Shown: positions 1 to 64,000 of the stretch, in pieces
Layout: the number at the start of each line of letters is the position of its first letter
Numbering within the stretch: position 1 is the stretch's first letter
Source: Okeania sp. SIO1I7
GTDB taxonomy: Bacteria; Cyanobacteriota; Cyanobacteriia; Cyanobacteriales; Microcoleaceae
Direction: 5' to 3'
DNA length: 64,000 bases
Assembly (NCBI GenBank): GCA_010672585.1
Contig: JAAHGF010000034.1
Location: 1 to 64,000 of the forward strand
Notes under the pieces: model-generated
Seen by the model: only the letters and a program-made list of their open reading frames with translations
Told to the model about the DNA's origin: nothing
The model's database searches: none
Program-made: the position numbers and the translations under genes

Positions 1-180
1 ATAAAATAAAAGCTGTTGAGGCAAGAGTTCTTTTTCCCATTCCTTCACAGCCTTTTCTCCAGCTTCAATAGCCTTTTCTATATCTGTTTTATTCAAAGTT
101 TTAGTTAGGCGATCGCCCGCTTTTTTCACCAGATAACCCCCTACTTTTGGTATTACCCAACTTACGAATTCTGGCCCCAT
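1..180 (-). CDS. Hypothetical protein, N-terminal part (runs off the window)
   Basis: An open frame starts with ATG at 180 on the minus strand and runs off the left edge, giving 60 residues with no stop. The peptide starts MGPEFVSWVIPKVGGYLV and continues into a charged, probably helical stretch (KAIEAGEKAVKEWEKELL). A HIP1-type site lies inside the frame (GCGATCGCC, about 109-117). I do not recognise the family. It may be the N-terminus of a larger cyanobacterial multidomain protein, but nothing visible settles that. No clear Shine-Dalgarno sequence is visible upstream. Confidence 0.55.
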   Translation of the reverse strand, partial: MGPEFVSWVIPKVGGYLVKKAGDRLTKTLNKTDIEKAIEAGEKAVKEWEKELLPQQLLFY

Positions 181-272
181 AAATTACCTCTAATTACCTT
201 CACTTCAATTTTAATATTGCTTTCATAATATAGGTAATATATTCCGGAAAAGAGGGGCGGGTTCATCTGTTT

Positions 273-417
273 GTAGTTGGGCTTTAGCCCTTACAATACT
301 AAGTATTAGACATCCCCAATAATAAAAAATAAAATCAATTATCATACAGAAATTATCAATTATTTCCTCCTACTCCTTGTTGTTTGGAGATGTTTATGAG
401 GGCTAAAGCCCAACTAC
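273..417. mobile_element. Miniature element with perfect 19-bp inverted ends, carrying a second element
   Basis: The ends are a perfect inverted repeat: GTAGTTGGGCTTTAGCCCT at 273-291 and its complement at 399-417. Inside, about 303-395, lies a copy of a second family (called F here) that begins TATTAGACATC and ends GGAGATGT. F relatives lie near 38479, 48050 and 51533. The arrangement reads as a nested insertion or a composite hairpin. No protein is encoded. Confidence 0.7.
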
Positions 418-437
418 GAGCATATTCCCTTAAAACT

Positions 438-1751
438 CTAGTAAATACTAGACAACATCTCATCAATTGTTGTTTCTAAAGCAACTGCTGCTCCCGCACT
501 CATATCCCGAGGAACACAAACTCTATTTCTGAGAAAAGCAAGGGCGATCGCTCCCACAGCAGCATCAGCAGCAGGCTCCCCTTTTTCTTCATTCTGTTGG
601 TCAGTTTTTGAGTCAACTGGTTTGTCAGAAAATAATGGGATACTTCCTTCAATCAAACAATGAACTAAACGTCTCAAATGCCCATCAATAGCTGATTCAA
701 TACTGGGTAAAGTCTCCTTACTCACCCATTTTTTAATTCCCGAATTTTTGATAATATCAGCAATCACAGTTTGGTAGTTACTACTTAATCTCGCCGCTGC
801 CTCCATGGCATAGTCTTGTTTGTCACTTTCTACTTCTGCATGGACTTGTGGTTGAGTAACACTTAGAGATTTACTATGATCAATAGGTTGTACCCCAAAT
901 AACTTGTGCATAATCAAATTATTAGTTCGAGGACTGGGTTTGACCCGTTGATAAGCAGAACGTTTATTGATAGCTGTCAACCATTGGTTGAGTCGAGGAA
1001 AACGGCCGTTATTGTATAGAGAATATCCCCGGAATACAGGTAAATTTGCTGCGAACCTTCTGAGAGCTGGAGTATACATAATATCCACTAAACTAAACTC
1101 ACCCATAAAATAAGCACCAGGATATTGACCCAATGCTACCTCCAACTGGTCTAATTTTGTCTCAAAAGTTGTTTGCAAATTCAGCAGTTGTTCTGCTATT
1201 TGTTCCGGAATAGTTTCTGTAGACTTTTCAGAGTCAAAGGGTTTCCCTCGGAGAAACTCATATCCCGATTTAACTAAACCATTAGAATCAAAATTCTCAA
1301 TTATATCTAATGCGACAGACCTTTCTTGAGAGGCGATCGGCAATAGAGGAAAGCTATCAAATTTTTTTTCTAAAGCAAGTAGAATATCTTTAGATTCATA
1401 AACTAACTCGCCCTCAATTTTGACTGCGGGAACCAATGCTGTTGGCACCATATCCTTATACCACTGTGGTTTGTTTGATAAGTCAATTAATTCAGTTTCA
1501 AAAGGAATTTGTTTTTCTTCTAAAGCAAACCAAACCCTTTCACAGAAAGGACACCAACCATGAGTATCTCGATAGAGCAATACAGAAGGTTTTTCCCCAG
1601 GACTCAGTCGATGGAGATAACTAGATATTGTTGCCGTGGCAGGTGTTTGTCCTGGTCTTGATATCCATTTTGCCGTAGTATTTTGTTGGGCAACCTGTAG
1701 TAATTCTTCCCAGTTAGGAAGAGATTTTTGTTGAGATGTTTCTGTTTTCAT
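438..1751 (-). CDS. Glutathione S-transferase family protein with C-terminal extension
   Basis: Predicted cytosolic thiol transferase of 437 residues. The thioredoxin-fold N-domain (about 55-135) carries the motif WCPFC with Cys67 and Cys70, like glutaredoxin-type and omega/lambda-type GSTs, and the glutathione-site run VPAVKIEGELVYES. The helical C-domain (about 140-280) follows, with the segment MGEFSLVDIMYTPALRRF. Residues 290-437 form an extra region with no recognised domain that is longer than usual GSTs (about 200-250 residues). The ATG at 1751 opens the frame and no better internal start is evident. It stands alone, with repeats on both sides. Substrate unknown; a dithiol glutaredoxin-like activity is possible because both cysteines are kept. 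Confidence 0.85.
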   Translation of the reverse strand: MKTETSQQKSLPNWEELLQVAQQNTTAKWISRPGQTPATATISSYLHRLSPGEKPSVLLYRDTHGWCPFCERVWFALEEKQIPFETELIDLSNKPQWYKDMVPTALVPAVKIEGELVYESKDILLALEKKFDSFPLLPIASQERSVALDIIENFDSNGLVKSGYEFLRGKPFDSEKSTETIPEQIAEQLLNLQTTFETKLDQLEVALGQYPGAYFMGEFSLVDIMYTPALRRFAANLPVFRGYSLYNNGRFPRLNQWLTAINKRSAYQRVKPSPRTNNLIMHKLFGVQPIDHSKSLSVTQPQVHAEVESDKQDYAMEAAARLSSNYQTVIADIIKNSGIKKWVSKETLPSIESAIDGHLRRLVHCLIEGSIPLFSDKPVDSKTDQQNEEKGEPAADAAVGAIALAFLRNRVCVPRDMSAGAAVALETTIDEMLSSIY

Positions 1752-1799
1752 TGCTAGTTTTATTTGTTGAATAGACAGGAATTACGCAGATACTCTACA

Positions 1800-2107
1800 T
1801 ATAGCGAGGGCGCCATTCGGAGCTTGGCGTTAGCCAATGCCATTCACCCCTACAGATGGTGATTTCAAGGTAAATTCGCGTAAGTCCTGATAGATTTATT
1901 GAACATTTTACCATAAATAAAAGTCAAATAAATATTTCGTAGTGGCGTGACTTACTTCTTCCTTATATAGCGAGGGCGAATGCCATTCGCCCCTACAGAT
2001 GGTGATTTCAAGGTAAATTCGCGTAAGTCCTGATAGATTTATTGAACATTTTACCATAAATAAAAGTCAAATAAATATTTCGTAGTGGCGTGACTTACTT
2101 CTTCCTT
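1800..2107. repeat. Direct duplication of a 128-bp repeat
   Basis: The segment 1837-1964 recurs almost unchanged at 1980-2107 (offset 143 bases); each copy is preceded by the sequence TATAGCGAGGGCG. A divergent relative (GCCATTCGCCCCTACA and the following bases) occurs at about 36549-36600. This spacer (1752-2129) contains no other recognisable feature. Confidence 0.85.
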
Positions 2108-2129
2108 CTTCCCTCTTCCTTCTTCCTTC

Positions 2130-3452
2130 TTACTTCTTCGCAATTAACCCACAAATTGCGGCTAAAAGTAACCATCCTATGGTATTAACTCGTAAATCAA
2201 ACAAACTCACGTCAAACATATTAAATATAGTACAAGCAACAAAAGCTACTAAATAACTAAAAAATATGAAACGGTCTCCTCTGGAATAAATTGATGACCA
2301 ATTCATTAATAACAATACTGCCTTTGCCAATATCCAACCCACCCAACCAAACAAAAACAAAGCAGCAGGAATTCCAGTTTCTGCCGTTAGCATCAAGAAT
2401 AAATTATGGGGATGACCAAGCCACATTTGCATTTGTGCTTCATACAAAGGAGTAAAATTCCGCAAACCCCAACCACTCCAAGGCTTTTCTAAAGTCATAT
2501 TCCAAGCAAACCTCCATTGGGTACTGCGTAGAATGGCTACAGGTCTGTCAAAATATCGATCTGTGAGTCGTGCCCAAAAGTATTCCGGAACAATTAATCG
2601 TAACCATTCCTGCAAAGGTGCAGGAGCAAAAGCAGCTCCAAATACAGTGGTCACTGCTGTCATTACTAACCATACTAACCAATGCCAACCTAAATAAATA
2701 GCATAAGCAAGACCAGCAAATACAACTAACCCCCAAGCATTGCGTGAATTTGTCAAGACCAAAGCAATGCCATTACTAATTATTGCCACTGTTAAAAAAA
2801 CAAATTCTTGAGGCGACTCACCATGAAAAATATTGAAGCGACCCATTTTCCTTTTTGGATGTGCGTTTTCTGTCGTCACCATGTCTCCAAATAAAAATTT
2901 CCATTTTTCAATCCACAACCCCAACCCGAGAATAAATACAACCGTCAAATAAAATGCTAGAATATTAGCATACATAAATACTGAAGCCATTCTCCCTGGA
3001 GGATTGCCTTGTGGTGCAAGAACCCAACCTAAAATAATCTGTAAACTCAGGGGACCAGACCAACCCAAAAATAATTGTCCGAAACCTAAAATGACTACAG
3101 GTAGTGAAGAGAATACCATTACCCAAGAAAGTCGTCGCAGTTGGGATGGAGTTTGAATCAGAGTACTCAAGGCAGCAAATACTCCAAAAAATGGTAATAA
3201 ATTAGCTAACCCTAAAAATGCTTCCTGGCGGTCTAATGCAAAAAATGTAGCGATCGCTAACCAGAGAGCAAGACCAGCTAAAGCTATATTCTGGGGACGA
3301 CGAATAATGCTGCGCCATTTTTGTTGCCAAGTGCTAATAAAAGCAAAAATTAGAGTTAATATACCTATAGTTGGTAATATAGGAAACAGTAATAGTCCTA
3401 CTTGAGTGAACCTCCACTCTTTTTGTAAATAACGATGAGAATTATGATTCAA
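2130..3452 (-). CDS. O-antigen ligase (Wzy_C/IctB-like) family membrane protein
   Basis: A 440-residue polytopic membrane protein with roughly ten to twelve hydrophobic segments. The central region NSRNAWGLVVFAGLAYAIYL and the downstream periplasmic-type loop ending in MWLGHPHNLFLMLTAETGIP match the O-antigen ligase (Wzy_C) superfamily, which includes WaaL, Wzy-like polymerases and the cyanobacterial protein IctB. IctB was first described in bicarbonate uptake, but its sequence family is polysaccharide ligase/polymerase. The His in GHPHN and the Arg in NSRNAWG are typical conserved positions. Likely role: transfer or polymerisation of a lipid-linked glycan at the cytoplasmic membrane. No other glycan genes are adjacent, so the substrate is open. 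The ATG at 3452 is preceded by repeats. Confidence 0.8.
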   Translation of the reverse strand: MNHNSHRYLQKEWRFTQVGLLLFPILPTIGILTLIFAFISTWQQKWRSIIRRPQNIALAGLALWLAIATFFALDRQEAFLGLANLLPFFGVFAALSTLIQTPSQLRRLSWVMVFSSLPVVILGFGQLFLGWSGPLSLQIILGWVLAPQGNPPGRMASVFMYANILAFYLTVVFILGLGLWIEKWKFLFGDMVTTENAHPKRKMGRFNIFHGESPQEFVFLTVAIISNGIALVLTNSRNAWGLVVFAGLAYAIYLGWHWLVWLVMTAVTTVFGAAFAPAPLQEWLRLIVPEYFWARLTDRYFDRPVAILRSTQWRFAWNMTLEKPWSGWGLRNFTPLYEAQMQMWLGHPHNLFLMLTAETGIPAALFLFGWVGWILAKAVLLLMNWSSIYSRGDRFIFFSYLVAFVACTIFNMFDVSLFDLRVNTIGWLLLAAICGLIAKK

Positions 3453-3462
3453 TTTTTTTAGG

Positions 3463-3602
3463 TATTATTCAATAATTGATAATTGATAATGGATAATTGA
3501 TAATTACCTCTCCCTAAAAGGAAGAGGATTGAATAAAAGGAAAATTAATTCATTGTTTCTCCTTGGTTATGAGAAGATTTTTACCTTAATTATTCGGTAA
3601 TA
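3463..3602. repeat. Repeat family B, copy B1 (inverted orientation)
   Basis: Family B is a spacer repeat with one end reading TACCGAATAATTAAGG and the other end made of heptamer tandem repeats of the TAATTAT/ATTGATA type. Between them are an oligo-A/T core and a run such as CAATCCTCTTCTTT. B1 is inverted: tandem ATTGATA units at the left (about 3470-3510), then ACCTCTCCCTAAAAGGAAGAGG, and TTAATTATTCGGTAAT at the right. Confidence 0.6.
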
Positions 3603-3697
3603 GAATATTTTAGTAATATAGCAATAGTAATTTCCAAAAAGCATGAAGTAACAGTGAAACGCATAATGATATAAACTTATTCCTATATAATTTTTTC

Positions 3698-3989
3698 GGC
3701 GTTGCTGATTCTGGGTATAATGCAAGCCCCCCTAACCCCCCAAAATTGGGGGGAATAAAACTCTAAAATTCCCCCTTTTTATCCCCCTCCCGTCCCCCTT
3801 GGAAATCCCTCTCCCGTCCCCCTTAGAAATCCCCCTCCCGTCCCCCTTGGGAAGGGGGAAGCCAGAGGATGCTTCGCTTTTGAACGATGGGAAGCCAGAA
3901 GATGCTGCGCTTTTTGTTGAATGTGGGATGCGCGGGGGCGAAGGCGAGAACCAAACAATCGCGCATTCATACTTCAATTCAGCAACGCC
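3698..3989. mobile_element. Miniature inverted-repeat element A1 with 8-bp target duplication
   Basis: The ends are GGCGTTGCTGA (3698) and its complement TCAGCAACGCC (ends 3989). The flanks carry an identical 8-bp direct repeat ATTTTTTC (3690-3697 and 3990-3997), the expected target-site duplication. The interior holds C-rich repeats (CCCGTCCCCCTT) and a 33-bp tandem unit beginning GGGAAGCCAGA (one and a half copies). No transposase is encoded, so it must be non-autonomous. Related copies lie at 21833-22180, 24831-24979 and 49241-49389. Confidence 0.85.
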
Positions 3990-4107
3990 ATTTTTTCTAA
4001 TTTCCCTATCTTGGTATGATAATATCATTTTGAAAAAAGAATGTTAAAAATAATAAGGGCAATTAAAATACACGCCCAGGAGATGTGCCTTTGACTACAA
4101 AGATAAC

Positions 4108-4350
4108 TTACCGAATTATTAATAATTAATAATTAATAATTAATAATTAATAATTAAATAATTCGCGCCTTGAAGCCGACCCTTTTAAGGGAAAAAAAAG
4201 CGGTCGTTAGCGCAGCTTCCCGTAGGGTGGGATGGCGAGGTCCCCTCGCCATATCCAATCGACCAAGAGAAGAAATAATATCTCCTGATATTCAATTCCG
4301 TAGCGGTTAAAACCCGAGGTAATTATCAATTATCCATTATCCATTAATGA
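4108..4350. repeat. Repeat family B, copy B2, with heptamer arrays at both ends
   Basis: It begins TTACCGAATTATT, runs into six tandem TAATTAA-type heptamers (about 4115-4160), then a core containing CCCTTTTAAGGG and the palindromic ATGGCGAGG...CCTCGCCAT hairpin (about 4232-4252), and ends with ATTATCC heptamers. A close copy in the opposite orientation is at 33150-33370. Together with A1 and B1 it fills the 3453-4447 spacer; nothing else is recognisable there. Confidence 0.7.
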
Positions 4351-4447
4351 AGACCTAATAAATGGTATTAAAGCTATTTATTCTGACTCCTGACTCCTAA
4401 GAAATAACCTAACTATTTGTAGCAAAGATTTATAAAATTGGTATAAC

Positions 4448-5254
4448 ATGAAATTAGCAACAGTTAAACAGTTATTTATTCACCCAATTAAAGGATTAAC
4501 TCCTAAAAATTGCCAGAATTTTTTCCTCACTTCAGGATATGGCATTAAAGGCGATCGCGCTTTTGCTTTGATGTTTCTCGACTCAGATAACCATACTGCC
4601 AGACCAGAAATTATACCTTGGATGAGTAAAAAGCATTTTGCAGTACAAAATGACTGGCCTGGTTTAGCTGCTTTAAATTGTGAGTTTGACTCAGAAACTG
4701 GATTTTTGACTGTGCAACGGCAGGGGGTTGAACTGCTGAAGGCAAATACAAGTTTATCTGAGGAGCGCGACCGCATTAGTGCTTTTTTCACAGATTATTT
4801 GAACAGTCTCACACCGAATAAAGGAGCGCGTCATCCTCAAAAAGCTCCCGTGCAGTTAGTGGGAAATGGCAAGACAACTCGTTATCCCGACCGCGAAATT
4901 GTACATATTTCTATTATTAGTCAGGCAACTCTGGATGATTTAGGAGAAAAGGCAGGCAAAATATTAGATATACGGAGGTTTCGCCCTAATGTGGTTGTGG
5001 ATGAAATAGATGCTTGGTCAGAGTTTGACTTGGTAGGAAAACAATTGCGCTTGGGTAATGCTCAAATTACTGTTACTGCTAAAATTGGGCGGTGTATGAA
5101 TATTGAGGTTGACCCAGAAACAGGCGATCGCGATATACCTTTATTATCGGTATTGAAAGAAAAGTTTGGTCACGCTCACACGGGAGTATTGGCAACTGTT
5201 GATAGTGATGGAGATGTGGCGGTTGGCAATATTTTGCAAGTTTTGAGTGATTAA
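4448..5254 (+). CDS. MOSC domain-containing protein
   Basis: A 268-residue protein with the MOSC N-terminal beta-barrel part (about 1-90, MKLATVKQLFIHPIKGLTP) followed by the MOSC domain (about 105-265). The MOSC fold is known from molybdenum cofactor sulfurase C-domains, mARC and YiiM, which handle molybdenum-bound cofactors or sulfur. The conserved cysteine lies in the run KIGRCMNIEVDPETG (residues about 213-227), the usual cofactor-ligand position. Close relatives in cyanobacteria are single-gene oxidoreductase-like proteins of unknown substrate. No Shine-Dalgarno precedes the ATG at 4448, but the domain starts right at the N-terminus, so this start fits. Two HIP1-type sites lie in the frame. 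Confidence 0.85.
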   Translation: MKLATVKQLFIHPIKGLTPKNCQNFFLTSGYGIKGDRAFALMFLDSDNHTARPEIIPWMSKKHFAVQNDWPGLAALNCEFDSETGFLTVQRQGVELLKANTSLSEERDRISAFFTDYLNSLTPNKGARHPQKAPVQLVGNGKTTRYPDREIVHISIISQATLDDLGEKAGKILDIRRFRPNVVVDEIDAWSEFDLVGKQLRLGNAQITVTAKIGRCMNIEVDPETGDRDIPLLSVLKEKFGHAHTGVLATVDSDGDVAVGNILQVLSD

Positions 5255-5317
5255 TTTCTAGATTTTTTATACCCATAATTATGATAATCTAAATCAAAAT
5301 TAATAGGAAGTTAAATT

Positions 5318-5425
5318 ATGGAAAGTCAATTATCCGGAAGTTGGCAAGACTGGGTAGGAGTGGCAGGTTATGTTTTATTTGCAGGTTTTATTGTCTGGCG
5401 CGTACTTACAATGCCATCAAAATGA
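5318..5425 (+). CDS. Small single-pass membrane protein (35 residues)
   Basis: A very short frame with a good ribosome site: TAGGAAG lies seven bases before the ATG at 5318. The peptide begins MESQLSGSWQDWVGVAGY, then has one hydrophobic segment (VGVAGYVLFAGFIVWRVL, residues 13-30) and ends in a short polar tail. Size, one transmembrane helix and acidic/polar N-terminus resemble the small subunits of cyanobacterial photosynthetic complexes, but I cannot match it to a named one. It follows the MOSC gene by 63 bases on the same strand and could be co-transcribed. The alternative is a chance frame; the ribosome site argues against that. Confidence 0.55.
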   Translation: MESQLSGSWQDWVGVAGYVLFAGFIVWRVLTMPSK

Positions 5426-5488
5426 GTTATAGCGCTATGTGTTGGGTAGTAGCTTGCTAGAACGAGAGGATTGGCCATTCAAATATTA

Positions 5489-5884
5489 TATGAAATCCGG
5501 TTATACAGTTATCACACTTTCTACGTCCATTCAATGTAGACATAAAATGCCGGAATATCCCAAGATTTTTCCCACTCTCATCCTTACTTTCTCCTGAGGA
5601 CTGACTCCTAAATCATACAATAACTAATTATCCGGAACTATATTAGACATTTGGTGGAAACTTAGATATGGAGAGAATTGTTCGTGTTTCCGACCGGACA
5701 GCATATTCCCTGTTGCTTTTGGGATCTGTTGTCTAGTTCTGCTAAAAGTCTATTATTTTTAGTCAGATGTCTATTGTATGAAATCTGGTTATACAGTTAT
5801 CGCATTTTCTACTTCCATTCAATGCAGACATAAAATGCCGGAATATCCCAAGATTTTTCCCACTCTCATACTTCCTTTCTCCTG
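5489..5884. repeat. Two copies of a roughly 105-bp direct repeat
   Basis: The segments at about 5489-5595 and 5778-5884 both begin TATGAAATC(C/T)GGTTATACAG and continue with ATAAAATGCCGGAATATCCC, differing at only a few bases. Parts of the start (AATCCGGTTATACAG) recur at 48015-48040 in inverse orientation and near 57056. The spacer 5426-5914 shows no gene. Confidence 0.8.
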
Positions 5885-5914
5885 GCTTCCAACTCCTGAC
5901 TCCTGACTACTGAT

Positions 5915-6109
5915 TTATAGACTATCGTCAGATACAGGCATTAATTCTTCTTCTCTGCTGTAAACAAAAGGTTTGTTGTCATAAATACTAGACAAGACAT
6001 ATTCAAAACGAGTACCTTTTTGATTGCTATGTTTGATAATTCTACAGATTTTTCCAATCCATTCATACTCAATCAACATTACATAGTCGTTTACTTGAAA
6101 GCTCATCAT
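5915..6109 (-). CDS. Small hypothetical protein, SH3-like
   Basis: A 64-residue protein. I place the start at the ATG ending at 6109 because GAGGAG sits seven bases upstream; an in-frame ATG five codons earlier lacks such a site. The sequence MMSFQVNDYVMLIEYEWIGK...FVYSREEELMPV has the short alternating beta pattern and a closing EEEL motif seen in small SH3-barrel proteins such as the ferredoxin-thioredoxin reductase variable chain or KOW-type domains. No function can be assigned. It stands alone between repeats. Confidence 0.5.
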   Translation of the reverse strand: MMSFQVNDYVMLIEYEWIGKICRIIKHSNQKGTRFEYVLSSIYDNKPFVYSREEELMPVSDDSL

Positions 6110-6124
6110 TATAGTTCTCCTCAA

Positions 6125-6639
6125 AGTTTGCTTTTCTTAAGTATCTTCAGAATAAGACACAGACTTAATGTCGCACTTCACCTATGAAGGTGATTTTGTT
6201 TTCCTCCAACTGGGTGATTCTATAGCACTGGCCATTACTGTATCAGGATTTACAGAAGGGAAGTAAGTGTAGTGGTATATCACTACGCGCAAGTCAAAAG
6301 TCAAAAGTTAGTTGTTTGGGGTTTGAATGCCCCATGCAATTTTCCCTTCTGCCTTCTACCTTATATCCCACATTCCGCACCACAAAATGTAGCAACCGAA
6401 GAAGGAGACAGGAGACAGGAGACAGAATTTTAGAAGAAAATCATAGCTGTCGCGATCAAGTACACGATCAAGTAAGTATTTATGCGTAAATTTTTGACTC
6501 GGAATTTGATCGACGAAAAAAGTAATTGAGATGATTTGCATAGTATAAATACTTACCAAACTACGGATTTATATACTACTTTTAATGAGACAAATTGAAG
6601 TTCCGAATGTAGGCTAAAACCTTCTTCCTTCTTCTTTCT
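6125..6639. other. Gene-free spacer
   Basis: No convincing gene. A short hairpin with a T-rich tail (CACCTATGAAGGTG then TTTTGTTTT, about 6180-6203) looks like a factor-independent terminator on the plus strand, but no plus-strand gene ends there. A 28-base stretch including CCACATTCCGCACCACAAAA (about 6366-6393) recurs at about 58149-58180. GAGACAG heptamers lie at about 6407-6424. Confidence 0.5.
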
Positions 6640-6833
6640 TACCGAAAAATTGTGGGTATGTGCCTCGCCTTTTAAGGGGATAATAAGCGGTCGAGGGATG
6701 GCGAGGTCTCGGAGCCATATCCAATCGACCAAGAGAAGAAAAATTTTCATCTCTTTGTCAATCCTCTTCTTTCAAGGAGAGGTAATTATTCATTATTCAT
6801 TATTCATTATTCATTATTCATTATTAATTGTTG
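6640..6833. repeat. Repeat family B, copy B3, directly after the kinase gene
   Basis: It starts TACCGAAAAATTGTGGG, contains CCTTTTAAGG, a GGTCGAGGGATGGCGAGG segment and CAATCCTCTTCTTT, and ends in about six ATTATTC heptamers. It ends five bases from the kinase stop codon, so it would form the 3' end of that transcript. Copy B4 (11368-11557) is nearly identical. Confidence 0.75.
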
Positions 6834-6838
6834 AATTC

Positions 6839-9800
6839 CTACTCTTCTTCCATCAATTCAGCAATAAGATCGAACCGAAACTCATCAGCTAATTCCATCA
6901 AAGCGTCTGTGAGTTGCTGGTGTTCCTCTGGAATTTGCTCTAATAGAGAAATGACTTCCTCAGAGCTACAGCTAAGAGCTGCCATTTGAAGTTGAGAGCG
7001 AAACTCTGAACTCAGACTCATATCACTTAAGATGTCTTTAGATAAATTAGATACTGCTGAAGGATCAGTGTCAGGAGCAGGGGTAATATGACAAGAACTA
7101 TATATGTATTTAACACCAATACATTCAGCAATTGAGTTGAGCAAAACATCTTCTTCAACTGGTTTGGAGAGTATATGACAACAGTTATCTTCCAAAAATG
7201 AATGTTGCTCGTCACTAAAAGCTCCAGAAGCAGAAAGAGCAATAATCATAGTATTTTGACCTTCAGGAGTAGATTTAATCTGTTCAATAGCCTCAAACCC
7301 ATTCATTCCAGGCATTCGTAAGTCCATACAAATTAACTGTGGTTGGTGCTGTTCCCACTGGTGGAGCGCCTCTTCACCGTTAGTCGCTTCTAATATTCGG
7401 AAACCTAATGGTCTCAACATCATCAGCAGCAATTTTCGATTTTCTTCTATGTCATCAACTACTAAAATACGATATTCTGGTTGATCGGGAGCCAGACCTA
7501 ATATTTGCTGAACAATGGGCAGCTTGGTATGGGTAGTATCGGCAGCATAATTAACTATAATTGAGAAACTAAAAGTTGTTCCTGAACCCAGGCAACTTTG
7601 GACATGAATATCGCCACCCATTAGTTGTACAAATCCCTGACTTATTGATAAACCCAAACCTGTACCTGTTTGAGAATATCTACCTGCTTTACCTTGAACA
7701 AATGCTTCAAATATTTTCTCTAACTCTTGCTGAGTAATACCTTTACCTGTATCTTCTATCTCAAACTCTAGGTTAGTAGTTAAATCCACAGGGTTCACTT
7801 GTGTATCATTAATTTCTGATATTTGTGCAACTCGGACGCTTAACTTTACATGACCTACATCAGTAAATTTGATGGCATTGGAGAGGAAATTAATTAGTAC
7901 TTGTCGTAGTTTCTGTCGATCGCCATCAATATATTGAGGCACTCTCTCATCAAGCTCAAGTAGCAAATTCAAACCTTTTTTTTCTGCACTTGGTCGAAAC
8001 ATTTCTCTGAGTTCTGTGATGAAGGCTTTCAAATCAAACAAACTCAGCTTAAGCTCCATGCGGTTAGCTTCGAGCTTGGAAAAATCCAAAACTTCTTCGA
8101 CCAATTCTAGTAAATTATTCCCACTTTTATATATCAGGTCTAACTGCTCTCTTTGCTGGTTGTCGAGATTATCTCCATGGGCTAAAAGTTGGGTAAAACC
8201 GAGAATCACATTTAGAGGTGTTCGCAGCTCATGAGTCATCTGTTTGAAAAAGTCACTCTTAGTTTTGTTAGCTACTTCAGTTAATTTTTGGCTTTCTAAT
8301 AACTTTTGTTGAATTTGCTTGAGTTGAGTAATTTCTGTAATTACTCCACCAATTCCTTGTTTGCCATTTTCTAATTCTACAGGATAATAACTTGATAGCC
8401 ACCAACCTACTGTTTCAATATTAGTAGGATGAGGAGCATTGATTTCAATATTTCTGATGATTTCTCCTGTTTCCAATATTTCATGGAATAAGGGATTTAA
8501 TTGATCTGCTAAATACGGTAGTACTTCTGAGAATATCTTGCCAATATTTTCTGATACGTTTAAGTTATTAATCTCAGCAAAAATAGGGTTAATGCGTAAA
8601 AATCTTAATTCTTGGTCTAGTAAAAACAAACCTGCGGGACTAGATTCATACAAGCTTTCCAGAACATTATTAGTGCGTGTGAGTTGATTTTTGGTGTTTT
8701 GGAGTTCGTTAATATTTACTAATGTGATGACTATGCCATCGTTGATGTCATCTTCCCGAATATAGGGATGAATGCGCAGGAGTAAATTTTCTCCGGTAGC
8801 AGATAAAGTTACTTCTCTCTCGATTAATTTTTGATGGTTGAGAGCTTGTTGAATAATTGCGATGAAATCTGGGCAGTCTAGGTTGTGAGTAAAATGATAT
8901 ATAGGACGGTTAATATCAGTACCTCTAATATTAATAGCTTGGGTAGCAGGAGGGGTAAATCTACGAATTCTGAGATTTTTGTCGAGAAAAACTACGCCGA
9001 TATCTATACTACGGAGGAGATTATCAATATCTTCGCTAAGATGAGTCAGCTGTTCAATTTTTGCTTGATATTGGGAGTTAATAGTAAATAATTCTTCGTT
9101 TGCTGACTGTAACTCTTCATTGGTGCTTTGAAGTTCTTCGTTGGAAGCTAGTAATTCTTCATTGGTAGCTTGTTGCTCTTCGTTTATAGTTTCTAACTCT
9201 TCTACTGCTGCTTGCAAATTTTCTCTGGTTTGTTGGAGTTCATATTCTAGCTCTGTAATTTGTTGTGCTACTTCAGGCGCTACTTCATACACTTTTTTTT
9301 GACGATCGTTGACTAAAGATACCGTTGGTGGAGTTTCTATTTCCAGAAATACTATTAAATATTCTTCTAATGATGGAGCGTTGCAATTATAACCAACTCG
9401 CAGAGTAATATTTTCTTCTTGGTTATTTCGGTAGAGCTTAATTCCGGTATACAAAACTGTTTGTTTGTCTCGTTTGGCACGATGCAGCGCTGTACCCAAA
9501 GGTAACTTTAGTTCTGGTAAAATAATTTCGGTGATTTCTAAATTTGCTTCCCCAATGGGAATTTGTAGTAGCTCTGCCTCATTGTAGAAAACATTAAGCA
9601 AGCGGTTATCTACATTTACCAAGAAGGTAGTAATTTTTCGTTCCCCGAAACCTAGTTGAAATACTTCTGTCAGCATTTGGTCAAGTCTGGAGCGATTAAG
9701 TTTTGTCTTTCTGGAAGAATAGATGGTAGGTAGGGTTACTGCTTTTTGTGTCAGATGAGTTAGAGATAACTGCACATCTCGTCGCTTGCGATAGACTTTC

Positions 9801-11203
9801 AAACGGGAGTTGAGGATGATAAATTCTTCTTCTAATTCTCCGATGCTTTCAGTATTACCTAACAATAAAATTCCTTGGGATAATAGGGAAAAGTGGAGTA
9901 ACCGTAGTACTCGTTGCTGCAATTCTGGCTGCATATAAATCAGTACGTTACGGCACGAAACTAAATTCATCCTAGAAAAACCAGGATTTTTGGTCAGGTC
10001 GTGAGGGGCGAATATCAGCATTTCCCGTAGCGATCGCTTTACCTGGTAACTACCTACTTCATAATTAAAATATTGTTCTAGGTATTCCGGAGATATATCG
10101 TTGGCAATAGACTCTGGATAAATTCCCCTAGCAGCAATTTCTAGAGCGTTACTATCGATGTCAGTGGCAAAAATTTTGACATTCAGGGACTTACCTGTTT
10201 TCCGCATAGCTTCATCAACTAGCATTGCTATTGAGTAAGCTTCCTCTCCAGTTGCACAAGCAGAAACCCAAATTCGCAATTGTTTTTCTTCCTGTTGAGC
10301 TTTCTTAACCAGTTCGGGCAAAATTTCTGTTCTTAAATATTCCCAAGCTGGAGGGTCTCGAAAAAAGGAGGTAGCACCGATCAGTAAATCTTGGCAAAGT
10401 ATTTTTTGTTCTTCTTCAGAATTTTTCAGACAATGAATATAATTTTCTAGCTTTCCAGATCGTAGTAAAGTGCAGCGATGAATAATTCGACGAGTGATGG
10501 TGGAAGTTTTGTAATAGGAGAAATCTATTTCTTTATATTTGTAGAGGATACTTAATATCTCCTCTAGTTCTTCGGAAGGAATTAATGGTGATTCTTTATC
10601 CTCTCTCAATAATAATGGATTTTCTTCCAATTCCACAATGTTATAGATAAGTTGAGCAAGTTCTACTGGAGACAAGATTTCTTCAATGAACTCAGGGGAA
10701 ATGGCATTGGTGGACATACTGGTAAATTGGTCTGTTTCTGGAGATTTAACCAGGGCAATACCATTAGCATCGCGGATGGCTACTAATCCTTCTTGGCCAT
10801 CACGACCACTACCGGGAATGAGAATGGCAAGAGCGTGCTTTCCCCATTCTTGTGCCAGAGACTTGAAAAAATAGTTGATGGGAGTGTCAGACTCTGAGGG
10901 AGGGTCGAGTAAATTTAGGGTCTGAGTTTCTAACTGTAGATATTTTCCCTCTGGCACAATATATACAGTCCAGGGGTTCATTTTCATTCCATCTTCTATT
11001 GTATGGACTGTGAGGCTGGTTTTTCCTTCTAGAAGTTGGACAAGCTGACTGGGAAAATTAGCAGATTGATTTTGGACTACTATTATCAATGCAATATTTA
11101 GTTGCTTTGGCAGATGAGAAAAAAATGTTTCTAATAGTTGTAAATCCTCTGCAAATATTGCTATACCTACCACAAACAATTGGTTTTCTAATTGTAATTT
11201 CAT
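6839..11203 (-). CDS. CheB-CheR-PAS hybrid histidine kinase with receiver; CheB part catalytically dead
   Basis: A 1454-residue sensory protein. Order of domains: CheB methylesterase-like (about 8-195); CheR methyltransferase (about 205-480, with TSFFRDP, ATGEEAYSIAML and SCRNVLIYM); linker and coiled coil (about 650-740, repeated NEEL.STNEEL units); two PAS regions (about 745-960); HisKA with the phospho-acceptor His991 in MTHELRTPLNV; HATPase with DTGKGI and GTGLGLSIS; and a receiver with Asp1294 in CMDLRMPG. A roughly 100-residue helical tail resembles a weak HPt or output segment. The CheB active site is lost: the usual GxSxGG is VGIAIFAEDL, and the His of VVQH is Asn, while the later Asp of GSGRDG stays. 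The CheR part looks intact. It likely signals by phosphorelay, with methyl-transfer or sensing roles for the front half. No partner chemotaxis genes are near. Confidence 0.92.
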   Translation of the reverse strand: MKLQLENQLFVVGIAIFAEDLQLLETFFSHLPKQLNIALIIVVQNQSANFPSQLVQLLEGKTSLTVHTIEDGMKMNPWTVYIVPEGKYLQLETQTLNLLDPPSESDTPINYFFKSLAQEWGKHALAILIPGSGRDGQEGLVAIRDANGIALVKSPETDQFTSMSTNAISPEFIEEILSPVELAQLIYNIVELEENPLLLREDKESPLIPSEELEEILSILYKYKEIDFSYYKTSTITRRIIHRCTLLRSGKLENYIHCLKNSEEEQKILCQDLLIGATSFFRDPPAWEYLRTEILPELVKKAQQEEKQLRIWVSACATGEEAYSIAMLVDEAMRKTGKSLNVKIFATDIDSNALEIAARGIYPESIANDISPEYLEQYFNYEVGSYQVKRSLREMLIFAPHDLTKNPGFSRMNLVSCRNVLIYMQPELQQRVLRLLHFSLLSQGILLLGNTESIGELEEEFIILNSRLKVYRKRRDVQLSLTHLTQKAVTLPTIYSSRKTKLNRSRLDQMLTEVFQLGFGERKITTFLVNVDNRLLNVFYNEAELLQIPIGEANLEITEIILPELKLPLGTALHRAKRDKQTVLYTGIKLYRNNQEENITLRVGYNCNAPSLEEYLIVFLEIETPPTVSLVNDRQKKVYEVAPEVAQQITELEYELQQTRENLQAAVEELETINEEQQATNEELLASNEELQSTNEELQSANEELFTINSQYQAKIEQLTHLSEDIDNLLRSIDIGVVFLDKNLRIRRFTPPATQAINIRGTDINRPIYHFTHNLDCPDFIAIIQQALNHQKLIEREVTLSATGENLLLRIHPYIREDDINDGIVITLVNINELQNTKNQLTRTNNVLESLYESSPAGLFLLDQELRFLRINPIFAEINNLNVSENIGKIFSEVLPYLADQLNPLFHEILETGEIIRNIEINAPHPTNIETVGWWLSSYYPVELENGKQGIGGVITEITQLKQIQQKLLESQKLTEVANKTKSDFFKQMTHELRTPLNVILGFTQLLAHGDNLDNQQREQLDLIYKSGNNLLELVEEVLDFSKLEANRMELKLSLFDLKAFITELREMFRPSAEKKGLNLLLELDERVPQYIDGDRQKLRQVLINFLSNAIKFTDVGHVKLSVRVAQISEINDTQVNPVDLTTNLEFEIEDTGKGITQQELEKIFEAFVQGKAGRYSQTGTGLGLSISQGFVQLMGGDIHVQSCLGSGTTFSFSIIVNYAADTTHTKLPIVQQILGLAPDQPEYRILVVDDIEENRKLLLMMLRPLGFRILEATNGEEALHQWEQHQPQLICMDLRMPGMNGFEAIEQIKSTPEGQNTMIIALSASGAFSDEQHSFLEDNCCHILSKPVEEDVLLNSIAECIGVKYIYSSCHITPAPDTDPSAVSNLSKDILSDMSLSSEFRSQLQMAALSCSSEEVISLLEQIPEEHQQLTDALMELADEFRFDLIAELMEEE

Positions 11204-12363
11204 TTTTTAATGGGGAAGAAGGAACAGGGAATAGGCAATAAGTTGTACCTCACTTTTTTAATCAACGCTATAAAAATCATTTGTTCTACATATTTAACCA
11301 GACTATCAAATATAAAATTAAATAGCACTCAGCAGTCAGCGGTCAGCGGTCAGCATTAGGACTTTTTTTACCGAAAAATTGTGGGTATGTGCCTCCCCTT
11401 TTAAGGGGATAATAAGCGGTCGAGGGATGGATGGGTTTCCTAACCATATCCAATCGACCAAGAGAAGAAAAATTTTCATCTCTTTGTCAATCCTCTTCTT
11501 TTCAAGGAGAGGTCATTATTAATTATTAATTATTAATTATTAATTATTAATTGTTGAAGCCCTCGTCGGAGATTTCAACCCCGACTCAACCATCTGGCGC
11601 ATTAGTTGGATATTGTATAAACCCAAGGTCAAAAAGCTGAAGCGCTGATAGCTAGTTAATTTTGTTTAACTACTTATTTTAGTAAACTATTCAAGAAAAT
11701 AGGGAATAGAGAAATACTTTTTTTAATGGGGAAGAGGGAACAGGTAATAGGCAATAGGAATAGGTTGTACCTCACTTTTTTAATCAACGCTATAAAAATC
11801 ATTTGTCCTACATATTTAACCAGACTATCAAATCAATTAATTTTGTTTGATTACTTATTTTAGTAAACTATTCAAGAAAGTAGGGAATAGGGAAAGACTT
11901 TTCAACTATCAGTCTTATTTAGTAAATCAATATTTATCTAAATAATATGGGTCTAAAACCCCGCCTTTTAAGGCGCAATATTTTTGGAGAGTTGCTCAAA
12001 TCCCCGTTACAAAAATAACTTCTAACTTCCCCTCCTGGGAGGGGGAGGGGCGAGGGGTGGGTTGACTTCTGACTTCTGAGTTCGTTAACTACCCATTCTC
12101 AATTCTGAACAGTTTAACTAGCTATCAGCTTTTATAGCTCTGGGTTAAAATTCCCTGATAGAAACCGGATAGTTTAGGAGGAGTTGAAATCTCCTTCTAA
12201 ACGTAAAAAAAATGTTCGCGGAGCGGAACAGAGTTCTATCCTACTGATTACTGAAAGCTGAGTGCTGACCGCTTCTTTAAAGTTAAAATTATGCATTTAT
12301 CTGACCATGTTATAATTTCTAGACTAATAATAAAAGTTATTAAGATTTTTTTAATTAATTGTA
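11204..12363. other. Repeat-filled spacer (family B copy B4, duplicated segments)
   Basis: A direct repeat of about 105 bases occurs at 11204-11310 and 11724-11832 (both contain GTACCTCACTTTTTTAATCA). A second pair, beginning AATTTTGTTT and including AGTAAACTATTCAAGAAA, lies at about 11656-11700 and 11836-11882. Family B copy B4 spans 11368-11557. GCGGTCA heptamers lie at about 11337-11352. No gene is evident. The last stretch before rsmB is AT-rich and may hold its promoter, but I see no clear boxes. Confidence 0.65.
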
Positions 12364-13695
12364 GTGAATAATAACCCTCGTCAATTAGTTTTTATTATCC
12401 TCCAAGAAGTTTATCGAAAACAAGCTTTTGCTGATTTTGCCCTAGATAAACATCTCAGAAAAAATGATTTAATTGATGCCAACCGTAGATTAATTACAGA
12501 ATTAGTTTATGGATGTGTGAGAAAGCAGCGATCGCTTGATGCAATTATCGATCGATTAGCAAAAAAGAAATCTCACCAACAACATCCAGACTTACGGATA
12601 ATTCTCCATATTGGTTTATATCAATTATCTTATTTAGCACAAATTCCAGAATCAGCAGCAGTTAATACCACAGTTGAGCTAGCAAAAGAAAATAAACTAG
12701 CTAAATTAGCTGGTTTTGTTAATGGTTTACTCAGAGAATATATTCGGCGAGAATTGACGATTGACCTGCCAAAAAATCCAGTACAAAAATTAGGAACATT
12801 ATATAGTTTTCCTGACTGGATAATTGAATATTGGATAGAGAAATTAGGTTTAAAAGAAACTGAAGAATTATGCTCATGGTTCAATCAATCGCCTAGTCTT
12901 GATTTAAGAATTAATCCACTCAACACCTCAATAGCAGAAGTAGAAAAAGCCATGAAAAATACAGGTATTTCTGTTAACTGGATGCCCCAAGTTCCGCAAC
13001 TTTTAAGATTAACAGGTGCAGTAGGTTCAATTCAACAATTACCGGGTTATCAAGAAGGTTGGTGGTCAGTTCAAGATAGTAGTGCTCAATTAGTTAGTTA
13101 TTTATTAAATCCACAACCAGGAGAAATAATTATTGATGCCTGTGCTGCCCCTGGAGGTAAGACAACTCACATAGCAGAATTAATAGGAGATAATGGCAAA
13201 ATTTTGGCTATTGATAAAACAGCTTCTCGACTAAAAATGTTAGAACAAAATGCTGAAAGATTGCAGTTAAAATCTATTTCTATCTCTATAGGAGATAGTC
13301 GAAATTTTCCTGAATTTATTAATCAAGCTGACCGAGTTTTATTAGATGTACCTTGTTCTGGTTTAGGAACTTTACACCGTCGAGTAGATGCACGGTGGAG
13401 ACAAACTCCAGAAAATATTCAAAAGCTCTCAAAACTTCAAAGTGAATTATTAGAAAATACTGCCAAATGGGTAAAACCAGGGGGAGTTTTGGTATATGCA
13501 ACTTGTACAATTCATCCTTTAGAAAATGAGGAGGTGATTGAGAAGTTTTTGACAAATAATTCTGAGTGGGAAATTGAAGCGCCAACTATTGATTTTATAG
13601 TGTCTCCTACTGCGGAAGGATGGGTAAAAGTTTGGCCTCATAGAGAACAAATGGATGGTTTTTTTATGGTGAAATTGAGAAGAAAGTGTCAGTAA
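12364..13695 (+). CDS. rsmB: 16S rRNA (cytosine-967-C5)-methyltransferase RsmB
   Basis: A 443-residue RNA m5C methyltransferase of the RsmB/Sun family. An N-terminal NusB-like RNA-binding domain (about 1-130) precedes the Rossmann-fold catalytic domain (about 235-440). Motif I is DACAAPGGKTTH (258-269). The two conserved cysteines are Cys331 in VPCSGLG and Cys381 in YATCTIHP, the general and nucleophilic cysteines of this family. Length matches the family. The start is GTG at 12364; no ATG precedes the conserved NusB-like region. In the assembled ribosome pathway the enzyme methylates C967 of 16S rRNA. It is followed immediately by tandem TAATTAA heptamers. Confidence 0.93.
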   Translation: MNNNPRQLVFIILQEVYRKQAFADFALDKHLRKNDLIDANRRLITELVYGCVRKQRSLDAIIDRLAKKKSHQQHPDLRIILHIGLYQLSYLAQIPESAAVNTTVELAKENKLAKLAGFVNGLLREYIRRELTIDLPKNPVQKLGTLYSFPDWIIEYWIEKLGLKETEELCSWFNQSPSLDLRINPLNTSIAEVEKAMKNTGISVNWMPQVPQLLRLTGAVGSIQQLPGYQEGWWSVQDSSAQLVSYLLNPQPGEIIIDACAAPGGKTTHIAELIGDNGKILAIDKTASRLKMLEQNAERLQLKSISISIGDSRNFPEFINQADRVLLDVPCSGLGTLHRRVDARWRQTPENIQKLSKLQSELLENTAKWVKPGGVLVYATCTIHPLENEEVIEKFLTNNSEWEIEAPTIDFIVSPTAEGWVKVWPHREQMDGFFMVKLRRKCQ

Positions 13696-13961
13696 TTAAT
13701 AATTAATAATTAATAATTAATAATTACCCATTCTTAGAGGTTATCTGAGAAGTCCCATTTGCTACATCCAAGCCCCCGCGCATCCCCCATTTAACAAAAA
13801 GCGAAGCAACATCTGGCTTCCCCCGATCTTCGGGGGACGGGAGGGGGATTTCCAAGGGGGACGGAAGGGGGATTAACTTTGTTGGCTTGCTCGGGGAGCA
13901 AAATTCAGTATCAAAAAACTTTTCAGATATCCTCTTAAAAGAAGGGGATTGACTAAATTGT
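13696..13961. repeat. Heptamer array and fragments of element A and family B
   Basis: Four to five TAATTAA units start at the rsmB stop codon (about 13694-13728). The part 13771-13880 (CGCATCCCCCATTTAACAAAAAGCGAAGCAAC and so on, with GACGGGAGGGGGATT) is an inverted interior fragment of element family A without its terminal repeats. The last part (13922-13978, ATCCTCTTAAAAGAAGGGGATTG and ATTATTC) is a family B end that runs into the next gene. Confidence 0.6.
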
Positions 13962-14198
13962 TTAATTATTCATTGTTGAAGTATATTCCGCCAAATCTTC
14001 TAATGGTTCATCAAAATCATCTGACATAATAATTTGACCTGCCCAACTACCATAACCCCTAAAAGTTTCTATCTTTTCTGTGAATTGTTGATTATTCGGA
14101 TATTTTTCTCGTAAATATTCTGCATAATTCAACAGTTCTTTTTTCAGAGATTCAGGCAGATTAATTACTACTTTCCACAAAGCTAACTCAGTATTCAT
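13962..14198 (-). CDS. DUF2281-type antitoxin-like protein, no toxin partner
   Basis: A 78-residue protein starting at the ATG ending at 14198 (the frame extends six codons upstream only through a TTG). The N-terminal half has the pattern of short VapB/DUF2281 antitoxins (LPESLKKELLNYAEYLREKY), and the C-terminal part has the family's typical IIMSDDFDEPLEDLAEY. Such proteins usually precede a PIN-domain or RelE-type toxin, but no toxin gene lies on either side. The last residues (TSTMNN) and the stop lie in a family B repeat end, so the original 3' end was probably replaced together with loss of the toxin. Likely an orphan; function cannot be assumed. Confidence 0.7.
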   Translation of the reverse strand: MNTELALWKVVINLPESLKKELLNYAEYLREKYPNNQQFTEKIETFRGYGSWAGQIIMSDDFDEPLEDLAEYTSTMNN

Positions 14199-14279
14199 AA
14201 ATTTTATTCTAACCAAATAATAGGGATAAAAATCTCATCAAAAATTGTGTAATTTCAGTTATCAGTTGTCAATACTAAT

Positions 14280-14543
14280 AATTAGGGTTTGCGTATGGAA
14301 AGTCTTTTTGCTGGGTTAGGGAATAGGGAGTAGGGAGTAGGGAGTAGTTAGGACGAAAAAGGGATAGGAATTACAGAGTCAGTGACCAAAATAATAGTCA
14401 GAGTGATTTTTCGGCTTTTGCTTCGGTTAAAATACTCACTTTTTTAACCATTACTTCTGAAAAGCTAATACTTTTTCAAGACATAATTTGCCTAAAATCT
14501 TTATCAGTCAATACGCGCGATAATTAATCAGCAAGCCCTAATT
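14280..14543. mobile_element. Miniature element E1 (AATTAGGGYTTGC ends)
   Basis: The ends are AATTAGGGTTTGC at 14280 and the complement GCAAGCCCTAATT ending at 14543. Inside, GGAGTAG heptamers lie near 14330-14352 and AAAGTCTTTTTGCTG follows the left end. A copy in the opposite orientation (E2) lies at 42377-42630. No protein is encoded. Together with CTCCCTA heptamers at about 14640-14674 it fills the spacer 14199-14672. Confidence 0.65.
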
Positions 14544-14672
14544 ATATCATATATAACTTTGTAAGAGTTTGACTAAATAACCGAGTAGCGATATAGCGTT
14601 TCTCAAGTTACTGAGGTACAGTTGTTTTTCTTGTTTTCTATTCCCTACTCCCTACTCCCTACTCCCTACTCC

Positions 14673-17399
14673 CTAAAAAGCGATCGCCTCTAAAATTAAC
14701 AACCCTAAATCTTTATATAAACCTTGATTTTGCTGAGGACAACTATGCTGAGTTAAACAGCGGGGACAACCATATTCACAGTCACAATTTTTGGCTAATT
14801 CTGTTGCCTTATGTGCAAACTTCAACAATTGATTAAAAATTGCTTCGCTCGCCCCATTTCCACCATCACAAGTATCAAAAAAATAGCCTACAGTTTCTCC
14901 TGCCTTTAGCTTCACAAACCATTGCACATCCTGACTGGAACTTAACACTACTAAAGGCACAGCAAACATTAATTGATGCCCCATACTATGCAATGCAATA
15001 AAATCTGAATTACTGCTCCATAAATCTTTGAATTTATCTGGAATTGTGTCTGGATACTTCTCTGTTATTTTCTGCTGAATTTCTCTAATATTTTTCCCTA
15101 TAACATTGCTAAAAACATGATTTATCTCTACCTTCACAACTGGAGCTTGATATTGAGTTTGATAGGGGGGATCGAAGCTACCTCCATCTACAATTCTTCT
15201 AGTAATTTTACCTTTTTTTGTATATTCAGTAGCAAACAAATCATATCCTGTTACTGAAGAGGTAATTTCTCCCCAGATTAAACTTAATTTTAATCTAGCG
15301 TGTGGAATATTTGTTTGAATTATTTGGGATTTTGCTAATTGCTGAATTTCTTGAATCACTAACTCAGTTTTTGGTTTGCTTTCTAAATTAGAATTTTTGC
15401 CTAAAGGTTTTAAAATTGCTTGTTTTTTATCTAAGTCGAGATTCTCAGAACGATAAAAAATCAACTCACTGTTATAATTCTGGGCTAAATAAATTGCCCC
15501 TGGAAAAACTTCCTGATGTGCCATACTCATTTGCATTTTTTCAAAACTTTTTCCAGTATTAATATTGATTAACTCCACATCATTTTGAGCATGACCGCGA
15601 ATATTAATATTCCGATGAGGAAAACCATATCCCCAAAGTTCAGAAGAGTTACTAATATAGATTTTTTCCTGTTTTAATAAGCTATCTGCAATAGCTCCTC
15701 CCACCACTCCAAAACGTTCTGTTATTTCATTCAAAGGTACGCCACTTTCTACACAACTACATTCTAAATGTTTGCCCAAAATTGTCGGATAATTTGGATT
15801 AAAAGCAGCACTTTCCACCTCACCATTTAATAATAAATCTGGTTGATTTCCATAAAAGTTATCCAAGGGGTTTTGAGCTACTGGTAAAAACATCACCAAC
15901 CCAGCATTTCTACGTCCTGCTCTACCAATTCTTTGTCCCCATGACATTAAACTACCTGGATAACCACGCACCAAACAACAGTCAAGTCCTGGTAAATCAA
16001 TTCCTGCTTCTAATGCAGAAGTAGAAAGAATAACTTTTATTATGCCAGCTTCTAATTTTTGGATAATATCCTGTCGTCTCTTAAACTGCAAAGAACCATA
16101 AAAAATTGCCACTTTATCTGCCAAATAACTCTCTCTATTCTTATCAGCTATTCGCTTAATTATGTCGAGGAGTTTTTTCACAGCACCCCGGGAATTACAA
16201 AATACTATCCCACTTAAGTCGTGGCGTAACCAAGACAGAATTATTTGACAAGCATCGGGGTTAGCAGCGTCGCTAGGTTCCAGACATAAAATTGTTCTAC
16301 CAGCACTATCCGCACCACTTTTTGATATTAGATGAAGTCGTTCTGGTTCATGGGAGCGATCGCTAAATCTCATTGCCATTTCTGCGGGGTTGCCAATAGT
16401 AGCTGAACTAAAGATAAATTGTAATTTTTCTGAATTTCCTCCTACTCGGTCTACCGCCATTTTTAATCTGCGCATTAGGTTGGCAAAATGAGCGCCAAAA
16501 GCACCTCTATAAGTATGAGATTCATCTATAACTACATAGCGGAGTTGTTGAAAAAACTTGCGCCATCCTTCTCCATCTTTACTTCTAATTCTATATAGTT
16601 GATAGTGTAATAAATCTGGACTAACACCTAAAATATTGGGTGGGTTAGGAATAAATAATTTTTTCCTTTTTTCTGAGGAAATGTCACCTGTAATTAATCC
16701 AATTTTCACAGAATTTTCTGGAAAATATGAGACCATTTTTTCTAGCTTTTGCATTTGGTCTAATGCCAAAGCTTTGAGAGGAAAAATATATAATGCTGTA
16801 GTCTGAGGTTGTTGAAGACATGATTCTAAAATGGCGAGGTTATAACAAAGAGTTTTACCAGAAGCTGTGGGAGTAAAAATGCAAAGGTCTAATTTTTTTC
16901 TCAGAGCATTTAATGATTCAATTTGATGTTCATAGAGTTCTGTAATATTTTGTAAAATCAGAGAACTTTTGAGAGTAATTGGTAAATCTTCTGGCAAAGG
17001 ATAAAGTATTCCTGGAGTTGGTGGAGTATTATCTATCCCTACTAATTTATCTTTAAATTCTTGGGCAATTGTTTGAAATACTGGTCGAGTAATAGCATCT
17101 ATTTCTGCTGAAGTAATTTTTGATTTTTCTGGCTGTTTTAGGTTTTGATTATGAGAACTTACATTGTCTCTAGGATTAATTTTTTTCTGATTAATTACTA
17201 TTTGCCAATCAGGAAAATGTACTGGGGTAGGATTTTCTAGAAAATCTACAATTAAACGTTTTCCCAATACTGCTGTAATTTGACCTATACCATATTCAGG
17301 AGAATAGACTTTTGCACCAATTTTTAACCATTCTGGAGGAGATGGTAATTGATTTCCAGCTCGAATAATAGCAGCATAGTCTGTCGGTTTATCGTTCAT
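14673..17399 (-). CDS. DEAD/DEAH-box helicase with DUF1998 domain (MrfA/YprA-like)
   Basis: A 908-residue superfamily 2 helicase. The N-terminal part (about 22-70, KIGAKVYSPEYGIGQITAV) resembles a small KOW/CarD-type barrel. Helicase motifs: Walker A PTASGKT (177-183, Lys182), DESHTYRG (motif II), FSSATIGNP (motif III), ALEAGIDLPG and QRIGRAGRRNAG (motif VI). The C-terminal DUF1998 region carries four cysteines in CDCEYGCPRCLTQHSC, a metal-binding set. This layout matches the Ski2-like MrfA (YprA) group, in which the Bacillus protein acts with nuclease MrfB on mitomycin-type DNA damage. No mrfB-like nuclease is next to it here. Length and motifs appear intact. DNA repair is an inference from family. 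The gene is flanked by repeats and no operon is visible. Confidence 0.85.
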   Translation of the reverse strand: MNDKPTDYAAIIRAGNQLPSPPEWLKIGAKVYSPEYGIGQITAVLGKRLIVDFLENPTPVHFPDWQIVINQKKINPRDNVSSHNQNLKQPEKSKITSAEIDAITRPVFQTIAQEFKDKLVGIDNTPPTPGILYPLPEDLPITLKSSLILQNITELYEHQIESLNALRKKLDLCIFTPTASGKTLCYNLAILESCLQQPQTTALYIFPLKALALDQMQKLEKMVSYFPENSVKIGLITGDISSEKRKKLFIPNPPNILGVSPDLLHYQLYRIRSKDGEGWRKFFQQLRYVVIDESHTYRGAFGAHFANLMRRLKMAVDRVGGNSEKLQFIFSSATIGNPAEMAMRFSDRSHEPERLHLISKSGADSAGRTILCLEPSDAANPDACQIILSWLRHDLSGIVFCNSRGAVKKLLDIIKRIADKNRESYLADKVAIFYGSLQFKRRQDIIQKLEAGIIKVILSTSALEAGIDLPGLDCCLVRGYPGSLMSWGQRIGRAGRRNAGLVMFLPVAQNPLDNFYGNQPDLLLNGEVESAAFNPNYPTILGKHLECSCVESGVPLNEITERFGVVGGAIADSLLKQEKIYISNSSELWGYGFPHRNINIRGHAQNDVELININTGKSFEKMQMSMAHQEVFPGAIYLAQNYNSELIFYRSENLDLDKKQAILKPLGKNSNLESKPKTELVIQEIQQLAKSQIIQTNIPHARLKLSLIWGEITSSVTGYDLFATEYTKKGKITRRIVDGGSFDPPYQTQYQAPVVKVEINHVFSNVIGKNIREIQQKITEKYPDTIPDKFKDLWSSNSDFIALHSMGHQLMFAVPLVVLSSSQDVQWFVKLKAGETVGYFFDTCDGGNGASEAIFNQLLKFAHKATELAKNCDCEYGCPRCLTQHSCPQQNQGLYKDLGLLILEAIAF

Positions 17400-17518
17400 G
17401 TTTATAGCAATTAGTACTTAGTGTTGACAAGACTATTTCATTCTATAAAGTTTCAATATATATTTTGTAATTGTACGGTAAATATAGAACCCCCGATCGT
17501 ATCTTCATAAATTTAGCA

Positions 17519-17554
<36 letters not shown>

Positions 17555-17621
17555 ACCCACCCCTAACCCCTCCCCCTCCCAGGAGGGGAAGAAGAAAAAG
17601 GGAAGATATGGGGAGAAATAA

Positions 17622-17763
17622 TAGAGTTGTTGGGAATTAAGCTAAAAAAATGGCTAAAACCCTTATTGGTCAAAGTTTATAGCGTTTTTCAGCCCTAGAA
17701 TCCTGAAAAGCTTATTCTATAAGGTTTTGAGCATTGTTCAATTTTTATTTCCCAACAACTCTA
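17622..17763. mobile_element. Miniature element G with perfect 15-bp inverted ends
   Basis: The ends are TAGAGTTGTTGGGAA (17622-17636) and the exact complement (17749-17763), with TA at both outer edges, as expected for elements moved by IS630/Tc1-mariner transposases. The 142-bp element encodes nothing. The family assignment is inference from the TA borders. Confidence 0.75.
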
Positions 17764-18382
17764 ATACACAAAATTCAACACACCAACAGAAGATTTTCGG
17801 TCAAAATTGATGCGCGAAAAGACTTGAATACCATAATTATATAGATCTCAAATGGGTTCTATAAGCCATCTTGTAGTAGACTGACACACCTAAAACTGTG
17901 CACTCTTATTTTTGTTTCTAGGTGTCTTTTTCTCCCCATCTCCCCATCTCCCCATCTCCCACACTCCCCATCTAACGCACCATTTTAGCTGTGTCGGTCC
18001 AGTAGGGTGCGTTAGCAAAGCGTAACGCACCTTAAGCATTCAGTTCGCAAATATTACATTACTTTTGTAGTAGACTGACACATCTAAAACTGTGCACTCT
18101 TATTTTTGTTTCTAGGTGTCTTGATATCCCCATCCCCCCATCCCCCCAAATTCCCCTCCTGGGAGGGGTCAGGGGTGGGTTCCCATCTCCCCATCTCCCC
18201 ATCTAATGCACCATTTTAAGTGAGATGTAACGCACCTTATTTATGGGTATTTGTTTGAAAATGGGAATCTTAACGAACTGCTTATCCCAGATGTTTCGGT
18301 GCGTTACGCTTTCCTGCGGAATGCTACGCAAACGCTAACACACCCTACTGAACTTTAATTATCAATTATCAATTATCAATTA
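17764..18382. repeat. Repeat-rich spacer with a duplicated 55-bp segment
   Basis: The segment AGTAGACTGACACAYCTAAAACTGTGC, continuing to TTTCTAGGTGTCTT, occurs at about 17874-17930 and 18067-18122. Around them lie CTCCCCAT repeats, GTGCGTTAGC/AACGCACC inverted parts and CCTCCTGGGAGGGG hairpins. Just before the next gene, ATTATCA heptamers lie at 18358-18391. No gene is evident. Confidence 0.6.
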
Positions 18383-19738
18383 TCAATTATCCATCCAAGC
18401 TTTCATTTTTCCCGGATTTAATAATCCGTAAGGGTCTACTTTTTGCTTAAATTCTAACTGTTCAAAGTCTGTAGTTTTCATTCCTCCATCTTCCAAAATA
18501 TAGGTATGAGGATTAAAAATATTTACCCCATTTTCCTCGTGATATTCAATAATTTCATTCAACCTTTCTTCAGAAGTATAACGGACAATTTGTAATCCTA
18601 CTGGTGTCGTTTGACCATCCATTCGCATAAATTCTAAGTGCATGATTACTTCATCACCAAAATGCCGATACATTTTTTCTACAAGTGCTAGATTTCTATC
18701 AGTTGGAAAACCACTTTGTAAATAAGTCAAATTTGTATCTACACTCCTAGCGTGTAATGTCGTATGATTCCAAGTAAACTCATATATTGGTGTACCCTTA
18801 CTTGCTTCTTCAGCAGTTTTTTCATAACAAATTTCACCCTTAAATTCTTTAACCAAATCCTGAAAAGACTCCAAACTATATTCAGATACCATCAAAAAAG
18901 CACAATGTTTTCCTTCCGGAATTGAATTTTTTACTCCAGCAAAAAAACTAGGTATCGGCCAAGCAAAAACAGTAATTAATTTCTTGACAATTCCATCACT
19001 ATCTCCCAATGCTTGAGCGAATTTTGCACAGGTCATAAAGTCGTCAAAAATTACTATTAATTCTGCCCAAGGATAACTAGGAGCTAGGGGTATTTCTAAC
19101 TGAGTAATAATTCCATTTGTTCCATAAGCATGGTTAACTTTTTGTACATCATCACCCCGCAATTCTATAACTCTTGGTTCGTCTTCCATCGTAACAACTC
19201 GCACGGCAGAAACATTGCCACGATGACGTAATGCACCATAATTAATCGAGCCAATTCCACTACTACCACCACCAATAAAACCGCCAATTGTAGCAGTACG
19301 ATAAGTCGAGGGGAACATCCTGATTTCCCAACCAATTTCTCTAGTTTTTTTATCTAAAGCCATTAATTTTATTCCTGGTTCGACGCAAGATAAACCTGGT
19401 TTAATCCAATTAATTTTATTCATTTTTGTAGTGTCAAGAACTACTCCTCCTTCTAAAGGAATACATTGCCCATAATTACCAGTTCCCGCACCTCTAACTG
19501 TTAAAGGTGCTTGATATTTAACGCAAGTTTTAGCTATTTGTAAAACCTCTGTTTCATTGCTAGGACGAACAATTAAATTAGCTCTTTTATCTTTTAGTTG
19601 CGATTGTAAAACTGGGCTGAAATGATAATAGTCTAAGGAGAGTTTGGTGACTTGATTTGGCTCAGTAATAATTTCTATATCTGTTAGTTCTGAGGCTAGA
19701 GCATCCCAATTTATTTGTTTTGTTTTAGTTGTTGTCAT
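18383..19738 (-). CDS. FAD-binding oxidoreductase (GlcD/D-lactate dehydrogenase-like)
   Basis: A 451-residue flavoprotein of the PCMH/VAO type. The FAD-binding domain (about 40-215) includes the pyrophosphate-binding run TVRGAGTGNYGQC and GGFIGGGSSGIGSINYG; the C-terminal cap (about 240-451) ends with the family signature DPYGLLNPGKMKAW. Members oxidise 2-hydroxy acids such as D-lactate or glycolate and pass electrons to quinone or other acceptors. The typical second FeS subunit (GlcF) is not adjacent. The ATG at 19738 places the FAD domain near the N-terminus, as usual. The last codons lie in ATTATCA heptamer repeats. Confidence 0.85.
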   Translation of the reverse strand: MTTTKTKQINWDALASELTDIEIITEPNQVTKLSLDYYHFSPVLQSQLKDKRANLIVRPSNETEVLQIAKTCVKYQAPLTVRGAGTGNYGQCIPLEGGVVLDTTKMNKINWIKPGLSCVEPGIKLMALDKKTREIGWEIRMFPSTYRTATIGGFIGGGSSGIGSINYGALRHRGNVSAVRVVTMEDEPRVIELRGDDVQKVNHAYGTNGIITQLEIPLAPSYPWAELIVIFDDFMTCAKFAQALGDSDGIVKKLITVFAWPIPSFFAGVKNSIPEGKHCAFLMVSEYSLESFQDLVKEFKGEICYEKTAEEASKGTPIYEFTWNHTTLHARSVDTNLTYLQSGFPTDRNLALVEKMYRHFGDEVIMHLEFMRMDGQTTPVGLQIVRYTSEERLNEIIEYHEENGVNIFNPHTYILEDGGMKTTDFEQLEFKQKVDPYGLLNPGKMKAWMDN

Positions 19739-19964
19739 TGGTATTTTGAGTAAATAAATATTTTAACAAAAATTGCTACTTTTATTTTATAATTGAGTCA
19801 AATATTACAATCTTATCATAAATATAAGAGATAAAAATCATTAGTTTAGACCGACTTTTCCTTCAGAATGTTGCGTAAATGGTTTTTTAGTGTTATTAAT
19901 ATATTATTAAGATTTTATATTTTCCCCTTTAATAAGTAAATTTATCAAGTTCACAAGGTAAAGA

Positions 19965-21323
19965 ATGATTGACGACCTAAATTCAACTTTTATGCAGATT
20001 CAATCAGGCTCGATCGTAAGTGGAATCGTAGGTGGTTTTGTAGATAATGGAGAAGACTTTACCCTAAATTTTAGCGGTGGTAGCGCTATTGTAGACACTT
20101 TACCTTTGAACGCTAATCAATTAGGCTTAAATATTGGGGAACCCGTAAATGTCTTAGTTGCTGAATTTGATGGCCTTGAAATTGATACTATATTTATGAC
20201 TAGACCAGATAATTCAATTATTTTAGGCAGTCAAACTCCCCCGCTTCCAGCGCCCCCACAAGTGGCATTAGACCCCATTACAGGAGGAATAGCTAATCCC
20301 CCTTCCCCAGTATCTAACCCTGTTATCCCTCCCCAAGGAAATCCGATTTTCGGTACGGTGGTAGGGATAGTTGATAATGATGAATTTCTCCTACAGGATA
20401 CTAACGGTACTCAAATCTTAGTGAATACAAATTTACCAAATAGTCAATTCTTAAGTTTAGTACCAGGGGAACAAGTAAATGTAGTGGGAATCTTTGATGA
20501 TAATGATTTTGAAGCTTTCTCTATTACTCGTCCAGACGGTTCCCTTGTATTTACCGCTCCCCCAGCAAACCAACTTTTCGGTACGGTGGTAGGGATAGTT
20601 GATAATGATGAATTTCTCCTACAGGATGCTAACGGTACTCAAATCTTAGTGGATACAGATTTACCAAATAGTCAATTCTTAAATTTAGTACCAGGGGAAC
20701 AAGTAAATGTAGTGGGAAATTTTGATGATGATGATTTTGATGCTTTCTCTGTCACTCGTCCAGATGGTTCACCTGTGTTTACTAATACACCTGTATTGCC
20801 CCCACCTCCAGTATTGAACCCTGTATTGCCCCCACCTCCAGTATTGAACCCTGTTATCACTCCCCAAGGAAATCCGATTTTCGGTACGGTGGTAGGAATA
20901 GTTGATAATGATGAATTTCTCCTACAGGATGCTAACGGTACTCAAATTTTAGTGGATGCAGATTTGCCAGATAATCAATTCTTAAATGTAGTACCAGGGG
21001 AACAAGTAAATGTAGTGGGAATCTTTGATGATGATGATTTTGATGCTTTCTCTATTACTCGTCCAGATGGTTCTGTTGTCTTGAGCAATACACCTCCATT
21101 GCTACCATCTCCAGGATTTAACCCTGTTATCCCTCCCCAAGAAAATCCGATTTTTAGCAATACACCTCCATTGCCACCACCTCCAGGATTGAACCCTGTT
21201 ATTCCTCCCCAAGGAAATCCAATTTTCGGTACAGTGGTAGGGATAGTTGATAATGATGAGTTTTTCTGGGATGATGACGATGATGAGTTTTTCCGGGATG
21301 ATGACGATCGCAATGACGACTAA
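19965..21323 (+). CDS. Multi-repeat OB-fold-like (BOF-type) protein with proline linkers and acidic tail
   Basis: A 452-residue protein made of about four units of roughly 65 residues with the pattern GTVVGIVDNDEFLLQD, continuing through QILVDTDLP, VPGEQVNVVG and FDAFSITRPDGS. The pattern matches the bacterial OB-fold (BOF, YgiW-like) in strand order and in its Gly/Asp positions; this is a pattern match, not a search result. Units at about 10-70 (divergent), 125-185, 200-262 and 300-365; a fifth is truncated. PPPP-rich linkers (NPVIPPQGNPIF) separate them. The C-terminus is Asp-rich (DDDDDEFFRDDDDRNDD). No signal peptide is seen. The very similar units suggest recent internal duplication. Calcium binding or an adhesive surface role is possible but unproven. 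It is followed 42 bases later by a related secreted protein. Confidence 0.75.
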   Translation: MIDDLNSTFMQIQSGSIVSGIVGGFVDNGEDFTLNFSGGSAIVDTLPLNANQLGLNIGEPVNVLVAEFDGLEIDTIFMTRPDNSIILGSQTPPLPAPPQVALDPITGGIANPPSPVSNPVIPPQGNPIFGTVVGIVDNDEFLLQDTNGTQILVNTNLPNSQFLSLVPGEQVNVVGIFDDNDFEAFSITRPDGSLVFTAPPANQLFGTVVGIVDNDEFLLQDANGTQILVDTDLPNSQFLNLVPGEQVNVVGNFDDDDFDAFSVTRPDGSPVFTNTPVLPPPPVLNPVLPPPPVLNPVITPQGNPIFGTVVGIVDNDEFLLQDANGTQILVDADLPDNQFLNVVPGEQVNVVGIFDDDDFDAFSITRPDGSVVLSNTPPLLPSPGFNPVIPPQENPIFSNTPPLPPPPGLNPVIPPQGNPIFGTVVGIVDNDEFFWDDDDDEFFRDDDDRNDD

Positions 21324-21365
21324 AATATTCCATAGATTCGATTGAAATATAATAGGTTAATTAGC

Positions 21366-21824
21366 ATGAATTTTATTAAAGTTGGTAGACTGGCCAAAAG
21401 TTTAACAGGAGCGATCGCTGCTTATATAAGTTTTTTCTCAATTGTCATTGTCACCCCTACTTTTGCTAAAACTCCCATAGGAGAATTACAACGTGGTGAC
21501 AATGCGACTATTTCTGGGCAAGTTATAGGAATTTCGGGCGATGAATTTATGCTTGATGATGGCACAGGAAAAATTTTAGTTGATACTGACGATCGGGAAC
21601 TCACAAATTTATCAGTGGGAGAGCAAGTAAAAGTAATAGGAGAGTACGACGATGATGATTTTGATGCTTTTTCTATTACTCGCCAAGATGGAAATGTAAT
21701 TAATATTCAGTCAAATGATGATGATGATGACTATGATGATGATGACGATGACGATGATGAGGACGATGACGATGATGACGATGATGACGATGACGATGAC
21801 GATGACGATGATGATGACGACTAA
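21366..21824 (+). CDS. Secreted single OB-fold (BOF-type) protein with long poly-Asp tail
   Basis: A 152-residue protein. The start is the ATG at 21366 (the frame opens earlier only via TTG). A signal peptide is clear: MNFIKVGRLAK, then the hydrophobic AAYISFFSIVIVTPTFA ending near residue 35. One OB-fold unit follows (ATISGQVIGISGDEFMLDD through VKVIGEYDDDDFDAFSITR), equal in pattern to the units of the gene upstream. The last about 38 residues are almost all Asp, coded by GAT/GAC microsatellite. Bacterial OB-fold (BOF) proteins such as YgiW are periplasmic; a calcium- or cation-binding envelope role is a reasonable guess. Together with the upstream gene it probably forms a two-gene unit. 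Confidence 0.8.
   Translation: MNFIKVGRLAKSLTGAIAAYISFFSIVIVTPTFAKTPIGELQRGDNATISGQVIGISGDEFMLDDGTGKILVDTDDRELTNLSVGEQVKVIGEYDDDDFDAFSITRQDGNVINIQSNDDDDDYDDDDDDDDEDDDDDDDDDDDDDDDDDDDD
21712..21822. repeat. GAT/GAC trinucleotide microsatellite
   Basis: Almost pure GAT and GAC codons form the acidic tail of the preceding gene. The mixture of GAT and GAC codons breaks the perfect DNA repeat but keeps the amino acid, suggesting selection for Asp or decay of an older expansion. Confidence 0.85.
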
Positions 21825-22395
21825 TATAGAATGGCGTTGGTGATTTGAGGTATGATTTTGCCCCCCTAGCCCCCCAATTTTGGGGGGAATAAAACTCTAA
21901 AAGTCCCCCTTTAATCCCCCTCCCGTCCCCCTTTAATCCCCCTCCCGTCCCCCTTTAATCCCCCTCCCGTCCCCCTTAGAAAGGGGGAAGCCAGAGGATG
22001 CTTCGCTTTTGAACGATGGGAAGCCAGAGGATGCTTCGCTTTTGAACGATGGGAAGCCAGAGGATGCTTCGCTTTTGAACGATGGGAAGCCAGATGTTGC
22101 TTCGCTTTTTGTTGAAAGGGGGATGCGCGGGGGCTTTACCAGAACCAAACAATCGCACATTCATACTTCTATTCAGCAACGACTAATATACAATGGCGTT
22201 GGTGATTTGAGGTATTATATCATGTCCTGATCAGAGCGTGATAGAACTCCGTGACCTTTACGCGATCAAAAAACTTTCTCCTTCTACTCCGGTTTCTTCT
22301 TCTCTCCTGACTTCCCCTCCCCTCCTGGGAGGGGTTAGGGGTGGGTTGACTCCTAAAAAATTAAGATGAATATCATACACTAATTTAACAACGCC
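21818..22395. mobile_element. Composite of element A2 (expanded) and a related element A'
   Basis: Left end GGCGTTGGTGATTTGAGGTA (21833); right end ATTCAGCAACG (about 22170-22181). Inside are three CCCGTCCCCCTTTAATC-type units and three full 33-bp units (each starting GGGAAGCCAGA) plus a fourth partial one. A direct repeat of about 33 bases (CGACTAATATA and the following AATGGCGTTGGTGATTT) flanks the block at about 21818 and 22180. A second, related element then runs from 22194 to 22395, ending ACAACGCC, with a CCTCCTGGGAGGGG hairpin inside. Nothing here encodes a convincing protein. Confidence 0.65.
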
Positions 22396-22497
22396 AGATA
22401 TTATATACATAGGACTGACCTAGAAACCGGGTTTATCCACTAAATTTCTTGAAGGAAAATAAATCCGGTTTTTTCCTGATTCCTGACTCCTCAAACT

Positions 22498-24627
22498 CTA
22501 TTTAGTCTTTTGCCAATCTTCCAATGCTGCAATAACAAAGGTACTAGCAGGATGATTAAGTAATTGTTCAACAGCAGCAACTCCACCAGATTTTATAGCA
22601 CTTAATATTCTTTCTGCCTTAGTTTGATTATTATCAATTTGTGTAATTACTTCAGTAGCAATTTTCATTCTATCCATTGTTGTATCTGAAGGGTAAGTTT
22701 CATCTAGTTGAGCTAATAATTCTTGAATATCTTTTGCTGCTTGTGCTAAATTTTGTTGTTCCTGAGATTCGTGAATTGTTCGAGCAATTTTTGAGTCTTT
22801 AATTTCTCCTTTACCAGCTAAACCATAAATTTCTCTTCCGCTACCAGCGAAACCATCAATTTTTTCTTTGTTGGCAACTGCTCCATGAATTTCTTGAGCA
22901 TGAATTTGGTCTCCACTACTTTCTGACATTTTTGTATCTCCTTGATTACTATAATTTTCTATATTAACACCAGGGCGATTAACTGCTGCGCTTAATACAC
23001 CTTTATACCATTCAATATCTTTTTCTCTCTGTGCTAATACTGCTCGAAGTTGTTCTGGTGAAAGTGCTTTCAACTCATTATAAGTATCGAAATATTCTTT
23101 ATCTAATATTGAATGATCAGCTTCAGGTTTAGTGTCAGCTCTAATCAATAATTTGTCGTTATTTTCGCCTCGAACTTCAAAAGAACGCATTTTTATTTCT
23201 GCTTCTGGATGGTCTTTTTGTAGTTTCTCAAATGAATATGCAGCTATTCGGGGGTCTACTCCTTGATTATGATAAAGGTCTAAGGTATTCACTAAAGGTT
23301 TGAGAAACTCTGCAAACTCTCCTTCTTCAAAAAATTTATCCTCATCGGCAGGTTTTCGGCGCCGACGGTCATCCCGACTTTCTTTTGGTGGAAGTTTGAG
23401 AAAGTCTGGTCGTTTATCTGGAGGCAGGCGCATATAAACATAATCACATTTGATACCATCTAGTTTAGTTGTGGTTGTTATCCCCCAGTCTTCAAGAAAA
23501 GCTCCGGTTAAAGTTGCTCCTGTGAGGTCAGCTTGGTCTAAAAATGTTCCTACTAATTTAGCACGAGAAAGGTTTGTATCTTGAAGGTTGGCTGAGTTGA
23601 GATTCGCTTCGATGAAACTGGCATTAGTTAGGTTTGCTCCCTGGAGATTGATTCCTTGAATATAGTTTAAGCGATCAAAGTTCTGATTTGCACCTTTACC
23701 TGTTCTAACTAACTCTCTGACTTTGGAATTTTTTAGATAGGTTTCTCCTGGTCGTATGCGGTCTAGTTTGATCGTGTTTTTCCAAATAGTGCGGGTTATG
23801 TTAGCTCCTCTAAAATCTGTACTTTTGAGAGTAGCATTAGTGAAGTCAGCAGCAGTTAAATTTGCATCTCTGAAGCAAGTTCCACCTATGGCAGCAAAGG
23901 CAATAGCTGTATTACGGATAAGAGTATATTTTTTATCTTCTTTGAGCGCCCGATAAGCAATGTAAGCAGTTAACAGTGTTTGGGACAAGGCGAGGACGAA
24001 GGTTATGACAAATGCTCCAGCTATGGCTAAGGTTATGGTAAATCCTCCAGCTATGGCTAAGGCTAAGGTTATGGCAAATGCTCCGACTATGGCTAAGGTT
24101 ATGGTAAATCCTCCGGCTATGGCTAATGCTCTAGCTATGGCGAAGGCGGCTGCTCCCGCGAAGGCTCCTAATCCAATTCCGGCGGAGTATAAGACGAGTA
24201 CTCCGGAGACGGCTGAGTTTTCTATTCCTTTATAAATAAATATTATCCAGAATATAATAATGGTAATTAGGGACATCCAAGCAACTATTTGGTAATTGAC
24301 ACTATTTACAACAAGAGCTAGTAGTATATAACTTGAAAATGTTACATTAAGAAGAGCTGATATATCAACTAAAACAAAAGCACCAATAAGCAAAACTACC
24401 ACCCAACGCTTCTGTAACCCTGCCTTAGCTCCACAAAACTTCGCCCCCCTTAGATTTACCCCACGAAAATTAGTACCCCGAATATCAGCAAAACTGAAGT
24501 CTGCATCAGAGAAATCCACATCTTTACCCTTTTTACCCTTGAAAGATAGACCTCTAAGATTAGCGCCTTGGAAATTCCGTTCACCTTGTTGATATTGTTG
24601 CAATATTTTACGTTTACGCCGATTCAT
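22498..24627 (-). CDS. Pentapeptide-repeat membrane protein
   Basis: A 709-residue protein. An N-terminal pentapeptide block (about 15-70, A(D/N)LxG-type repeats such as GANLRGLSFKG) is followed by a hydrophobic region with about five transmembrane segments (75-240) that includes an internal repeat ALAIAGGFTITLAI. A second pentapeptide block (about 250-395) is followed by a charged stretch (KESRDDRRRRKPADEDK) and a soluble C-terminal half with a helical end. That end (ELLAQLDETYPSD, then SAIKSGGVAAVEQLLNHPAS) is common in cyanobacterial pentapeptide proteins of unknown function. The frame opens with ATG at 24627. Membrane localisation is clear; the role is not. It stands alone. Confidence 0.85.
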   Translation of the reverse strand: MNRRKRKILQQYQQGERNFQGANLRGLSFKGKKGKDVDFSDADFSFADIRGTNFRGVNLRGAKFCGAKAGLQKRWVVVLLIGAFVLVDISALLNVTFSSYILLALVVNSVNYQIVAWMSLITIIIFWIIFIYKGIENSAVSGVLVLYSAGIGLGAFAGAAAFAIARALAIAGGFTITLAIVGAFAITLALAIAGGFTITLAIAGAFVITFVLALSQTLLTAYIAYRALKEDKKYTLIRNTAIAFAAIGGTCFRDANLTAADFTNATLKSTDFRGANITRTIWKNTIKLDRIRPGETYLKNSKVRELVRTGKGANQNFDRLNYIQGINLQGANLTNASFIEANLNSANLQDTNLSRAKLVGTFLDQADLTGATLTGAFLEDWGITTTTKLDGIKCDYVYMRLPPDKRPDFLKLPPKESRDDRRRRKPADEDKFFEEGEFAEFLKPLVNTLDLYHNQGVDPRIAAYSFEKLQKDHPEAEIKMRSFEVRGENNDKLLIRADTKPEADHSILDKEYFDTYNELKALSPEQLRAVLAQREKDIEWYKGVLSAAVNRPGVNIENYSNQGDTKMSESSGDQIHAQEIHGAVANKEKIDGFAGSGREIYGLAGKGEIKDSKIARTIHESQEQQNLAQAAKDIQELLAQLDETYPSDTTMDRMKIATEVITQIDNNQTKAERILSAIKSGGVAAVEQLLNHPASTFVIAALEDWQKTK

Positions 24628-24705
24628 ATTTTTTATCTATTAATAATGATTTAGTAAAGGAACATTGGAAAAATGACCACTGGTTTTAAAACTCCTAACA
24701 ATTAT

Positions 24706-24817
24706 GTAGGTTGGGTTGAGGAACGTAGCTTGCTTCCCGCAGGGTAACCCAACAACAACAAATATAGCAAAAAATATAGGTATCTGTTGGGTTGCGCTGT
24801 CGCTTAACCCAACCTAC
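24706..24817. repeat. Inverted-repeat element of the GTAGGTTGGGTT family
   Basis: Left end GTAGGTTGGGTTGAG (24706) and right end CTTAACCCAACCTAC (24817) are imperfect complements. Related pieces lie near 30436-30520 and 33060-33100. It lies upstream of the pentapeptide gene start and encodes nothing. Confidence 0.6.
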
Positions 24818-24830
24818 ATTTCAAATAAAC

Positions 24831-24979
24831 GGCGTTGCTGATTCTGGGTATGATGCAAGCCCCCCTAACCCCCCAAAATTGGGGGGGATAAAACTCTAAA
24901 ATTCCCCCAATTTTGGGGGATTTAGGGGGCTTTCCCAGAACCAAATAATCGCTCATTCATACTTCAATTCAGCAACGCC
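24831..24979. mobile_element. Miniature element A3 inserted in the 3' end of the codA-like gene
   Basis: Ends GGCGTTGCTGA (24831) and TCAGCAACGCC (24979), with an 8-bp direct repeat AAATAAAC on both outer sides (24823-24830 and 24980-24987). The core holds the inverted pair CCCCCAAAATTGGGGG / CCCCCAATTTTGGGGG. Its right end supplies the last eight codons and the stop of the adjacent minus-strand gene. Confidence 0.9.
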
Positions 24980-26305
24980 AAATAAACTATCTAATTCACA
25001 ATAATCAGGTAAATTTGTATCAATAAATCCACCATTTCTTAATACCACCCTATCATGTTGAGACCGCGACAAAAGTTCGCTAAAATTCCTACCTTTAAAC
25101 AATACTAAATCCGCAGGTAATCCAACTCCAATTCTGCCAATATTAGGTAAACCAATTAAATCGGCAGGAGTCTTAGTAACAGCACAAGGCCAATCCCCAT
25201 AAGGCATATCTAAATGAGCAATTCTCACTGACATATTAAACACTTCCAAAACATCATGGTCACCAAATCCAAAAAACGGGTCGCGACAATTATCACTGGC
25301 AATAGCAACAGAAATTCCCTGTTTTTTTAACTCATGTAATAAAGTCACACCCCGCCATCTCGGAGTATAATTATCTTGCCTATTTTGCAGATAAAGATTA
25401 CACATTGGCAGACTGACAATACTAATACCAGCATCCTTAACTAACTCCAGAGTTTCTGTTACTTTTTCCGGAGTTTGTACAGCCAAACTACAACAATGTC
25501 CGCAGATAATTTCCCCAGAAAATTGATGACTAATTGCCTTCTCAGCAACCTTATGTAAAACCCTAGAATTAGGGTCTCCATTTTCATCAGTATGTAAGTC
25601 TAAATCTAATTGTCTTTCCTTCGCCAGACTAAATAATCTATCTAATTGATTATCTATATCTGAACTCATAAATGGAACCGCTCCTAATACCCCACCAACA
25701 TCGGCAATTTTATCCGCTAATTTTTCTCCAGCTTCAGTAAGATAATAATCTCCAGTAACCAGAGAAACAGGTTGTAATATTAATCGACCTTCCCAATCTT
25801 TTTGTAACGCTTGAAATACTTCCAAACTAATATTTGCCTGTTCTGCAAAACAGTCAAGATGAGTCCGAATAGCCTTTGTACCATGAGCATAACTACACTT
25901 CAGACCAAATTCCATCCGACGATAAATATCTTCAGCATTCCAATATTCTTTCGCATCCCTAGCTCCCGCATCCAAAGCGCCATTAAAACTACCATCTGAG
26001 TTAGGCGATCGCACCCAGATATGACCTTTATCTAGATGGGTGTGCATATCCACAAAACATGGCCAAACCTGGCCACCTTTGAGGTCTATTGTAGGAATAT
26101 TAGTTTCCAGAGAGGGCAAATGTGTTGAGGAGTAGACGACTTGTGTAATAAGTCCTTCACTAATTTCGATATCCATCAGTGATAAACCCTCCCTAGTTTG
26201 ACTAGGTATGTCAAAATCAGTTTCTACAAAACATACAGGTATATGAGCATTTTTTAGCCAATAGTGATGATTATCATAAATTACAGAAAATTGTTGATTA
26301 TTCAT
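24953..26305 (-). CDS. Cytosine deaminase-like amidohydrolase with element-derived C-terminus
   Basis: A 450-residue metal-dependent amidohydrolase of the cytosine deaminase group. It has the metal motif MHTHLDKGH after the N-terminal beta-sandwich, RTHLDCFAE, the LDLHTDENGDPN segment, GHCCSLA and the catalytic/metal Asp in IASDNCRDPF. The family deaminates cytosine, isocytosine or related heterocycles; the exact substrate here is unknown. The C-terminus is unusual: the final residues GVAELKYE and the stop are encoded by miniature element A3. Reading across the duplicated 8-bp target shows that the ancestral gene would have ended DSLFEM, so the insertion replaced two residues with eight. The enzyme core is untouched. 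It starts at ATG 26305; an A'-type element lies directly upstream. Confidence 0.88.
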   Translation of the reverse strand: MNNQQFSVIYDNHHYWLKNAHIPVCFVETDFDIPSQTREGLSLMDIEISEGLITQVVYSSTHLPSLETNIPTIDLKGGQVWPCFVDMHTHLDKGHIWVRSPNSDGSFNGALDAGARDAKEYWNAEDIYRRMEFGLKCSYAHGTKAIRTHLDCFAEQANISLEVFQALQKDWEGRLILQPVSLVTGDYYLTEAGEKLADKIADVGGVLGAVPFMSSDIDNQLDRLFSLAKERQLDLDLHTDENGDPNSRVLHKVAEKAISHQFSGEIICGHCCSLAVQTPEKVTETLELVKDAGISIVSLPMCNLYLQNRQDNYTPRWRGVTLLHELKKQGISVAIASDNCRDPFFGFGDHDVLEVFNMSVRIAHLDMPYGDWPCAVTKTPADLIGLPNIGRIGVGLPADLVLFKGRNFSELLSRSQHDRVVLRNGGFIDTNLPDYCELDSLFGVAELKYE

Positions 26306-26832
26306 AATATCGGTGTTGGTGAATTAGTGTATGATATTAATCTTAATTATTTAGGAGTCAACCCACCCCTCGCCCCTCCCCCTCCCCTCCTGGGAGGGGA
26401 AGTCAGGAGTCAGGAGGGAAAAAAAAGAAGGAAGAGGAAGAACAGGAGAAGAAGAAGAAAGTTTTTTGATCACTTTATATCGTTATTCTCTGATTAAGTC
26501 AATGCTCCCTACAAGGTTTGATATGTGAAGATGTAGTTGATCAATTTGAAAAGCGCTGAAAAAAATGTTCCATCTGAGCATCGTTGCCAAATATTTCTAC
26601 TTATACCAATTTCCTAAAGTCAGACTACACATAACTTGAAATCTTGGATATCAAACTTGATAGATACTTTTACAAGTGTTGTTTAAGTTTATGAAATTGG
26701 TATTAACACTTTTGACTTAATACTTTTGACTTTTGACTTTTTAAAACTTTTGACTTTTGACTTGAGCAATAAGTGCTGTATCCATGGCAAAATTAATGTT
26801 GAGAACACAATCGGCAAAAGGATTAATCTACA
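26306..26832. other. Spacer with an A'-type end and a TACCAATTTC miniature element
   Basis: An A'-type end (GGTGTTGGTGAATTAGTGTA) starts about 26309 and is followed by CCTCCTGGGAGGGG. A 99-bp element at 26604-26702 has ends TACCAATTTCCTAAA and TTTATGAAATTGGTA. TTTGACT repeats fill about 26710-26765. The final 60 bases may carry the ycf23 promoter, but no boxes stand out. Confidence 0.6.
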
Positions 26833-27576
26833 ATGATGACTGAATCTAGATTACAAACTGCATTAGAAAATGGCCAAGCTCTAAAAATTATCAGTGGTTT
26901 GACTAATTTTGATACAAACAGAGTAGCAGCAACCGTCAAAGCTGCCACCCTAGGTGGTGCAACCTACGTTGATATTGCTGCCGATCCTAATTTAGTACGA
27001 ATGGCGCGCAGTTTAACTAACTTGCCCATCTGTGTTTCTGCCATCGAACCCACTAAATTTTTGCCAGCAGTAGAAGCAGGAGCTAATTTGATTGAAATAG
27101 GTAACTATGATCCATTCTACGCCCAAGGAATATGCTTTGAAGCGGAGGAAGTATTGGCGTTAACTCAACAAACTCGCGATCTGTTACCTAATATTACTCT
27201 TTCTGTAACTGTTCCCCATATTTTAGAACTAGACCGACAAGTACAACTAGCTACTGAGTTAGTAAAAGCTGGTGCTGATATTATTCAAACTGAGGGCGGC
27301 GTCAGTGCTAAACCCATTCATCCTGGAACATTAGGGTTAATTGAAAAAGCTGCCCCTACTCTAGCAGCAGCTTATGAAATTTCTCGTGCTGTATCTGTAC
27401 CTGTATTGTGTGCTTCCGGCATTTCTAATGTAACTGCGACCTTAGCTATTGCTGCGGGTGCAGCAGGAGTTGGTGTGGGTTCTGCTATTAACCGCCTCAA
27501 TGATGAAGTGGCAATGATAGCTGCGGTTCGTAGTTTGGTAGAAGCTTTAGCTAGTGTTAGTTATGTGCAAGTGTAG
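26833..27576 (+). CDS. ycf23: Ycf23 / DUF561 family protein
   Basis: A 247-residue TIM-barrel-type protein. The N-terminal KIISGLTNFD, the central EAGANLIEIGNYDPFYAQG and the later TEGGVSAKP and VLCASGISNVT are typical of Ycf23, a protein encoded in cyanobacteria and red-algal plastids. The C-terminal GAAGVGVGSAINRL resembles the phosphate-binding end of TIM barrels. The biochemical role is unknown; the fold suggests an enzyme acting on a phosphorylated substrate. Length is as expected. Two ATGs stand in a row at 26833; either may serve. Confidence 0.88.
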   Translation: MMTESRLQTALENGQALKIISGLTNFDTNRVAATVKAATLGGATYVDIAADPNLVRMARSLTNLPICVSAIEPTKFLPAVEAGANLIEIGNYDPFYAQGICFEAEEVLALTQQTRDLLPNITLSVTVPHILELDRQVQLATELVKAGADIIQTEGGVSAKPIHPGTLGLIEKAAPTLAAAYEISRAVSVPVLCASGISNVTATLAIAAGAAGVGVGSAINRLNDEVAMIAAVRSLVEALASVSYVQV

Positions 27577-28232
27577 CTTTTAGGTTGTTTTAGGTTTGAG
27601 GTTTTAGGTGATATCATTTTTGGTAGTATGGTTTGTGTAAAACCTGAGCGATTGCCTCCGACACGCTTCGCGAACGCTACTCTTCAAGCCCTTGTGAGAT
27701 GATCGGTAGGCCAGAGCGTGAACACAACCAGAAGGGGGAAGACATCGGGGGTGCTGGTTTCCCCACTCCTCCACAGGGTGGGGTGGAAAGCACCCCCTTA
27801 CATACAGCAGTTTTCTAGTTGATGAGGTACAAAGTTTTATTGCTCTAGGCAACAGCTCCGGAAGGCAACAGCTCATCTGGGAATATAGGAATAAATAGTC
27901 TTATAGCTGTACCTCACTATCCTCAAAAGTGCTGTAAATAAATTTTTATCCGCTTCGATCAAGATGTTTGTCTACCTCCCGACTGATTTTTGATTTATCT
28001 ATTGACTATTTCCAAGGGTGCACTCCCACAGGAAACTATACATTTGGAATCATGCCATAATTTGGCTTTTCCCCGCGACGACGCCAGCTCGCTTGCGGAA
28101 TGCTGACTCCTTTTCGGGAATACGCACTCCTGTGAGGAAAGAAAAGGTTAGAAGGGAAAAGGTTTTTGATCACGCTATTATCCGGACATGATATAAAACC
28201 GCTCCTGATAGTTTGACTTGCGATCGTAGACT
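27577..28232. other. Spacer with hairpin, element D1 and GC-rich repeat
   Basis: A strong imperfect hairpin lies at 27747-27797 (GGGGGTGCT on the left arm, AGCACCCCC on the right). Element D1 spans 27803-27936, starting TACAGCAGTTTTC and ending AAAAGTGCTGTA, with ATGAGGTAC / GTACCTCA inside each end. At about 28073-28100 a GC-rich segment (CGCGACGACGCCAGCTCG) recurs inverted at about 48345-48370. A family C end (CCGGACATGATATAA) lies at 28182-28196. No convincing gene. Confidence 0.6.
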
Positions 28233-28272
28233 ATTCTCAATAAACCCCAAATTTATCGGTTTTATTGAGAAT
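28233..28272. terminator. Perfect 12-bp stem-loop upstream of the cyclitol-type locus
   Basis: ATTCTCAATAAA (28233-28244) pairs perfectly with TTTATTGAGAAT (28261-28272) around a 16-base loop, followed by TTTTAAAAAA. It could end transcription coming from ycf23, or act as an operator or leader structure for the HTH gene 260 bases downstream. The arm is A+T-rich, so terminator strength is uncertain. Confidence 0.4.
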
Positions 28273-28533
28273 TTTAAAAAATATTGATAATTAATCTCAA
28301 TTAATTAATTAGCCTCTAAACTAATAAGTAGAAAATTGCAACAAAATAATGATTTATTTAAGTCCAAACGGCTTGGTAAAACTTGCCATGAGCAAATCTA
28401 GCTTAATAACTTTTTTTATTAATAATTTATCCCTAAGTTTAAGAAAGCTAGCGTTGTATTGCTCGCCGTTAAGGTTGGGAAAAGGTCATTTCAGTTGATC
28501 TACCAATGTTGGGAATAAAAGGAAATTGAGATA

Positions 28534-28773
28534 ATGCCTAAAACAATATTTAATTTAGCAAGAATACAAGTCTCTGATTATCACCCAGTCCAACTACTCT
28601 TTGAACTACAGCAAAAGCTAGAAGGTTTTAACAGAGATGATTTTGCCGAGTTGATGGGAGTGCAACCCCAAACAGTTCGCCAATGGTGCAGCAAACGTGG
28701 TAATCCTAATCCTCAAGCTAGACAATTAGCTGGTGAAATTAAGGCCAGACTACAACGCGATCGCATCTTGTAG
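28534..28773 (+). CDS. Small helix-turn-helix protein
   Basis: A 79-residue protein with a helix-turn-helix of the XRE/Cro type: DDFAELMGVQPQTVRQWCSK (about 36-55) followed by a basic helix (PNPQARQLAGEIKARLQRD). The N-terminal part (VQLLFELQQKLEGF) may dimerise. It lies 91 bases upstream of the sugar-phosphate cyclase gene on the same strand, so it is a natural candidate regulator of that locus; this is inference from position. A GAAATTGAG-like element precedes the ATG but the ribosome site is weak. Confidence 0.7.
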   Translation: MPKTIFNLARIQVSDYHPVQLLFELQQKLEGFNRDDFAELMGVQPQTVRQWCSKRGNPNPQARQLAGEIKARLQRDRIL

Positions 28774-28864
28774 AAAATTGTAGATTGAATCTACTGACAA
28801 TGTATATCAATTAGTTCACTATATAAATTAAAGCAATTCACACTTTATCGACAAAGGAGAAATC

Positions 28865-30184
28865 ATGGTTGACTATAACATAACAGAAGAATGGACTCCA
28901 GGAAAAATGGTTGAACTCAGCACAGAGTTACTCAAACCCAGTCCATTTTATTTCGGATACGATATCAAGGAACATTTTCTCAAAGAATTGTCAAAACACG
29001 ATATAGACAAAATCTTTTTCTTTTGTGAGCAAAATATGTTTGGACTTTACGGAGAGGAACTGTTCCACGAACTGAATTCGGAATACAAATGTCTTCTAGA
29101 AATGGTTCCCCCTGGTGAGAAATCTAAATATTTCTCAGTTTTAGAACAAATATGTGAAACATTAGTCACTGAAGGTGTATCTAAAAAATCTCTATTAATT
29201 GCCTTTGGTGGAGGAACAGTAGGAAATATTGTCGGTTTGGTTGCTGGATTAATTTATCGTGGAATTAACTTTGTCGAAGTATCTACAACCATGACTGGAA
29301 TTACTGATAGTACCCTCAGTAACAAACAAGCGGTTAATGGTTTAAGTGGTAAAAATCACTTTGGTCTTTATCATAGTCCTCTGTTTATTTGGGCAGATAC
29401 AAAATACCTCAAAACAGAGCCTGCTTTTTCCAAGCGATGTGGCATTATTGAAGGGATTAAAAATGGTTTTATTGCTGAACCTACCTTTTTGGATTATTTA
29501 GAAAGAACTCTTAATCCTGAGCTTAATTTTTCTCAGCAGGAGTTAACTGACCTAGCTTATAAAATTATTCTTTCCAAACTAGAAATTCTCAAAAAAGACC
29601 CCACTGAAAAACATTATGGAATTATTTTAGAGTATGGTCATACTTTTGGTCATGGTTTGGAATGGCTGCTAAAAGGAAAACTATCTCATGGAGAAGCAGT
29701 TTCTTATGGTATGAAAATAGTAGCGGAACTAGGGCAAGAACTGGGCTTTATGTCACAAGAAGATGTAGATTTGCACCACCACTTTATTGATGATAAACTC
29801 GGATTTAATAATCCTTGGCCTGAGCACGTAACTACTGATTTATTAATGAAGGCGATGATTGCAGATAATAAGAAAACAGGGGACGACCTTCGGTTTGTTA
29901 TGTTAGAAAAAATAGGTCAATGTTATAATCCAGAAGGAGATTATTTGATGACGATTGACAATAAAACGGTAGAAAAAGTTCTGGATAATTATATTCAAAA
30001 AGCAACTGGAAAAGTTGCAGTTGAGACTGCAATTACAGAGCAATCTAACTATACAAGAAAAGTTGCAGTTGAGACTGCAATTATGGAGCAATCTAACTCT
30101 ACAAGAAAACTTGCAGTTGAGGCTGCAATTATGGAGCAATCTAACTCTACTTCTCCTAAACAGAAGTTAAAAGTTAAAAGTTAA
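28865..30184 (+). CDS. Sugar-phosphate cyclase, 2-deoxy-scyllo-inosose synthase-like
   Basis: A 439-residue member of the 3-dehydroquinate synthase superfamily. NAD-site AFGGGTVGNIVG (Gly115-117) and the metal ligands Glu196 (CGIIEGIKN), His259 (LEYGHTFGHGLE) and His275 (LSHGEAVS) are all present. The run LSNKQAVNGLSGKNHFGLYH (151-170) fits 2-deoxy-scyllo-inosose synthase better, as I remember it, than AroB or the EEVS/DDG group. Those enzymes turn glucose-6-phosphate into the carbocycle 2-deoxy-scyllo-inosose. Residues about 380-439 are an extra tail of three 19-residue repeats (KVAVETAIMEQSN-type) coded by 57-bp tandem DNA repeats. The ribosome site AAAGGAGAAATC before ATG 28865 is excellent. 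A dehydrogenase, an isomerase-type protein and transporters follow on the same strand. The subgroup call is tentative. Confidence 0.8.
   Translation: MVDYNITEEWTPGKMVELSTELLKPSPFYFGYDIKEHFLKELSKHDIDKIFFFCEQNMFGLYGEELFHELNSEYKCLLEMVPPGEKSKYFSVLEQICETLVTEGVSKKSLLIAFGGGTVGNIVGLVAGLIYRGINFVEVSTTMTGITDSTLSNKQAVNGLSGKNHFGLYHSPLFIWADTKYLKTEPAFSKRCGIIEGIKNGFIAEPTFLDYLERTLNPELNFSQQELTDLAYKIILSKLEILKKDPTEKHYGIILEYGHTFGHGLEWLLKGKLSHGEAVSYGMKIVAELGQELGFMSQEDVDLHHHFIDDKLGFNNPWPEHVTTDLLMKAMIADNKKTGDDLRFVMLEKIGQCYNPEGDYLMTIDNKTVEKVLDNYIQKATGKVAVETAITEQSNYTRKVAVETAIMEQSNSTRKLAVEAAIMEQSNSTSPKQKLKVKS
30006..30160. repeat. 57-bp tandem repeats inside the cyclase gene
   Basis: Three units of 57 bp, each containing the hairpin TTGCAGT-TGAG-ACTGCAA or a one-base variant of it. 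They keep the reading frame open and end in an AAAGTTA/AAAAGTC heptamer run at the stop codon. Confidence 0.85.
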
Positions 30185-30593
30185 AAGTCAAAAGTAAGAC
30201 TTTGTAAACTCAAAACTTTGACACTACTGGCTGGATTGACACATCTAAAATAGTGCGTTACGACTGCCAAGATTCAATTCTAAAATGGTGCGTTACGACA
30301 GACTTTTAAATCTCTGTCAAACCTTAGATGTTAGCTGTCTAACGCACCCTACTGGTAAATGGTGCATTAGGGTAAGAACGTTGCATGCAGCGTCCCTACG
30401 GGAGATGGAGAGATGGGGAGTAAAATTGTTGTTGGGTTACCCTGACGGGAAGCAAGCTACTTTATAGCTCTTAATCCGTATATCCGTGGCATAATCCGTG
30501 TGAGCACCTCAACCCAACCTACAGTTATTGCAACATTTTAGCTGTGTCACGCCACTACATTAATGCACTGATAACTGTAAAAAAGGTCGAGCA
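30185..30593. other. Spacer with degenerate repeats
   Basis: It holds AAAAGTC heptamers, two GTGCGTTACGAC segments, a decayed copy of the GTAGGGACGTT palindrome (about 30373-30400) and fragments of the GTTGGGTT family (30430-30520). A short open frame through it is made of these repeats and is not a believable gene. Confidence 0.55.
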
Positions 30594-31793
30594 ATGGAAA
30601 ACACTAAATTTCTCAGTCACAGTACAAAAATTTACTTAGACAGAAACCTGCAAATAATTATTGGCATAACATTGATAGCAGTCTTAGGTTCAGCAGGTAG
30701 TATCGGACCAGTATTGCCAACAATGGCATCAGCACTGCAAATTCCTCCAGAAAAAATAGGATTAGTGATTACAGTATTTGTTGTACCCATCGCCATTGGA
30801 ACTCCCATCTTAGGAGTATTAGCAGATCGCTTTGGGAGAAAACAAATACTCATTCCCTCATTGTTATTGTTTGCTGTCGCCGGAGTTGCTTGCAGCTTTG
30901 CTCCCAATTTTCGTACATTGTTAGAATTGCGGTTTCTCCAGGGTGTAGGAGCTGCTAGTTTAGAATTCCTCGCACTTACATTAATCACCGATTTGTATGC
31001 AGGCAAAAGTTTAACATCAGCAATGGCATTCAATGCTAGTATGATTGGCATAAGTTTGACAGTGTATCCTCTAATTACTGGAGGGTTGGCAACATGGGGA
31101 TGGCGCTATCCTTTTTTACTGCCACTACTCGCAGTTCCAGTTGTACTTGCTGTTATTTTTTTCCTAGAATTACCCTCCTTTAAAAAGCCACCAAAATTCC
31201 GTTTGAGAGTATATTTAAGAAATATTTGGCATAGTGTTAATAATAGTCAGGTATTAGGATTGTTATTTGCAGTAGTTGCTTTATTTATATTGCTATTCGG
31301 TCCTTATTTTACTTATATTCCGATGTTAGCTGGAGATGTTTTTGATGCTTCTAATGTAACAATTGGAATGATTTTAGCAACTATGGCTTTATCTTTAGCA
31401 TTTGTGTCTTCTCAGGTAGCATTATTTCCCCAATCTCTATCAGAATTTACTCTAATTAAAGTTTCATTTGTACTTTATACTTTGGCAGTAATAGTTACTC
31501 CATTCCTACAAAATATGTGGTTATTATTAATTCCTAGTATTTTGTTTGGAGCTGCTCATGGAATGTGTTTTCCTGCTACTCAGGCATTATTAGGAAAATT
31601 CGCACCTCAAGATTATCGCGCTGGTTTTATGGCTGTTAATGCGATGGTTTTATCTACAGGACAAGCATTAGGTCCGTTGTTAGCTGGAGTTGCTTTTGGA
31701 GTTTGGGGAATAGCTGGAGTTTTTTACGCTGCTGCTGTTTTTTCTGTTTTGAGTTTGGGGTTAATTAGTAAACTTTTTGTGACTATTGATTAG
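30594..31793 (+). CDS. MFS transporter (drug/metabolite efflux type)
   Basis: A 399-residue protein with about 12 transmembrane segments. The loop between segments 2 and 3 carries the MFS motif GVLADRFGRKQIL (about 81-93). The N-terminal half (ALQIPPEKIGLVITVFVVPIAIGTPILG) is typical of DHA1-type efflux carriers; a second-half loop contains PQDYRAGFMAVNAMVLSTGQALGP. It likely exports a small molecule by proton antiport. It follows the cyclase gene on the same strand after a repeat-filled 409-base gap, so a shared transcript is uncertain. A plausible job is export of the locus product. Confidence 0.88.
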   Translation: MENTKFLSHSTKIYLDRNLQIIIGITLIAVLGSAGSIGPVLPTMASALQIPPEKIGLVITVFVVPIAIGTPILGVLADRFGRKQILIPSLLLFAVAGVACSFAPNFRTLLELRFLQGVGAASLEFLALTLITDLYAGKSLTSAMAFNASMIGISLTVYPLITGGLATWGWRYPFLLPLLAVPVVLAVIFFLELPSFKKPPKFRLRVYLRNIWHSVNNSQVLGLLFAVVALFILLFGPYFTYIPMLAGDVFDASNVTIGMILATMALSLAFVSSQVALFPQSLSEFTLIKVSFVLYTLAVIVTPFLQNMWLLLIPSILFGAAHGMCFPATQALLGKFAPQDYRAGFMAVNAMVLSTGQALGPLLAGVAFGVWGIAGVFYAAAVFSVLSLGLISKLFVTID

Positions 31794-31934
31794 CCTAATA
31801 TTTAAGAAGGAAGAAGGAAGAAGGAAGAAGGAAGAAGGCTTTAATTATCGCCGAGAAAAGGAAAAATTGAATGGGGATACTTTTATATAATATATGTTGA
31901 TAATTCTATAATTACTTCAATCTCCCCTACTCCC

Positions 31935-31962
31935 GTAGGGACGTTGCATGCAACGTCCCTAC
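31935..31962. repeat. Perfect 28-bp palindrome (GTAGGGACGTT type)
   Basis: The arms GTAGGGACGTTGCA and TGCAACGTCCCTAC are exact complements. Related copies are at 34456-34483 (perfect, with CCATGG at the centre) and 38503-38530 (12-bp arms, loop CATC). The centre changes in both arms together, which indicates selection for, or creation of, the hairpin. Confidence 0.85.
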
Positions 31963-32005
31963 CCTACTCCCCTACTCTCCTATACGGTGGAATTTTCAAC
32001 CCTTT

Positions 32006-32890
32006 ATGGGAAAAGAGAATTTGAGTTTTTTTTGTAATATATTTACTAATAAAATGAGTATAAGCATACAAAGAAAAATAGGCGTTACTACCTGGATATT
32101 TGGTCAGAATAAATTAGAAAAAACTGCCAAAATTATTTCAGATATGGGTTTCGATGGAGTTGAATTATATGTAGATATAAATCAAACTAAACCTCAAAAT
32201 GTGAAAGATATTTTAGCGGAGAATGGGTTAGAAATATTCTCCATGACTCCTAGTAATGTAGATTTAGGAAGTAGCGATCGCCAAATAAGAATGGCAGCTC
32301 TAGATTACTATAAAAAGTTAATTGATTATGGAGCGGAATTAGGCAATCCCGTCATTACTTGCCATGAATATATTCAGAGTCAGATGGGAACTACTTATGC
32401 AGGTTCGAGAGATAATTTAATTGCTTCTTGTCAAGAATTAGCAGTTTATGCAGAAAAAGCAAAAATAAAATTAGGATTTGAACCTCTAAATCGTTATTTA
32501 TGTCGTTTCATTCTGAATAGCAATGATGTTTTATCTTTACTGGCAGAAATTAACTCGCCAAATATGACTGTTATTCTAGATACCTATCATGGCAATTTAG
32601 AAGAAGCAAATTTAGTTCAAGCTATTAAAGAATGTGGGGATAAACTGAGCGTATATCAAATCGCTGATTCTAATAGAAAAGGCATTGGTTTTGGTCATAC
32701 TAATTTTGCCGAACATTTCGAGGCACTTGATGAGATAAAATTCTCCGGTCCGATAATTATTGAATGTGCTCAACCTCGACAAACACCAGGTTCAAAAGAA
32801 GAGATAGATTTGGATGAACTAAAATTTCATTTGTCTGTCAGTAAAAATTGGATTGTGAATCAAACAAAAGTATTAGTTGCTAATAGTTGA
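32006..32890 (+). CDS. Sugar phosphate isomerase/epimerase family TIM barrel (IolE/IolI-like)
   Basis: A 294-residue AP-endonuclease-2-type TIM barrel. The metal ligands of the xylose isomerase-like family are visible: Glu in LGFEPLNRY, Asp in VILDTYHGNLEE, His in GFGHTNF and Glu in IIIECAQP. Relatives act on keto-sugars and inososes (IolE dehydratase, IolI isomerase, tagatose epimerase). Next to a deoxyinosose-synthase-like gene, an inosose-type substrate is a reasonable inference. The first ATG is at 32006; a second at 32054 (MSISIQRKIGVTTW) fits the usual N-terminus better, and neither has a strong ribosome site. Same strand as its neighbours. Confidence 0.85.
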   Translation: MGKENLSFFCNIFTNKMSISIQRKIGVTTWIFGQNKLEKTAKIISDMGFDGVELYVDINQTKPQNVKDILAENGLEIFSMTPSNVDLGSSDRQIRMAALDYYKKLIDYGAELGNPVITCHEYIQSQMGTTYAGSRDNLIASCQELAVYAEKAKIKLGFEPLNRYLCRFILNSNDVLSLLAEINSPNMTVILDTYHGNLEEANLVQAIKECGDKLSVYQIADSNRKGIGFGHTNFAEHFEALDEIKFSGPIIIECAQPRQTPGSKEEIDLDELKFHLSVSKNWIVNQTKVLVANS

Positions 32891-33462
32891 TTTATTGTTT
32901 GAGTTGCAATAGATGTAGGTTGAGTTGAGCTGCTCACACGGATTATGCCACGGATATACGGATTAAATTGATAATGGATAATTGATAATTACCTCTGGTG
33001 AAAACCGTTACGGAATTGAATATAAGGAAATATTATTTCGTAAGCATTCAGCCGTCAGCTTGTTGTTGGGTTTCCTACGTCAACCCAACCTACACTTATT
33101 GCTTATACCATTTCTCCATGAAGTTGCGCTTAATAAAAGATAACAGCTATTATTCATTAATTGATAATGGATAATGGATAATTGATAATTACCTCGGGTT
33201 TTAACCGCTACGGAATTGAATATAAGGAATATTTTCTTTTCTTGGTCGATTGGATATGGCGAGGAAACCTCGCCATCCCACCCTGCGGGAAGCTACGCTA
33301 ACGACCGCTTTTTTCCCCTTAAAAGGGTCGGCTTCAAGGCGCGAATTATTTAGTTATTAATTATTCGGTAAAATTCAGGTTTTGGTAAGAATTATTAAGC
33401 GCATTGTTACAGAGAAATGGTATTACTTTGAACACTGAAAATTAAAATTAGGAGAAAACAAA
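32891..33462. other. Spacer with two family B copies and a GTTGGGTT fragment
   Basis: A partial family B end (ATTGATAATGGATAATTG, about 32970-33035) is followed by a GTTGGGTT-family piece (about 33055-33100) and a full family B copy, B5 (33150-33370), inverted relative to B2 at 4108. Two hairpins recur: GGCGAGGAAACCTCGCC (about 33259-33275) and CCCTTTTAAGGGG-type. The last 40 bases carry the ribosome site AGGAGAAAAC of the next gene. Confidence 0.65.
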
Positions 33463-34230
33463 ATGAATCCGATCTATCAAGACCTAAAAGAAAAACATAT
33501 TTTAATCACTGGTGGCAGTAATGGAATTGGCGAAGCTTTAACTAAAACATTTGCCGAACAAGCAGCAGAAGTTACCATTTTAGATAAAGATTATGAAAGA
33601 GGTTTAAAAGTAGCTGAAGAATGCCAACAATATCATTGTAAAGTCAACGTCTATGGAATAGATTTAACTGATAGTGAAGCTTTAACAGAAACTTTAGCTA
33701 AAGTTAAAAAAGACAAACCAGTAGTAAATGTTTTAATTAACAATGCTGGTTATGACCCCCGATGTAATTTGCTAGAAATGTCAGCACAACAATGGAACGA
33801 TTTATTTCAATTAAATGTTGTACATTATTTCATCACCTGTCGGGAATTATTACCAGAAATGATTAATGCTGGTGGCGGTAGTATTATTATGACAAGTTCT
33901 CACCTAGTTTGGATTGCCAAACCAGATATGGTTGCTTACAATGCTACAAAAGCAGCAATAGTAGGTATGGTTCGGACTTTAGCAGAAGCAGTAGGCAAAC
34001 ATCATATTCGGGTAAATTCTGTAGCACCAGGTTGGATAATGACAGAAAGGCAACTTCAACAGTGGGTGACACCAGAAGCAAAACATAAAACTGTACATGA
34101 ATTACAATCAATTCCTATAGAATTAACACCTCAAGAGTTAGTCGGAACATATTTATTTCTTGCTTCCGATACATCCAGAGCAATAACTCGTCAGACCATA
34201 GTTGTAGATGCTGGATATGCACAGACTTAA
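33463..34230 (+). CDS. Short-chain dehydrogenase/reductase
   Basis: A 255-residue NAD(P)-dependent oxidoreductase of the classical SDR family. TGGSNGIGE (cofactor-binding glycine motif), LINNAGYD, and the catalytic set Ser in MTSSHLVW, Tyr159 and Lys163 in YNATKAA are all in place, with the C-terminal DAGYAQT end. An acidic residue after strand 2 (ILDKDYER) favours NAD over NADP. The ribosome site AGGAGAAAAC lies eight bases before the ATG. In this locus it could reduce or oxidise a hydroxyl of a cyclitol, but the substrate is not visible from sequence. Confidence 0.9.
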   Translation: MNPIYQDLKEKHILITGGSNGIGEALTKTFAEQAAEVTILDKDYERGLKVAEECQQYHCKVNVYGIDLTDSEALTETLAKVKKDKPVVNVLINNAGYDPRCNLLEMSAQQWNDLFQLNVVHYFITCRELLPEMINAGGGSIIMTSSHLVWIAKPDMVAYNATKAAIVGMVRTLAEAVGKHHIRVNSVAPGWIMTERQLQQWVTPEAKHKTVHELQSIPIELTPQELVGTYLFLASDTSRAITRQTIVVDAGYAQT

Positions 34231-34261
34231 TACACAAGTCAAAAGTCAAAAGTCATGCATC

Positions 34262-34348
34262 GAGTGCGTAATTCTGAGGTTTCCTACGGGGCGTATAAAG
34301 TGCGGAAGTAATTCCGCACACAGCCCCTCCAGAATGTAAGACGCACTC
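34262..34348. repeat. Nested hairpin element K
   Basis: Outer arms GAGTGCGT...ATTCTG (34262) and CAGAAT...ACGCACTC (34348) enclose a second perfect 8-bp hairpin GTGCGGAAGTAATTCCGCAC (34300-34319). A shorter relative, GAGTGTGTAATTCTGAGG with its complement, is at 54573-54614. It follows the SDR stop by 32 bases and might end that transcript. Confidence 0.7.
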
Positions 34349-34399
34349 AAGACAGTTAAAAGTAAGAATCTGACCAGGTTCAGTTATTCTTCTGTTTTA

Positions 34400-35007
34400 G
34401 CTTTGTTGCATGAAAGTAGCGTTCTTACAGCGGTTTTCCTACACGGTAGACCACAGTAGGGACGTTCCATGGAACGTCCCTACAAACTTTTGCTTGTGAA
34501 GATGTGGTTCATCAATGAGCAAAAGCGCTGTAACATCCATTCCGCAGCTATATCGCTCTGTTTGGCGATTATTGATGCTGTATTTATCTATTGTCCAATA
34601 GTTATTTCTGTGCACTGCAAAGTGATCGCTATCTTTAGCGATTATTGATGGGGTGATTTATCTATTGTCCAATAGTTATTTCTGTGCACTGCAAAGCGAT
34701 CGCTATCTTTAGCGATTATTGATGGGGTGATTTATCTATTGTCCAATAGTTATTTCTGTGCACTGCAAAGCGATCGCTATCTTTGGCGATTATTGATGTT
34801 GTATTTATCTATTGTCCAATAGTTATTTCTGTGCACTGCCAAGCGATCGCTATCTTTGGCGATTATTGATGTTGTATTTATCTATTGTCCAATAGTTATT
34901 TCTCTACCTATTAAACCTCAAATTTTTTACAAATAAAGCTTTCAGCCTTTTTATGTCAAACATTGATGTTCTATTGATCTATTGTCCAATAGTTACAGCA
35001 GTTTCCG
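34400..35007. mobile_element. Tandem-array element 1 (73/74-bp units with hairpins), right end lost
   Basis: The left end GCTTTGTTGCATGAAA matches that of the complete element at 41516-42363. Five tandem units of 73-74 bp follow, with CTATTG-TC-CAATAG at 34588, 34662, 34736, 34809 and 34882, most with a GCGATCGC site (one GTGATCGC variant). A distinct terminal block (AACCTCAAATTTTTTAC, then TGTCAAACATTGATGTTC) ends with a sixth CTATTGTCCAATAG at 34979. The right inverted end seen in the complete copy is missing. An unrelated element is inserted at 34426-34532. Confidence 0.8.
34426..34532. mobile_element. Element D2 nested in the array element, with 28-bp palindrome
   Basis: Ends TACAGCGGTTTT (34426) and AAAAGCGCTGTA (34532). 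Removing it restores the continuity seen in the other array element (ATTCTTA then TCCATTCCGCAGC). Inside lies the perfect palindrome at 34456-34483 (arms GTAGGGACGTTCCA). Family D relatives: 27803-27936 and 38138-38262. Confidence 0.75.
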
Positions 35008-35210
35008 CTTTCTCCTGTCTCCTGTCTCCTACTCCTACTAAAAGATCGGTAAATATATCTATAGCGCTACCCATTAAGGTTAGGACATGAATAGAAGCTG
35101 TTTGCGCAGCATTCCGTAGGAAAACCCTTTTTGATTCCCCTACTGACTGTTGCCTTGCGCGTAGCGCTTTAGCGCAACTACAAACAAAGACTATCTCTCA
35201 AAAATTAACT

Positions 35211-36395
35211 ATGGGTATTAACAAAACTTTATTAATCATGGCAATGGTTGGTGGAGCTGCAGTTGCCAACTTATATTACAATCAACCCTTATTAGCAATA
35301 ATTGCCGAAAGCTTCCATGCTCCCACTCAGCAAGTTGGGTTAATTCCCATGATGACACAAATTGGTTATGCCTTGGGGTTACTGCTATTTGTGCCCTTGG
35401 GCGATATCATAGAACGACGACGCTTAATTGCGACAATGCTGATGGCAACCGCTCTAGCTTTACTAATAGCAGCTATATCTCCTAATATTAGTTGGTTAAT
35501 TGTTGCGAGTTTACTTATTGGTATGACTACAATAATTCCCCAACTCGTTGTACCTTTTGCTGCTTTTTTAGTAGAACCGGGAAAACGTGGCAAAGCTGTC
35601 GGAACTGTGATGAGTGGTTTATTCATTGGCATTGTTTTAGCTAGAATGACTAGCGGATTCATCGGAGCAAATTTCGGTTGGCGAGCAATATATTTTTTTG
35701 CTAGTGGGTTGATGATGTTAATAGCAGTAGTATCAACATTTGTACTGCCAAAAGCACAACCCTCTGTCACCCTCTCATACCCCAAATTAATTCTTTCTTT
35801 GGGACAAGTAATTCGAGAACAGTTATTATTGCGGCAAGTAGCTTTAATTGGGGCAATGTCTTTTGCTGCTTATAGTATTTTCTGGAGTACAATGGCATTT
35901 TTCCTGAAAGCGCCACCCCTAAACTACAGTAGTCAAGTAGCAGGAATGTTTGGTTTGGTTGGTATTGTGGGAGCTATAGCAGCGATAATTGCTGGTCGAA
36001 TGGCAGATCGAAAAAATCCTAGATTGATTTCTATGTTAGGTGTTGTGATTTCTAGTTCATCATTTTTAGTATTTTCTTTAGCAAGATATGAATTATGGGG
36101 TCTAATTTTGGGAGTGATGCTGTTAGATTTGGGGGTGCAGACAACTCACATTTCTAACCAAGCACAAATTTATAGTTTGCCTGCCGAAATACATAGTCGT
36201 CTGAATACAGTTTACATGGTTACCTATTTTGTGGGAGGAGCTATGGGTTCTTACTGTGGTAACTATGCTTGGAGTAATTGGCAATGTAATGGAGTTTGTA
36301 GCGTTGCTTTATTTGTTCTAGTTTCAGCTTTGAGTATTTTATACTTCACAATTTTCTGGAAAAAACCAAAGCAACAACTTTTGAGTGCTAGATAA
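35211..36395 (+). CDS. MFS transporter (second efflux-type carrier)
   Basis: A 394-residue protein with 12 hydrophobic segments. The N-terminus (VGGAAVANLYYNQPLLAIIAESFHAP) and the motif VPLGDIIERRRLIA (segment 2-3 loop) are typical of the YnfM/arabinose-efflux-like MFS group. A second-half loop has GRMADRKNPRL. It is probably a proton-driven exporter. It lies in the same orientation as the SDR and cyclase genes but after a 980-base repeat block, so it may have its own promoter. No ribosome site is obvious before ATG 35211. Confidence 0.88.
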   Translation: MGINKTLLIMAMVGGAAVANLYYNQPLLAIIAESFHAPTQQVGLIPMMTQIGYALGLLLFVPLGDIIERRRLIATMLMATALALLIAAISPNISWLIVASLLIGMTTIIPQLVVPFAAFLVEPGKRGKAVGTVMSGLFIGIVLARMTSGFIGANFGWRAIYFFASGLMMLIAVVSTFVLPKAQPSVTLSYPKLILSLGQVIREQLLLRQVALIGAMSFAAYSIFWSTMAFFLKAPPLNYSSQVAGMFGLVGIVGAIAAIIAGRMADRKNPRLISMLGVVISSSSFLVFSLARYELWGLILGVMLLDLGVQTTHISNQAQIYSLPAEIHSRLNTVYMVTYFVGGAMGSYCGNYAWSNWQCNGVCSVALFVLVSALSILYFTIFWKKPKQQLLSAR

Positions 36396-36847
36396 TTTTG
36401 TGTAACCCCTATAGTTTCAGTAGGGTGCGTTAGACGACTACAATTATTCGTTGTCATAGTGATTTAAAAATCCGTCGTCACGCACCATCAGGACTTAAGC
36501 ACAGACACTAAATAGAGTGAGAGCGTTAGCGGAGCTTTGTATTAGCAAATGCCATTCGCCCCTACATACGGCGTTTTCAAGGTTAATTTGCGTAGTTGTG
36601 CTAAAGCGCTCCAAATATCTCTAGCAGTGTTAAAGCGCAACTACAAACTCAGACTTTTTTATAATTATTGCAACCAACCCTACCGAATAATTAAGGTAAA
36701 AATCCTCTCACTCGCCGTGGAGAAACAATGAATTAATATTCCTTTTATTCAATCCTCATCCTTTTAGGGAGAGGTAATTATCAATTATCCATTATCCATT
36801 ATTGAAACCTACACTTTTATACAACAAAATAAACAGGAATTTTAACT
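36396..36847. other. Spacer with family B copy B6 and a relative of the 1837 repeat
   Basis: GTGCGTTAG/AACGCACC pieces (36425-36487) are followed by a relative of the 1837-2107 repeat (GCCATTCGCCCCTACA, about 36551) and family B copy B6 (36681-36806, from TACCGAATAATTAAGG to ATTATCC heptamers). No gene seen. Confidence 0.6.
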
Positions 36848-37840
36848 ATGCGTCCTATACGTGCCATTCGCTTTGACAATTTCGGATCTCCGACGACTCA
36901 ACTCAAACTTGAAGAACTTCCCACTCCCGTTTTACAACCTGGTGAAGTGCTAGTTGAAGTTCATGCAGCGTCTATTAATCCCAGTGATGTAAAAAATATT
37001 TTGGGAGTTATGGAAAGTACTACTCTTCCCCGCACACCTGGTCGAGATTTTGCTGGAGTTGTCGTTGCAGGTGCGCCAAATCTAATTGGTACAGAAGTTT
37101 GGGGAACAGGAGGCGATATTGGATTTATCCGTGATGGTTCCCACGCTTCTCATTTGGTATTACCTGTAGGAGCAATACAACCCAAACCACAAAATATATC
37201 CATGATACAAGCAGCAACTATCGGAGTCAGATATATTACCGCTTGGTTATCTTTGATTGAAGCCGCAAATTTACAATCAGGAGAAACTGTTTTAGTAGTG
37301 GGAGCAACAGGTGGGGTTGGCAAAGCAGCAATTCAAATAGCAAAATGGAAAGGAGCTAAAGTTTTAGGAACAGTGCGACGGGAATCAGATTATTCAATAG
37401 TTGAAACATCTGGTGTTGATATCGTTATTAATTTGGCAACGGAAAATCTTAATTCTGCTGTTTTAGCTGCTACTGGAGGTAAAGGTGTGGATGTGGTATT
37501 GGATACAGTCGGGGGTTCTATGTTGGAAAATAGTATGTGGACCCTCAGTCCTAGAGGTCGTTTGGTCGCTATTAGCGCTCCACCAAAAGAAGCGAAAGTT
37601 TGTTTTGACCTCCGGGATTTTTATCACCGGGAGTTGCGCTTGTTTGGGGTTGATAGTCGAGCTTTTGACGTAACTCAATGTGGGCAAATTTTGGCAGCAC
37701 TAACTCCCTTGTTTGAAACAAATGCTATTTTACCACCAGAAGCGATCGCTACTTACCCACTTAGGGGGGGAATAATTGCCTACGAACAAGTACACAATAG
37801 AACTAATGTTTCTCAGCTAGTTTTAACTGCTAATATGTAG
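36848..37840 (+). CDS. Quinone oxidoreductase-like MDR family protein
   Basis: A 330-residue NADPH-dependent medium-chain dehydrogenase/reductase of the zinc-free quinone oxidoreductase (QOR) type. An N-terminal GroES-like domain (about 10-120, LPTPVLQPGEVLVEVHAASINPSDVK) precedes the Rossmann domain with VLVVGATGGVGKAAIQIA (about 150-167) and VDVVLDTVGGSML. The cysteine ligands of zinc alcohol dehydrogenases are absent. It may reduce quinones, enones or other conjugated carbonyls. It ends the run of co-directional genes that starts with the HTH protein, but a link to that locus is by position only. The ribosome site is weak (ACAGGAATTTTAACT). Confidence 0.9.
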   Translation: MRPIRAIRFDNFGSPTTQLKLEELPTPVLQPGEVLVEVHAASINPSDVKNILGVMESTTLPRTPGRDFAGVVVAGAPNLIGTEVWGTGGDIGFIRDGSHASHLVLPVGAIQPKPQNISMIQAATIGVRYITAWLSLIEAANLQSGETVLVVGATGGVGKAAIQIAKWKGAKVLGTVRRESDYSIVETSGVDIVINLATENLNSAVLAATGGKGVDVVLDTVGGSMLENSMWTLSPRGRLVAISAPPKEAKVCFDLRDFYHRELRLFGVDSRAFDVTQCGQILAALTPLFETNAILPPEAIATYPLRGGIIAYEQVHNRTNVSQLVLTANM

Positions 37841-37845
37841 TAATA

Positions 37846-38040
37846 TCATGTCTGGTTAACGAAAGTAGCTAACTTTGCGGGTTGAGAACCATCAGCTTGA
37901 GCAGACATATTAAACTGGGATTTGATTTCAGGATGATTTTCAAACATTATTTCATACATCCGAGTAGTAATTTGTTTTCCCTGTTTTTTCAGCACTGGAG
38001 CGGTAGATTTGACAAGATCGATTGTTTGTTGACTAACCAT
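37846..38040 (-). pseudogene. Flavohemoglobin/globin N-terminal relic
   Basis: The 64-residue frame matches the start of bacterial flavohemoglobin or single-domain globin: SQQTIDLVKSTAPVLKKQGK, then TTRMYEIMFENHPEIKSQFN, then GSQPAKLATFV. A whole globin has about 140 residues (flavohemoglobin about 400). The frame stops just after AKLATFV, before the distal part of the heme pocket and the proximal His. The break coincides with a family C repeat end (ACCAGACATGATATT), which abuts the QOR stop codon. So the rest of the gene was lost by insertion and deletion. Family function is NO dioxygenation; this remnant cannot bind heme normally. Confidence 0.8.
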
Positions 38041-38712
38041 ATATTTTGTTAATAACTTGATACCAAAATAATTGTACCTTTCGATAATTTGTTATGGAAT
38101 TAAATCCACTTTTTATTTATAAGTAGTCACACAAAATTACAGCAGTTATCGAGTTTATAAGGTACAAAGTTTTATTGCTCTAGGCAACAGCTCATCTGGG
38201 AACAGTGAATATAGGAATAAATAATCTTATAACTGTACCTCACTATCCTCAAAAGTTCTGTAATTACACATATCAAGTAAAATAATATAAGTCATAAAAA
38301 TAGGCTTGGTCAAGATAATTATTATGAGGTTTATTAGAGAATTAAAATCATAAAAAATCAAGCTTTCAAAAGGATAAATTTTTAATAAACTATCTGAAAA
38401 AAGTGCTTGATAATTTAGGTGATAAATATGTAATATAGTGTATATAATATCTGTTTTTAATTTATTAAATTACTTCAATATTAGACATCTCCTTCATGCA
38501 TAGTAGGGACGTTGCATCCAACGTCCCTACAGGGAAATAATTGATAATTTCTGTACGATAATTGATTTGATTTTTTATTATTGAAGATGTCTATTTAATC
38601 TCCCCTACTCCCTCACTCCCCCACTCTCAACTATATAATAACAAACGGATTTGATATTATTTCTCCCTGTTGTCTGTTGCCTCTTTTCTGGAGATATCTA
38701 TCAGAACCAAGA
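38041..38712. other. Spacer with elements D3 and F3
   Basis: Element D3 (38138-38262) has ends TACAGCAG and TTCTGTA and shares the interior AAGTTTTATTGCTCTAGGCA with D1. Element F3 (38479-38596) runs from TATTAGACATCT to AGATGTCTAT and holds an imperfect copy of the 28-bp palindrome (38503-38530). The rest is AT-rich with no gene visible. Confidence 0.65.
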
Positions 38713-41388
38713 CTAAATTTCACAGACATATTCGCTCCGTTGCTGAATCAACTTTGCTACTAAACCAGTCCAACCAGTCTGATGACTCGCCCCTAAACCT
38801 GCACCATTATCGCCGTGAAAATATTCATAAAACAAAATTAAATCTTGCCAGTGGGGGTCATTTTGGAATATTTCTGTGTCACCATAAACCGGAGATTTTC
38901 CATTTTTATCCTTGAGGAAAATTTTAATTAGTCTCGCTTCAATTTCTAATGATACTTCCCATAAATTCATCATCCGACCTGAACCTGTCGGACATTCCAC
39001 TCGAAAATCTTCACCTAAATAGTTATGAAATTTTTGTAGAGATTCTATCATTAAATAATTAATTGGAAACCAGATTGGACCGCGCCAATTAGAATTTCCT
39101 CCAAACATTTGACTGGTAGATTCCGCAGGTTCATAATCAACTCTATATTCTTCTCCATTAGCATTAAAAATATAGGGATTTTCGGTATGGAAATGAGATA
39201 AAGAACGAATACCATAATCGCTGAAAAATTCATTTTCATCTAACATTTTTTCGAGGATTATTCGCAGACGTTCGGGACTAACAATTGCTAATAAACGTTC
39301 TGAGTCAATACCGCAAGCTTCCATACAAGCAATATTGGCACTAAGGTCAATCCTATTTGCCATGAACCATTTTACCCGTTTCTGAAATTTAGGTAATTTT
39401 TGCAAAGTTTCTGAGTCAATAATTGCCACAGCAAATAATGGAATTAATCCTACTATTGAACGGATTTTTATATGTATATCTTCTTTATCTGGTTGGTGGA
39501 GAACATCATAATAAAAATTATCAGTTTCATCCCAAAGTTGAGTTCCATCTGAACCTAAATGATTCATAGCATCAACTATGTAGAGAAAATGCTCGAAAAA
39601 TTTACAGGCAATGTCTTCATAAACATCATTTTCTTTAGCAAGTTCTAAGGCAATAGTTAACATATCTAGACAGTACATTGCCATCCAACTTGTACCATCT
39701 GATTGTTCAATATGTCCTCCGGTTGGTAGCTCTGCACTACGGTCAAATACTCCAATATTATCTAAGCCTAAAAAACCTCCTTCAAACACATTATTTCCCT
39801 CAACATCCTTCTGATTTACCCACCAAGTAAAATTGAGTAAAAGTTTTTGAAATACTCTTTCGAGAAACTTGCGATCGCTACGACCATAAAGTTCTTTTTC
39901 TATTTGATAAACTCGCCAAGTTCCCCAAGCATGAACGGGAGGATTTACATCACTAAAATTCCATTCATAAGCTGGTAATTGACCGTTGGCGTGCATATAC
40001 CATTCTCTGGTTATTAGGTCTAATTGATGTTTGGCAAAATTAGGGTCAACTATTGCTAAAGGTATGGCATGAAATGCTAAATCCCAAACAGCATACCAAG
40101 GATATTCCCACTTATCGGGCATGGAAATTATATCGTCATTAAATAGATGAACCCACTCATAATTTCTAATATGTTTACGGTTTTCTGATACTGGCTTTTG
40201 GGTAGGGTCGCCTTTTAGCCATTCTTCAACAATATAATGATAATATTGTTTTGTCCAGAGTAGTCCGGCAAATGCTTGACGCTGAATATTACGCCATTCA
40301 TCCTTCATTTTACAAGGGGAGAGACGCTGATAAAATTCATTTGCCTCTTGAATTCTGGTTTTAAAAGTTTCTTCAAATTCTGTATCGAAAGGCTGTTTAA
40401 TTTCTGGGGAGTTAGCAAGTCTTAATTTAACAATTTTAGTTTCACCTGGTTCTAGTTCTAGACGATAATGTGGAGAAAATTTAGTTCCATACATCTCTGG
40501 ATTAATAGCATCTTTTTGACCGTTAACTAGATAATTATTGATGCCATCTTTGGTATAAAGAGAATCATTTTTTTCTCCAAATAAAGTTTGTTTATTAGTT
40601 TCATTTTCTGTGAAAAATAGTTCCATTGTCTGAGGAAAATAAAACCACCTTTTTCCTAAAGTTGGATGTTCTGTTTCAATCAGACCAGGATTTATTTTTT
40701 TGAGCATAGGTTTTTGGGATTTATTTTCCCAAGACCAAGTATTTCTAAACCAAAGAGTGGGTAATAAGTGTAACGTCTTAGTTTCTGAACCTCGATTATT
40801 TACTGTAATTTTAATTAAGATATCTTCTGTTGTTGCTTTAGCGTATTCGACCAAAACATCAAAATAACGATTTTCTGCAAATATTCCTGTGTCGAGTAAT
40901 TCGTATTCTGAAGATTTGCGGTCGCGCTGTTGATTTTCTGCTACTAAGTCAGCGTAAGGATAAGCACTTTGAGGATATTTATAAAGTGCCTTCATATAAC
41001 TATGACTGGGGGTATTATCTAAGTAAAAATAATATTCCTTGACATCTTCCCCATGATTTCCTTGACTTCCCGTTAAACCAAAAAGTCGTTCCTTGATAAT
41101 AGGGTCTTCGCCATTCCAGAGAGCGATCGCAAAGCACAGTCGTTGATGATTATCTGAAATACCACAAATACCGTCTTCTCCCCATCGATAAGCACGAGAA
41201 AGAGATTGTTCGTGGGAAAAATAATCCCAAGCGGAACCATCTTCGCTATAGTCTTCTCGTACTGTTCCCCACTGTCTCTCACTCAAATATGGCCCCCAGC
41301 GTCTCCAGTATGCTTCATGGTTGAGGTCTGCTTCTAATCTTTGTTGTTCTTGAGTAAATAGGTTATTGTTTTGAGTATTCATCATCAT
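38713..41388 (-). CDS. GH63-type glycoside hydrolase (MGH1-like glucosidase)
   Basis: An 891-residue protein whose layout fits the large bacterial GH63 or mannosylglycerate hydrolase-like glucosidases. The N-terminal half (about 15-350, [20 protein letters not shown]) is beta-rich. The (alpha/alpha)6 catalytic half (about 380-880) contains [56 protein letters not shown] and the final [18 protein letters not shown]. No signal peptide is seen, so it is probably cytosolic. Likely substrate: an alpha-glucoside such as glucosylglycerate, glucosylglycerol or another storage or osmolyte sugar; this cannot be fixed from sequence. Three ATGs in a row precede the conserved region, so the exact start is unclear. 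It stands alone between mobile elements. Confidence 0.87.
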
Positions 41389-41515
41389 TAATATTTCGGA
41401 ACAGTTTAAAATATTAATATCAATTTATTATAATTTTCCTCAACTATCTGTAACACAATAACTATTTCTATAGCAGGGAACAGTATTCAATAATTGATAA
41501 TTGATAATTAATAAT

Positions 41516-42363
41516 GTCTTTGTTGCATGAAAGTAGGATTCTTAAGATCCATTCCGCAGCTATATCCCTATCTTTGGCAATGGCTTGATGTTGATTTATC
41601 TATTGTCCAATAGTTATGACTCTACTGAGAAAGCGATCACTATCTTTGACGATGGCTTGATGTTGATTTATCTATTGTCCAATAGTTATGACTCTGCACT
41701 GCCAAGCGATCGCTATCTTTGGCAATGGCTTGATTTTCATTATCTATTGTCCAATAGTTATTGCTCTACTGAGAAAGCGATCGCTATCTTTGACGATGGC
41801 TTGATGTTGATTTATCTATTGTCCAATAGTTATTGCTCTACTGAGAAAGCGATCGCTATCTTTGACGATGGCTTGATGTTGATTTATCTATTGTCCAATA
41901 GTTATTGCTCTACTGAGAAAGCGATCGCTATCTTTGACGATGGCTTGATGTTGATTTATCTATTGTCCAATAGTTATTGCTCTACTGAGAAAGCGATCGC
42001 TATCTTTGACGATGGCTTGATGTTGATTTATCTATTGTCCAATAGTTATTGCTCTACTGAGAAAGCGATCGCTATCTTTGACGATGGCTTGATGTTGATT
42101 TATCTATTGTCCAATAGTTATTGCTCTACTGAGAAAGCGATCGCTATCTTTGACGATGGCTTGATGTTGATTTATCTATTGTCCAATAGTTATTGCTCTG
42201 CTTATTCAACCTCAAAGCTCTTACAGGTAAAAGTTTCAGTCTTTTTCTGTCAAACATTGATGTTCTATTGATCTATTGTCCAATAGTTACAGTAGTTTCC
42301 GCGCGTTATGAAGTACATATGCGGATCAAGTGCGGCAGCTATATATTTTCATGCAACAAAGCC
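41516..42363. mobile_element. Tandem-array element 2 (nine 72-bp units), complete with inverted ends
   Basis: A 15-bp inverted repeat, CTTTGTTGCATGAAA (41518-41532) and its complement (42347-42361), bounds the element. ATTAATAAT stands directly outside both ends (41507-41515, 42364-42372), as a possible 9-bp target duplication. Nine units of exactly 72 bp follow, with CTATTG-TC-CAATAG at 41600, 41672 and every 72 bases to 42176. Most carry GCGATCGC. A closing block ends with a tenth hairpin at 42273. Because 72 is a multiple of three, a long repetitive frame stays open on the plus strand. The ends (GGCTTTGTTGC) resemble those of some IS5-family elements, but no transposase is present. Confidence 0.85.
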
Positions 42364-42376
42364 ATTAATAATTAAT

Positions 42377-42630
42377 AATTAGGGCTTGCTGATTAAATAT
42401 TGCGCGCATTGACTGATATTGGTTTCAGCCTTTTTTTGCCTTTAAAAAGTGCAAACTTTTAGGTCTAAAAAGCTGCATAAAGCTAGTATTTTGGGATGAT
42501 TATGGCAGAAAAATTACTCTTACAATTTTTACGACTACCTCCTCTCTAATTTCCATTTATCCTGACTCTTAACTACTCCCTACTCCCTACTCCCTACCTC
42601 AACAAAAAGACTTTTCAGCAAACCCTAATT
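42377..42630. mobile_element. Miniature element E2
   Basis: Ends AATTAGGGCTTGC (42377) and GCAAACCCTAATT (42630), inserted within TAATTAA heptamers. Same family as E1 (14280-14543), opposite orientation. Between it and the next gene (42631-42800) is a degraded family B copy with the segment GAGGATTGACGCTTAAG twice (about 42655 and 42685). Confidence 0.65.
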
Positions 42631-42800
42631 AATAATTACCTCTTATTGAAAAGAAGAGGATTGACGCTTAAGAAAAAAAATACAAAGAAGAGGATTGACG
42701 CTTAAGAAAAAAAATACTTTGATCCAATCCTATTATTTATAAGAAGAGGTATTTATAAATTCTAAATTCTAAATTATTGAATTCTTCCTTCTTCCTTATT

Positions 42801-43196
42801 TTATCTATTGAGATTATTTTTTTCTTCCAGTTCTTTCACTTCTTTTTCTAGAAAAAAGTTAAGAAAAGTTCTAATTCCAGCAATTGCTGCTAACCTTCCA
42901 ATATCACTCCAATTTGGAGATATGGCAGTTCCTACTATATCAGCAGCTAAGAGAAATTCTAAAGCTAGAACTAGGGAGATACCTAATTCAAGTCTGATTG
43001 TTCCATCTTGTGCAAAAAGCCTCTTGTTTTTCCGTCTTTTCCACATTTGTGCTAGTGCTTTTAGCACTGCAAAAGCAATAATAAAAACTGCAACTGCTTC
43101 AATAAAAATCTTCAGAATAAGCACAAACTCATCTAAAAAATTCTCAGCTAATTCTATTAAATTTACAGCTAGATAAAAACATACAATAGAAGTCAT
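42801..43196 (-). CDS. DUF1622 family membrane protein
   Basis: A 131-residue protein with two to three transmembrane segments and the DUF1622 signature: IRLELGISLVLALEFLLAADIVGTA, followed by LAAIAGIRTFLNFFLEKEVKELE. The family is widespread and of unknown function. The opening residues TSIVCFYLAVNLIEL are also hydrophobic; a later Met start is not available before the conserved part. No partner genes. Confidence 0.85.
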   Translation of the reverse strand: MTSIVCFYLAVNLIELAENFLDEFVLILKIFIEAVAVFIIAFAVLKALAQMWKRRKNKRLFAQDGTIRLELGISLVLALEFLLAADIVGTAISPNWSDIGRLAAIAGIRTFLNFFLEKEVKELEEKNNLNR

Positions 43197-43609
43197 AATT
43201 ATTCGTTACTACTGCCTCTAAAATTGAGTAAATATTTTAATTTTCTAAGTATATCATGCCAGAAATTAAAAGTCTTGCTACATTCCCTTGAGAGTAGGGA
43301 GTAGGCTTAAAAAACATAATATGTTTTGAATTAATGTCGAGAATAGTTATAAACATTGCTGAAGTATTATTATTACTTAATAACTGAAGTTTAATTTATA
43401 TTCCCCTTATTGTGTAAGAATTTCCTGCGGACTGCTGCGCAAACAGCTATTAGCTGTCATACCATTTCTCAAAAGTTTTGCTACATCTCCATTGGGAATA
43501 GGGAGTAGAGAGTAGGGTTCAAAGGCATAAGATATTTTGGATTAATGCTGATAGCTGATAGCTGATGGCTGACGGCTGAATGCTTACCTTATTGCCTGCG
43601 CTTCGTGCT
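43197..43609. other. Gene-free spacer
   Basis: Two related segments (CTTGCTACATTCCC at about 43274 and TTTTGCTACATCTCC at about 43478, each followed by an AGGGAGTAG run) look like duplicated repeats. GCTGATA heptamers (about 43550-43580) end in a GAATGCTTACC motif next to the HerA-like gene end. No gene is evident. Confidence 0.5.
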
Positions 43610-45349
43610 TTAAAACCCAATATCATCCAGAGCAACCTGAGCTGCTTCATATAATTCTTCATCAGACACATATCGCCAGTCTGTATCTCCTATTTCCTGA
43701 TAAAAAGTCTGGTCATAAGCACGAGTTTGAATAACTACTGGCATCGGTACCGCATGACCTAATACCAAAGCTTGTTGTTTAGAATCCAACTTTGCCAACA
43801 CAGACCGTAAACTATGACCACCAGAAACTCCTGTAAAAATAGAATCTATATCCTTATCATCATTTAATAGAGCTGTAATTCTTGTACCAATTTGAGACAT
43901 AACTTCTGCATCTATCCCAGAAGGTCGCTGGTCTACTACCAATAAAGTCACAAAATATTTCCGCATTTCTCTAGCTATTGTTCCAAAAATAGTTGAACGT
44001 ACTATAGCAGGGTCTAGAAAACGGTGAGCTTCCTCAATAGTTATGACTAATGGTTGAGGGCGATCGCTCGGATTTTTAGAACTTAAAAATTTATCAGCTT
44101 TCCGTACATAACTATTATGAATTCTACGAGTAATCATATTAGCAGCTAGCATATAAGAAAGCATATTCGACTGGGAACCAAATTCAATAATAACGTGTTT
44201 ACCAGCATCCAAAGATTCTAAAATTTCTTCAATATAATTATTCGTATTTTTGGTCTGCATATATTTCAGATTATCCAGTCGCAATAACTTTCTTTGTAAA
44301 GACATTATTGAACCTTTGTGACCCCTTTTCTCATCACAAAATGTTTGAATATCTTCATTAGTCATTTCCAGTAATTGAGCAATCCAAGATTTACCAAATT
44401 CACTTCTGAGAATATTTGCACTATCAATACTTGCCTCCGATAAATTTAATTCCCGTTGCACCAACCCAATATCTTCCACCTCAATTTGGTTATAACTTAA
44501 ATACAATTCTCGTGCATCTCGCACACCTCTACGTTTAGTCGCTTCTGGATCGAGAGTCCATAATTCGACTCGTTCTGGAAACAATTGTTTTAAACCTTTT
44601 ACCGTATTAACTTGTTTTCCTTCCGCCATTGCTTCCCAACCATATTCAGAGTGCATATCAAAAATTAAATTTACAGCAGCTCCTTTACGAATAATCCCAG
44701 ATAAAAGTAAACGAGTCAGAAAAGACTTACCTGTTCCTGACTTCCCAAAAATGCCATTACTCCGTTCTACAAATCTATCTAAATCTAAACAAACAGGTAC
44801 ATCCATATCAATAGGTTTACCTACAGCAAAATTGCGCCGACTCTGGTCATCTTCCCTACCAAAAACCAGACTAAAATCTCTCTCACTTGCGTCAAATACT
44901 TGGGAAAAATGACTCGGAATAGTTTTCACTGGCATTAATTTTATTTCAGCACTGGTTTGAGCTTCAAAAGATGCTAAATTTTCTATGGATTGAGATTTTT
45001 TGTTATTGCCATTATTGTCATTAGCGTTGAAATATACTGGGGATTTTTCTGAAGAAATAACTAACATCAACATTGGTGCAAGTTCGATAGTGCCATAAGT
45101 ACTACCTCCAGCTAAAACAGATTGTAAAAAATCATCTGTAGGTAAAGGAGGATTAATCATTATTCGTTCGCTGGATGTTCCTAATAAAACATCAGTTAGC
45201 ATACAAAAAAAGTGAACGCGTACTCCTTTTACTACCAAAAATTTACCAACCCGCATATCTTCTACTAATATGTCTGGATGTAGTCGTACTTCTAATCCTT
45301 GACTGAGAGAACCTTGAATTACTGAGCCTAATGGTTGTTCAAAATCCAT
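43610..45349 (-). CDS. HerA-like ATPase (DUF87)
   Basis: A 579-residue FtsK/HerA-type ATPase. An N-terminal HAS-barrel-type region (about 1-100) precedes the RecA-like core with Walker A GKSGTGKS (202-209), the DMHSEYGWE segment, Walker B VITIEEAHRFLDPA and the sensor/arginine region DQRPSGIDAEVMSQIGTRI. HerA hexamers move double-stranded DNA and usually work with the NurA nuclease in end resection, or in defence systems with Sir2 or other effectors. No nurA or effector gene is next to this one. Length and motifs are intact. Cyanobacteria commonly carry this lone form. DNA translocation is expected from the family; the partner is unknown. Confidence 0.87.
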   Translation of the reverse strand: MDFEQPLGSVIQGSLSQGLEVRLHPDILVEDMRVGKFLVVKGVRVHFFCMLTDVLLGTSSERIMINPPLPTDDFLQSVLAGGSTYGTIELAPMLMLVISSEKSPVYFNANDNNGNNKKSQSIENLASFEAQTSAEIKLMPVKTIPSHFSQVFDASERDFSLVFGREDDQSRRNFAVGKPIDMDVPVCLDLDRFVERSNGIFGKSGTGKSFLTRLLLSGIIRKGAAVNLIFDMHSEYGWEAMAEGKQVNTVKGLKQLFPERVELWTLDPEATKRRGVRDARELYLSYNQIEVEDIGLVQRELNLSEASIDSANILRSEFGKSWIAQLLEMTNEDIQTFCDEKRGHKGSIMSLQRKLLRLDNLKYMQTKNTNNYIEEILESLDAGKHVIIEFGSQSNMLSYMLAANMITRRIHNSYVRKADKFLSSKNPSDRPQPLVITIEEAHRFLDPAIVRSTIFGTIAREMRKYFVTLLVVDQRPSGIDAEVMSQIGTRITALLNDDKDIDSIFTGVSGGHSLRSVLAKLDSKQQALVLGHAVPMPVVIQTRAYDQTFYQEIGDTDWRYVSDEELYEAAQVALDDIGF

Positions 45350-45624
45350 ATAAATTACTTCGTTACTTTAGAATGCTATATCAAGTTATATCATGTCCGC
45401 TTAATTAGTGATAATACAGTTTTTAGGTGCTAGGTGGCGTGGAAAATCCCTACTTTAATAATCTTATACAGTTAGCACATTTTTATCTCAAGATATTTCG
45501 GTAAATTTTTGATGATATATATCACTATCCAGTTTATTATTTGTCACAGTTATATTTTTGCGGACAAGAGTTAATAGAAGTTGTATCTATAAGTATAGAT
45601 TTTAATTTGAGGAAATTAATCAAA

Positions 45625-45795
45625 ATGAATAATAATACATCTAAAGAAGCACAACAAATTCACACAAATTATAACAAAGAACAGATGAATGCCATCGCTA
45701 AAGCTATGATTGTCAGTTTTGCTTGGTCTTGGGCAGATTTATTACAGGAAAATCGTTATAAAAACAATAATACTATTGGTAAGACTGCTTCATAA
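45625..45795 (+). CDS. Small hypothetical protein (56 residues)
   Basis: The start is the ATG at 45625; GAGG lies 13 bases upstream. The frame extends further upstream without a plausible start. The product is polar with an Asn/Lys-rich N-terminus (MNNNTSKEAQQIHTNYNKEQ) and a short amphipathic helix (AIAKAMIVSFAWSWADLLQEN). I do not recognise it. AT-rich base composition like its surroundings. A relation to the HerA-like gene, which is divergent, is not evident. Confidence 0.4.
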   Translation: MNNNTSKEAQQIHTNYNKEQMNAIAKAMIVSFAWSWADLLQENRYKNNNTIGKTAS

Positions 45796-45906
45796 CTAAA
45801 TATTCTGTTTGGTAAAAAAAATATTTATCATAGTAGTAGTGCAAGTATTTTTAGACAAATGAATACAATATGTCAAAAACCAAAACAAGCCAAATTAAAT
45901 TAGTTT

Positions 45907-46040
45907 TACCGAAAAAAAAATTGTGGCTTAAAACCCCTATTTTAAGGGGGATAAAAAGAAAAAATTTCCTTTGAGTCAATCCTATCCGTTTTCAAGGAGA
46001 GGTAATTATTAATTATTAATTATTAATTATTAATTATTGA
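45907..46040. repeat. Repeat family B, copy B7, after the TPR gene
   Basis: It runs from TTTACCGAAAAAAAAATTG through CCCCTATTTTAAGGGG and GGAGAGG to TAATTAT heptamers (about 46006-46040). It lies 55 bases beyond the stop of the minus-strand TPR gene; between them a CCCACC...GGTGGG hairpin (46045-46070) could act as terminator. Confidence 0.65.
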
Positions 46041-46094
46041 ATAACCCACCTAATCTGATTTTGAGGTGGGGACTATACTCAACATTTTTTGAAA

Positions 46095-47789
46095 TTAGCC
46101 TTGCATCCTTAACCGATCTTTTCTATTAAGTACTTCTTGGTAATCGGGCTTAATTTCCAAAGCTATATTGTAAGAACTAACTGCTTCTTGAATATATCCT
46201 AATTTTTCCAAAATTAATCCTCTTTTAAACCATATTTGATGATTACCTGGTCTTAAAGAAACTATTTGGTTGTAGGCAGCGATCGCTTCTTCATACTGCT
46301 CTAATTTCTCCATAATCGTAGCTAGTTCTGACCAAGCTTGATAATTATTAGGCCAAATCTTAATAGCTCGATTATAACTCAAAGCAGCCTCTCGATCATT
46401 TCCCATTTTTGCCAAACATAATCCTCGTTGTAACCAAGCATCAAAATTTTGAGGCTGTTTTGATATGACCAAATCATAAGCTGCTATTGCTTGAGAATAT
46501 TTTTGTAACTTTTCTAAAGCAGCTCCTCTTTGTAAACCTACTTTAGCCACAGAAATTCCTTGTTTCACACTCATTTCTATTACTTTGTCATAAGCGGCTA
46601 ATGCTGCTTCATACTGCTGGAGTTTTTCTAATGCTTCTCCTCGACAATTCCAAGCTTCTAAAAAATCTGGTTGGGTAGTAATAGCATTACTGTATGCAAT
46701 AAGAGCTTCATTATACTTACTAAGTGCCATGAATGCTTTGCCTCGACCTAACCAAGATTCTGGATAATTAGAATTAATTGTAATTGCCTGATTAAAAGAT
46801 TCTAATGCCTCATCATACTTAAATAAATCTAATAAAGTATGACCGCGACTAATCCAAGCTTCTGGTAAATTAGAATTAATATTAATTGCTTTATCAAAAC
46901 AAGCAATTCCTCCTTCTTTCCAATGATTTTTTAAAGCTAATCCTTTATAAAACCAAGCTTCATAATCATCTGGATTTAATTTAATTACCTTATTAAAAGA
47001 AGAGACTGAATCGTGATATTTGTGTAGTTTACTTTGAGCAATTCCTAAGTTAAACCAAGCTAAATAATTATCGGGTTGTAATTCTATTGCATGGTCGTAA
47101 CTAGCTACTGCTTCAGCATAACGAAAAGTTTCAACTAAAGCTAATCCTCTATTTAACCAAATATGGTAATTATCAGGTTGCAATTTTACAGCACAATCAT
47201 AAGCAGCTAATGCTTCAGCATATTTTTTTACACTTAATAAAGCTTGACCTTGAGCATACCAAATTTCTCCCATCATCGGTTGTATTTTCAGTGCTTTTTT
47301 ATAACAGTGGATAGCAGCTTGATACTGTTTAAATTCAGCTAAAATAATACCTTTATTGTACCAGAGTTCATAATTATTTTGGTTGACTTTTATTCCTTTG
47401 TCAAAGCAAATTATCGCTTCTTCATACTGCTTTAAATTAGATAATACAACACCGTAACAATTCCAAGCTTCATCATCATTTGACTTGATAGATAGCGATC
47501 GCTTATAAGCCTCTATTGCTTGTTCATATTTTTGTAGTTTATAGAAACTATGAGCGAGTTTTAACCAACCTATAGCCCAGTCTGGCTTAATTTTAACGGC
47601 ATTTTCGTAGTAGGATATAGCTGACTCATATCTGCCCATGTTATACATCCTGTTGCCACGGTCAAATTCTGGAAATGCAGAAAATATACTAAAAATTCCA
47701 TTAGCAGCAGAGATGCTTTGGCTATTAGTATTGTCTAATGTTGTTAAAAATGTCAATTTTTGGGATGATTGAAAATCAGTTTTGGTCAT
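46095..47789 (-). CDS. Tetratricopeptide repeat protein
   Basis: A 564-residue protein composed almost entirely of about fifteen 34-residue TPR units, from RMYNMGRYESAISYYENAVKI to the end, with the consensus A-x(2)-W-x(2)-R/K-G-x(2)-L ... Y-x-E-A-x(2)-Y/C-x(2)-A-I-x(2)-P-D. There is no enzymatic domain, signal peptide or membrane segment. TPR arrays are protein-binding scaffolds; the partner is not indicated by neighbours. The final unit ends four residues before the C-terminus. ATG at 47789 gives a short non-TPR leader of about 45 residues. Confidence 0.9.
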   Translation of the reverse strand: MTKTDFQSSQKLTFLTTLDNTNSQSISAANGIFSIFSAFPEFDRGNRMYNMGRYESAISYYENAVKIKPDWAIGWLKLAHSFYKLQKYEQAIEAYKRSLSIKSNDDEAWNCYGVVLSNLKQYEEAIICFDKGIKVNQNNYELWYNKGIILAEFKQYQAAIHCYKKALKIQPMMGEIWYAQGQALLSVKKYAEALAAYDCAVKLQPDNYHIWLNRGLALVETFRYAEAVASYDHAIELQPDNYLAWFNLGIAQSKLHKYHDSVSSFNKVIKLNPDDYEAWFYKGLALKNHWKEGGIACFDKAININSNLPEAWISRGHTLLDLFKYDEALESFNQAITINSNYPESWLGRGKAFMALSKYNEALIAYSNAITTQPDFLEAWNCRGEALEKLQQYEAALAAYDKVIEMSVKQGISVAKVGLQRGAALEKLQKYSQAIAAYDLVISKQPQNFDAWLQRGLCLAKMGNDREAALSYNRAIKIWPNNYQAWSELATIMEKLEQYEEAIAAYNQIVSLRPGNHQIWFKRGLILEKLGYIQEAVSSYNIALEIKPDYQEVLNRKDRLRMQG

Positions 47790-48990
47790 AATTTTTTTCC
47801 CTTGAGCTTGATAGAGTCTATCTAAAAATAGTATTATATAATGCAGAAAGAAGAAGGAAGAAACAAAAAAGAAAAATCCTGGCGTTGTCTGAGTTTTAAG
47901 CTTTTGATATGTCAGTTCAAATCCGGTTGAATACTTATTATATACTTGGGGAATATGGGGAGATAGGCAAGTAGAGAGATTGAAGGCTTGAAATAATTAT
48001 AGAATTATGAACATATACTGTATAACCGGATTTTATATCAAATTACAGTAATAGAAGTTTCCAATAATAAAAAATCAAATCAATTATCCCACAGAAATCA
48101 TCAATTCTTTCTCCCTGCTCCCTGCTTCCTACTCCCTCTCTTCTGGAGAGGTCTAATACCAATTAGATAAATTTTTGCTACAAATAGCTAGGCTATTTCT
48201 TAGGAGTCAGGAGTCAGGAGGACCGAGTCGTATGGGAATAGTTTCAATAGCAGTTTTGAGCTAATAAATTCTATTTTTCTCTTGGTGCGCGTTCCCTCTC
48301 TTGGTCAGCATTCCCTTGCGTCTGACGCCGACGCGGGGTCTGACCGCAAGCGAGCTGGCGTCGTCGCGGGGTCGCACCGCTTTGTCAAAGGGAGACCTCC
48401 TGCATTTGTCTTTTTCTCACGCTTATTATTCGTAACATTCTTTTTTCAAAATGGTCTAATGGCGACTGCTATAGATTCAATGCAAGACCAATATGGAATA
48501 GTAAAATTTCTAGCAATACTAAAAAACCTTAAGAGTTTAGTATGCTCTACTGACTACTAAATTTGAATTGAAGTGAAGTTGTTTAACTGGATTTGAGATA
48601 ACAGAACTTACGCACAACCTACCACTTATGGTAGGAGTTAACCACCATTAACCCCTACAAATAGTGTATAATTTAATCTTCTGCATAAGTACTGAGAACA
48701 TCAAGATCGAAAACAAAGGAGGATTTGAGCAAAGTTTCACTACAAAAGAAAAAAACAGGGTTAGATATGGCGTTTGCTAGGGCACAACTACGTTAATGTG
48801 GAGCGTTGCGTCAGTAGTATCATCCATCAAATTGTGATAAAATTTTTATAGAAAAACATGATAATGATGTTACCTGCGATTCTATACTTGGCCAAGGGAC
48901 AACATCTGTAACTATTTAACCAACACTTTAGCATACTATATATATTATTTTTGTTCAATCTGGTTATCATCAGAAAAACTAATCAAATTC
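47790..48990. other. Gene-poor spacer with repeats
   Basis: A 70-base segment (CTGGCGTTGTCTGAGTTTTA and neighbouring AAGAAGG heptamers, about 47840-47912) recurs at about 57620-57697. An F-family copy lies at about 48050-48155. A GC-rich block (48283-48400) contains the inverse of the segment at 28073; an open frame through it is repeat-derived. A 48-base inverted structure around TACCACTTATGGTAGG (48620-48635) follows. From about 48700 on the sequence is unique and AT-rich, with no believable coding frame. Confidence 0.5.
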
Positions 48991-48993
48991 ATA

Positions 48994-49130
48994 TATAATA
49001 TTTATACTTGTGAATAGTTAAGACGCGACAATTAGCTCAATTGGTGTAACAATCAAATAGGTGACAAAAACAGGTTAGTTATTATCCACTTTTAAATAAA
49101 GAGCTTAAAAATATAACTAACCTATTTTTA
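48994..49130 (+). ncRNA. Candidate small structured RNA (weak)
   Basis: A TATAAT box at 48994-48999 lies in a non-coding, non-repeated stretch. About 75 bases later AGGTTAGTTAT (49072-49082) pairs exactly with ATAACTAACCT (49113-49123) and is followed by ATTTTTA, a terminator-like end. In between is a smaller stem CAATT-AGCTC-AATTG (49029-49043). No -35 box is clear. This is only a structural suggestion. Confidence 0.25.
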
Positions 49131-49240
49131 GGTAAATTTATTTGCCTCAGCAATCTTAGATGTTCCTTTATGTTGTTCTGAAAATTGGAACTAGAGACTT
49201 TAAGTAGTAGGTCTCTCAAAAATATTACTGTCGCTCATTT

Positions 49241-49389
49241 GGCGTTGCTGATTCTGGATATAATTTTGCCCCCCTAGCCCCCCAATTTTGGGTGTAATAA
49301 AACTCTAAAAGTCCCCCAAAATTGGGGGATGCGCGGGGGCTTGACCAGAACCAAACAATCGCTGATTCATACTTCAATTCAGCAATGCC
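49241..49389. mobile_element. Miniature element A4 with 8-bp target duplication
   Basis: Ends GGCGTTGCTGA (49241) and TCAGCAATGCC (49389, one mismatch). The outer flanks are identical: GCTCATTT at 49233-49240 and 49390-49397. Same length (149 bp) and core as A3. No coding capacity. Confidence 0.88.
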
Positions 49390-50070
49390 GCTCATTTTAA
49401 TCTAGGGGTAGGACATCACCTCTGTCAAAATTGCGGTCAGGGTTTTCCGGGCTGAAGAATCTCGTGTTGTCGCGTAAGTGCAACGTCGGGAATATGTCAA
49501 ACTTGTTGATGCCATAAATAAAGAAGTTAGTCTGAAAATTTCTGCTGTTGAGGACAGTAAAAATCCCCTGCAGCATCCTCTGGCTATTTGCAATCAACCT
49601 CTCTGGTTGCTTAAACCTCTCCACATTAGTGTGTGGGGAAAATTTGTACTGGAAAATCAAAAGTTAATATCTTGAAGAAGTAGTCAGGAGTCAGGTAGAG
49701 AAGTTGTTGGATCGGTGAGGTACAAAAGTCAGTAGAATGCGGTCTATGGAATTCTCACCCCACCAAGAGTATTTGTACCCTGTAGACAGTGAGGTACTAA
49801 ACCCATAAGGAAAAGATAATTAATATCATATCCAGTAGCATCAGAGCGTGTATAAAATAAGGTAGCAATGGGAAAAAACCTTCTGCCTTTTCGTTTGTCA
49901 TGCTGCGCAAATAGCATAAGCGCCTTCCTTCTACCAAAATCTAATTACTCAACCGGGCATGATATAACTTTTGACTTTTGCCCATCAGTTGATAATGACT
50001 ATTCACATCTTACCTTTCCGGTAAAGTAAAAAAATAAACTGTAGAACTCTTATAGAGAGTCTTTAGACCT
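49390..50070. other. Spacer with degraded sequence of unknown origin
   Basis: From 49400 to 49680 base composition is more balanced than in the surrounding spacers, and open frames exist on both strands (for example an in-frame stop within SVKIAVRVFRAEESRVVA then VQRREYVKLVDAINKEV), which suggests a decayed gene, but I recognise no family. At 49715-49800 a D-related hairpin (GTGAGGTAC on both sides) is seen, and family C ends (ATATCATATCC, GGGCATGATATAA) at 49827 and 49955. Confidence 0.35.
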
Positions 50071-50424
50071 ATGCAAAATCTAGTAAAAACAGGGGCGTGG
50101 ATGAAACCCCAAACTATTAACATTCTAAATGCTATGACTACTCGTATGTATACTACAGTACCTAAATTTACGCCATTAAAACCTTTGCGACAATGGCTAG
50201 ACCATATAGAAATTAATAACCCCAAATTAGCCAAATTTCTGTGTAAATTAATTCCCAGTCAGTGCCCCTTTGAGCGTGATATCACTTTTTTTGGTCATAT
50301 CTTGTTTCATATTCCTCCCATGTGCAAACTCAACCCTCTTTATGATGAATTAATTGGTTTGAGATTTAGAGCTTTGTGTTATTTAGCGGATGTTTGTGGA
50401 GAAGATGTAACCTCATACTGCTAG
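50071..50424 (+). CDS. Mo-dependent nitrogenase C-terminal family protein
   Basis: A 117-residue protein of the Mo-nitro_C family, a cyanobacterial family named after its first listing with nitrogenase but not a nitrogenase subunit. Typical parts: LKPLRQWLDHIEINNPKLAKFLCKLIPSQCPFERDI and the C-terminal LYDELIGLRFRALCYLADVCGEDVTSYC. Function unknown; it is found also in non-diazotrophs, so it does not prove nitrogen fixation. The first ATG (50071) precedes the conserved part by about 28 residues; an internal Met at residue 11 or 22 could be the true start. Downstream, a 10-bp stem AGCTTTCCCA/TGGGAAAGCT (50489-50545) has a long loop. Confidence 0.85.
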   Translation: MQNLVKTGAWMKPQTINILNAMTTRMYTTVPKFTPLKPLRQWLDHIEINNPKLAKFLCKLIPSQCPFERDITFFGHILFHIPPMCKLNPLYDELIGLRFRALCYLADVCGEDVTSYC

Positions 50425-50556
50425 TCTGGGGAACAATAATGGGACTCATTGCCACTGCTTTTCATATTGGCGATAGCTCAAAAGGTAAAGCTTTCCCAGT
50501 TAAGAATTAATCAATTGAAATCAACTTTTATTTTATGGGAAAGCTATGAGGTACAT

Positions 50557-50672
50557 TACCGAATAATTAAGGTTTAAAACCCCTCCTTTAAAGGAGAAAC
50601 AAGAAAGATTTTTCCTTTGAGTCAATCCTCTTCTTTTTAATAATTATTAATTATTAATTATTAATTATTAAA
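50557..50672. repeat. Repeat family B, copy B8, directly after purQ
   Basis: It runs from TTACCGAATAATTAAGGT through AACCCCTCCTTTAAAGGAG and CAATCCTCTTCTTT to TAATTAT heptamers (50638-50670), five bases from the purQ stop codon. It is another case in which the family forms the 3' end of a gene. Confidence 0.75.
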
Positions 50673-50677
50673 TGTAG

Positions 50678-51373
50678 CTAAATTCCAACTACAGACATTA
50701 ATAATCCCTTAAATAATTTGATGCCATCTGTATCACCTAAGATCGGGTCTGATGCTCTCTCTGGATGAGGCATCATTCCTAAGACATTGCCTTGACGATT
50801 GCAGATTCCAGCAATATTATTAAGAGAACCATTGGGATTAGCTACTTGACTAATTTCACCGTTTTCCGTGCAGTAACGAAATACAATTTGACCATTATTG
50901 TCTAATTCTTTTAACGTTTCTGCATCAGCATAATAACGACCTTCACCATGAGCTATTGGTAAACGAATTACTTCTCCTTTTGTATAGGTAGATGTCCAAG
51001 GAGTATCAGAGTTTTCTACTTTGACCGGAACTCGATCACAAATAAAATTTAATTGTCGGTTTCTGACTAATGCTCCTGGCAACAGTCCTATTTCTGTTAA
51101 TATCTGGAAACCATTACAAATGCCTAATACTAACTTACCTTTTTGGGCATGAGCAACTGTTGCTGCCATGACTGGAGAAAAACGAGCGATCGCTCCGCAT
51201 CTGAGATAGTCGCCATAACTGAAACCTCCAGGGATAACTATTACATCTAGACCGGAAATATCTTCTTCTTGATGCCAAACCATGCGAGTTGGTTGACCTA
51301 ATAAATTTTGAGTTACCCAAGCTACATCCCGATCGCAGTTGGAACCGGGAAACACAATAATACCAAATTTCAT
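50678..51373 (-). CDS. purQ: Phosphoribosylformylglycinamidine synthase, glutaminase subunit PurQ
   Basis: A 231-residue class I glutamine amidotransferase. The nucleophile is Cys86 in LGICNGFQ; the His and Glu of the triad are in MMPHPERASDP near the C-terminus. VIPGGFSYGDYLRCGA is a family hallmark. PurQ supplies ammonia to PurL with PurS in the fourth step of purine synthesis (FGAR to FGAM). Length is normal. The ATG at 51373 starts exactly at the conserved MKFGIIVFPGSNCD. purS lies 234 bases upstream on the same strand; the gap contains mobile element sequence, where many cyanobacteria have purS directly adjacent. purL is not in the window. Confidence 0.96.
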   Translation of the reverse strand: MKFGIIVFPGSNCDRDVAWVTQNLLGQPTRMVWHQEEDISGLDVIVIPGGFSYGDYLRCGAIARFSPVMAATVAHAQKGKLVLGICNGFQILTEIGLLPGALVRNRQLNFICDRVPVKVENSDTPWTSTYTKGEVIRLPIAHGEGRYYADAETLKELDNNGQIVFRYCTENGEISQVANPNGSLNNIAGICNRQGNVLGMMPHPERASDPILGDTDGIKLFKGLLMSVVGI

Positions 51374-51532
51374 ATTAATTTAATTTCAATTATCGTTTCT
51401 ATACTCTGAAAGAGTCAGACTTCAGGTGTTATTGCAGATTTTTCAACAAGAGTACTATGCACTAGCAACTAGGTCTAAAACTCCACTGTCACAACTAAAA
51501 TCTAGCACCTTCTTTGACAGTTTCCATGAAAC

Positions 51533-51672
51533 ATCTCCAAAAATCAAAAATCAAATCAATTCTTATCCATAAATTATCAATTAATCCCCTCCTGGGAGGG
51601 GGAGGGGCTAGGGGTGGGTTGCCTGTTGTCTTCCGGAGCTGTTGCCTTTTGCCTCTTTTCTGGAGATATCTA
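51533..51672. mobile_element. Family F element between purS and purQ, overlapping the purS 3' end
   Basis: Ends ACATCTCCAAAAATCAAA (51533) and TTTTCTGGAGATATCT (51672), inverted to each other. A CCTCCTGGGAGGGGGAGGGGC segment and TTCCGGAGCTGTTGCC lie within. Relatives: 303-395, 38479-38596, about 48050-48155. The right end and part of the core are translated as the purS C-terminus. Confidence 0.65.
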
Positions 51673-51919
51673 TTAAATCAAAACGATAATTTTCAATAAC
51701 AGGATTAGCTAATAGTCGATCGCAGATTAATTCTAGTTGTTCCTTAGCTGTTACTTCATCAGTTGCCTGAAGCATCAACTCAATATATTTACCAATTCTA
51801 ATTTGCTCTACATTGTCATATCCCATCTGTGCCAACCCAGATTTAACTGCAGTACCAGCAGGGTCTAAAACAGATGGTCTTAGGGTAACATATATATGTG
51901 CCTGATATTGTTTTGTCAC
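51608..51919 (-). CDS. purS: Phosphoribosylformylglycinamidine synthase subunit PurS, with extended C-terminus
   Basis: A 103-residue PurS: QYQAHIYVTLRPSVLDPAGTAV, then IRIGKYIELML, then DRLLANPVIENYRFDL. PurS forms the complex with PurL and PurQ. The family usually has about 80-88 residues. Here about 18 extra residues follow ENYRFDLID (ISRKEAKGNSSGRQQATHP), coded by the family F element, so the original stop was lost. The start is GTG (51919), as no ATG precedes the conserved beginning. The enzyme is probably still functional because the core is complete, but the tail is new. Upstream of purQ, same strand. Confidence 0.92.
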   Translation of the reverse strand: MTKQYQAHIYVTLRPSVLDPAGTAVKSGLAQMGYDNVEQIRIGKYIELMLQATDEVTAKEQLELICDRLLANPVIENYRFDLIDISRKEAKGNSSGRQQATHP

Positions 51920-51999
51920 GTGATTAAAAAATATTAGATTTCAACTTCACACGTTAGATATTATCAGTTAAGTTATATTTATAGTTAACAAAATTGGCC

Positions 52000-52383
52000 A
52001 TGAAATCCAACCGTACCCGGTCTCAAGAGCGTATTTTGAAGCTATTAAAAATCCAGAAGCGATCGCTATCTGCTCAGGATATTTATTCAGCACTGCGCGG
52101 ATGTGACCAACCTCTGGGATTAGCAACAGTCTATCGTTCTTTAGATGCCCTCAAACAAGAAGGGCTAGTGATTGTCCGGACTTTGGCCAATGGTGAATCT
52201 GTGTATAGTTCCTTGCAGCACAACCAACATCATCTGACTTGTGTAAAGTGTGGGACTTCTATTCCTATTAATGAATGCTCTGTCCATAATTTAGAAAATA
52301 AATTACAGAAGTCCCACAACTTTAAGATTTTTTATCACACTTTGGAGTTTTTTGGACTTTGTGACCACTGCACTTTAACTTGA
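52000..52383 (+). CDS. Fur-family transcriptional regulator (Zur- or PerR-like)
   Basis: A 127-residue metalloregulator. The start is the ATG at 52000 (two codons earlier the frame opens only at TTG). The N-terminal winged helix (about 5-80: SAQDIYSALRG, LGLATVYRSLDALKQEGLV) binds DNA; the C-terminal dimerisation part has HHLTCVKCG and CDHC, the two CxxC pairs of the structural zinc site, and His-rich NQHHL. The sequence looks closer to Zur/PerR than to iron Fur, but subgroup is uncertain. The divergent purS starts 80 bases away on the other strand, so the two share a promoter region. Confidence 0.87.
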   Translation: MKSNRTRSQERILKLLKIQKRSLSAQDIYSALRGCDQPLGLATVYRSLDALKQEGLVIVRTLANGESVYSSLQHNQHHLTCVKCGTSIPINECSVHNLENKLQKSHNFKIFYHTLEFFGLCDHCTLT

Positions 52384-52897
52384 AGAAGGAGTCATTTCAG
52401 TTATCAGTTATCAGTTATCAGTTATCAGTACCTCTGCCTAAATTATAGGGATTGAAATATTGAACTTGATTTCTTACCCGTCCCCTTGAAAGGGGAGGCT
52501 TGAGACCTTATTTTTTGGTCAGGAGACAGAATACAGGAGACAGAATCAATTGCATGGGGATTCAAGCTCCAAACAATTGTAGGTACCGCGGGTGGCGGTG
52601 GAGATTTATACCCCATAAAGCTTCCAGCCAGGAGCCAGCTCCGATGAGCAAAGCCAAAAAATTATACTGACTCGGTCCTCCTGAGGACTAACTTCCAGCC
52701 GAAGACTGTTAAGATATTTTTTAACTAGCTATCAGTGCTTCAGCATTTTCCGTACCGGAATGCTCCGCAAACAGCTTTTTGCTTTTTGACCTGGGCTTTA
52801 TACCCATGCAACTCCAAGCTTCTGCTAGTTTAGGAGGTATTGGTCATCCCTGACTCAACCTCAAAAAAAGTCCTAATGCTGAGTGCTGACCGCTCCT
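52384..52897. other. Gene-free spacer with CAGTTAT heptamers
   Basis: Four CAGTTAT units (about 52398-52426) are followed by GAGACAG units (about 52522-52548). The segment TAGGTACCGCGGGTGGCGG (about 52580) is GC-rich and of unknown nature. A GAGTGCTGACCGCTC segment next to the SPFH gene end (about 52880) recurs near 12260. No gene. Confidence 0.5.
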
Positions 52898-53863
52898 TTA
52901 ACTATTAACTGAATTGCTGCCATCTGCCACAATAGAACGCATACCTTCTAAAGTTGCTGGAATATTGCGGGGGTCCATGAACATAACTTTACTACTGTCA
53001 CTACTACCAATTTTCTGACCCATATCCAAATAGTTTTGAGCCAATAAAAATTGGAGTGCTTCTTTAGCATTTGGGTCTTTATGGAGGGTTTTAGTAATAA
53101 TTTCTAATGCTTCTGAAGTTGCAGAAGCTCTTAATACTTGAGATTGACGTTCAGCTTGAGCTTTAAGTACAATTGCTTTTTGTTGTGCTTCTGCTTCTAA
53201 AATAGTTGCTTTTTGACGAGCTTCGGCATCAAGGACTTGTGATTCTGCCTTACCTCTAGCAGAGTTAATAGCAGAATCTCTTTCCCCTTCTGAAGTTAAA
53301 ATTGCTGCCCGTTTTTGTCGTTCCGCAGTCATCTGTAATTCCATAGAATCTTGTACTGCTTTTGAAGGGCTAATATCTCGTAACTCTACCCTAGTTACTT
53401 TTACTCCCCAAGGGTCAGTAGCTATGTCTAATTCTCTGAGAAGAACTTCATTAATTTCTGTGCGGGCCGTAAAAGTTTGGTCTAATTCTAATTTACCCAT
53501 TTCTGCCCGAATTTGAGTTAAAACTAGATTAGTCATTGCAGATTTGAGATTTTCTACTTTGTAGTAAGCTTTTTCTAAATCCATAATCCGCCAATAAACC
53601 ACAGCATCTACACTAATTGCTACGTTATCTCTAGTAATACATGGCTGAGGCGGAATATCTAATACTTTTTCCCGAATTGTTTCTTGATAAGAGATTCTAT
53701 CTAAAAATGGGATAACAAATTTCAAACCAGCATCTAATTTTCTGCCATTATATTTACCTAAAGTTTCTACTAAAGCTTCATTTCCTTGATTAATAACTTT
53801 GACACTTCCGGCTAAACCTGAACCACCTAAAGCTAAAAAGACTAACAAAAAAAACTGTTCCAT
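52898..53863 (-). CDS. SPFH domain / Band 7 (stomatin, QmcA-like) protein
   Basis: A 321-residue membrane-anchored SPFH protein. An N-terminal hydrophobic anchor ([19 protein letters not shown]) is followed by the Band 7 core (about 20-200; [24 protein letters not shown] and [27 protein letters not shown]) and a long alanine/glutamate-rich coiled coil ([26 protein letters not shown]). Such proteins form large ring scaffolds in the membrane and pair with NfeD-type partners; the next upstream gene on the same strand encodes one. Membrane organisation or protease control is the expected role. The C-terminus ([14 protein letters not shown]) is usual. Confidence 0.92.
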
Positions 53864-54089
53864 TTTTAATCTCCTAATTATCTAATTAGTTATTATTTCA
53901 ATTGACTTTGGTTATAAGCATTTAGCTGTCAGCTATCAGCTATCAGCCATTAATTTTTGGGAAGGTAAAAGCAACCTTTGAAATTAAGGAAAGAATAAAA
54001 AATTACTTTCAAAGTCCCCGGACTAAACCTGAGAAAATTATTCATTACCCATTGCTATTTGCGTAGCATTCCGCAGGAAATGCTTACCT

Positions 54090-54539
54090 TTACTTAGGAA
54101 GATAAACTGAAGAATTTAATAAATTTTCTGGCAATACAAATAAAGTATTACCTTCACGTCTAACGACAATAACTTTTTCGTGAGCAGCGATCGCGCCACT
54201 TTCATCGTCACATTTTGCCCGCCAAGAATTACCTTCATAAATTACTCGACCAGGCTGGCCCGGTAATATTTCTGTTAAAGTTTCTGCCTCCTGAGCATCA
54301 GCAATAGTCGCCACTGTATGATTGGGCAACAGGCGACGGAAGGCAAAAGTAGAAGTTACAGAAAAAATCATCCACAAGGCCACTTGTACGCTAATACTAG
54401 GAATTAAGAGGGACACTCCTGCCACAACAAAGGCACTTAGTCCCATCATAAATTCAACAAAGGCTGTGGGTACGAGGAGTTCTAAAAAACAAAGAATTGC
54501 CCCAGCCAGTAACCAAAATATCGTTGGATTTAGTAGCAT
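54090..54539 (-). CDS. NfeD family protein
   Basis: A 149-residue protein with three hydrophobic segments (about 5-75: IFWLLAGAILCFLELLVPTAF) and a C-terminal OB-fold (about 90-145: LTEILPGQPGRVIYEGNSWRAKCDDESGAIAAHEKVIVVRREGNTLFV). This is the short NfeD1b form that partners with stomatin-type SPFH proteins. It precedes the SPFH gene on the same strand (gap 226 bases with repeats), so the two probably work together in the membrane. ATG at 54539. Just past its stop is an AAATGCTTACC repeat motif also found after other genes here. Confidence 0.9.
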   Translation of the reverse strand: MLLNPTIFWLLAGAILCFLELLVPTAFVEFMMGLSAFVVAGVSLLIPSISVQVALWMIFSVTSTFAFRRLLPNHTVATIADAQEAETLTEILPGQPGRVIYEGNSWRAKCDDESGAIAAHEKVIVVRREGNTLFVLPENLLNSSVYLPK

Positions 54540-55070
54540 GGTTAACGAAGTCAGAAGTCACAACTCAGAAGCGAGTGTGTAATTCTGAGGTCTCCTCAGA
54601 ATGTAAGACACACTTCATTTCAGTCAGAAGTTTACCCACCCCTAACCCCTCCCAACCCACCCCTAACCCCTCCCAGGAGGGGATGGGAAGTAGGGGATTT
54701 AAGCAACCCTCCAAAAATATTTCGCCTTAAAAGGCGGGGTTGCGCGACCCAATTATGTTGATAAATGGGAGTGGTGAGATTAAATTTATCAGCGATTTTT
54801 CAGTCAAATTACTGTAGTTTGATGTCATCACCGCCTAAAGTTATTTCTTGACAAATACTCAAGTATATAATTAGTTTATTCTGAAATTTATCAAGATAAC
54901 TTCTATCTCAACATATCTTTGCGTCTTGACACTAAAGATAGTCAGTTTGGAACTCTCCTAAATTATTTATCAACACCGAAAAAAACAATTCCTGATAGAA
55001 ATTCTCAAATTAATATTTCTCGTATAATTTTTAACTTTTAAATTTTGATTTTAATTATTAACTTAATAAA
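54540..55070. other. Spacer with hairpin K2 and possible phosphatase promoter
   Basis: The hairpin GAGTGTGTAATTCTGAGG and its complement (54573-54614) is a relative of element K. A twofold ACCCACCCCTAACCCCTCC repeat (about 54635-54675) and a CCTTAAAAGGCGG segment follow. From 54790 to 55070 the sequence is AT-rich and unique and likely contains the promoter of the downstream phosphatase gene; no boxes are certain. Confidence 0.45.
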
Positions 55071-57026
55071 ATGTCTTCTACCCCACTAATTTATTGCCCA
55101 AATATTAACTGTCCTGATCCGGCCAATTCCTGGGGTCGCCAAGAGTGCGAAGCTTGCCAAACTAAATTAATCTATCGTTATTTATGGGCTGTTGATGCCG
55201 GAGTTGAGATTCCTGTTGGGGAGTTTCTGGGCGATCGCTACTATGTTGTAGCTCCACAAGTCTGGTTGGATACTAAACCTGCTCAACCTCCTTTTATGTA
55301 TGAGGAGTTACCAGAAAATATAACGCCATATTTACATTTATATCCCCATAGACTTCATACACCAGGGGTATACGGTTTTTATCAATATGGAGAAGAAGCT
55401 TATCCTACGGATATTCTGTTGTTAGACAACGTCCCTCTAGACTCTCAAGGTCAGTTGTTTCCTACTTTTGTAGAAGCTTGGCCAACAGCAACTCCTGTAC
55501 GTCAAGTTTACTGGTTGTGGCAAATGATGCAGTTATGGAAACCTTTATCAAAAGAGCGTGTGGCTTTCAGTCTGTTGACAAATAGTTTAAGGGTCGAAGG
55601 TTGGCGGTTACGACTTTTAGAGTTGGACTTACAAAACCGTAGCAATAAACATAGAGATTTAAGGATTTTTTGGTCTAATTTAATTCCCACTGCTCATACT
55701 CATATCCAACAGCCATTACAAGAGATTTGTCAAATGATTGGAGATATTGGGGAATCTCTAGAGGCGATCGCCCCTAAATTGAACCAACTCCTATTAGAAC
55801 AGGCTGCCCAATTACCATTAAGTGCGGAAATAGTAGGAGCTACGGATACTGGGCCTGTACGTCTCCATAATGAGGATTGTTGTTATCCAACGGAACAAGA
55901 TTTAGCTAGCAAGCAGTTAGTCCCCCATTTAGCAATGATTTGTGATGGGGTAGGTGGCCATGATGGCGGGGAGGTAGCTAGTCAATTAGCAGTACAGTCC
56001 ATTAAAAGATTAGTGCAAAATCTGTTGACAGAAGTAGCCCAACAACAGGATTTAACATCACCAGATTTGGTAATGAAACAACTTGAGGAAATTATTCGGG
56101 TAGTCAATAACATGATTGCCACTGAGAATAATGAACAAGGAAGAGAGTCCCGACAACGTATGGGTACAACATTAGTTATGGCGCTACAGTTGCCCCAACA
56201 GGTAAAATTTTCTCCACAATCAAATCCGAATAATGCCCATGAATTGTATATAGCTAATTTGGGAGATAGTCGTGCTTATTGGCTAACTAAAAATAGTTGT
56301 CAATTGTTGACTGTGGATGATGATGTGGCTTCTAGGGAGACGCGTCTTGGTCATTGTCTGTATTGGCAAGCATTACAACGTCGTGATGCGGGTGCCCTGA
56401 CTCAGGCTCTTGGTACGAGGGACGGAGAGTTTATTCGTCCCACTATTCAAAGATTTTTGATTGAAGAAGAGGGTTTATTGCTATTATGCTCCGATGGCCT
56501 GAGTGATAATGATTGGGTTGAGAAGTCTTGGAGTGAGTATACTTCCAAGATTTTTCGAGGTGAATTTTCTCTTAAGCAGGCAGTTGAGTATCTGATTGAG
56601 TTGGCGAATCAGAAAAATGGTCACGATAATACTTCAGTGGTGCTTGCCCACTATCGCATTTCTCCAGAACAGTTGGTTTTATTGAATAATCCTACAGTAA
56701 AACCTTTGGAAAAGGAAGTAATGCCAGAATTATCTGAGGCTTCTAAAGCACTTCTTTATGGGGATGATAATGATGTTTCGGGGTTGAAACCTGAAGTTGA
56801 CCTTGACTCTAACCCTGATTCTGAGGTAGAGGCCATGGGAAATTCTTCAGGGTTAAGGCCCTGGATGTTTATGGTTGGTTTATTGTTGATATTATTTGTA
56901 GGAGCAGTAGTAGCGGTGTGGCGGAATTGGGAAAATTTTCGCCCAAATTCTAATAATACTCCTGAATCTTGGGAAAGTCCAATGATACCTGATCCTTCGG
57001 AAGTTCCTGTTTCTCCTGATTCTTAA
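55071..57026 (+). CDS. PP2C-type Ser/Thr phosphatase with zinc ribbon and membrane anchor
   Basis: A 651-residue protein. N-terminal zinc ribbon (Cys9, Cys14, Cys26, Cys29: CPNINC then CEAC); a poorly defined middle region (about 40-230) of the kind seen between a zinc ribbon and phosphatase in cyanobacteria; PP2C domain (about 255-540) with ATDTGPVRLHNEDCC, MICDGVGGHDGGEVASQ, NLGDSRAYWL, LLLCSDGLSDND and NGHDNTSVVL, containing the metal-binding aspartates; and one transmembrane segment near the C-terminus (WMFMVGLLLILFVGAVVAVW, about 600-620). The catalytic part faces the cytosol. It probably opposes Hanks-type Ser/Thr kinases; none is adjacent. Sequence intact; start ATG 55071. Confidence 0.9.
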   Translation: MSSTPLIYCPNINCPDPANSWGRQECEACQTKLIYRYLWAVDAGVEIPVGEFLGDRYYVVAPQVWLDTKPAQPPFMYEELPENITPYLHLYPHRLHTPGVYGFYQYGEEAYPTDILLLDNVPLDSQGQLFPTFVEAWPTATPVRQVYWLWQMMQLWKPLSKERVAFSLLTNSLRVEGWRLRLLELDLQNRSNKHRDLRIFWSNLIPTAHTHIQQPLQEICQMIGDIGESLEAIAPKLNQLLLEQAAQLPLSAEIVGATDTGPVRLHNEDCCYPTEQDLASKQLVPHLAMICDGVGGHDGGEVASQLAVQSIKRLVQNLLTEVAQQQDLTSPDLVMKQLEEIIRVVNNMIATENNEQGRESRQRMGTTLVMALQLPQQVKFSPQSNPNNAHELYIANLGDSRAYWLTKNSCQLLTVDDDVASRETRLGHCLYWQALQRRDAGALTQALGTRDGEFIRPTIQRFLIEEEGLLLLCSDGLSDNDWVEKSWSEYTSKIFRGEFSLKQAVEYLIELANQKNGHDNTSVVLAHYRISPEQLVLLNNPTVKPLEKEVMPELSEASKALLYGDDNDVSGLKPEVDLDSNPDSEVEAMGNSSGLRPWMFMVGLLLILFVGAVVAVWRNWENFRPNSNNTPESWESPMIPDPSEVPVSPDS

Positions 57027-57399
57027 TGTTTAATTTTGGACTCATAGCTGATATATAATCCGGTTACACAGTTATAGAATGGTTAAGTCTTTAGGAGTCA
57101 GGAGTTAGGAGTCAGTCCTCAGGAGTCAGGAGTAGAGAGAATCACAAAAATTTAGTAGTTATGACGATTAAAGATTTTTTGTATCTCCAATTCCCCCGGA
57201 TATGATACGCAATCCGGCTGATTAGTTATTGTATGGGTAGAGGGAGTAGGCAGTAGGCAGTAGGGGGAGAGTCCTTATTAAATTGACGTGACTTTAGGGT
57301 TGGTTTTATGGAAGAATAGGAAAATTCTTAAAGCTAGTGTAATTTCATAGAGCTACATTAGTTAAATTTCTAGGAGATGATAGTATAAGGTTTTAATAT
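57027..57399. other. Spacer with GGAGTCA repeats
   Basis: AATCCGGTTACACAGTTATAG (about 57057) is a relative of the 5489 repeat. GGAGTCA units (57092-57130) follow. GGGAGTAGGCAGTAGGC lies at about 57242. The ribosome site for ftrV is probably AAGG or the more distant AGGAGATGA. No gene. Confidence 0.45.
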
Positions 57400-57621
57400 A
57401 TGAAAGTAGGCGATCGTGTTCGCGTTAATACCTCTGTTATTGTTTATATTCATCCTGAACATAAAGGACAACCATTCGATCTGAAAAATCAGGAAGGGGA
57501 AGTTGTTGCTATTGTCAATGAATGGAAAGGCAGACCAGTTAGCGCTAATCTACCAATTCTTGTCAAATTTACAAAAAAATTTAAAGTTCATCTTAAGGAA
57601 GAGGAATTAGAACTTATATAG
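57400..57621 (+). CDS. ftrV: Ferredoxin-thioredoxin reductase, variable chain
   Basis: A 73-residue SH3-barrel protein: MKVGDRVRVNTSVIVYIHPEH, then GQPFDLKNQEGEVVAIVNEW, then GRPVSANLPILVKFTKKFKVHL, which is the well-conserved signature of FtrV (FTR subunit A). In cyanobacteria and plastids it binds the catalytic FtrC to form the reductase that passes electrons from ferredoxin to thioredoxins, linking light reactions to enzyme regulation. Length is as expected. ftrC is not in the window. An AAGAAGG heptamer array follows the stop directly. Confidence 0.95.
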   Translation: MKVGDRVRVNTSVIVYIHPEHKGQPFDLKNQEGEVVAIVNEWKGRPVSANLPILVKFTKKFKVHLKEEELELI

Positions 57622-57780
57622 CAGAAGAAAGAAGGAAGAAGGAAGAAGGAAGAAGGAAAAATCTGGCGTTGTCTGAGTTTTAAGCTTTTGATATGTCCGC
57701 GCCCTTTGTTTCGACTGCTATAGAATAACCTAAAGTGAATACTGAATAGGATTTATGGGGCATTGTCCCCATTTATTTTC

Positions 57781-58023
57781 CTATTTTTTGACTTTAGGGT
57801 GAATTAATTGCAAGAAAAAACCTAAAATATTAATATCACTCTGCATTTTTTGTAATTCTTTTTGGTGTTTTTCAGCCATCTCATAATACCACTGACAATA
57901 ATTTTGAAAATCTTCTCTATATTGTACTTCCTGATAAAATTCCTGAGTAGTTTGATAAATTTGAAAGATTTCTGTAGCAGGTGAATTTGCTTCTGGAAAG
58001 ATACTTCTTAATTCTGGAGGCAT
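57781..58023 (-). CDS. Small hypothetical protein
   Basis: An 80-residue protein, mostly helical and aromatic-rich: FQIYQTTQEFYQEVQYREDFQNYCQWYYEMAEKHQKELQKMQ. Its ATG at 58023 lies after an A-rich spacer without a clear ribosome site. I do not recognise the family, but the amphipathic pattern and the normal coding appearance (no repeats inside) make a real gene more likely than not. No membrane segment. Confidence 0.5.
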   Translation of the reverse strand: MPPELRSIFPEANSPATEIFQIYQTTQEFYQEVQYREDFQNYCQWYYEMAEKHQKELQKMQSDINILGFFLQLIHPKVKK

Positions 58024-58345
58024 TAATAGTAATTCCTATTTATCTATTTATTCAATTTATACAAAAGAAGAAGGAATAAAAAAAGCTGGAAAATTTTATG
58101 TTTTGTTCCTCAATTCAGAGACAAAAGTTTATACAAAGATGAAGCCCCTTATAACCCACATTCCGCACCACAAAATGTAGCATAAAAACATAAGTCAAAA
58201 TTAAAAAGTCAAAAGTCAAAAGTAAGAAATTAAGAAGTAATATCATGTCCGGATAATCAGTGATAAAAAACCTTTTTCATTCTAACCTCTTCTTTCCTTC
58301 TGCCTTCTGCCTTCTGACTTCTGACTTGCGCGTAGCGCCATAACA

Positions 58346-58532
58346 GTAAGCATTCAGCTATTAGCTGTCAGCTCTGAGCAATAAAACTCTGCTCTTAAAA
58401 CTATACTTTATAAACACCTTTCTTAAGATAAAACTTAACCAAATAGAGAAGTTAGAAGTTATGTATTTGCTATTAATCAATTTTTTCCTTATTCCTTAGC
58501 TGATAGCTGATAGCTGACCGCTGAATGCTTAC
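58346..58532. mobile_element. Inverted-repeat element J abutting the YdcF-type gene stop
   Basis: Left end GTAAGCATTCAGCTATTAGCTG (58346) and right end CAGCTATCAGCT-type heptamers closing with CGCTGAATGCTTAC (58532) are inverse to each other; the right end touches the stop codon of the next gene (minus strand). The related motif GAATGCTTACC or AAATGCTTACC also lies just after the stops of the HerA-like gene (about 43577) and the NfeD gene (about 54080). Confidence 0.65.
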
Positions 58533-59327
58533 CTATAACCAGCCTCGCAGACCATATACTATTATACCTATATATTCTTTTAAAGCTTTAGTAGAATTTT
58601 GTAAATTTGCAGCATCAGGAATAATATTTAAGAGAATTCCTTGCCAACTATCTTGTTTTTCCTGTAAGTCTCTTTCGGTAACTAAAAAATCTGTTGGTGC
58701 CGGAATTACTGATATTTTCTGTTTTTTGAAGACCAACATAGAACGTGGAGTATGCAGTGCTGAAGTTACTAACAAAACATTGCCTTTAATTTCATTTTTC
58801 TCTAAAATTTGTTTAACATTAACAGCATTTTGATAAGTATTGAGAGAGTCAGTATCTTGTAAAATTGCTGTTTTTGGTACTCCCATAGTTTCAGCAATTT
58901 CTGCCATATCTCCAGACTCGGGGTTCCCTCCATCTTTCCAATCAACTCTACCCCCACTTAATATAATTAAAGGTGCTTTACCCTGCTGATACAATCTTAT
59001 TCCATGTAAAATGCGATCGCCCGCTTCACTAAAATCTACCCAAGGACGGGGTGAATTTGCAGGTTTAATTCCACCACCTAAAACTACAATTGCTTGTGCC
59101 GATGGTAATTCTTTCGGCGGTAAATTTTGCCATTCTAAAGATTTAATTAATCCTTGAGAAACCCAGGAATTACTAAACGTAAATGTTACTGTAAATGCTA
59201 GAAAAATTACTAATGCTGACCATTTAGGATACCACCACAATAAAATAAAAGCTATCAGCATTAGCAGGCAAGATAACCCCAAAGGATAGATAAATAAAGG
59301 GAGTAATTTAGAAAGAAACAAAAACAT
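58533..59327 (-). CDS. YdcF family (DUF218, ElyC/SanA-like) membrane protein
   Basis: A 264-residue protein: two N-terminal hydrophobic segments (about 5-60), then the DUF218 domain (about 80-235) with AIVVLGGGIKPA, GKAPLIILSGGRVDWKDGG, ESGDMAEIAETMGVP, DTDSLNTYQNAVNVKQIL and VTSALHTPRSMLVFKK. Known members (ElyC, SanA) affect envelope and peptidoglycan assembly; the biochemical activity is not settled. It lies 13 bases after a small membrane protein gene on the same strand, so the two likely form an operon. ATG at 59327. Confidence 0.87.
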   Translation of the reverse strand: MFLFLSKLLPLFIYPLGLSCLLMLIAFILLWWYPKWSALVIFLAFTVTFTFSNSWVSQGLIKSLEWQNLPPKELPSAQAIVVLGGGIKPANSPRPWVDFSEAGDRILHGIRLYQQGKAPLIILSGGRVDWKDGGNPESGDMAEIAETMGVPKTAILQDTDSLNTYQNAVNVKQILEKNEIKGNVLLVTSALHTPRSMLVFKKQKISVIPAPTDFLVTERDLQEKQDSWQGILLNIIPDAANLQNSTKALKEYIGIIVYGLRGWL

Positions 59328-59340
59328 TAGAAGTCAGAAA

Positions 59341-59706
59341 TTAGTATTTTTTTCGAGCTTTTTGATATCTTCTTGAAGAAACTGGACTTGACCTTGAAAG
59401 CCAACTTAAGATAGAAACACCGCTACGTTCTCTAGGAGTTTTTGGCCATGTTTTAGGTGGTTTAGGTGGTTTAGGTGGTTTTGATTCTTTTGGAGAATCT
59501 ACAGGTTCAGCATTTGTTTTCTCTGGGATTTCTGGTCTTGATTCTATTTGTGACCAATACCCTAATAATCCAGCAGAAATACCTGCAATGACGCCAAATA
59601 TAATACTTGATTTGATTGTATATTCTAGGAGGCTAAAGCTAATACTGAAAAATAGAGTAGCTGCTAGTCCTGCAATTAAGCCTGTTGATATTGATTGTTT
59701 ATCCAT
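59341..59706 (-). CDS. Small membrane protein with proline-rich tail
   Basis: A 121-residue protein with two predicted membrane helices (about 8-28, GLIAGLAATLFFSISFSLL; and 33-50, SIIFGVIAGISAGLLGYW) followed by a polar tail with PPKPPKPPKTWPKTP and a basic end (RRYQKARKKY). It is not recognised as a named family. It sits directly upstream of the YdcF-type gene (13 bases), on the same strand, suggesting co-expression and perhaps an envelope-related role. ATG at 59706. Confidence 0.65.
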   Translation of the reverse strand: MDKQSISTGLIAGLAATLFFSISFSLLEYTIKSSIIFGVIAGISAGLLGYWSQIESRPEIPEKTNAEPVDSPKESKPPKPPKPPKTWPKTPRERSGVSILSWLSRSSPVSSRRYQKARKKY

Positions 59707-59972
59707 GCTTTGGCCAAGGCATTAAGTGATTGATGTTTGAAAAATTATAGCAATGTGCGCTGGCATATTTACAAATAACAGGAGATTTCCAATAGCTAAA
59801 AGTCTTATATTATCAGCCTTTTATTCCCCCTTCCGGAGCTGTTGCCTATTGCCTGTTGCCTGCGCACAGCGCTATATATCAAGTTCGCTTAAATAGGCAT
59901 ATGAAACTGTACATTCTAACTTCTGGTTTCCGTTAATTGTCAAATAAATGGCCTTCCTACATGAATTACTGA

Positions 59973-60179
59973 TATGCCATACAATACAATTACAAGTTAG
60001 AGTTGCGCTTGATTCGAGGTGAGGAGAAATCAATAGAATGGTGGTCGTCTTTGGATGCTTTGGTGTTAAACGCGATGACTATAGTTTTGACGGAACATTT
60101 GAAACCTGTCCTTTCACCTCAGTGTTTTCACTTAGCCGGGAATGGTGGGTTGAAGGGGGCGATCGCTTACTCCAAATGA
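59973..60179 (+). pseudogene. Reverse-transcriptase fragment
   Basis: Between stop codons the frame reads, in part, ELRLIRGEEKSIEWWSSLDALVLNAMTIVLT and PVLSPQCFHLAGNGGLKGAI. The stretch SLDALVLNAM followed by L(S)PQCFHLAGNGGLKGAI resembles the front part of a class of bacterial reverse transcriptases (group II intron- or retron-like, with a xCxHxxGxGGxKxA motif before the catalytic YxDD). The later RT motifs are absent, so it can only be a remnant. The identification is from memory of the pattern and needs a search. The plus-strand gene lies next to the truncated ATPase below. Confidence 0.4.
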
Positions 60180-60265
60180 CTCATAGGCCCAAGATTCATC
60201 TCCCTTGGGTTTTATATTTTTCGTGGATTTTAAGGGTTAGCTGCAAGTAGAAAATACATTGACAA

Positions 60266-61798
60266 TTACCAATCATAGTAAAATACATCTCGGATATCTC
60301 CAGACATTTCAATTATTTCTCGTATTTGATAGGAGACTGTAGAATTAATATTGATGTAACCATTATTTTCTAGATTTGTACTTAAATCTAAAAGATACCG
60401 ATTAGCACCTACAATATTTAATTGTAATTGGTCTCTATCAATTCGCTTAGAGTCCATCAGCATTTCAAATTCTGAAGCAATTTCACTAAGTTCTTGCCCA
60501 ATCTCACTCAAAACCTCAGATGGTAGTTCTCGAACGGCTTTTAGTGATACCAATAATTGATTAAACCGCCTTATCCACCTAGTGAGTTCTTTGCTACCAC
60601 TACGAGATCTTTCAAATGTATTTCGCACAGGCGATCTTCTTCTAGTAATTTCAGATAAGTAGCGACTTTGTTGTCTGACATCAGAATCAGAATGATATGG
60701 TTGAATATTGACACTTGAGGTTGATTTTAGTGCATACCTAAATGCCGGGTGAATTACAAAAAACTTATCTGAAACTTCTACAGTGCCTGGATTTTCATAA
60801 TAATAGAAAGTACTGCGATTGCGTTCAATACCTAAGAATCCCACACCGTAAAGAATATTTAAAATAGAATCTATATATAAAGATGGAATATAGTCGGGAT
60901 ACCTGTCTTTGAGTATTTCTTCAACACGACCATATATCAGTTTTATTCTTTTTCTTGGAATTACATAGCTAGTATTACTAAATAAAATAAGTAAGTCATT
61001 TAAGAAAGGATAGTTTATCGTATATTCTCCTATCAAATCATTTAACTTCCAACTTGAATACACATCAAGGGCTTTCAGAACACATTCTTCAGAAATAACT
61101 TCAAGACTTTCTCGACGAGCGAGATCTGTACATAAATTACAGAGTTGAATAGCATCACGTGGTCTCATTAATGTATGTGACAAGATAAATTTTGATGCTG
61201 CAATACCCTTAATTCTAGAAGGGAAATAAACAGACAAGAAATCATCTAGACTCATTTGATGATTCATCGTTGAAATCCTAGCCCTAGCTAGGATTAATTC
61301 TGGCAATGTTTCTTGCGTCCAAAGAATAGACTCTTCATCTCCTCGCAGCTTGTCTTTGTCAAAGAATTGAAGTTGGTCATAGATATCACTTCTCAGGAAG
61401 ACAATACATCTAACATTTTCAAATTTTGTATTAATATCTTTGACAGCCATAAGTAAACCGACAACCATATGGCAAGATGAAATATCATCATCCCAAATTT
61501 CATCGACTTTATCTATTAATATATAAAGAGATTTACCATCTAGATTTGATATTTGAGATTTTAGTTTTGCTTCTAAAAAGTCAAGTTGTTCTCCTAGTTG
61601 CAGGCCAGGAATTATTTGTTCTTCTGCAGATACCTCAAAGGACTGTCCGAATGCTCCTAATGTTAATTTAGTGCTCAGTTTTCCAATAATTTTCCAAAAC
61701 TTTTCCTGGATATTTAAATCGTCAACTTCACGGTTGTCAACACTTCGATTTGCCTTATTGCTGTTAAGTAGACAGGCGATCGCTACAATCTTTTTTCT
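60266..61798 (-). pseudogene. 5'-truncated P-loop ATPase of the Sll1717 family
   Basis: The frame is open from 61798 to 60266 (511 codons) with no start codon before the internal Met at 61468. The open part upstream of that Met clearly belongs to the protein: KSLYILIDKVDEIWDDD is Walker B, followed by VVGLLMAVKDIN and VRCIVFLRSDIYDQLQFFDKDKLRGDEESI, as in Sll1717-type ATPases. The Walker A part (usually FGRKGSGKSA) is missing, so at least 100 N-terminal residues are gone. An in-frame TAG lies at 61799-61801. The downstream helical part (about 60300-61100) is intact. Sll1717-type ATPases resemble STAND/NACHT-like signalling proteins and some occur near defence genes; here the gene is probably dead. 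The shorter form starting at Met 61468 would lack Walker A and B. Confidence 0.75.
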
Positions 61799-61936
61799 CT
61801 ATTACTTGCTTGGGGTGGACTGTTAATTAGCTAAAGGTACAAAAAAACATTTGGCCCAAAAGCCGTTAATGGTGATGGCCCTAACCCCACACAATTGTAA
61901 ATAAATAAAAAGGATTTTTATGTTATCTTAATTATA

Positions 61937-61953
61937 AGAATGATAATCATTCT
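61937..61953. promoter_or_regulatory. Perfect Fur-box-like palindrome upstream of metH
   Basis: AGAATGAT-A-ATCATTCT is an exact 8-1-8 palindrome and contains AATGATAATCATT, the core of the consensus Fur box. It lies about 87 bases upstream of the metH start, in an otherwise non-coding 240-base region with A+T-rich hexamers (TTGTAA at about 61897, TATGTT at about 61920) that could be promoter boxes. Iron-dependent control of metH would be unusual; the site may have belonged to another gene before rearrangement. Confidence 0.7.
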
Positions 61954-62039
61954 CACAATTATCCTCCTCAACCTTCCAAGCTGAATAGCTTTGGGGTTAA
62001 AAAGGTTCCAGGAGAAATCCAACTATAACCATTACGCTT

Positions 62040-64000
62040 ATGCTAAGTATTGAAACTCCCAAACCTCAGTTAAAGACTTCATTTCTCGAACGGCTCCAAA
62101 ATCCGGATCGTCCAGTGGTAATCTTTGACGGCGCGATGGGAACTAACATCCAATCCCAAAACTTGACCGCCGAGGACTTTGGTGGAGCGGAATATGAAGG
62201 TTGTAATGAATACTTGGTCATCACCAAGCCAGAAGCAGTGGCGAAAGTCCATCGTGATTTTCTTGCAGCGGGGGCAGATGTTGTCGAGACCGATAGCTTT
62301 GGATCTAGCCCCTTAGTCCTCGCAGAGTACGATCTAGCCGATCGCGCCTACGAGCTAAGTAGAAAGGCGGCAGAGTTGGCTCGCCGTTGTGCGGATGAGT
62401 TTACGACTCCCGAAAAACCTAGATTTGTCGCAGGTTCCATCAGTCCAGGGACCAAACTGCCTACCCTCGGTCATATTACATACGATGAATTAAAAGCGAG
62501 CTTCATGGTGCAAGCAGAAGGTCTCTATGACGGGGGAGCCGATCTTTTCATCGTGGAAACCTGTCAAGATGTTCTGCAAATTAAGGCGGCACTGAGTGCC
62601 TTTGAGGCGGTGTTTGCGAAAAAAGGCTCACGAATCCCCTTAATGGTGTCCGTGACTATGGAAATCCAGGGAACCATGTTGGTGGGGACAGATATATCTG
62701 GGGTACTGGCAATTCTGGAACCCTTCCCCATTGATATTTTGGGACTAAATTGTGCGACGGGTCCCAATTTGATGACTTCTCATATTAAGTATCTGTCAGA
62801 AAATTCACCGTTCCCCATTTCCTGTATTCCCAATGCGGGACTACCAGAAAATGTTGGCGGTCAGGCAGTTTATAAAATGACCCCCGAAGAATATACAACT
62901 GCCATGACAGGTTTCATTGCGGAACATGGAGTTCAAATTGTCGGTGGTTGCTGCGGTACGCGCCCAGCACATATTCAAGCTTTAGCCGAGGCTGTGGAAT
63001 ACACCCCACTAAAAGAGCGTTCGGTGCGAAAAAATACTGTAGGGGAGGTTCGAGACTCACTCTCCTATACGCCAGCAGCAGCTTCCATTTATTCTGCCCA
63101 AACCTATGAGCAGGATAATTCTTTCTTAATCGTTGGCGAGCGATTAAATGCCAGTGGTTCTAAGAAAGTCCGCAAGCTTTTGAATGAAGATGATTGGGAT
63201 GGGTTATTGGCGATCGCTAAATCCCAGGTCAAAGAAGGCGCGCATATGCTGGACGTAAACGTAGATTACGTCGGCCGTGATGGAGAACGGGATATGCGAG
63301 AACTGGTGTCGCGACTGGTGACTAATACGACTCTGCTACTGATGCTTGACTCCACCGAATGGACCAAAATGGAAGCGGGTCTCAAGGTCGCCGGGGGCAA
63401 ATGTTTGCTCAATTCCACTAATTATGAAGATGGAGAAGAGCGATTTTTTAAAGTCCTGCAATTGGCAAAAGAATATGGTGCAGGAGTTGTCATTGGCTGT
63501 ATCGATGAAGAGGGAATGGCTCGAACCGCCAAGAAAAAATTCGAGATTGCCCAACGCGCTTATCAGGATGCCCTCAACTTTGGGATTCCACCCCATGAAA
63601 TTTTCTATGATACCTTAGCTTTACCGATTTCAACTGGGATTGAGGAGGATCGGGAAAATGCCAAAGCAACGATCGAATCAATTCGACTGATTCGGGAAAA
63701 TCTGCCTGGTGTTCACTTTATGCTAGGGGTCTCTAATATTTCTTTTGGCTTGAGTCCAGCCACTCGCATCACCTTAAATTCTGTCTTCCTGAATGAAGCG
63801 ATGAAAGCTGGGATGGATGGTTCGATTGTCTCCGCTGCCAAGATTTTGCCGTTATCGAAGATTGACGAAGAACATCAACAGATATGTCGCGATTTGATTT
63901 ATGACAAGCGCAAATTTGAAGGGGATATTTGCACCTACGATCCGTTGACGAAGCTGACGGAAATTTTTGCGGGGGTGAGTGCAAAAGATGCTAGATCGAG
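62040..64000 (+). CDS. metH: Methionine synthase MetH, cobalamin-dependent (partial, runs off the window)
   Basis: The first 653 residues are visible. Homocysteine-binding domain (about 1-320): [60 protein letters not shown] and [11 protein letters not shown], with the zinc-binding cysteines in LNCAT and [10 protein letters not shown]. The pterin (methyltetrahydrofolate) domain starts at about 360 ([20 protein letters not shown]). The cobalamin domains lie beyond the window. The reading frame is intact. G+C content and codon use (many GCG, CTC, CCC) are visibly higher than in the rest of the window, suggesting transfer or a different genomic context from about 61,850 onward. An AGGAGA sequence is 25 bases before the ATG; no better start is seen. 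Confidence 0.94.

Follow-up and report, generated by a model that had tools for sequence, protein, structure and literature searches.

DOI synthase (DOIS)-type chemistry is known as the door to the aminoglycosides. The described systems closest to the locus analyzed here include the enzyme BtrC DOIS (PDB 2d2x), the 2-deoxystreptamine-type aminocyclitol clusters, which have a related type of entry cyclase, and two groups of solved TIM-barrel proteins, IolI (1i60) and the ketose 3-epimerases/IolO. A further relative is the ebo cluster, which combines a sugar phosphate cyclase (EboD) with a xylose-isomerase-like TIM barrel (EboE) and has cyanobacteria among its hosts (PMC5133447).

The stretch of DNA analyzed (the 64-kb window) belongs to contig JAAHGF010000034.1 of Okeania sp. 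SIO1I7, and the seven ORFs at 28534–37840 all lie on the + strand (Table 1), as the original prediction had stated. Pfam bore out six of the seven gene families that it had named (PF01761+PF24621, MFS_1 twice, PF01261, adh_short and ADH_zinc_N), and the helix-turn-helix (HTH) protein matched below cut-offs only (HTH_28, 22.7 vs 25 bits). The genes are far apart in the window, with intergenic gaps of 91–980 bp. The C-terminal ~45 residues of the cyclase include a tail derived from a tandem repeat. The best NCBIfam matches of the first MFS transporter were the bacillibactin exporter BcbE and Bcr/CflA, both under cut-off. The SDR carries NNAG at 93, S145-S146 and Y159xxxK, and the Asp within its ILDKD segment suggests NAD(H) as the cofactor, by the usual rule for SDRs.

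Table 1 Genes of the cyclase locus in the window
Feature	Position	Strand	Basis
Short HTH protein (79 aa) that may be a regulator	28534..28773	+	weak HTH matches under cut-off
DOIS-like sugar phosphate cyclase, 439 aa	28865..30184	+	PF01761+PF24621, tree, residues
MFS transporter 1, core member, likely exporter	30594..31793	+	MFS_1
PF01261 TIM barrel, type A, ketose-3-epimerase/IolO-like, core member	32006..32890	+	PF01261, metal-position residues
SDR oxidoreductase, core member	33463..34230	+	adh_short
MFS transporter 2, accessory, weakly sugar-transporter-like	35211..36395	+	MFS_1, PRK03545
Quinone oxidoreductase-like (PIG3-like) MDR enzyme, accessory	36848..37840	+	ADH_zinc_N

In a tree of 66 sequences with DHQS, aDHQS, EEVS, DDGS, EboD and DOIS-type reference groups, the window cyclase fell within a 23-row clade (support 100/100) that lay outside the first five groups and formed a joint node with the last (100/99). 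The eight-row DOIS-type group (97/93; few references and long branches) excluded this clade, whose branch, sister to DOIS, is deep (1.17 changes per column) and lies in a part of the tree where long branches converge. Of the five non-cyanobacterial DOIS-type rows, BtrC alone is named DOIS in PDB, two are so annotated and two were assigned from context. The tree omitted extra AroB rows (L107, L108, L110 and L111), L120–L122, which equal genes of L067–L069, and the partial 3qbd, as well as broken, partial or near-duplicate clade members (those of G250, G308, G369 and G162, and the type A copy of G358); L119, an odd AroB-like row on a very long branch, was kept in the tree but excluded from the DHQS group for residue counts and the AU test. 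BtrC was the top PDB match of the window cyclase; the two proteins share 28.5% identity. Mean identity was only slightly higher to the five DOIS-type rows (30.5%) than to DHQS (27.7%). Membership in EEVS/DDGS or EboD was rejected, since both are far clades in the tree, EboD standing beside EEVS/DDGS, and since all 23 clade rows have His, not Pro, at the BtrC H250 site and Glu, not the Asp of EboD rows, at the E243 site.

Residues were numbered as in BtrC and compared among 11 DHQS, eight DOIS-type and 23 clade rows (the EboD row L115 is absent from these counts), and the separating positions were chosen from 58 compared. Both the inosose-synthase-like run KQAVNGLSGKNHFG and the expected catalytic and NAD/metal residues are present in the window cyclase, as predicted. 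It shares with BtrC the fold family, the S.KQAVN...GKN run, N187, E243 within EYGHT and the loss of the DHQS arginine. The five best separating residues (S139, Q142, N187, E243 and N321) were found in 23/23 clade rows and 8/8 DOIS-type rows, whereas the DHQS rows carry G, T, Y (A in one row), N and K, respectively. The Arg239/Asn243 pair, present in 11/11 DHQS rows, is replaced throughout the clade by Gly (one Ala) and Glu. Together with K141, E183, K186, H246 and H262, which are likewise found in 23/23 clade rows, these five residues make up the active-site set of DOIS type.

These data make it highly improbable that the cyclase is merely a shikimate-pathway DHQS paralogue under a wrong annotation, set among functionally unrelated neighbors. 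TIGR01357 aroB does top its NCBIfam matches, but at 246 bits it misses the cut-off of 305, and the same genome has a separate AroB (G000:C20); moreover, neither the Arg nor the Asn of DHQS is retained, an AU test devised after the tree had been seen rejected placement of the clade with DHQS/aDHQS (p-AU 0.0045), and the cyclase co-occurs strictly with the TIM-barrel partners described below. A cyclase that is DOIS-like, and not DHQS-, EEVS- or DDGS-like, is supported by tree and residues. The predicted DOI-synthase type was thus right as to kinship, and neither the DHQS nor the EEVS clade contains the protein, but it belongs to a deep sister clade and not to the sampled DOIS group itself.

Across the alignment, 23 columns are fixed in the clade yet unlike all eight DOIS-type rows, e.g., E125 (His in 8/8), N140, G184 and G188, and 22/23 clade rows have Lys at position 323, where the five non-cyanobacterial DOIS-type rows have Arg; thus, substrate or product may differ from those of DOIS. 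A new cyclase specificity, in which the substrate is another hexose or sugar phosphate, the carbocycle formed is not a deoxy-inosose and the same partners act downstream, is a possibility that we rate as real but rather doubtful. The clade-fixed differences and the depth of the branch are consistent with it, and the history of EVS (PMC5133447) illustrates that tree position alone can mislead about cyclase function. However, throughout the clade the five best separating residues are those of DOIS-type rows, and the DHQS Arg is lost as in DOIS.

Among 388 Cyanobacteriales genomes, 24 carried a member of the cyclase clade; a further member came from a deltaproteobacterial MAG. In a wider draw of 388 genomes from the class, the window's own genome alone matched at E 1e-70, and a search of 115 plasmid records gave no match of at least 60% identity. 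Two architectures were found. Type A, that of the window, consists of cyclase, exporter, TIM barrel and SDR and forms tight operons in distant relatives: in six of them, 11 of 12 MFS–TIM–SDR junctions measured −34 to 142 bp and one measured 188 bp. In type B, the barrel beside this cyclase is a different one, resembling IolI, and the type A SDR is lacking. Among the 388 genomes screened, the type A barrel (TIM-A) occurred in 16, each of which also has the cyclase, and the type B barrel (TIM-B) in nine, eight of which have it; in the sole TIM-B genome without the cyclase, the contig breaks off inside an MFS gene. Either barrel was present in 23/24 cyclase genomes vs 1/364 others (Fisher p 8e-35, a value that ignores kinship). 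At a 60% identity threshold, the SDR stood beside TIM-A in 15/16 loci and beside TIM-B in 0/9. For the count of changes between architectures, 20 of the 23 clade rows were typed as A or B, and L035_07, L051 and L057 were left untyped.

The gene set is beyond chance, as relatives retain it, in many cases with minimal intergenic distances. The HTH gene and the quinone-oxidoreductase-like gene were found in 8/28 and 5/28 clade loci, respectively, all in the window's own family, and the seven genes were rejected as a single conserved unit. The seven-gene neighborhood of the original prediction accordingly shrinks to a conserved core of four genes (cyclase, first MFS, TIM barrel and SDR), which recur as partners in relatives; the others are mostly confined to the window's family.

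The two barrels are unrelated TIM barrels standing in for one another. The nearest folds of TIM-A are D-tagatose/allulose 3-epimerases and TM0416, with the 3-keto-glucoside 4-epimerase YcjR at rank 9; the nearest structures of TIM-B are 3u0h, then IolI. NCBIfam scores of both against IolI or ketose 3-epimerases/IolO were far under cut-offs. TIM-A has E159, D192, Q218 and E253 at the metal positions; Gln replaces the ketose-3-epimerase His in 10/10 rows, so that the Glu-Asp-His-Glu set of 8xiv/8xix, presumably metal ligands, is incomplete. TIM-B has Glu in place of the metal-site His in 8/8 rows. Because of these replacements relative to the nearest solved relatives, the reaction of the barrels is not readable from sequence.

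No DegT-family aminotransferase was found in the examined flanks of the 28 clade loci, in agreement with the predicted absence of an aminotransferase. In contrast, DegT adjoins the DOIS-type cyclases of L067, L068, L072, L074 and L075. However, L068 queries found no DegT match at the DOIS-like locus L069 (L067 matched as a control) and L073 has none annotated, so the lack of DegT is not peculiar to the window clade. With a DOIS-like cyclase paired with PF01261 barrels and no DegT in 28 loci, the predicted non-aminated carbocycle stands as the best reading of sequence and gene content.

We know of no activity for any member of the window's cyclase clade. From the directly observed gene content, synteny, co-occurrence, clade placement and residues, we infer the following chemistry, to which we give an even chance: the locus would be a small operon whose enzymes build a carbocycle free of nitrogen. 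Using NAD+ and a divalent metal, the cyclase would convert a hexose 6-phosphate, with glucose 6-phosphate as the likeliest substrate, to a 2-deoxy-inosose and phosphate; tree and residues point to 2-deoxy-scyllo-inosose or a stereoisomer. The xylose-isomerase-like TIM barrel, modeled on IolI and the ketose 3-epimerases by its fold, retained Glu-Asp-x-Glu and co-occurrence, may be metal-dependent and shift the carbonyl of the keto-cyclitol or epimerize a neighboring carbon. In type A, an NAD-linked SDR would then reduce the ketone to a deoxyinositol (quercitol-type), a step presumably absent in type B, and the MFS transporters would export the product. Sulfotransferase and methyltransferase genes in some lineages may modify it further.

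Such accessory genes also bear on an aromatizing route, in which the barrel would act as a dehydratase on deoxy-inosose and yield a polyhydroxybenzene, for example hydroxyquinol, that could then undergo methylation, sulfation or redox cycling; we consider this unlikely. Loss of two waters from deoxy-inosose (C6H10O5) gives C6H6O3. An intradiol dioxygenase gene lies 222 bp behind TIM-B in L054. The top five PDB matches of its product comprise PnpC (a hydroxyquinol 1,2-dioxygenase), three enzymes named as hydroxyquinol-type and one intradiol dioxygenase that carries no name, with catechol dioxygenases ranking lower; its best NCBIfam match, however, is a chlorocatechol dioxygenase, under cut-off. 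A methyltransferase gene lies between cyclase and TIM-B in L062 and L065 (the latter scoring 132 bits vs the UbiG cut-off of 103), cytochrome b561 occurs in 7/28 loci (5/16 type A, two untyped) and a SULT-like sulfotransferase in 3/28, in addition to the quinone-oxidoreductase-like gene. The dehydratase family QuiC matches TIM-A weakly (38 and 41.6 bits), and no other NCBIfam family matched TIM-B of L046 (20.6 bits for QuiC), but the barrels are closest to epimerases/isomerases. Chemical conversion of DOI to catechol is possible (PMC6170601). The reading is weakened by the dioxygenase, which has no association with the cyclase across the 388 genomes (1/24 cyclase genomes vs 10/364 others, p 0.51); besides, the type A SDR would be superfluous for aromatization, and every hint is at family level. 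Its fullest form, aromatic polyphenols made from glucose-6-phosphate without shikimate or polyketide routes, through barrel dehydration of deoxy-inosose to a benzenetriol-type ring, is a little less likely still; the ring would be methylated, sulfated or exported, and one species would cleave it with its hydroxyquinol-type dioxygenase.

Returning to the non-aminated carbocycle, the literature searched, quercitol literature included, contained no description of such a gene set; the claim that the locus is undescribed holds for that literature. If correct, the proposed pathway would be a nitrogen-free branch of DOIS-type chemistry in cyanobacteria, with a product that is probably exported. With closely related cyclases alongside, the repeated swap of one TIM barrel for another, unrelated one represents a natural experiment on the step that both may perform. 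The type B architecture, in which the other TIM barrel takes the place of both TIM barrel and SDR, came to light beyond the view that the window itself offers.

The cyclase of the window and its relatives formed a clade of 23 rows (support 100/100) in a tree of 66 sequences, apart from DHQS (AroB), aDHQS, EEVS, DDGS and EboD, in line with the original prediction of an inosose-synthase-type enzyme. Its sister (joint node 100/99) was an eight-row group of 2-deoxy-scyllo-inosose synthase (DOIS) type (97/93), in which three rows are cyanobacterial and, among the other five, the PDB calls only BtrC a DOIS; because named DOIS references were few and branches long, the placement as sister to rather than inside DOIS could change with more references. 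A grouping of the clade with DHQS and aDHQS was rejected (p-AU 0.0045; test devised after the tree was seen). The solved structure closest to the window cyclase was BtrC, the butirosin DOIS, and the window cyclase fell below the aroB cut-off (246 vs 305 bits). Five discriminating residues chosen out of 58 positions (S139, Q142, N187, E243 and N321, BtrC numbering) were present in 23/23 clade and 8/8 DOIS-type rows, and the other groups differed at these positions, except that S139 also occurred in four rows labelled "DDGS?". The DHQS Arg at 239 was replaced by Gly or Ala in the clade; the catalytic roles of these positions are those known from structural work on DHQS and DOIS. However, 23 clade-fixed columns were unlike all eight DOIS-type rows, among them E125, where all eight have His, and the mean identity of DOIS-type rows to the clade (30.5%) was little above that of DHQS (27.7%). 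The fixed columns and the slight identity margin count against the same function as DOIS, and substrate or stereochemistry may be altered.

Clade cyclases were encoded by 24 of the 388 Cyanobacteriales genomes, with best matches 63–100% identical to that of the window, whereas the next best matches outside those 24 genomes reached at most 34% identity. Among the named carriers are Okeania, Hydrocoleum, Oscillatoria princeps, Mastigocoleus, Hyella, and members of Prochloraceae and Xenococcaceae. A clade cyclase at 51% identity was also found in one deltaproteobacterial MAG (L046), directly followed by TIM-B, one of the two PF01261-type TIM barrels of these loci; horizontal transfer is probable, with contamination also possible.

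All seven predicted co-directional genes were recovered as ORFs on one strand, and their families were as stated, apart from a weak HTH match. Sixteen of the 28 clade loci (type A) carried MFS1 and the other barrel, TIM-A, downstream of the cyclase on the same strand, and 15 of these had the SDR, the sole exception (G266) being cut by a contig end; in six distant type A loci, 11/12 MFS–TIM–SDR junctions lay between -34 and 142 bp. Nine loci (type B) combined the cyclase with TIM-B, two of them with MFS1, and none contained an orthologue of the type A SDR at 60% identity. The remaining three were left untyped: sequence stops 953 and 1601 bp downstream in L051 and L057, and L064 (Hyella, cyclase fragment) had no TIM barrel within the 3.2 kb to its contig end. 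Conservation of the seven-gene neighbourhood extended to distant type A loci for cyclase, MFS1, TIM-A and SDR, but HTH (8 of 28 loci) and QOR (5) were confined to the window's family; MFS2 occurred in seven loci of that family and, at 56%, in L054. Cytochrome b561 was added in seven loci (five type A, two untyped).

TIM-A was detected in 16/388 genomes, every one among the 24 cyclase genomes, and TIM-B in nine, eight of them among the 24. The ninth (G328) has its copy on a 5.2-kb contig ending inside an MFS1 gene upstream of TIM-B, and the missing cyclase would be expected beyond that end. One genome (G358) had both types on separate contigs and only one cyclase genome (G162) had neither barrel; together, one barrel or the other was present in 23/24 cyclase genomes vs 1/364 others (uncorrected for kinship). 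Repeated swaps of the TIM barrel next to an almost unchanged cyclase seem likely, since at least four A/B changes are needed on the cyclase tree (20 typed rows) and one 100/100 group unites close cyclases of type A (L053, L055) and type B (L050, L052).

The best reading of these loci is a pathway in which the cyclase would convert a hexose 6-phosphate (glucose 6-phosphate) to a deoxy-inosose, the TIM barrel would isomerise or epimerise it, the SDR, in type A only, would reduce the product, and the MFS protein would export it. TIM-A was nearest in sequence and fold (model pLDDT 78.9) to ketose 3-epimerases, TM0416 (IolO) and YcjR, and TIM-B to 3u0h and IolI (pLDDT 80.4; best-match rmsd high, >6 Å). 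Both retain two Glu and the Asp of the metal site, with its His position occupied by Gln in 10/10 TIM-A and Glu in 8/8 TIM-B rows; this set fits proton-transfer chemistry on a keto-cyclitol and leaves the exact reaction unspecified. QuiC, of a dehydratase family, matched TIM-A at 38 and 41.6 bits, ranked after epimerase families, and was the sole NCBIfam match of the L046 TIM-B (20.6 bits). An aromatic route, in which the barrel would dehydrate deoxy-inosose towards a benzenetriol-type ring, would suit the intradiol dioxygenase and tryptophan-halogenase-like flavoprotein behind TIM-B in L054, the former with hydroxyquinol-type enzymes as closest PDB relatives, the methyltransferase between cyclase and TIM-B in L062 and L065 (the L065 copy above the UbiG cut-off), and a sulfotransferase near SULT enzymes in three Okeania genomes; we nevertheless regard it as very unlikely, as the dioxygenase occurred in 1/24 cyclase genomes vs 10/364 others and its best NCBIfam match was a chlorocatechol dioxygenase, below cut-off. 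For the preferred pathway, the first step has a parallel in the established conversion of glucose 6-phosphate to DOI by DOIS (PMC6170601). The closest precedent (PMC5133447, PMC6282210) is the ebo cluster, which pairs a cyclase with a xylose-isomerase-like partner; its cyclase, EboD, belongs to another clade. Literature surveyed by title and abstract opening, mostly outside subscription journals, gave no account of such a locus, and an earlier description is possible.

The originally noted lack of an aminotransferase was borne out for the DegT family, found in 0/28 clade loci (flanks of differing length) with queries from the cyanobacterial DOIS-like locus L068, which also matched L067. This absence is consistent within the clade, yet not peculiar to it, since a third cyanobacterial DOIS-like locus (L069) gave no match to these queries and a Streptomyces plasmid (L073) had no aminotransferase annotated across 21 kb around its DOIS-annotated gene. 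L068 (G185) encodes two DegT proteins, a radical SAM/SPASM protein, a HAD phosphatase-like protein, a nucleotidyltransferase and glycosyltransferases, and L067 (G121) one DegT, a radical SAM gene and many ORFs in common with L068; judged by gene content, these cyanobacterial loci resemble clusters for aminocyclitols of the 2-deoxystreptamine type.

Coordinates of features in the window and in other loci
Feature	Sequence	Position	Remark
48-bp unit, three copies	window	30009-30150	extends cyclase to 439 aa
Intergenic tandem array	window	34552-34903	72-74 bp unit, similar to next
Intergenic tandem array	window	41564-42199	72-74 bp unit, similar to previous
DDGS-related cyclase	L070 (C1 of window genome)	9610-10953	Arg at BtrC K141 site
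Dioxygenase and flavoprotein	L054	4194-7179	behind TIM-B
DOIS-annotated gene, then MFS gene	L073	9950-12663	Streptomyces plasmid
SULT-like sulfotransferase	L035	19535-20605	beside Okeania cassette
SULT-like sulfotransferase	L066	3942-4988	beside Okeania cassette
SULT-like sulfotransferase	L104	3921-4949	beside Okeania cassette; second TIM-A copy behind it

Two further members of the cyclase family were encoded in the window genome (9.48 Mb, 109 contigs; the window is C38): a true AroB on C20 and the DDGS-like gene of C1. The Arg of the latter was shared by 4/4 related rows, unlike the Lys of every other group examined, and by this residue they appear to be a distinct DDGS-like group. In 4/5 close relatives (G314, G297, G250 and G308), the match to the window cyclase stopped at residue 391–397. 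HTH and cyclase were tandemly duplicated in Okeania sp. SIO2C9 and SIO2B3 (L035, L036), where the copies share ~86% and ~96% identity with those of the window and the second HTH match is partial. The SULT-like sulfotransferase gene of the table is cut in L034.
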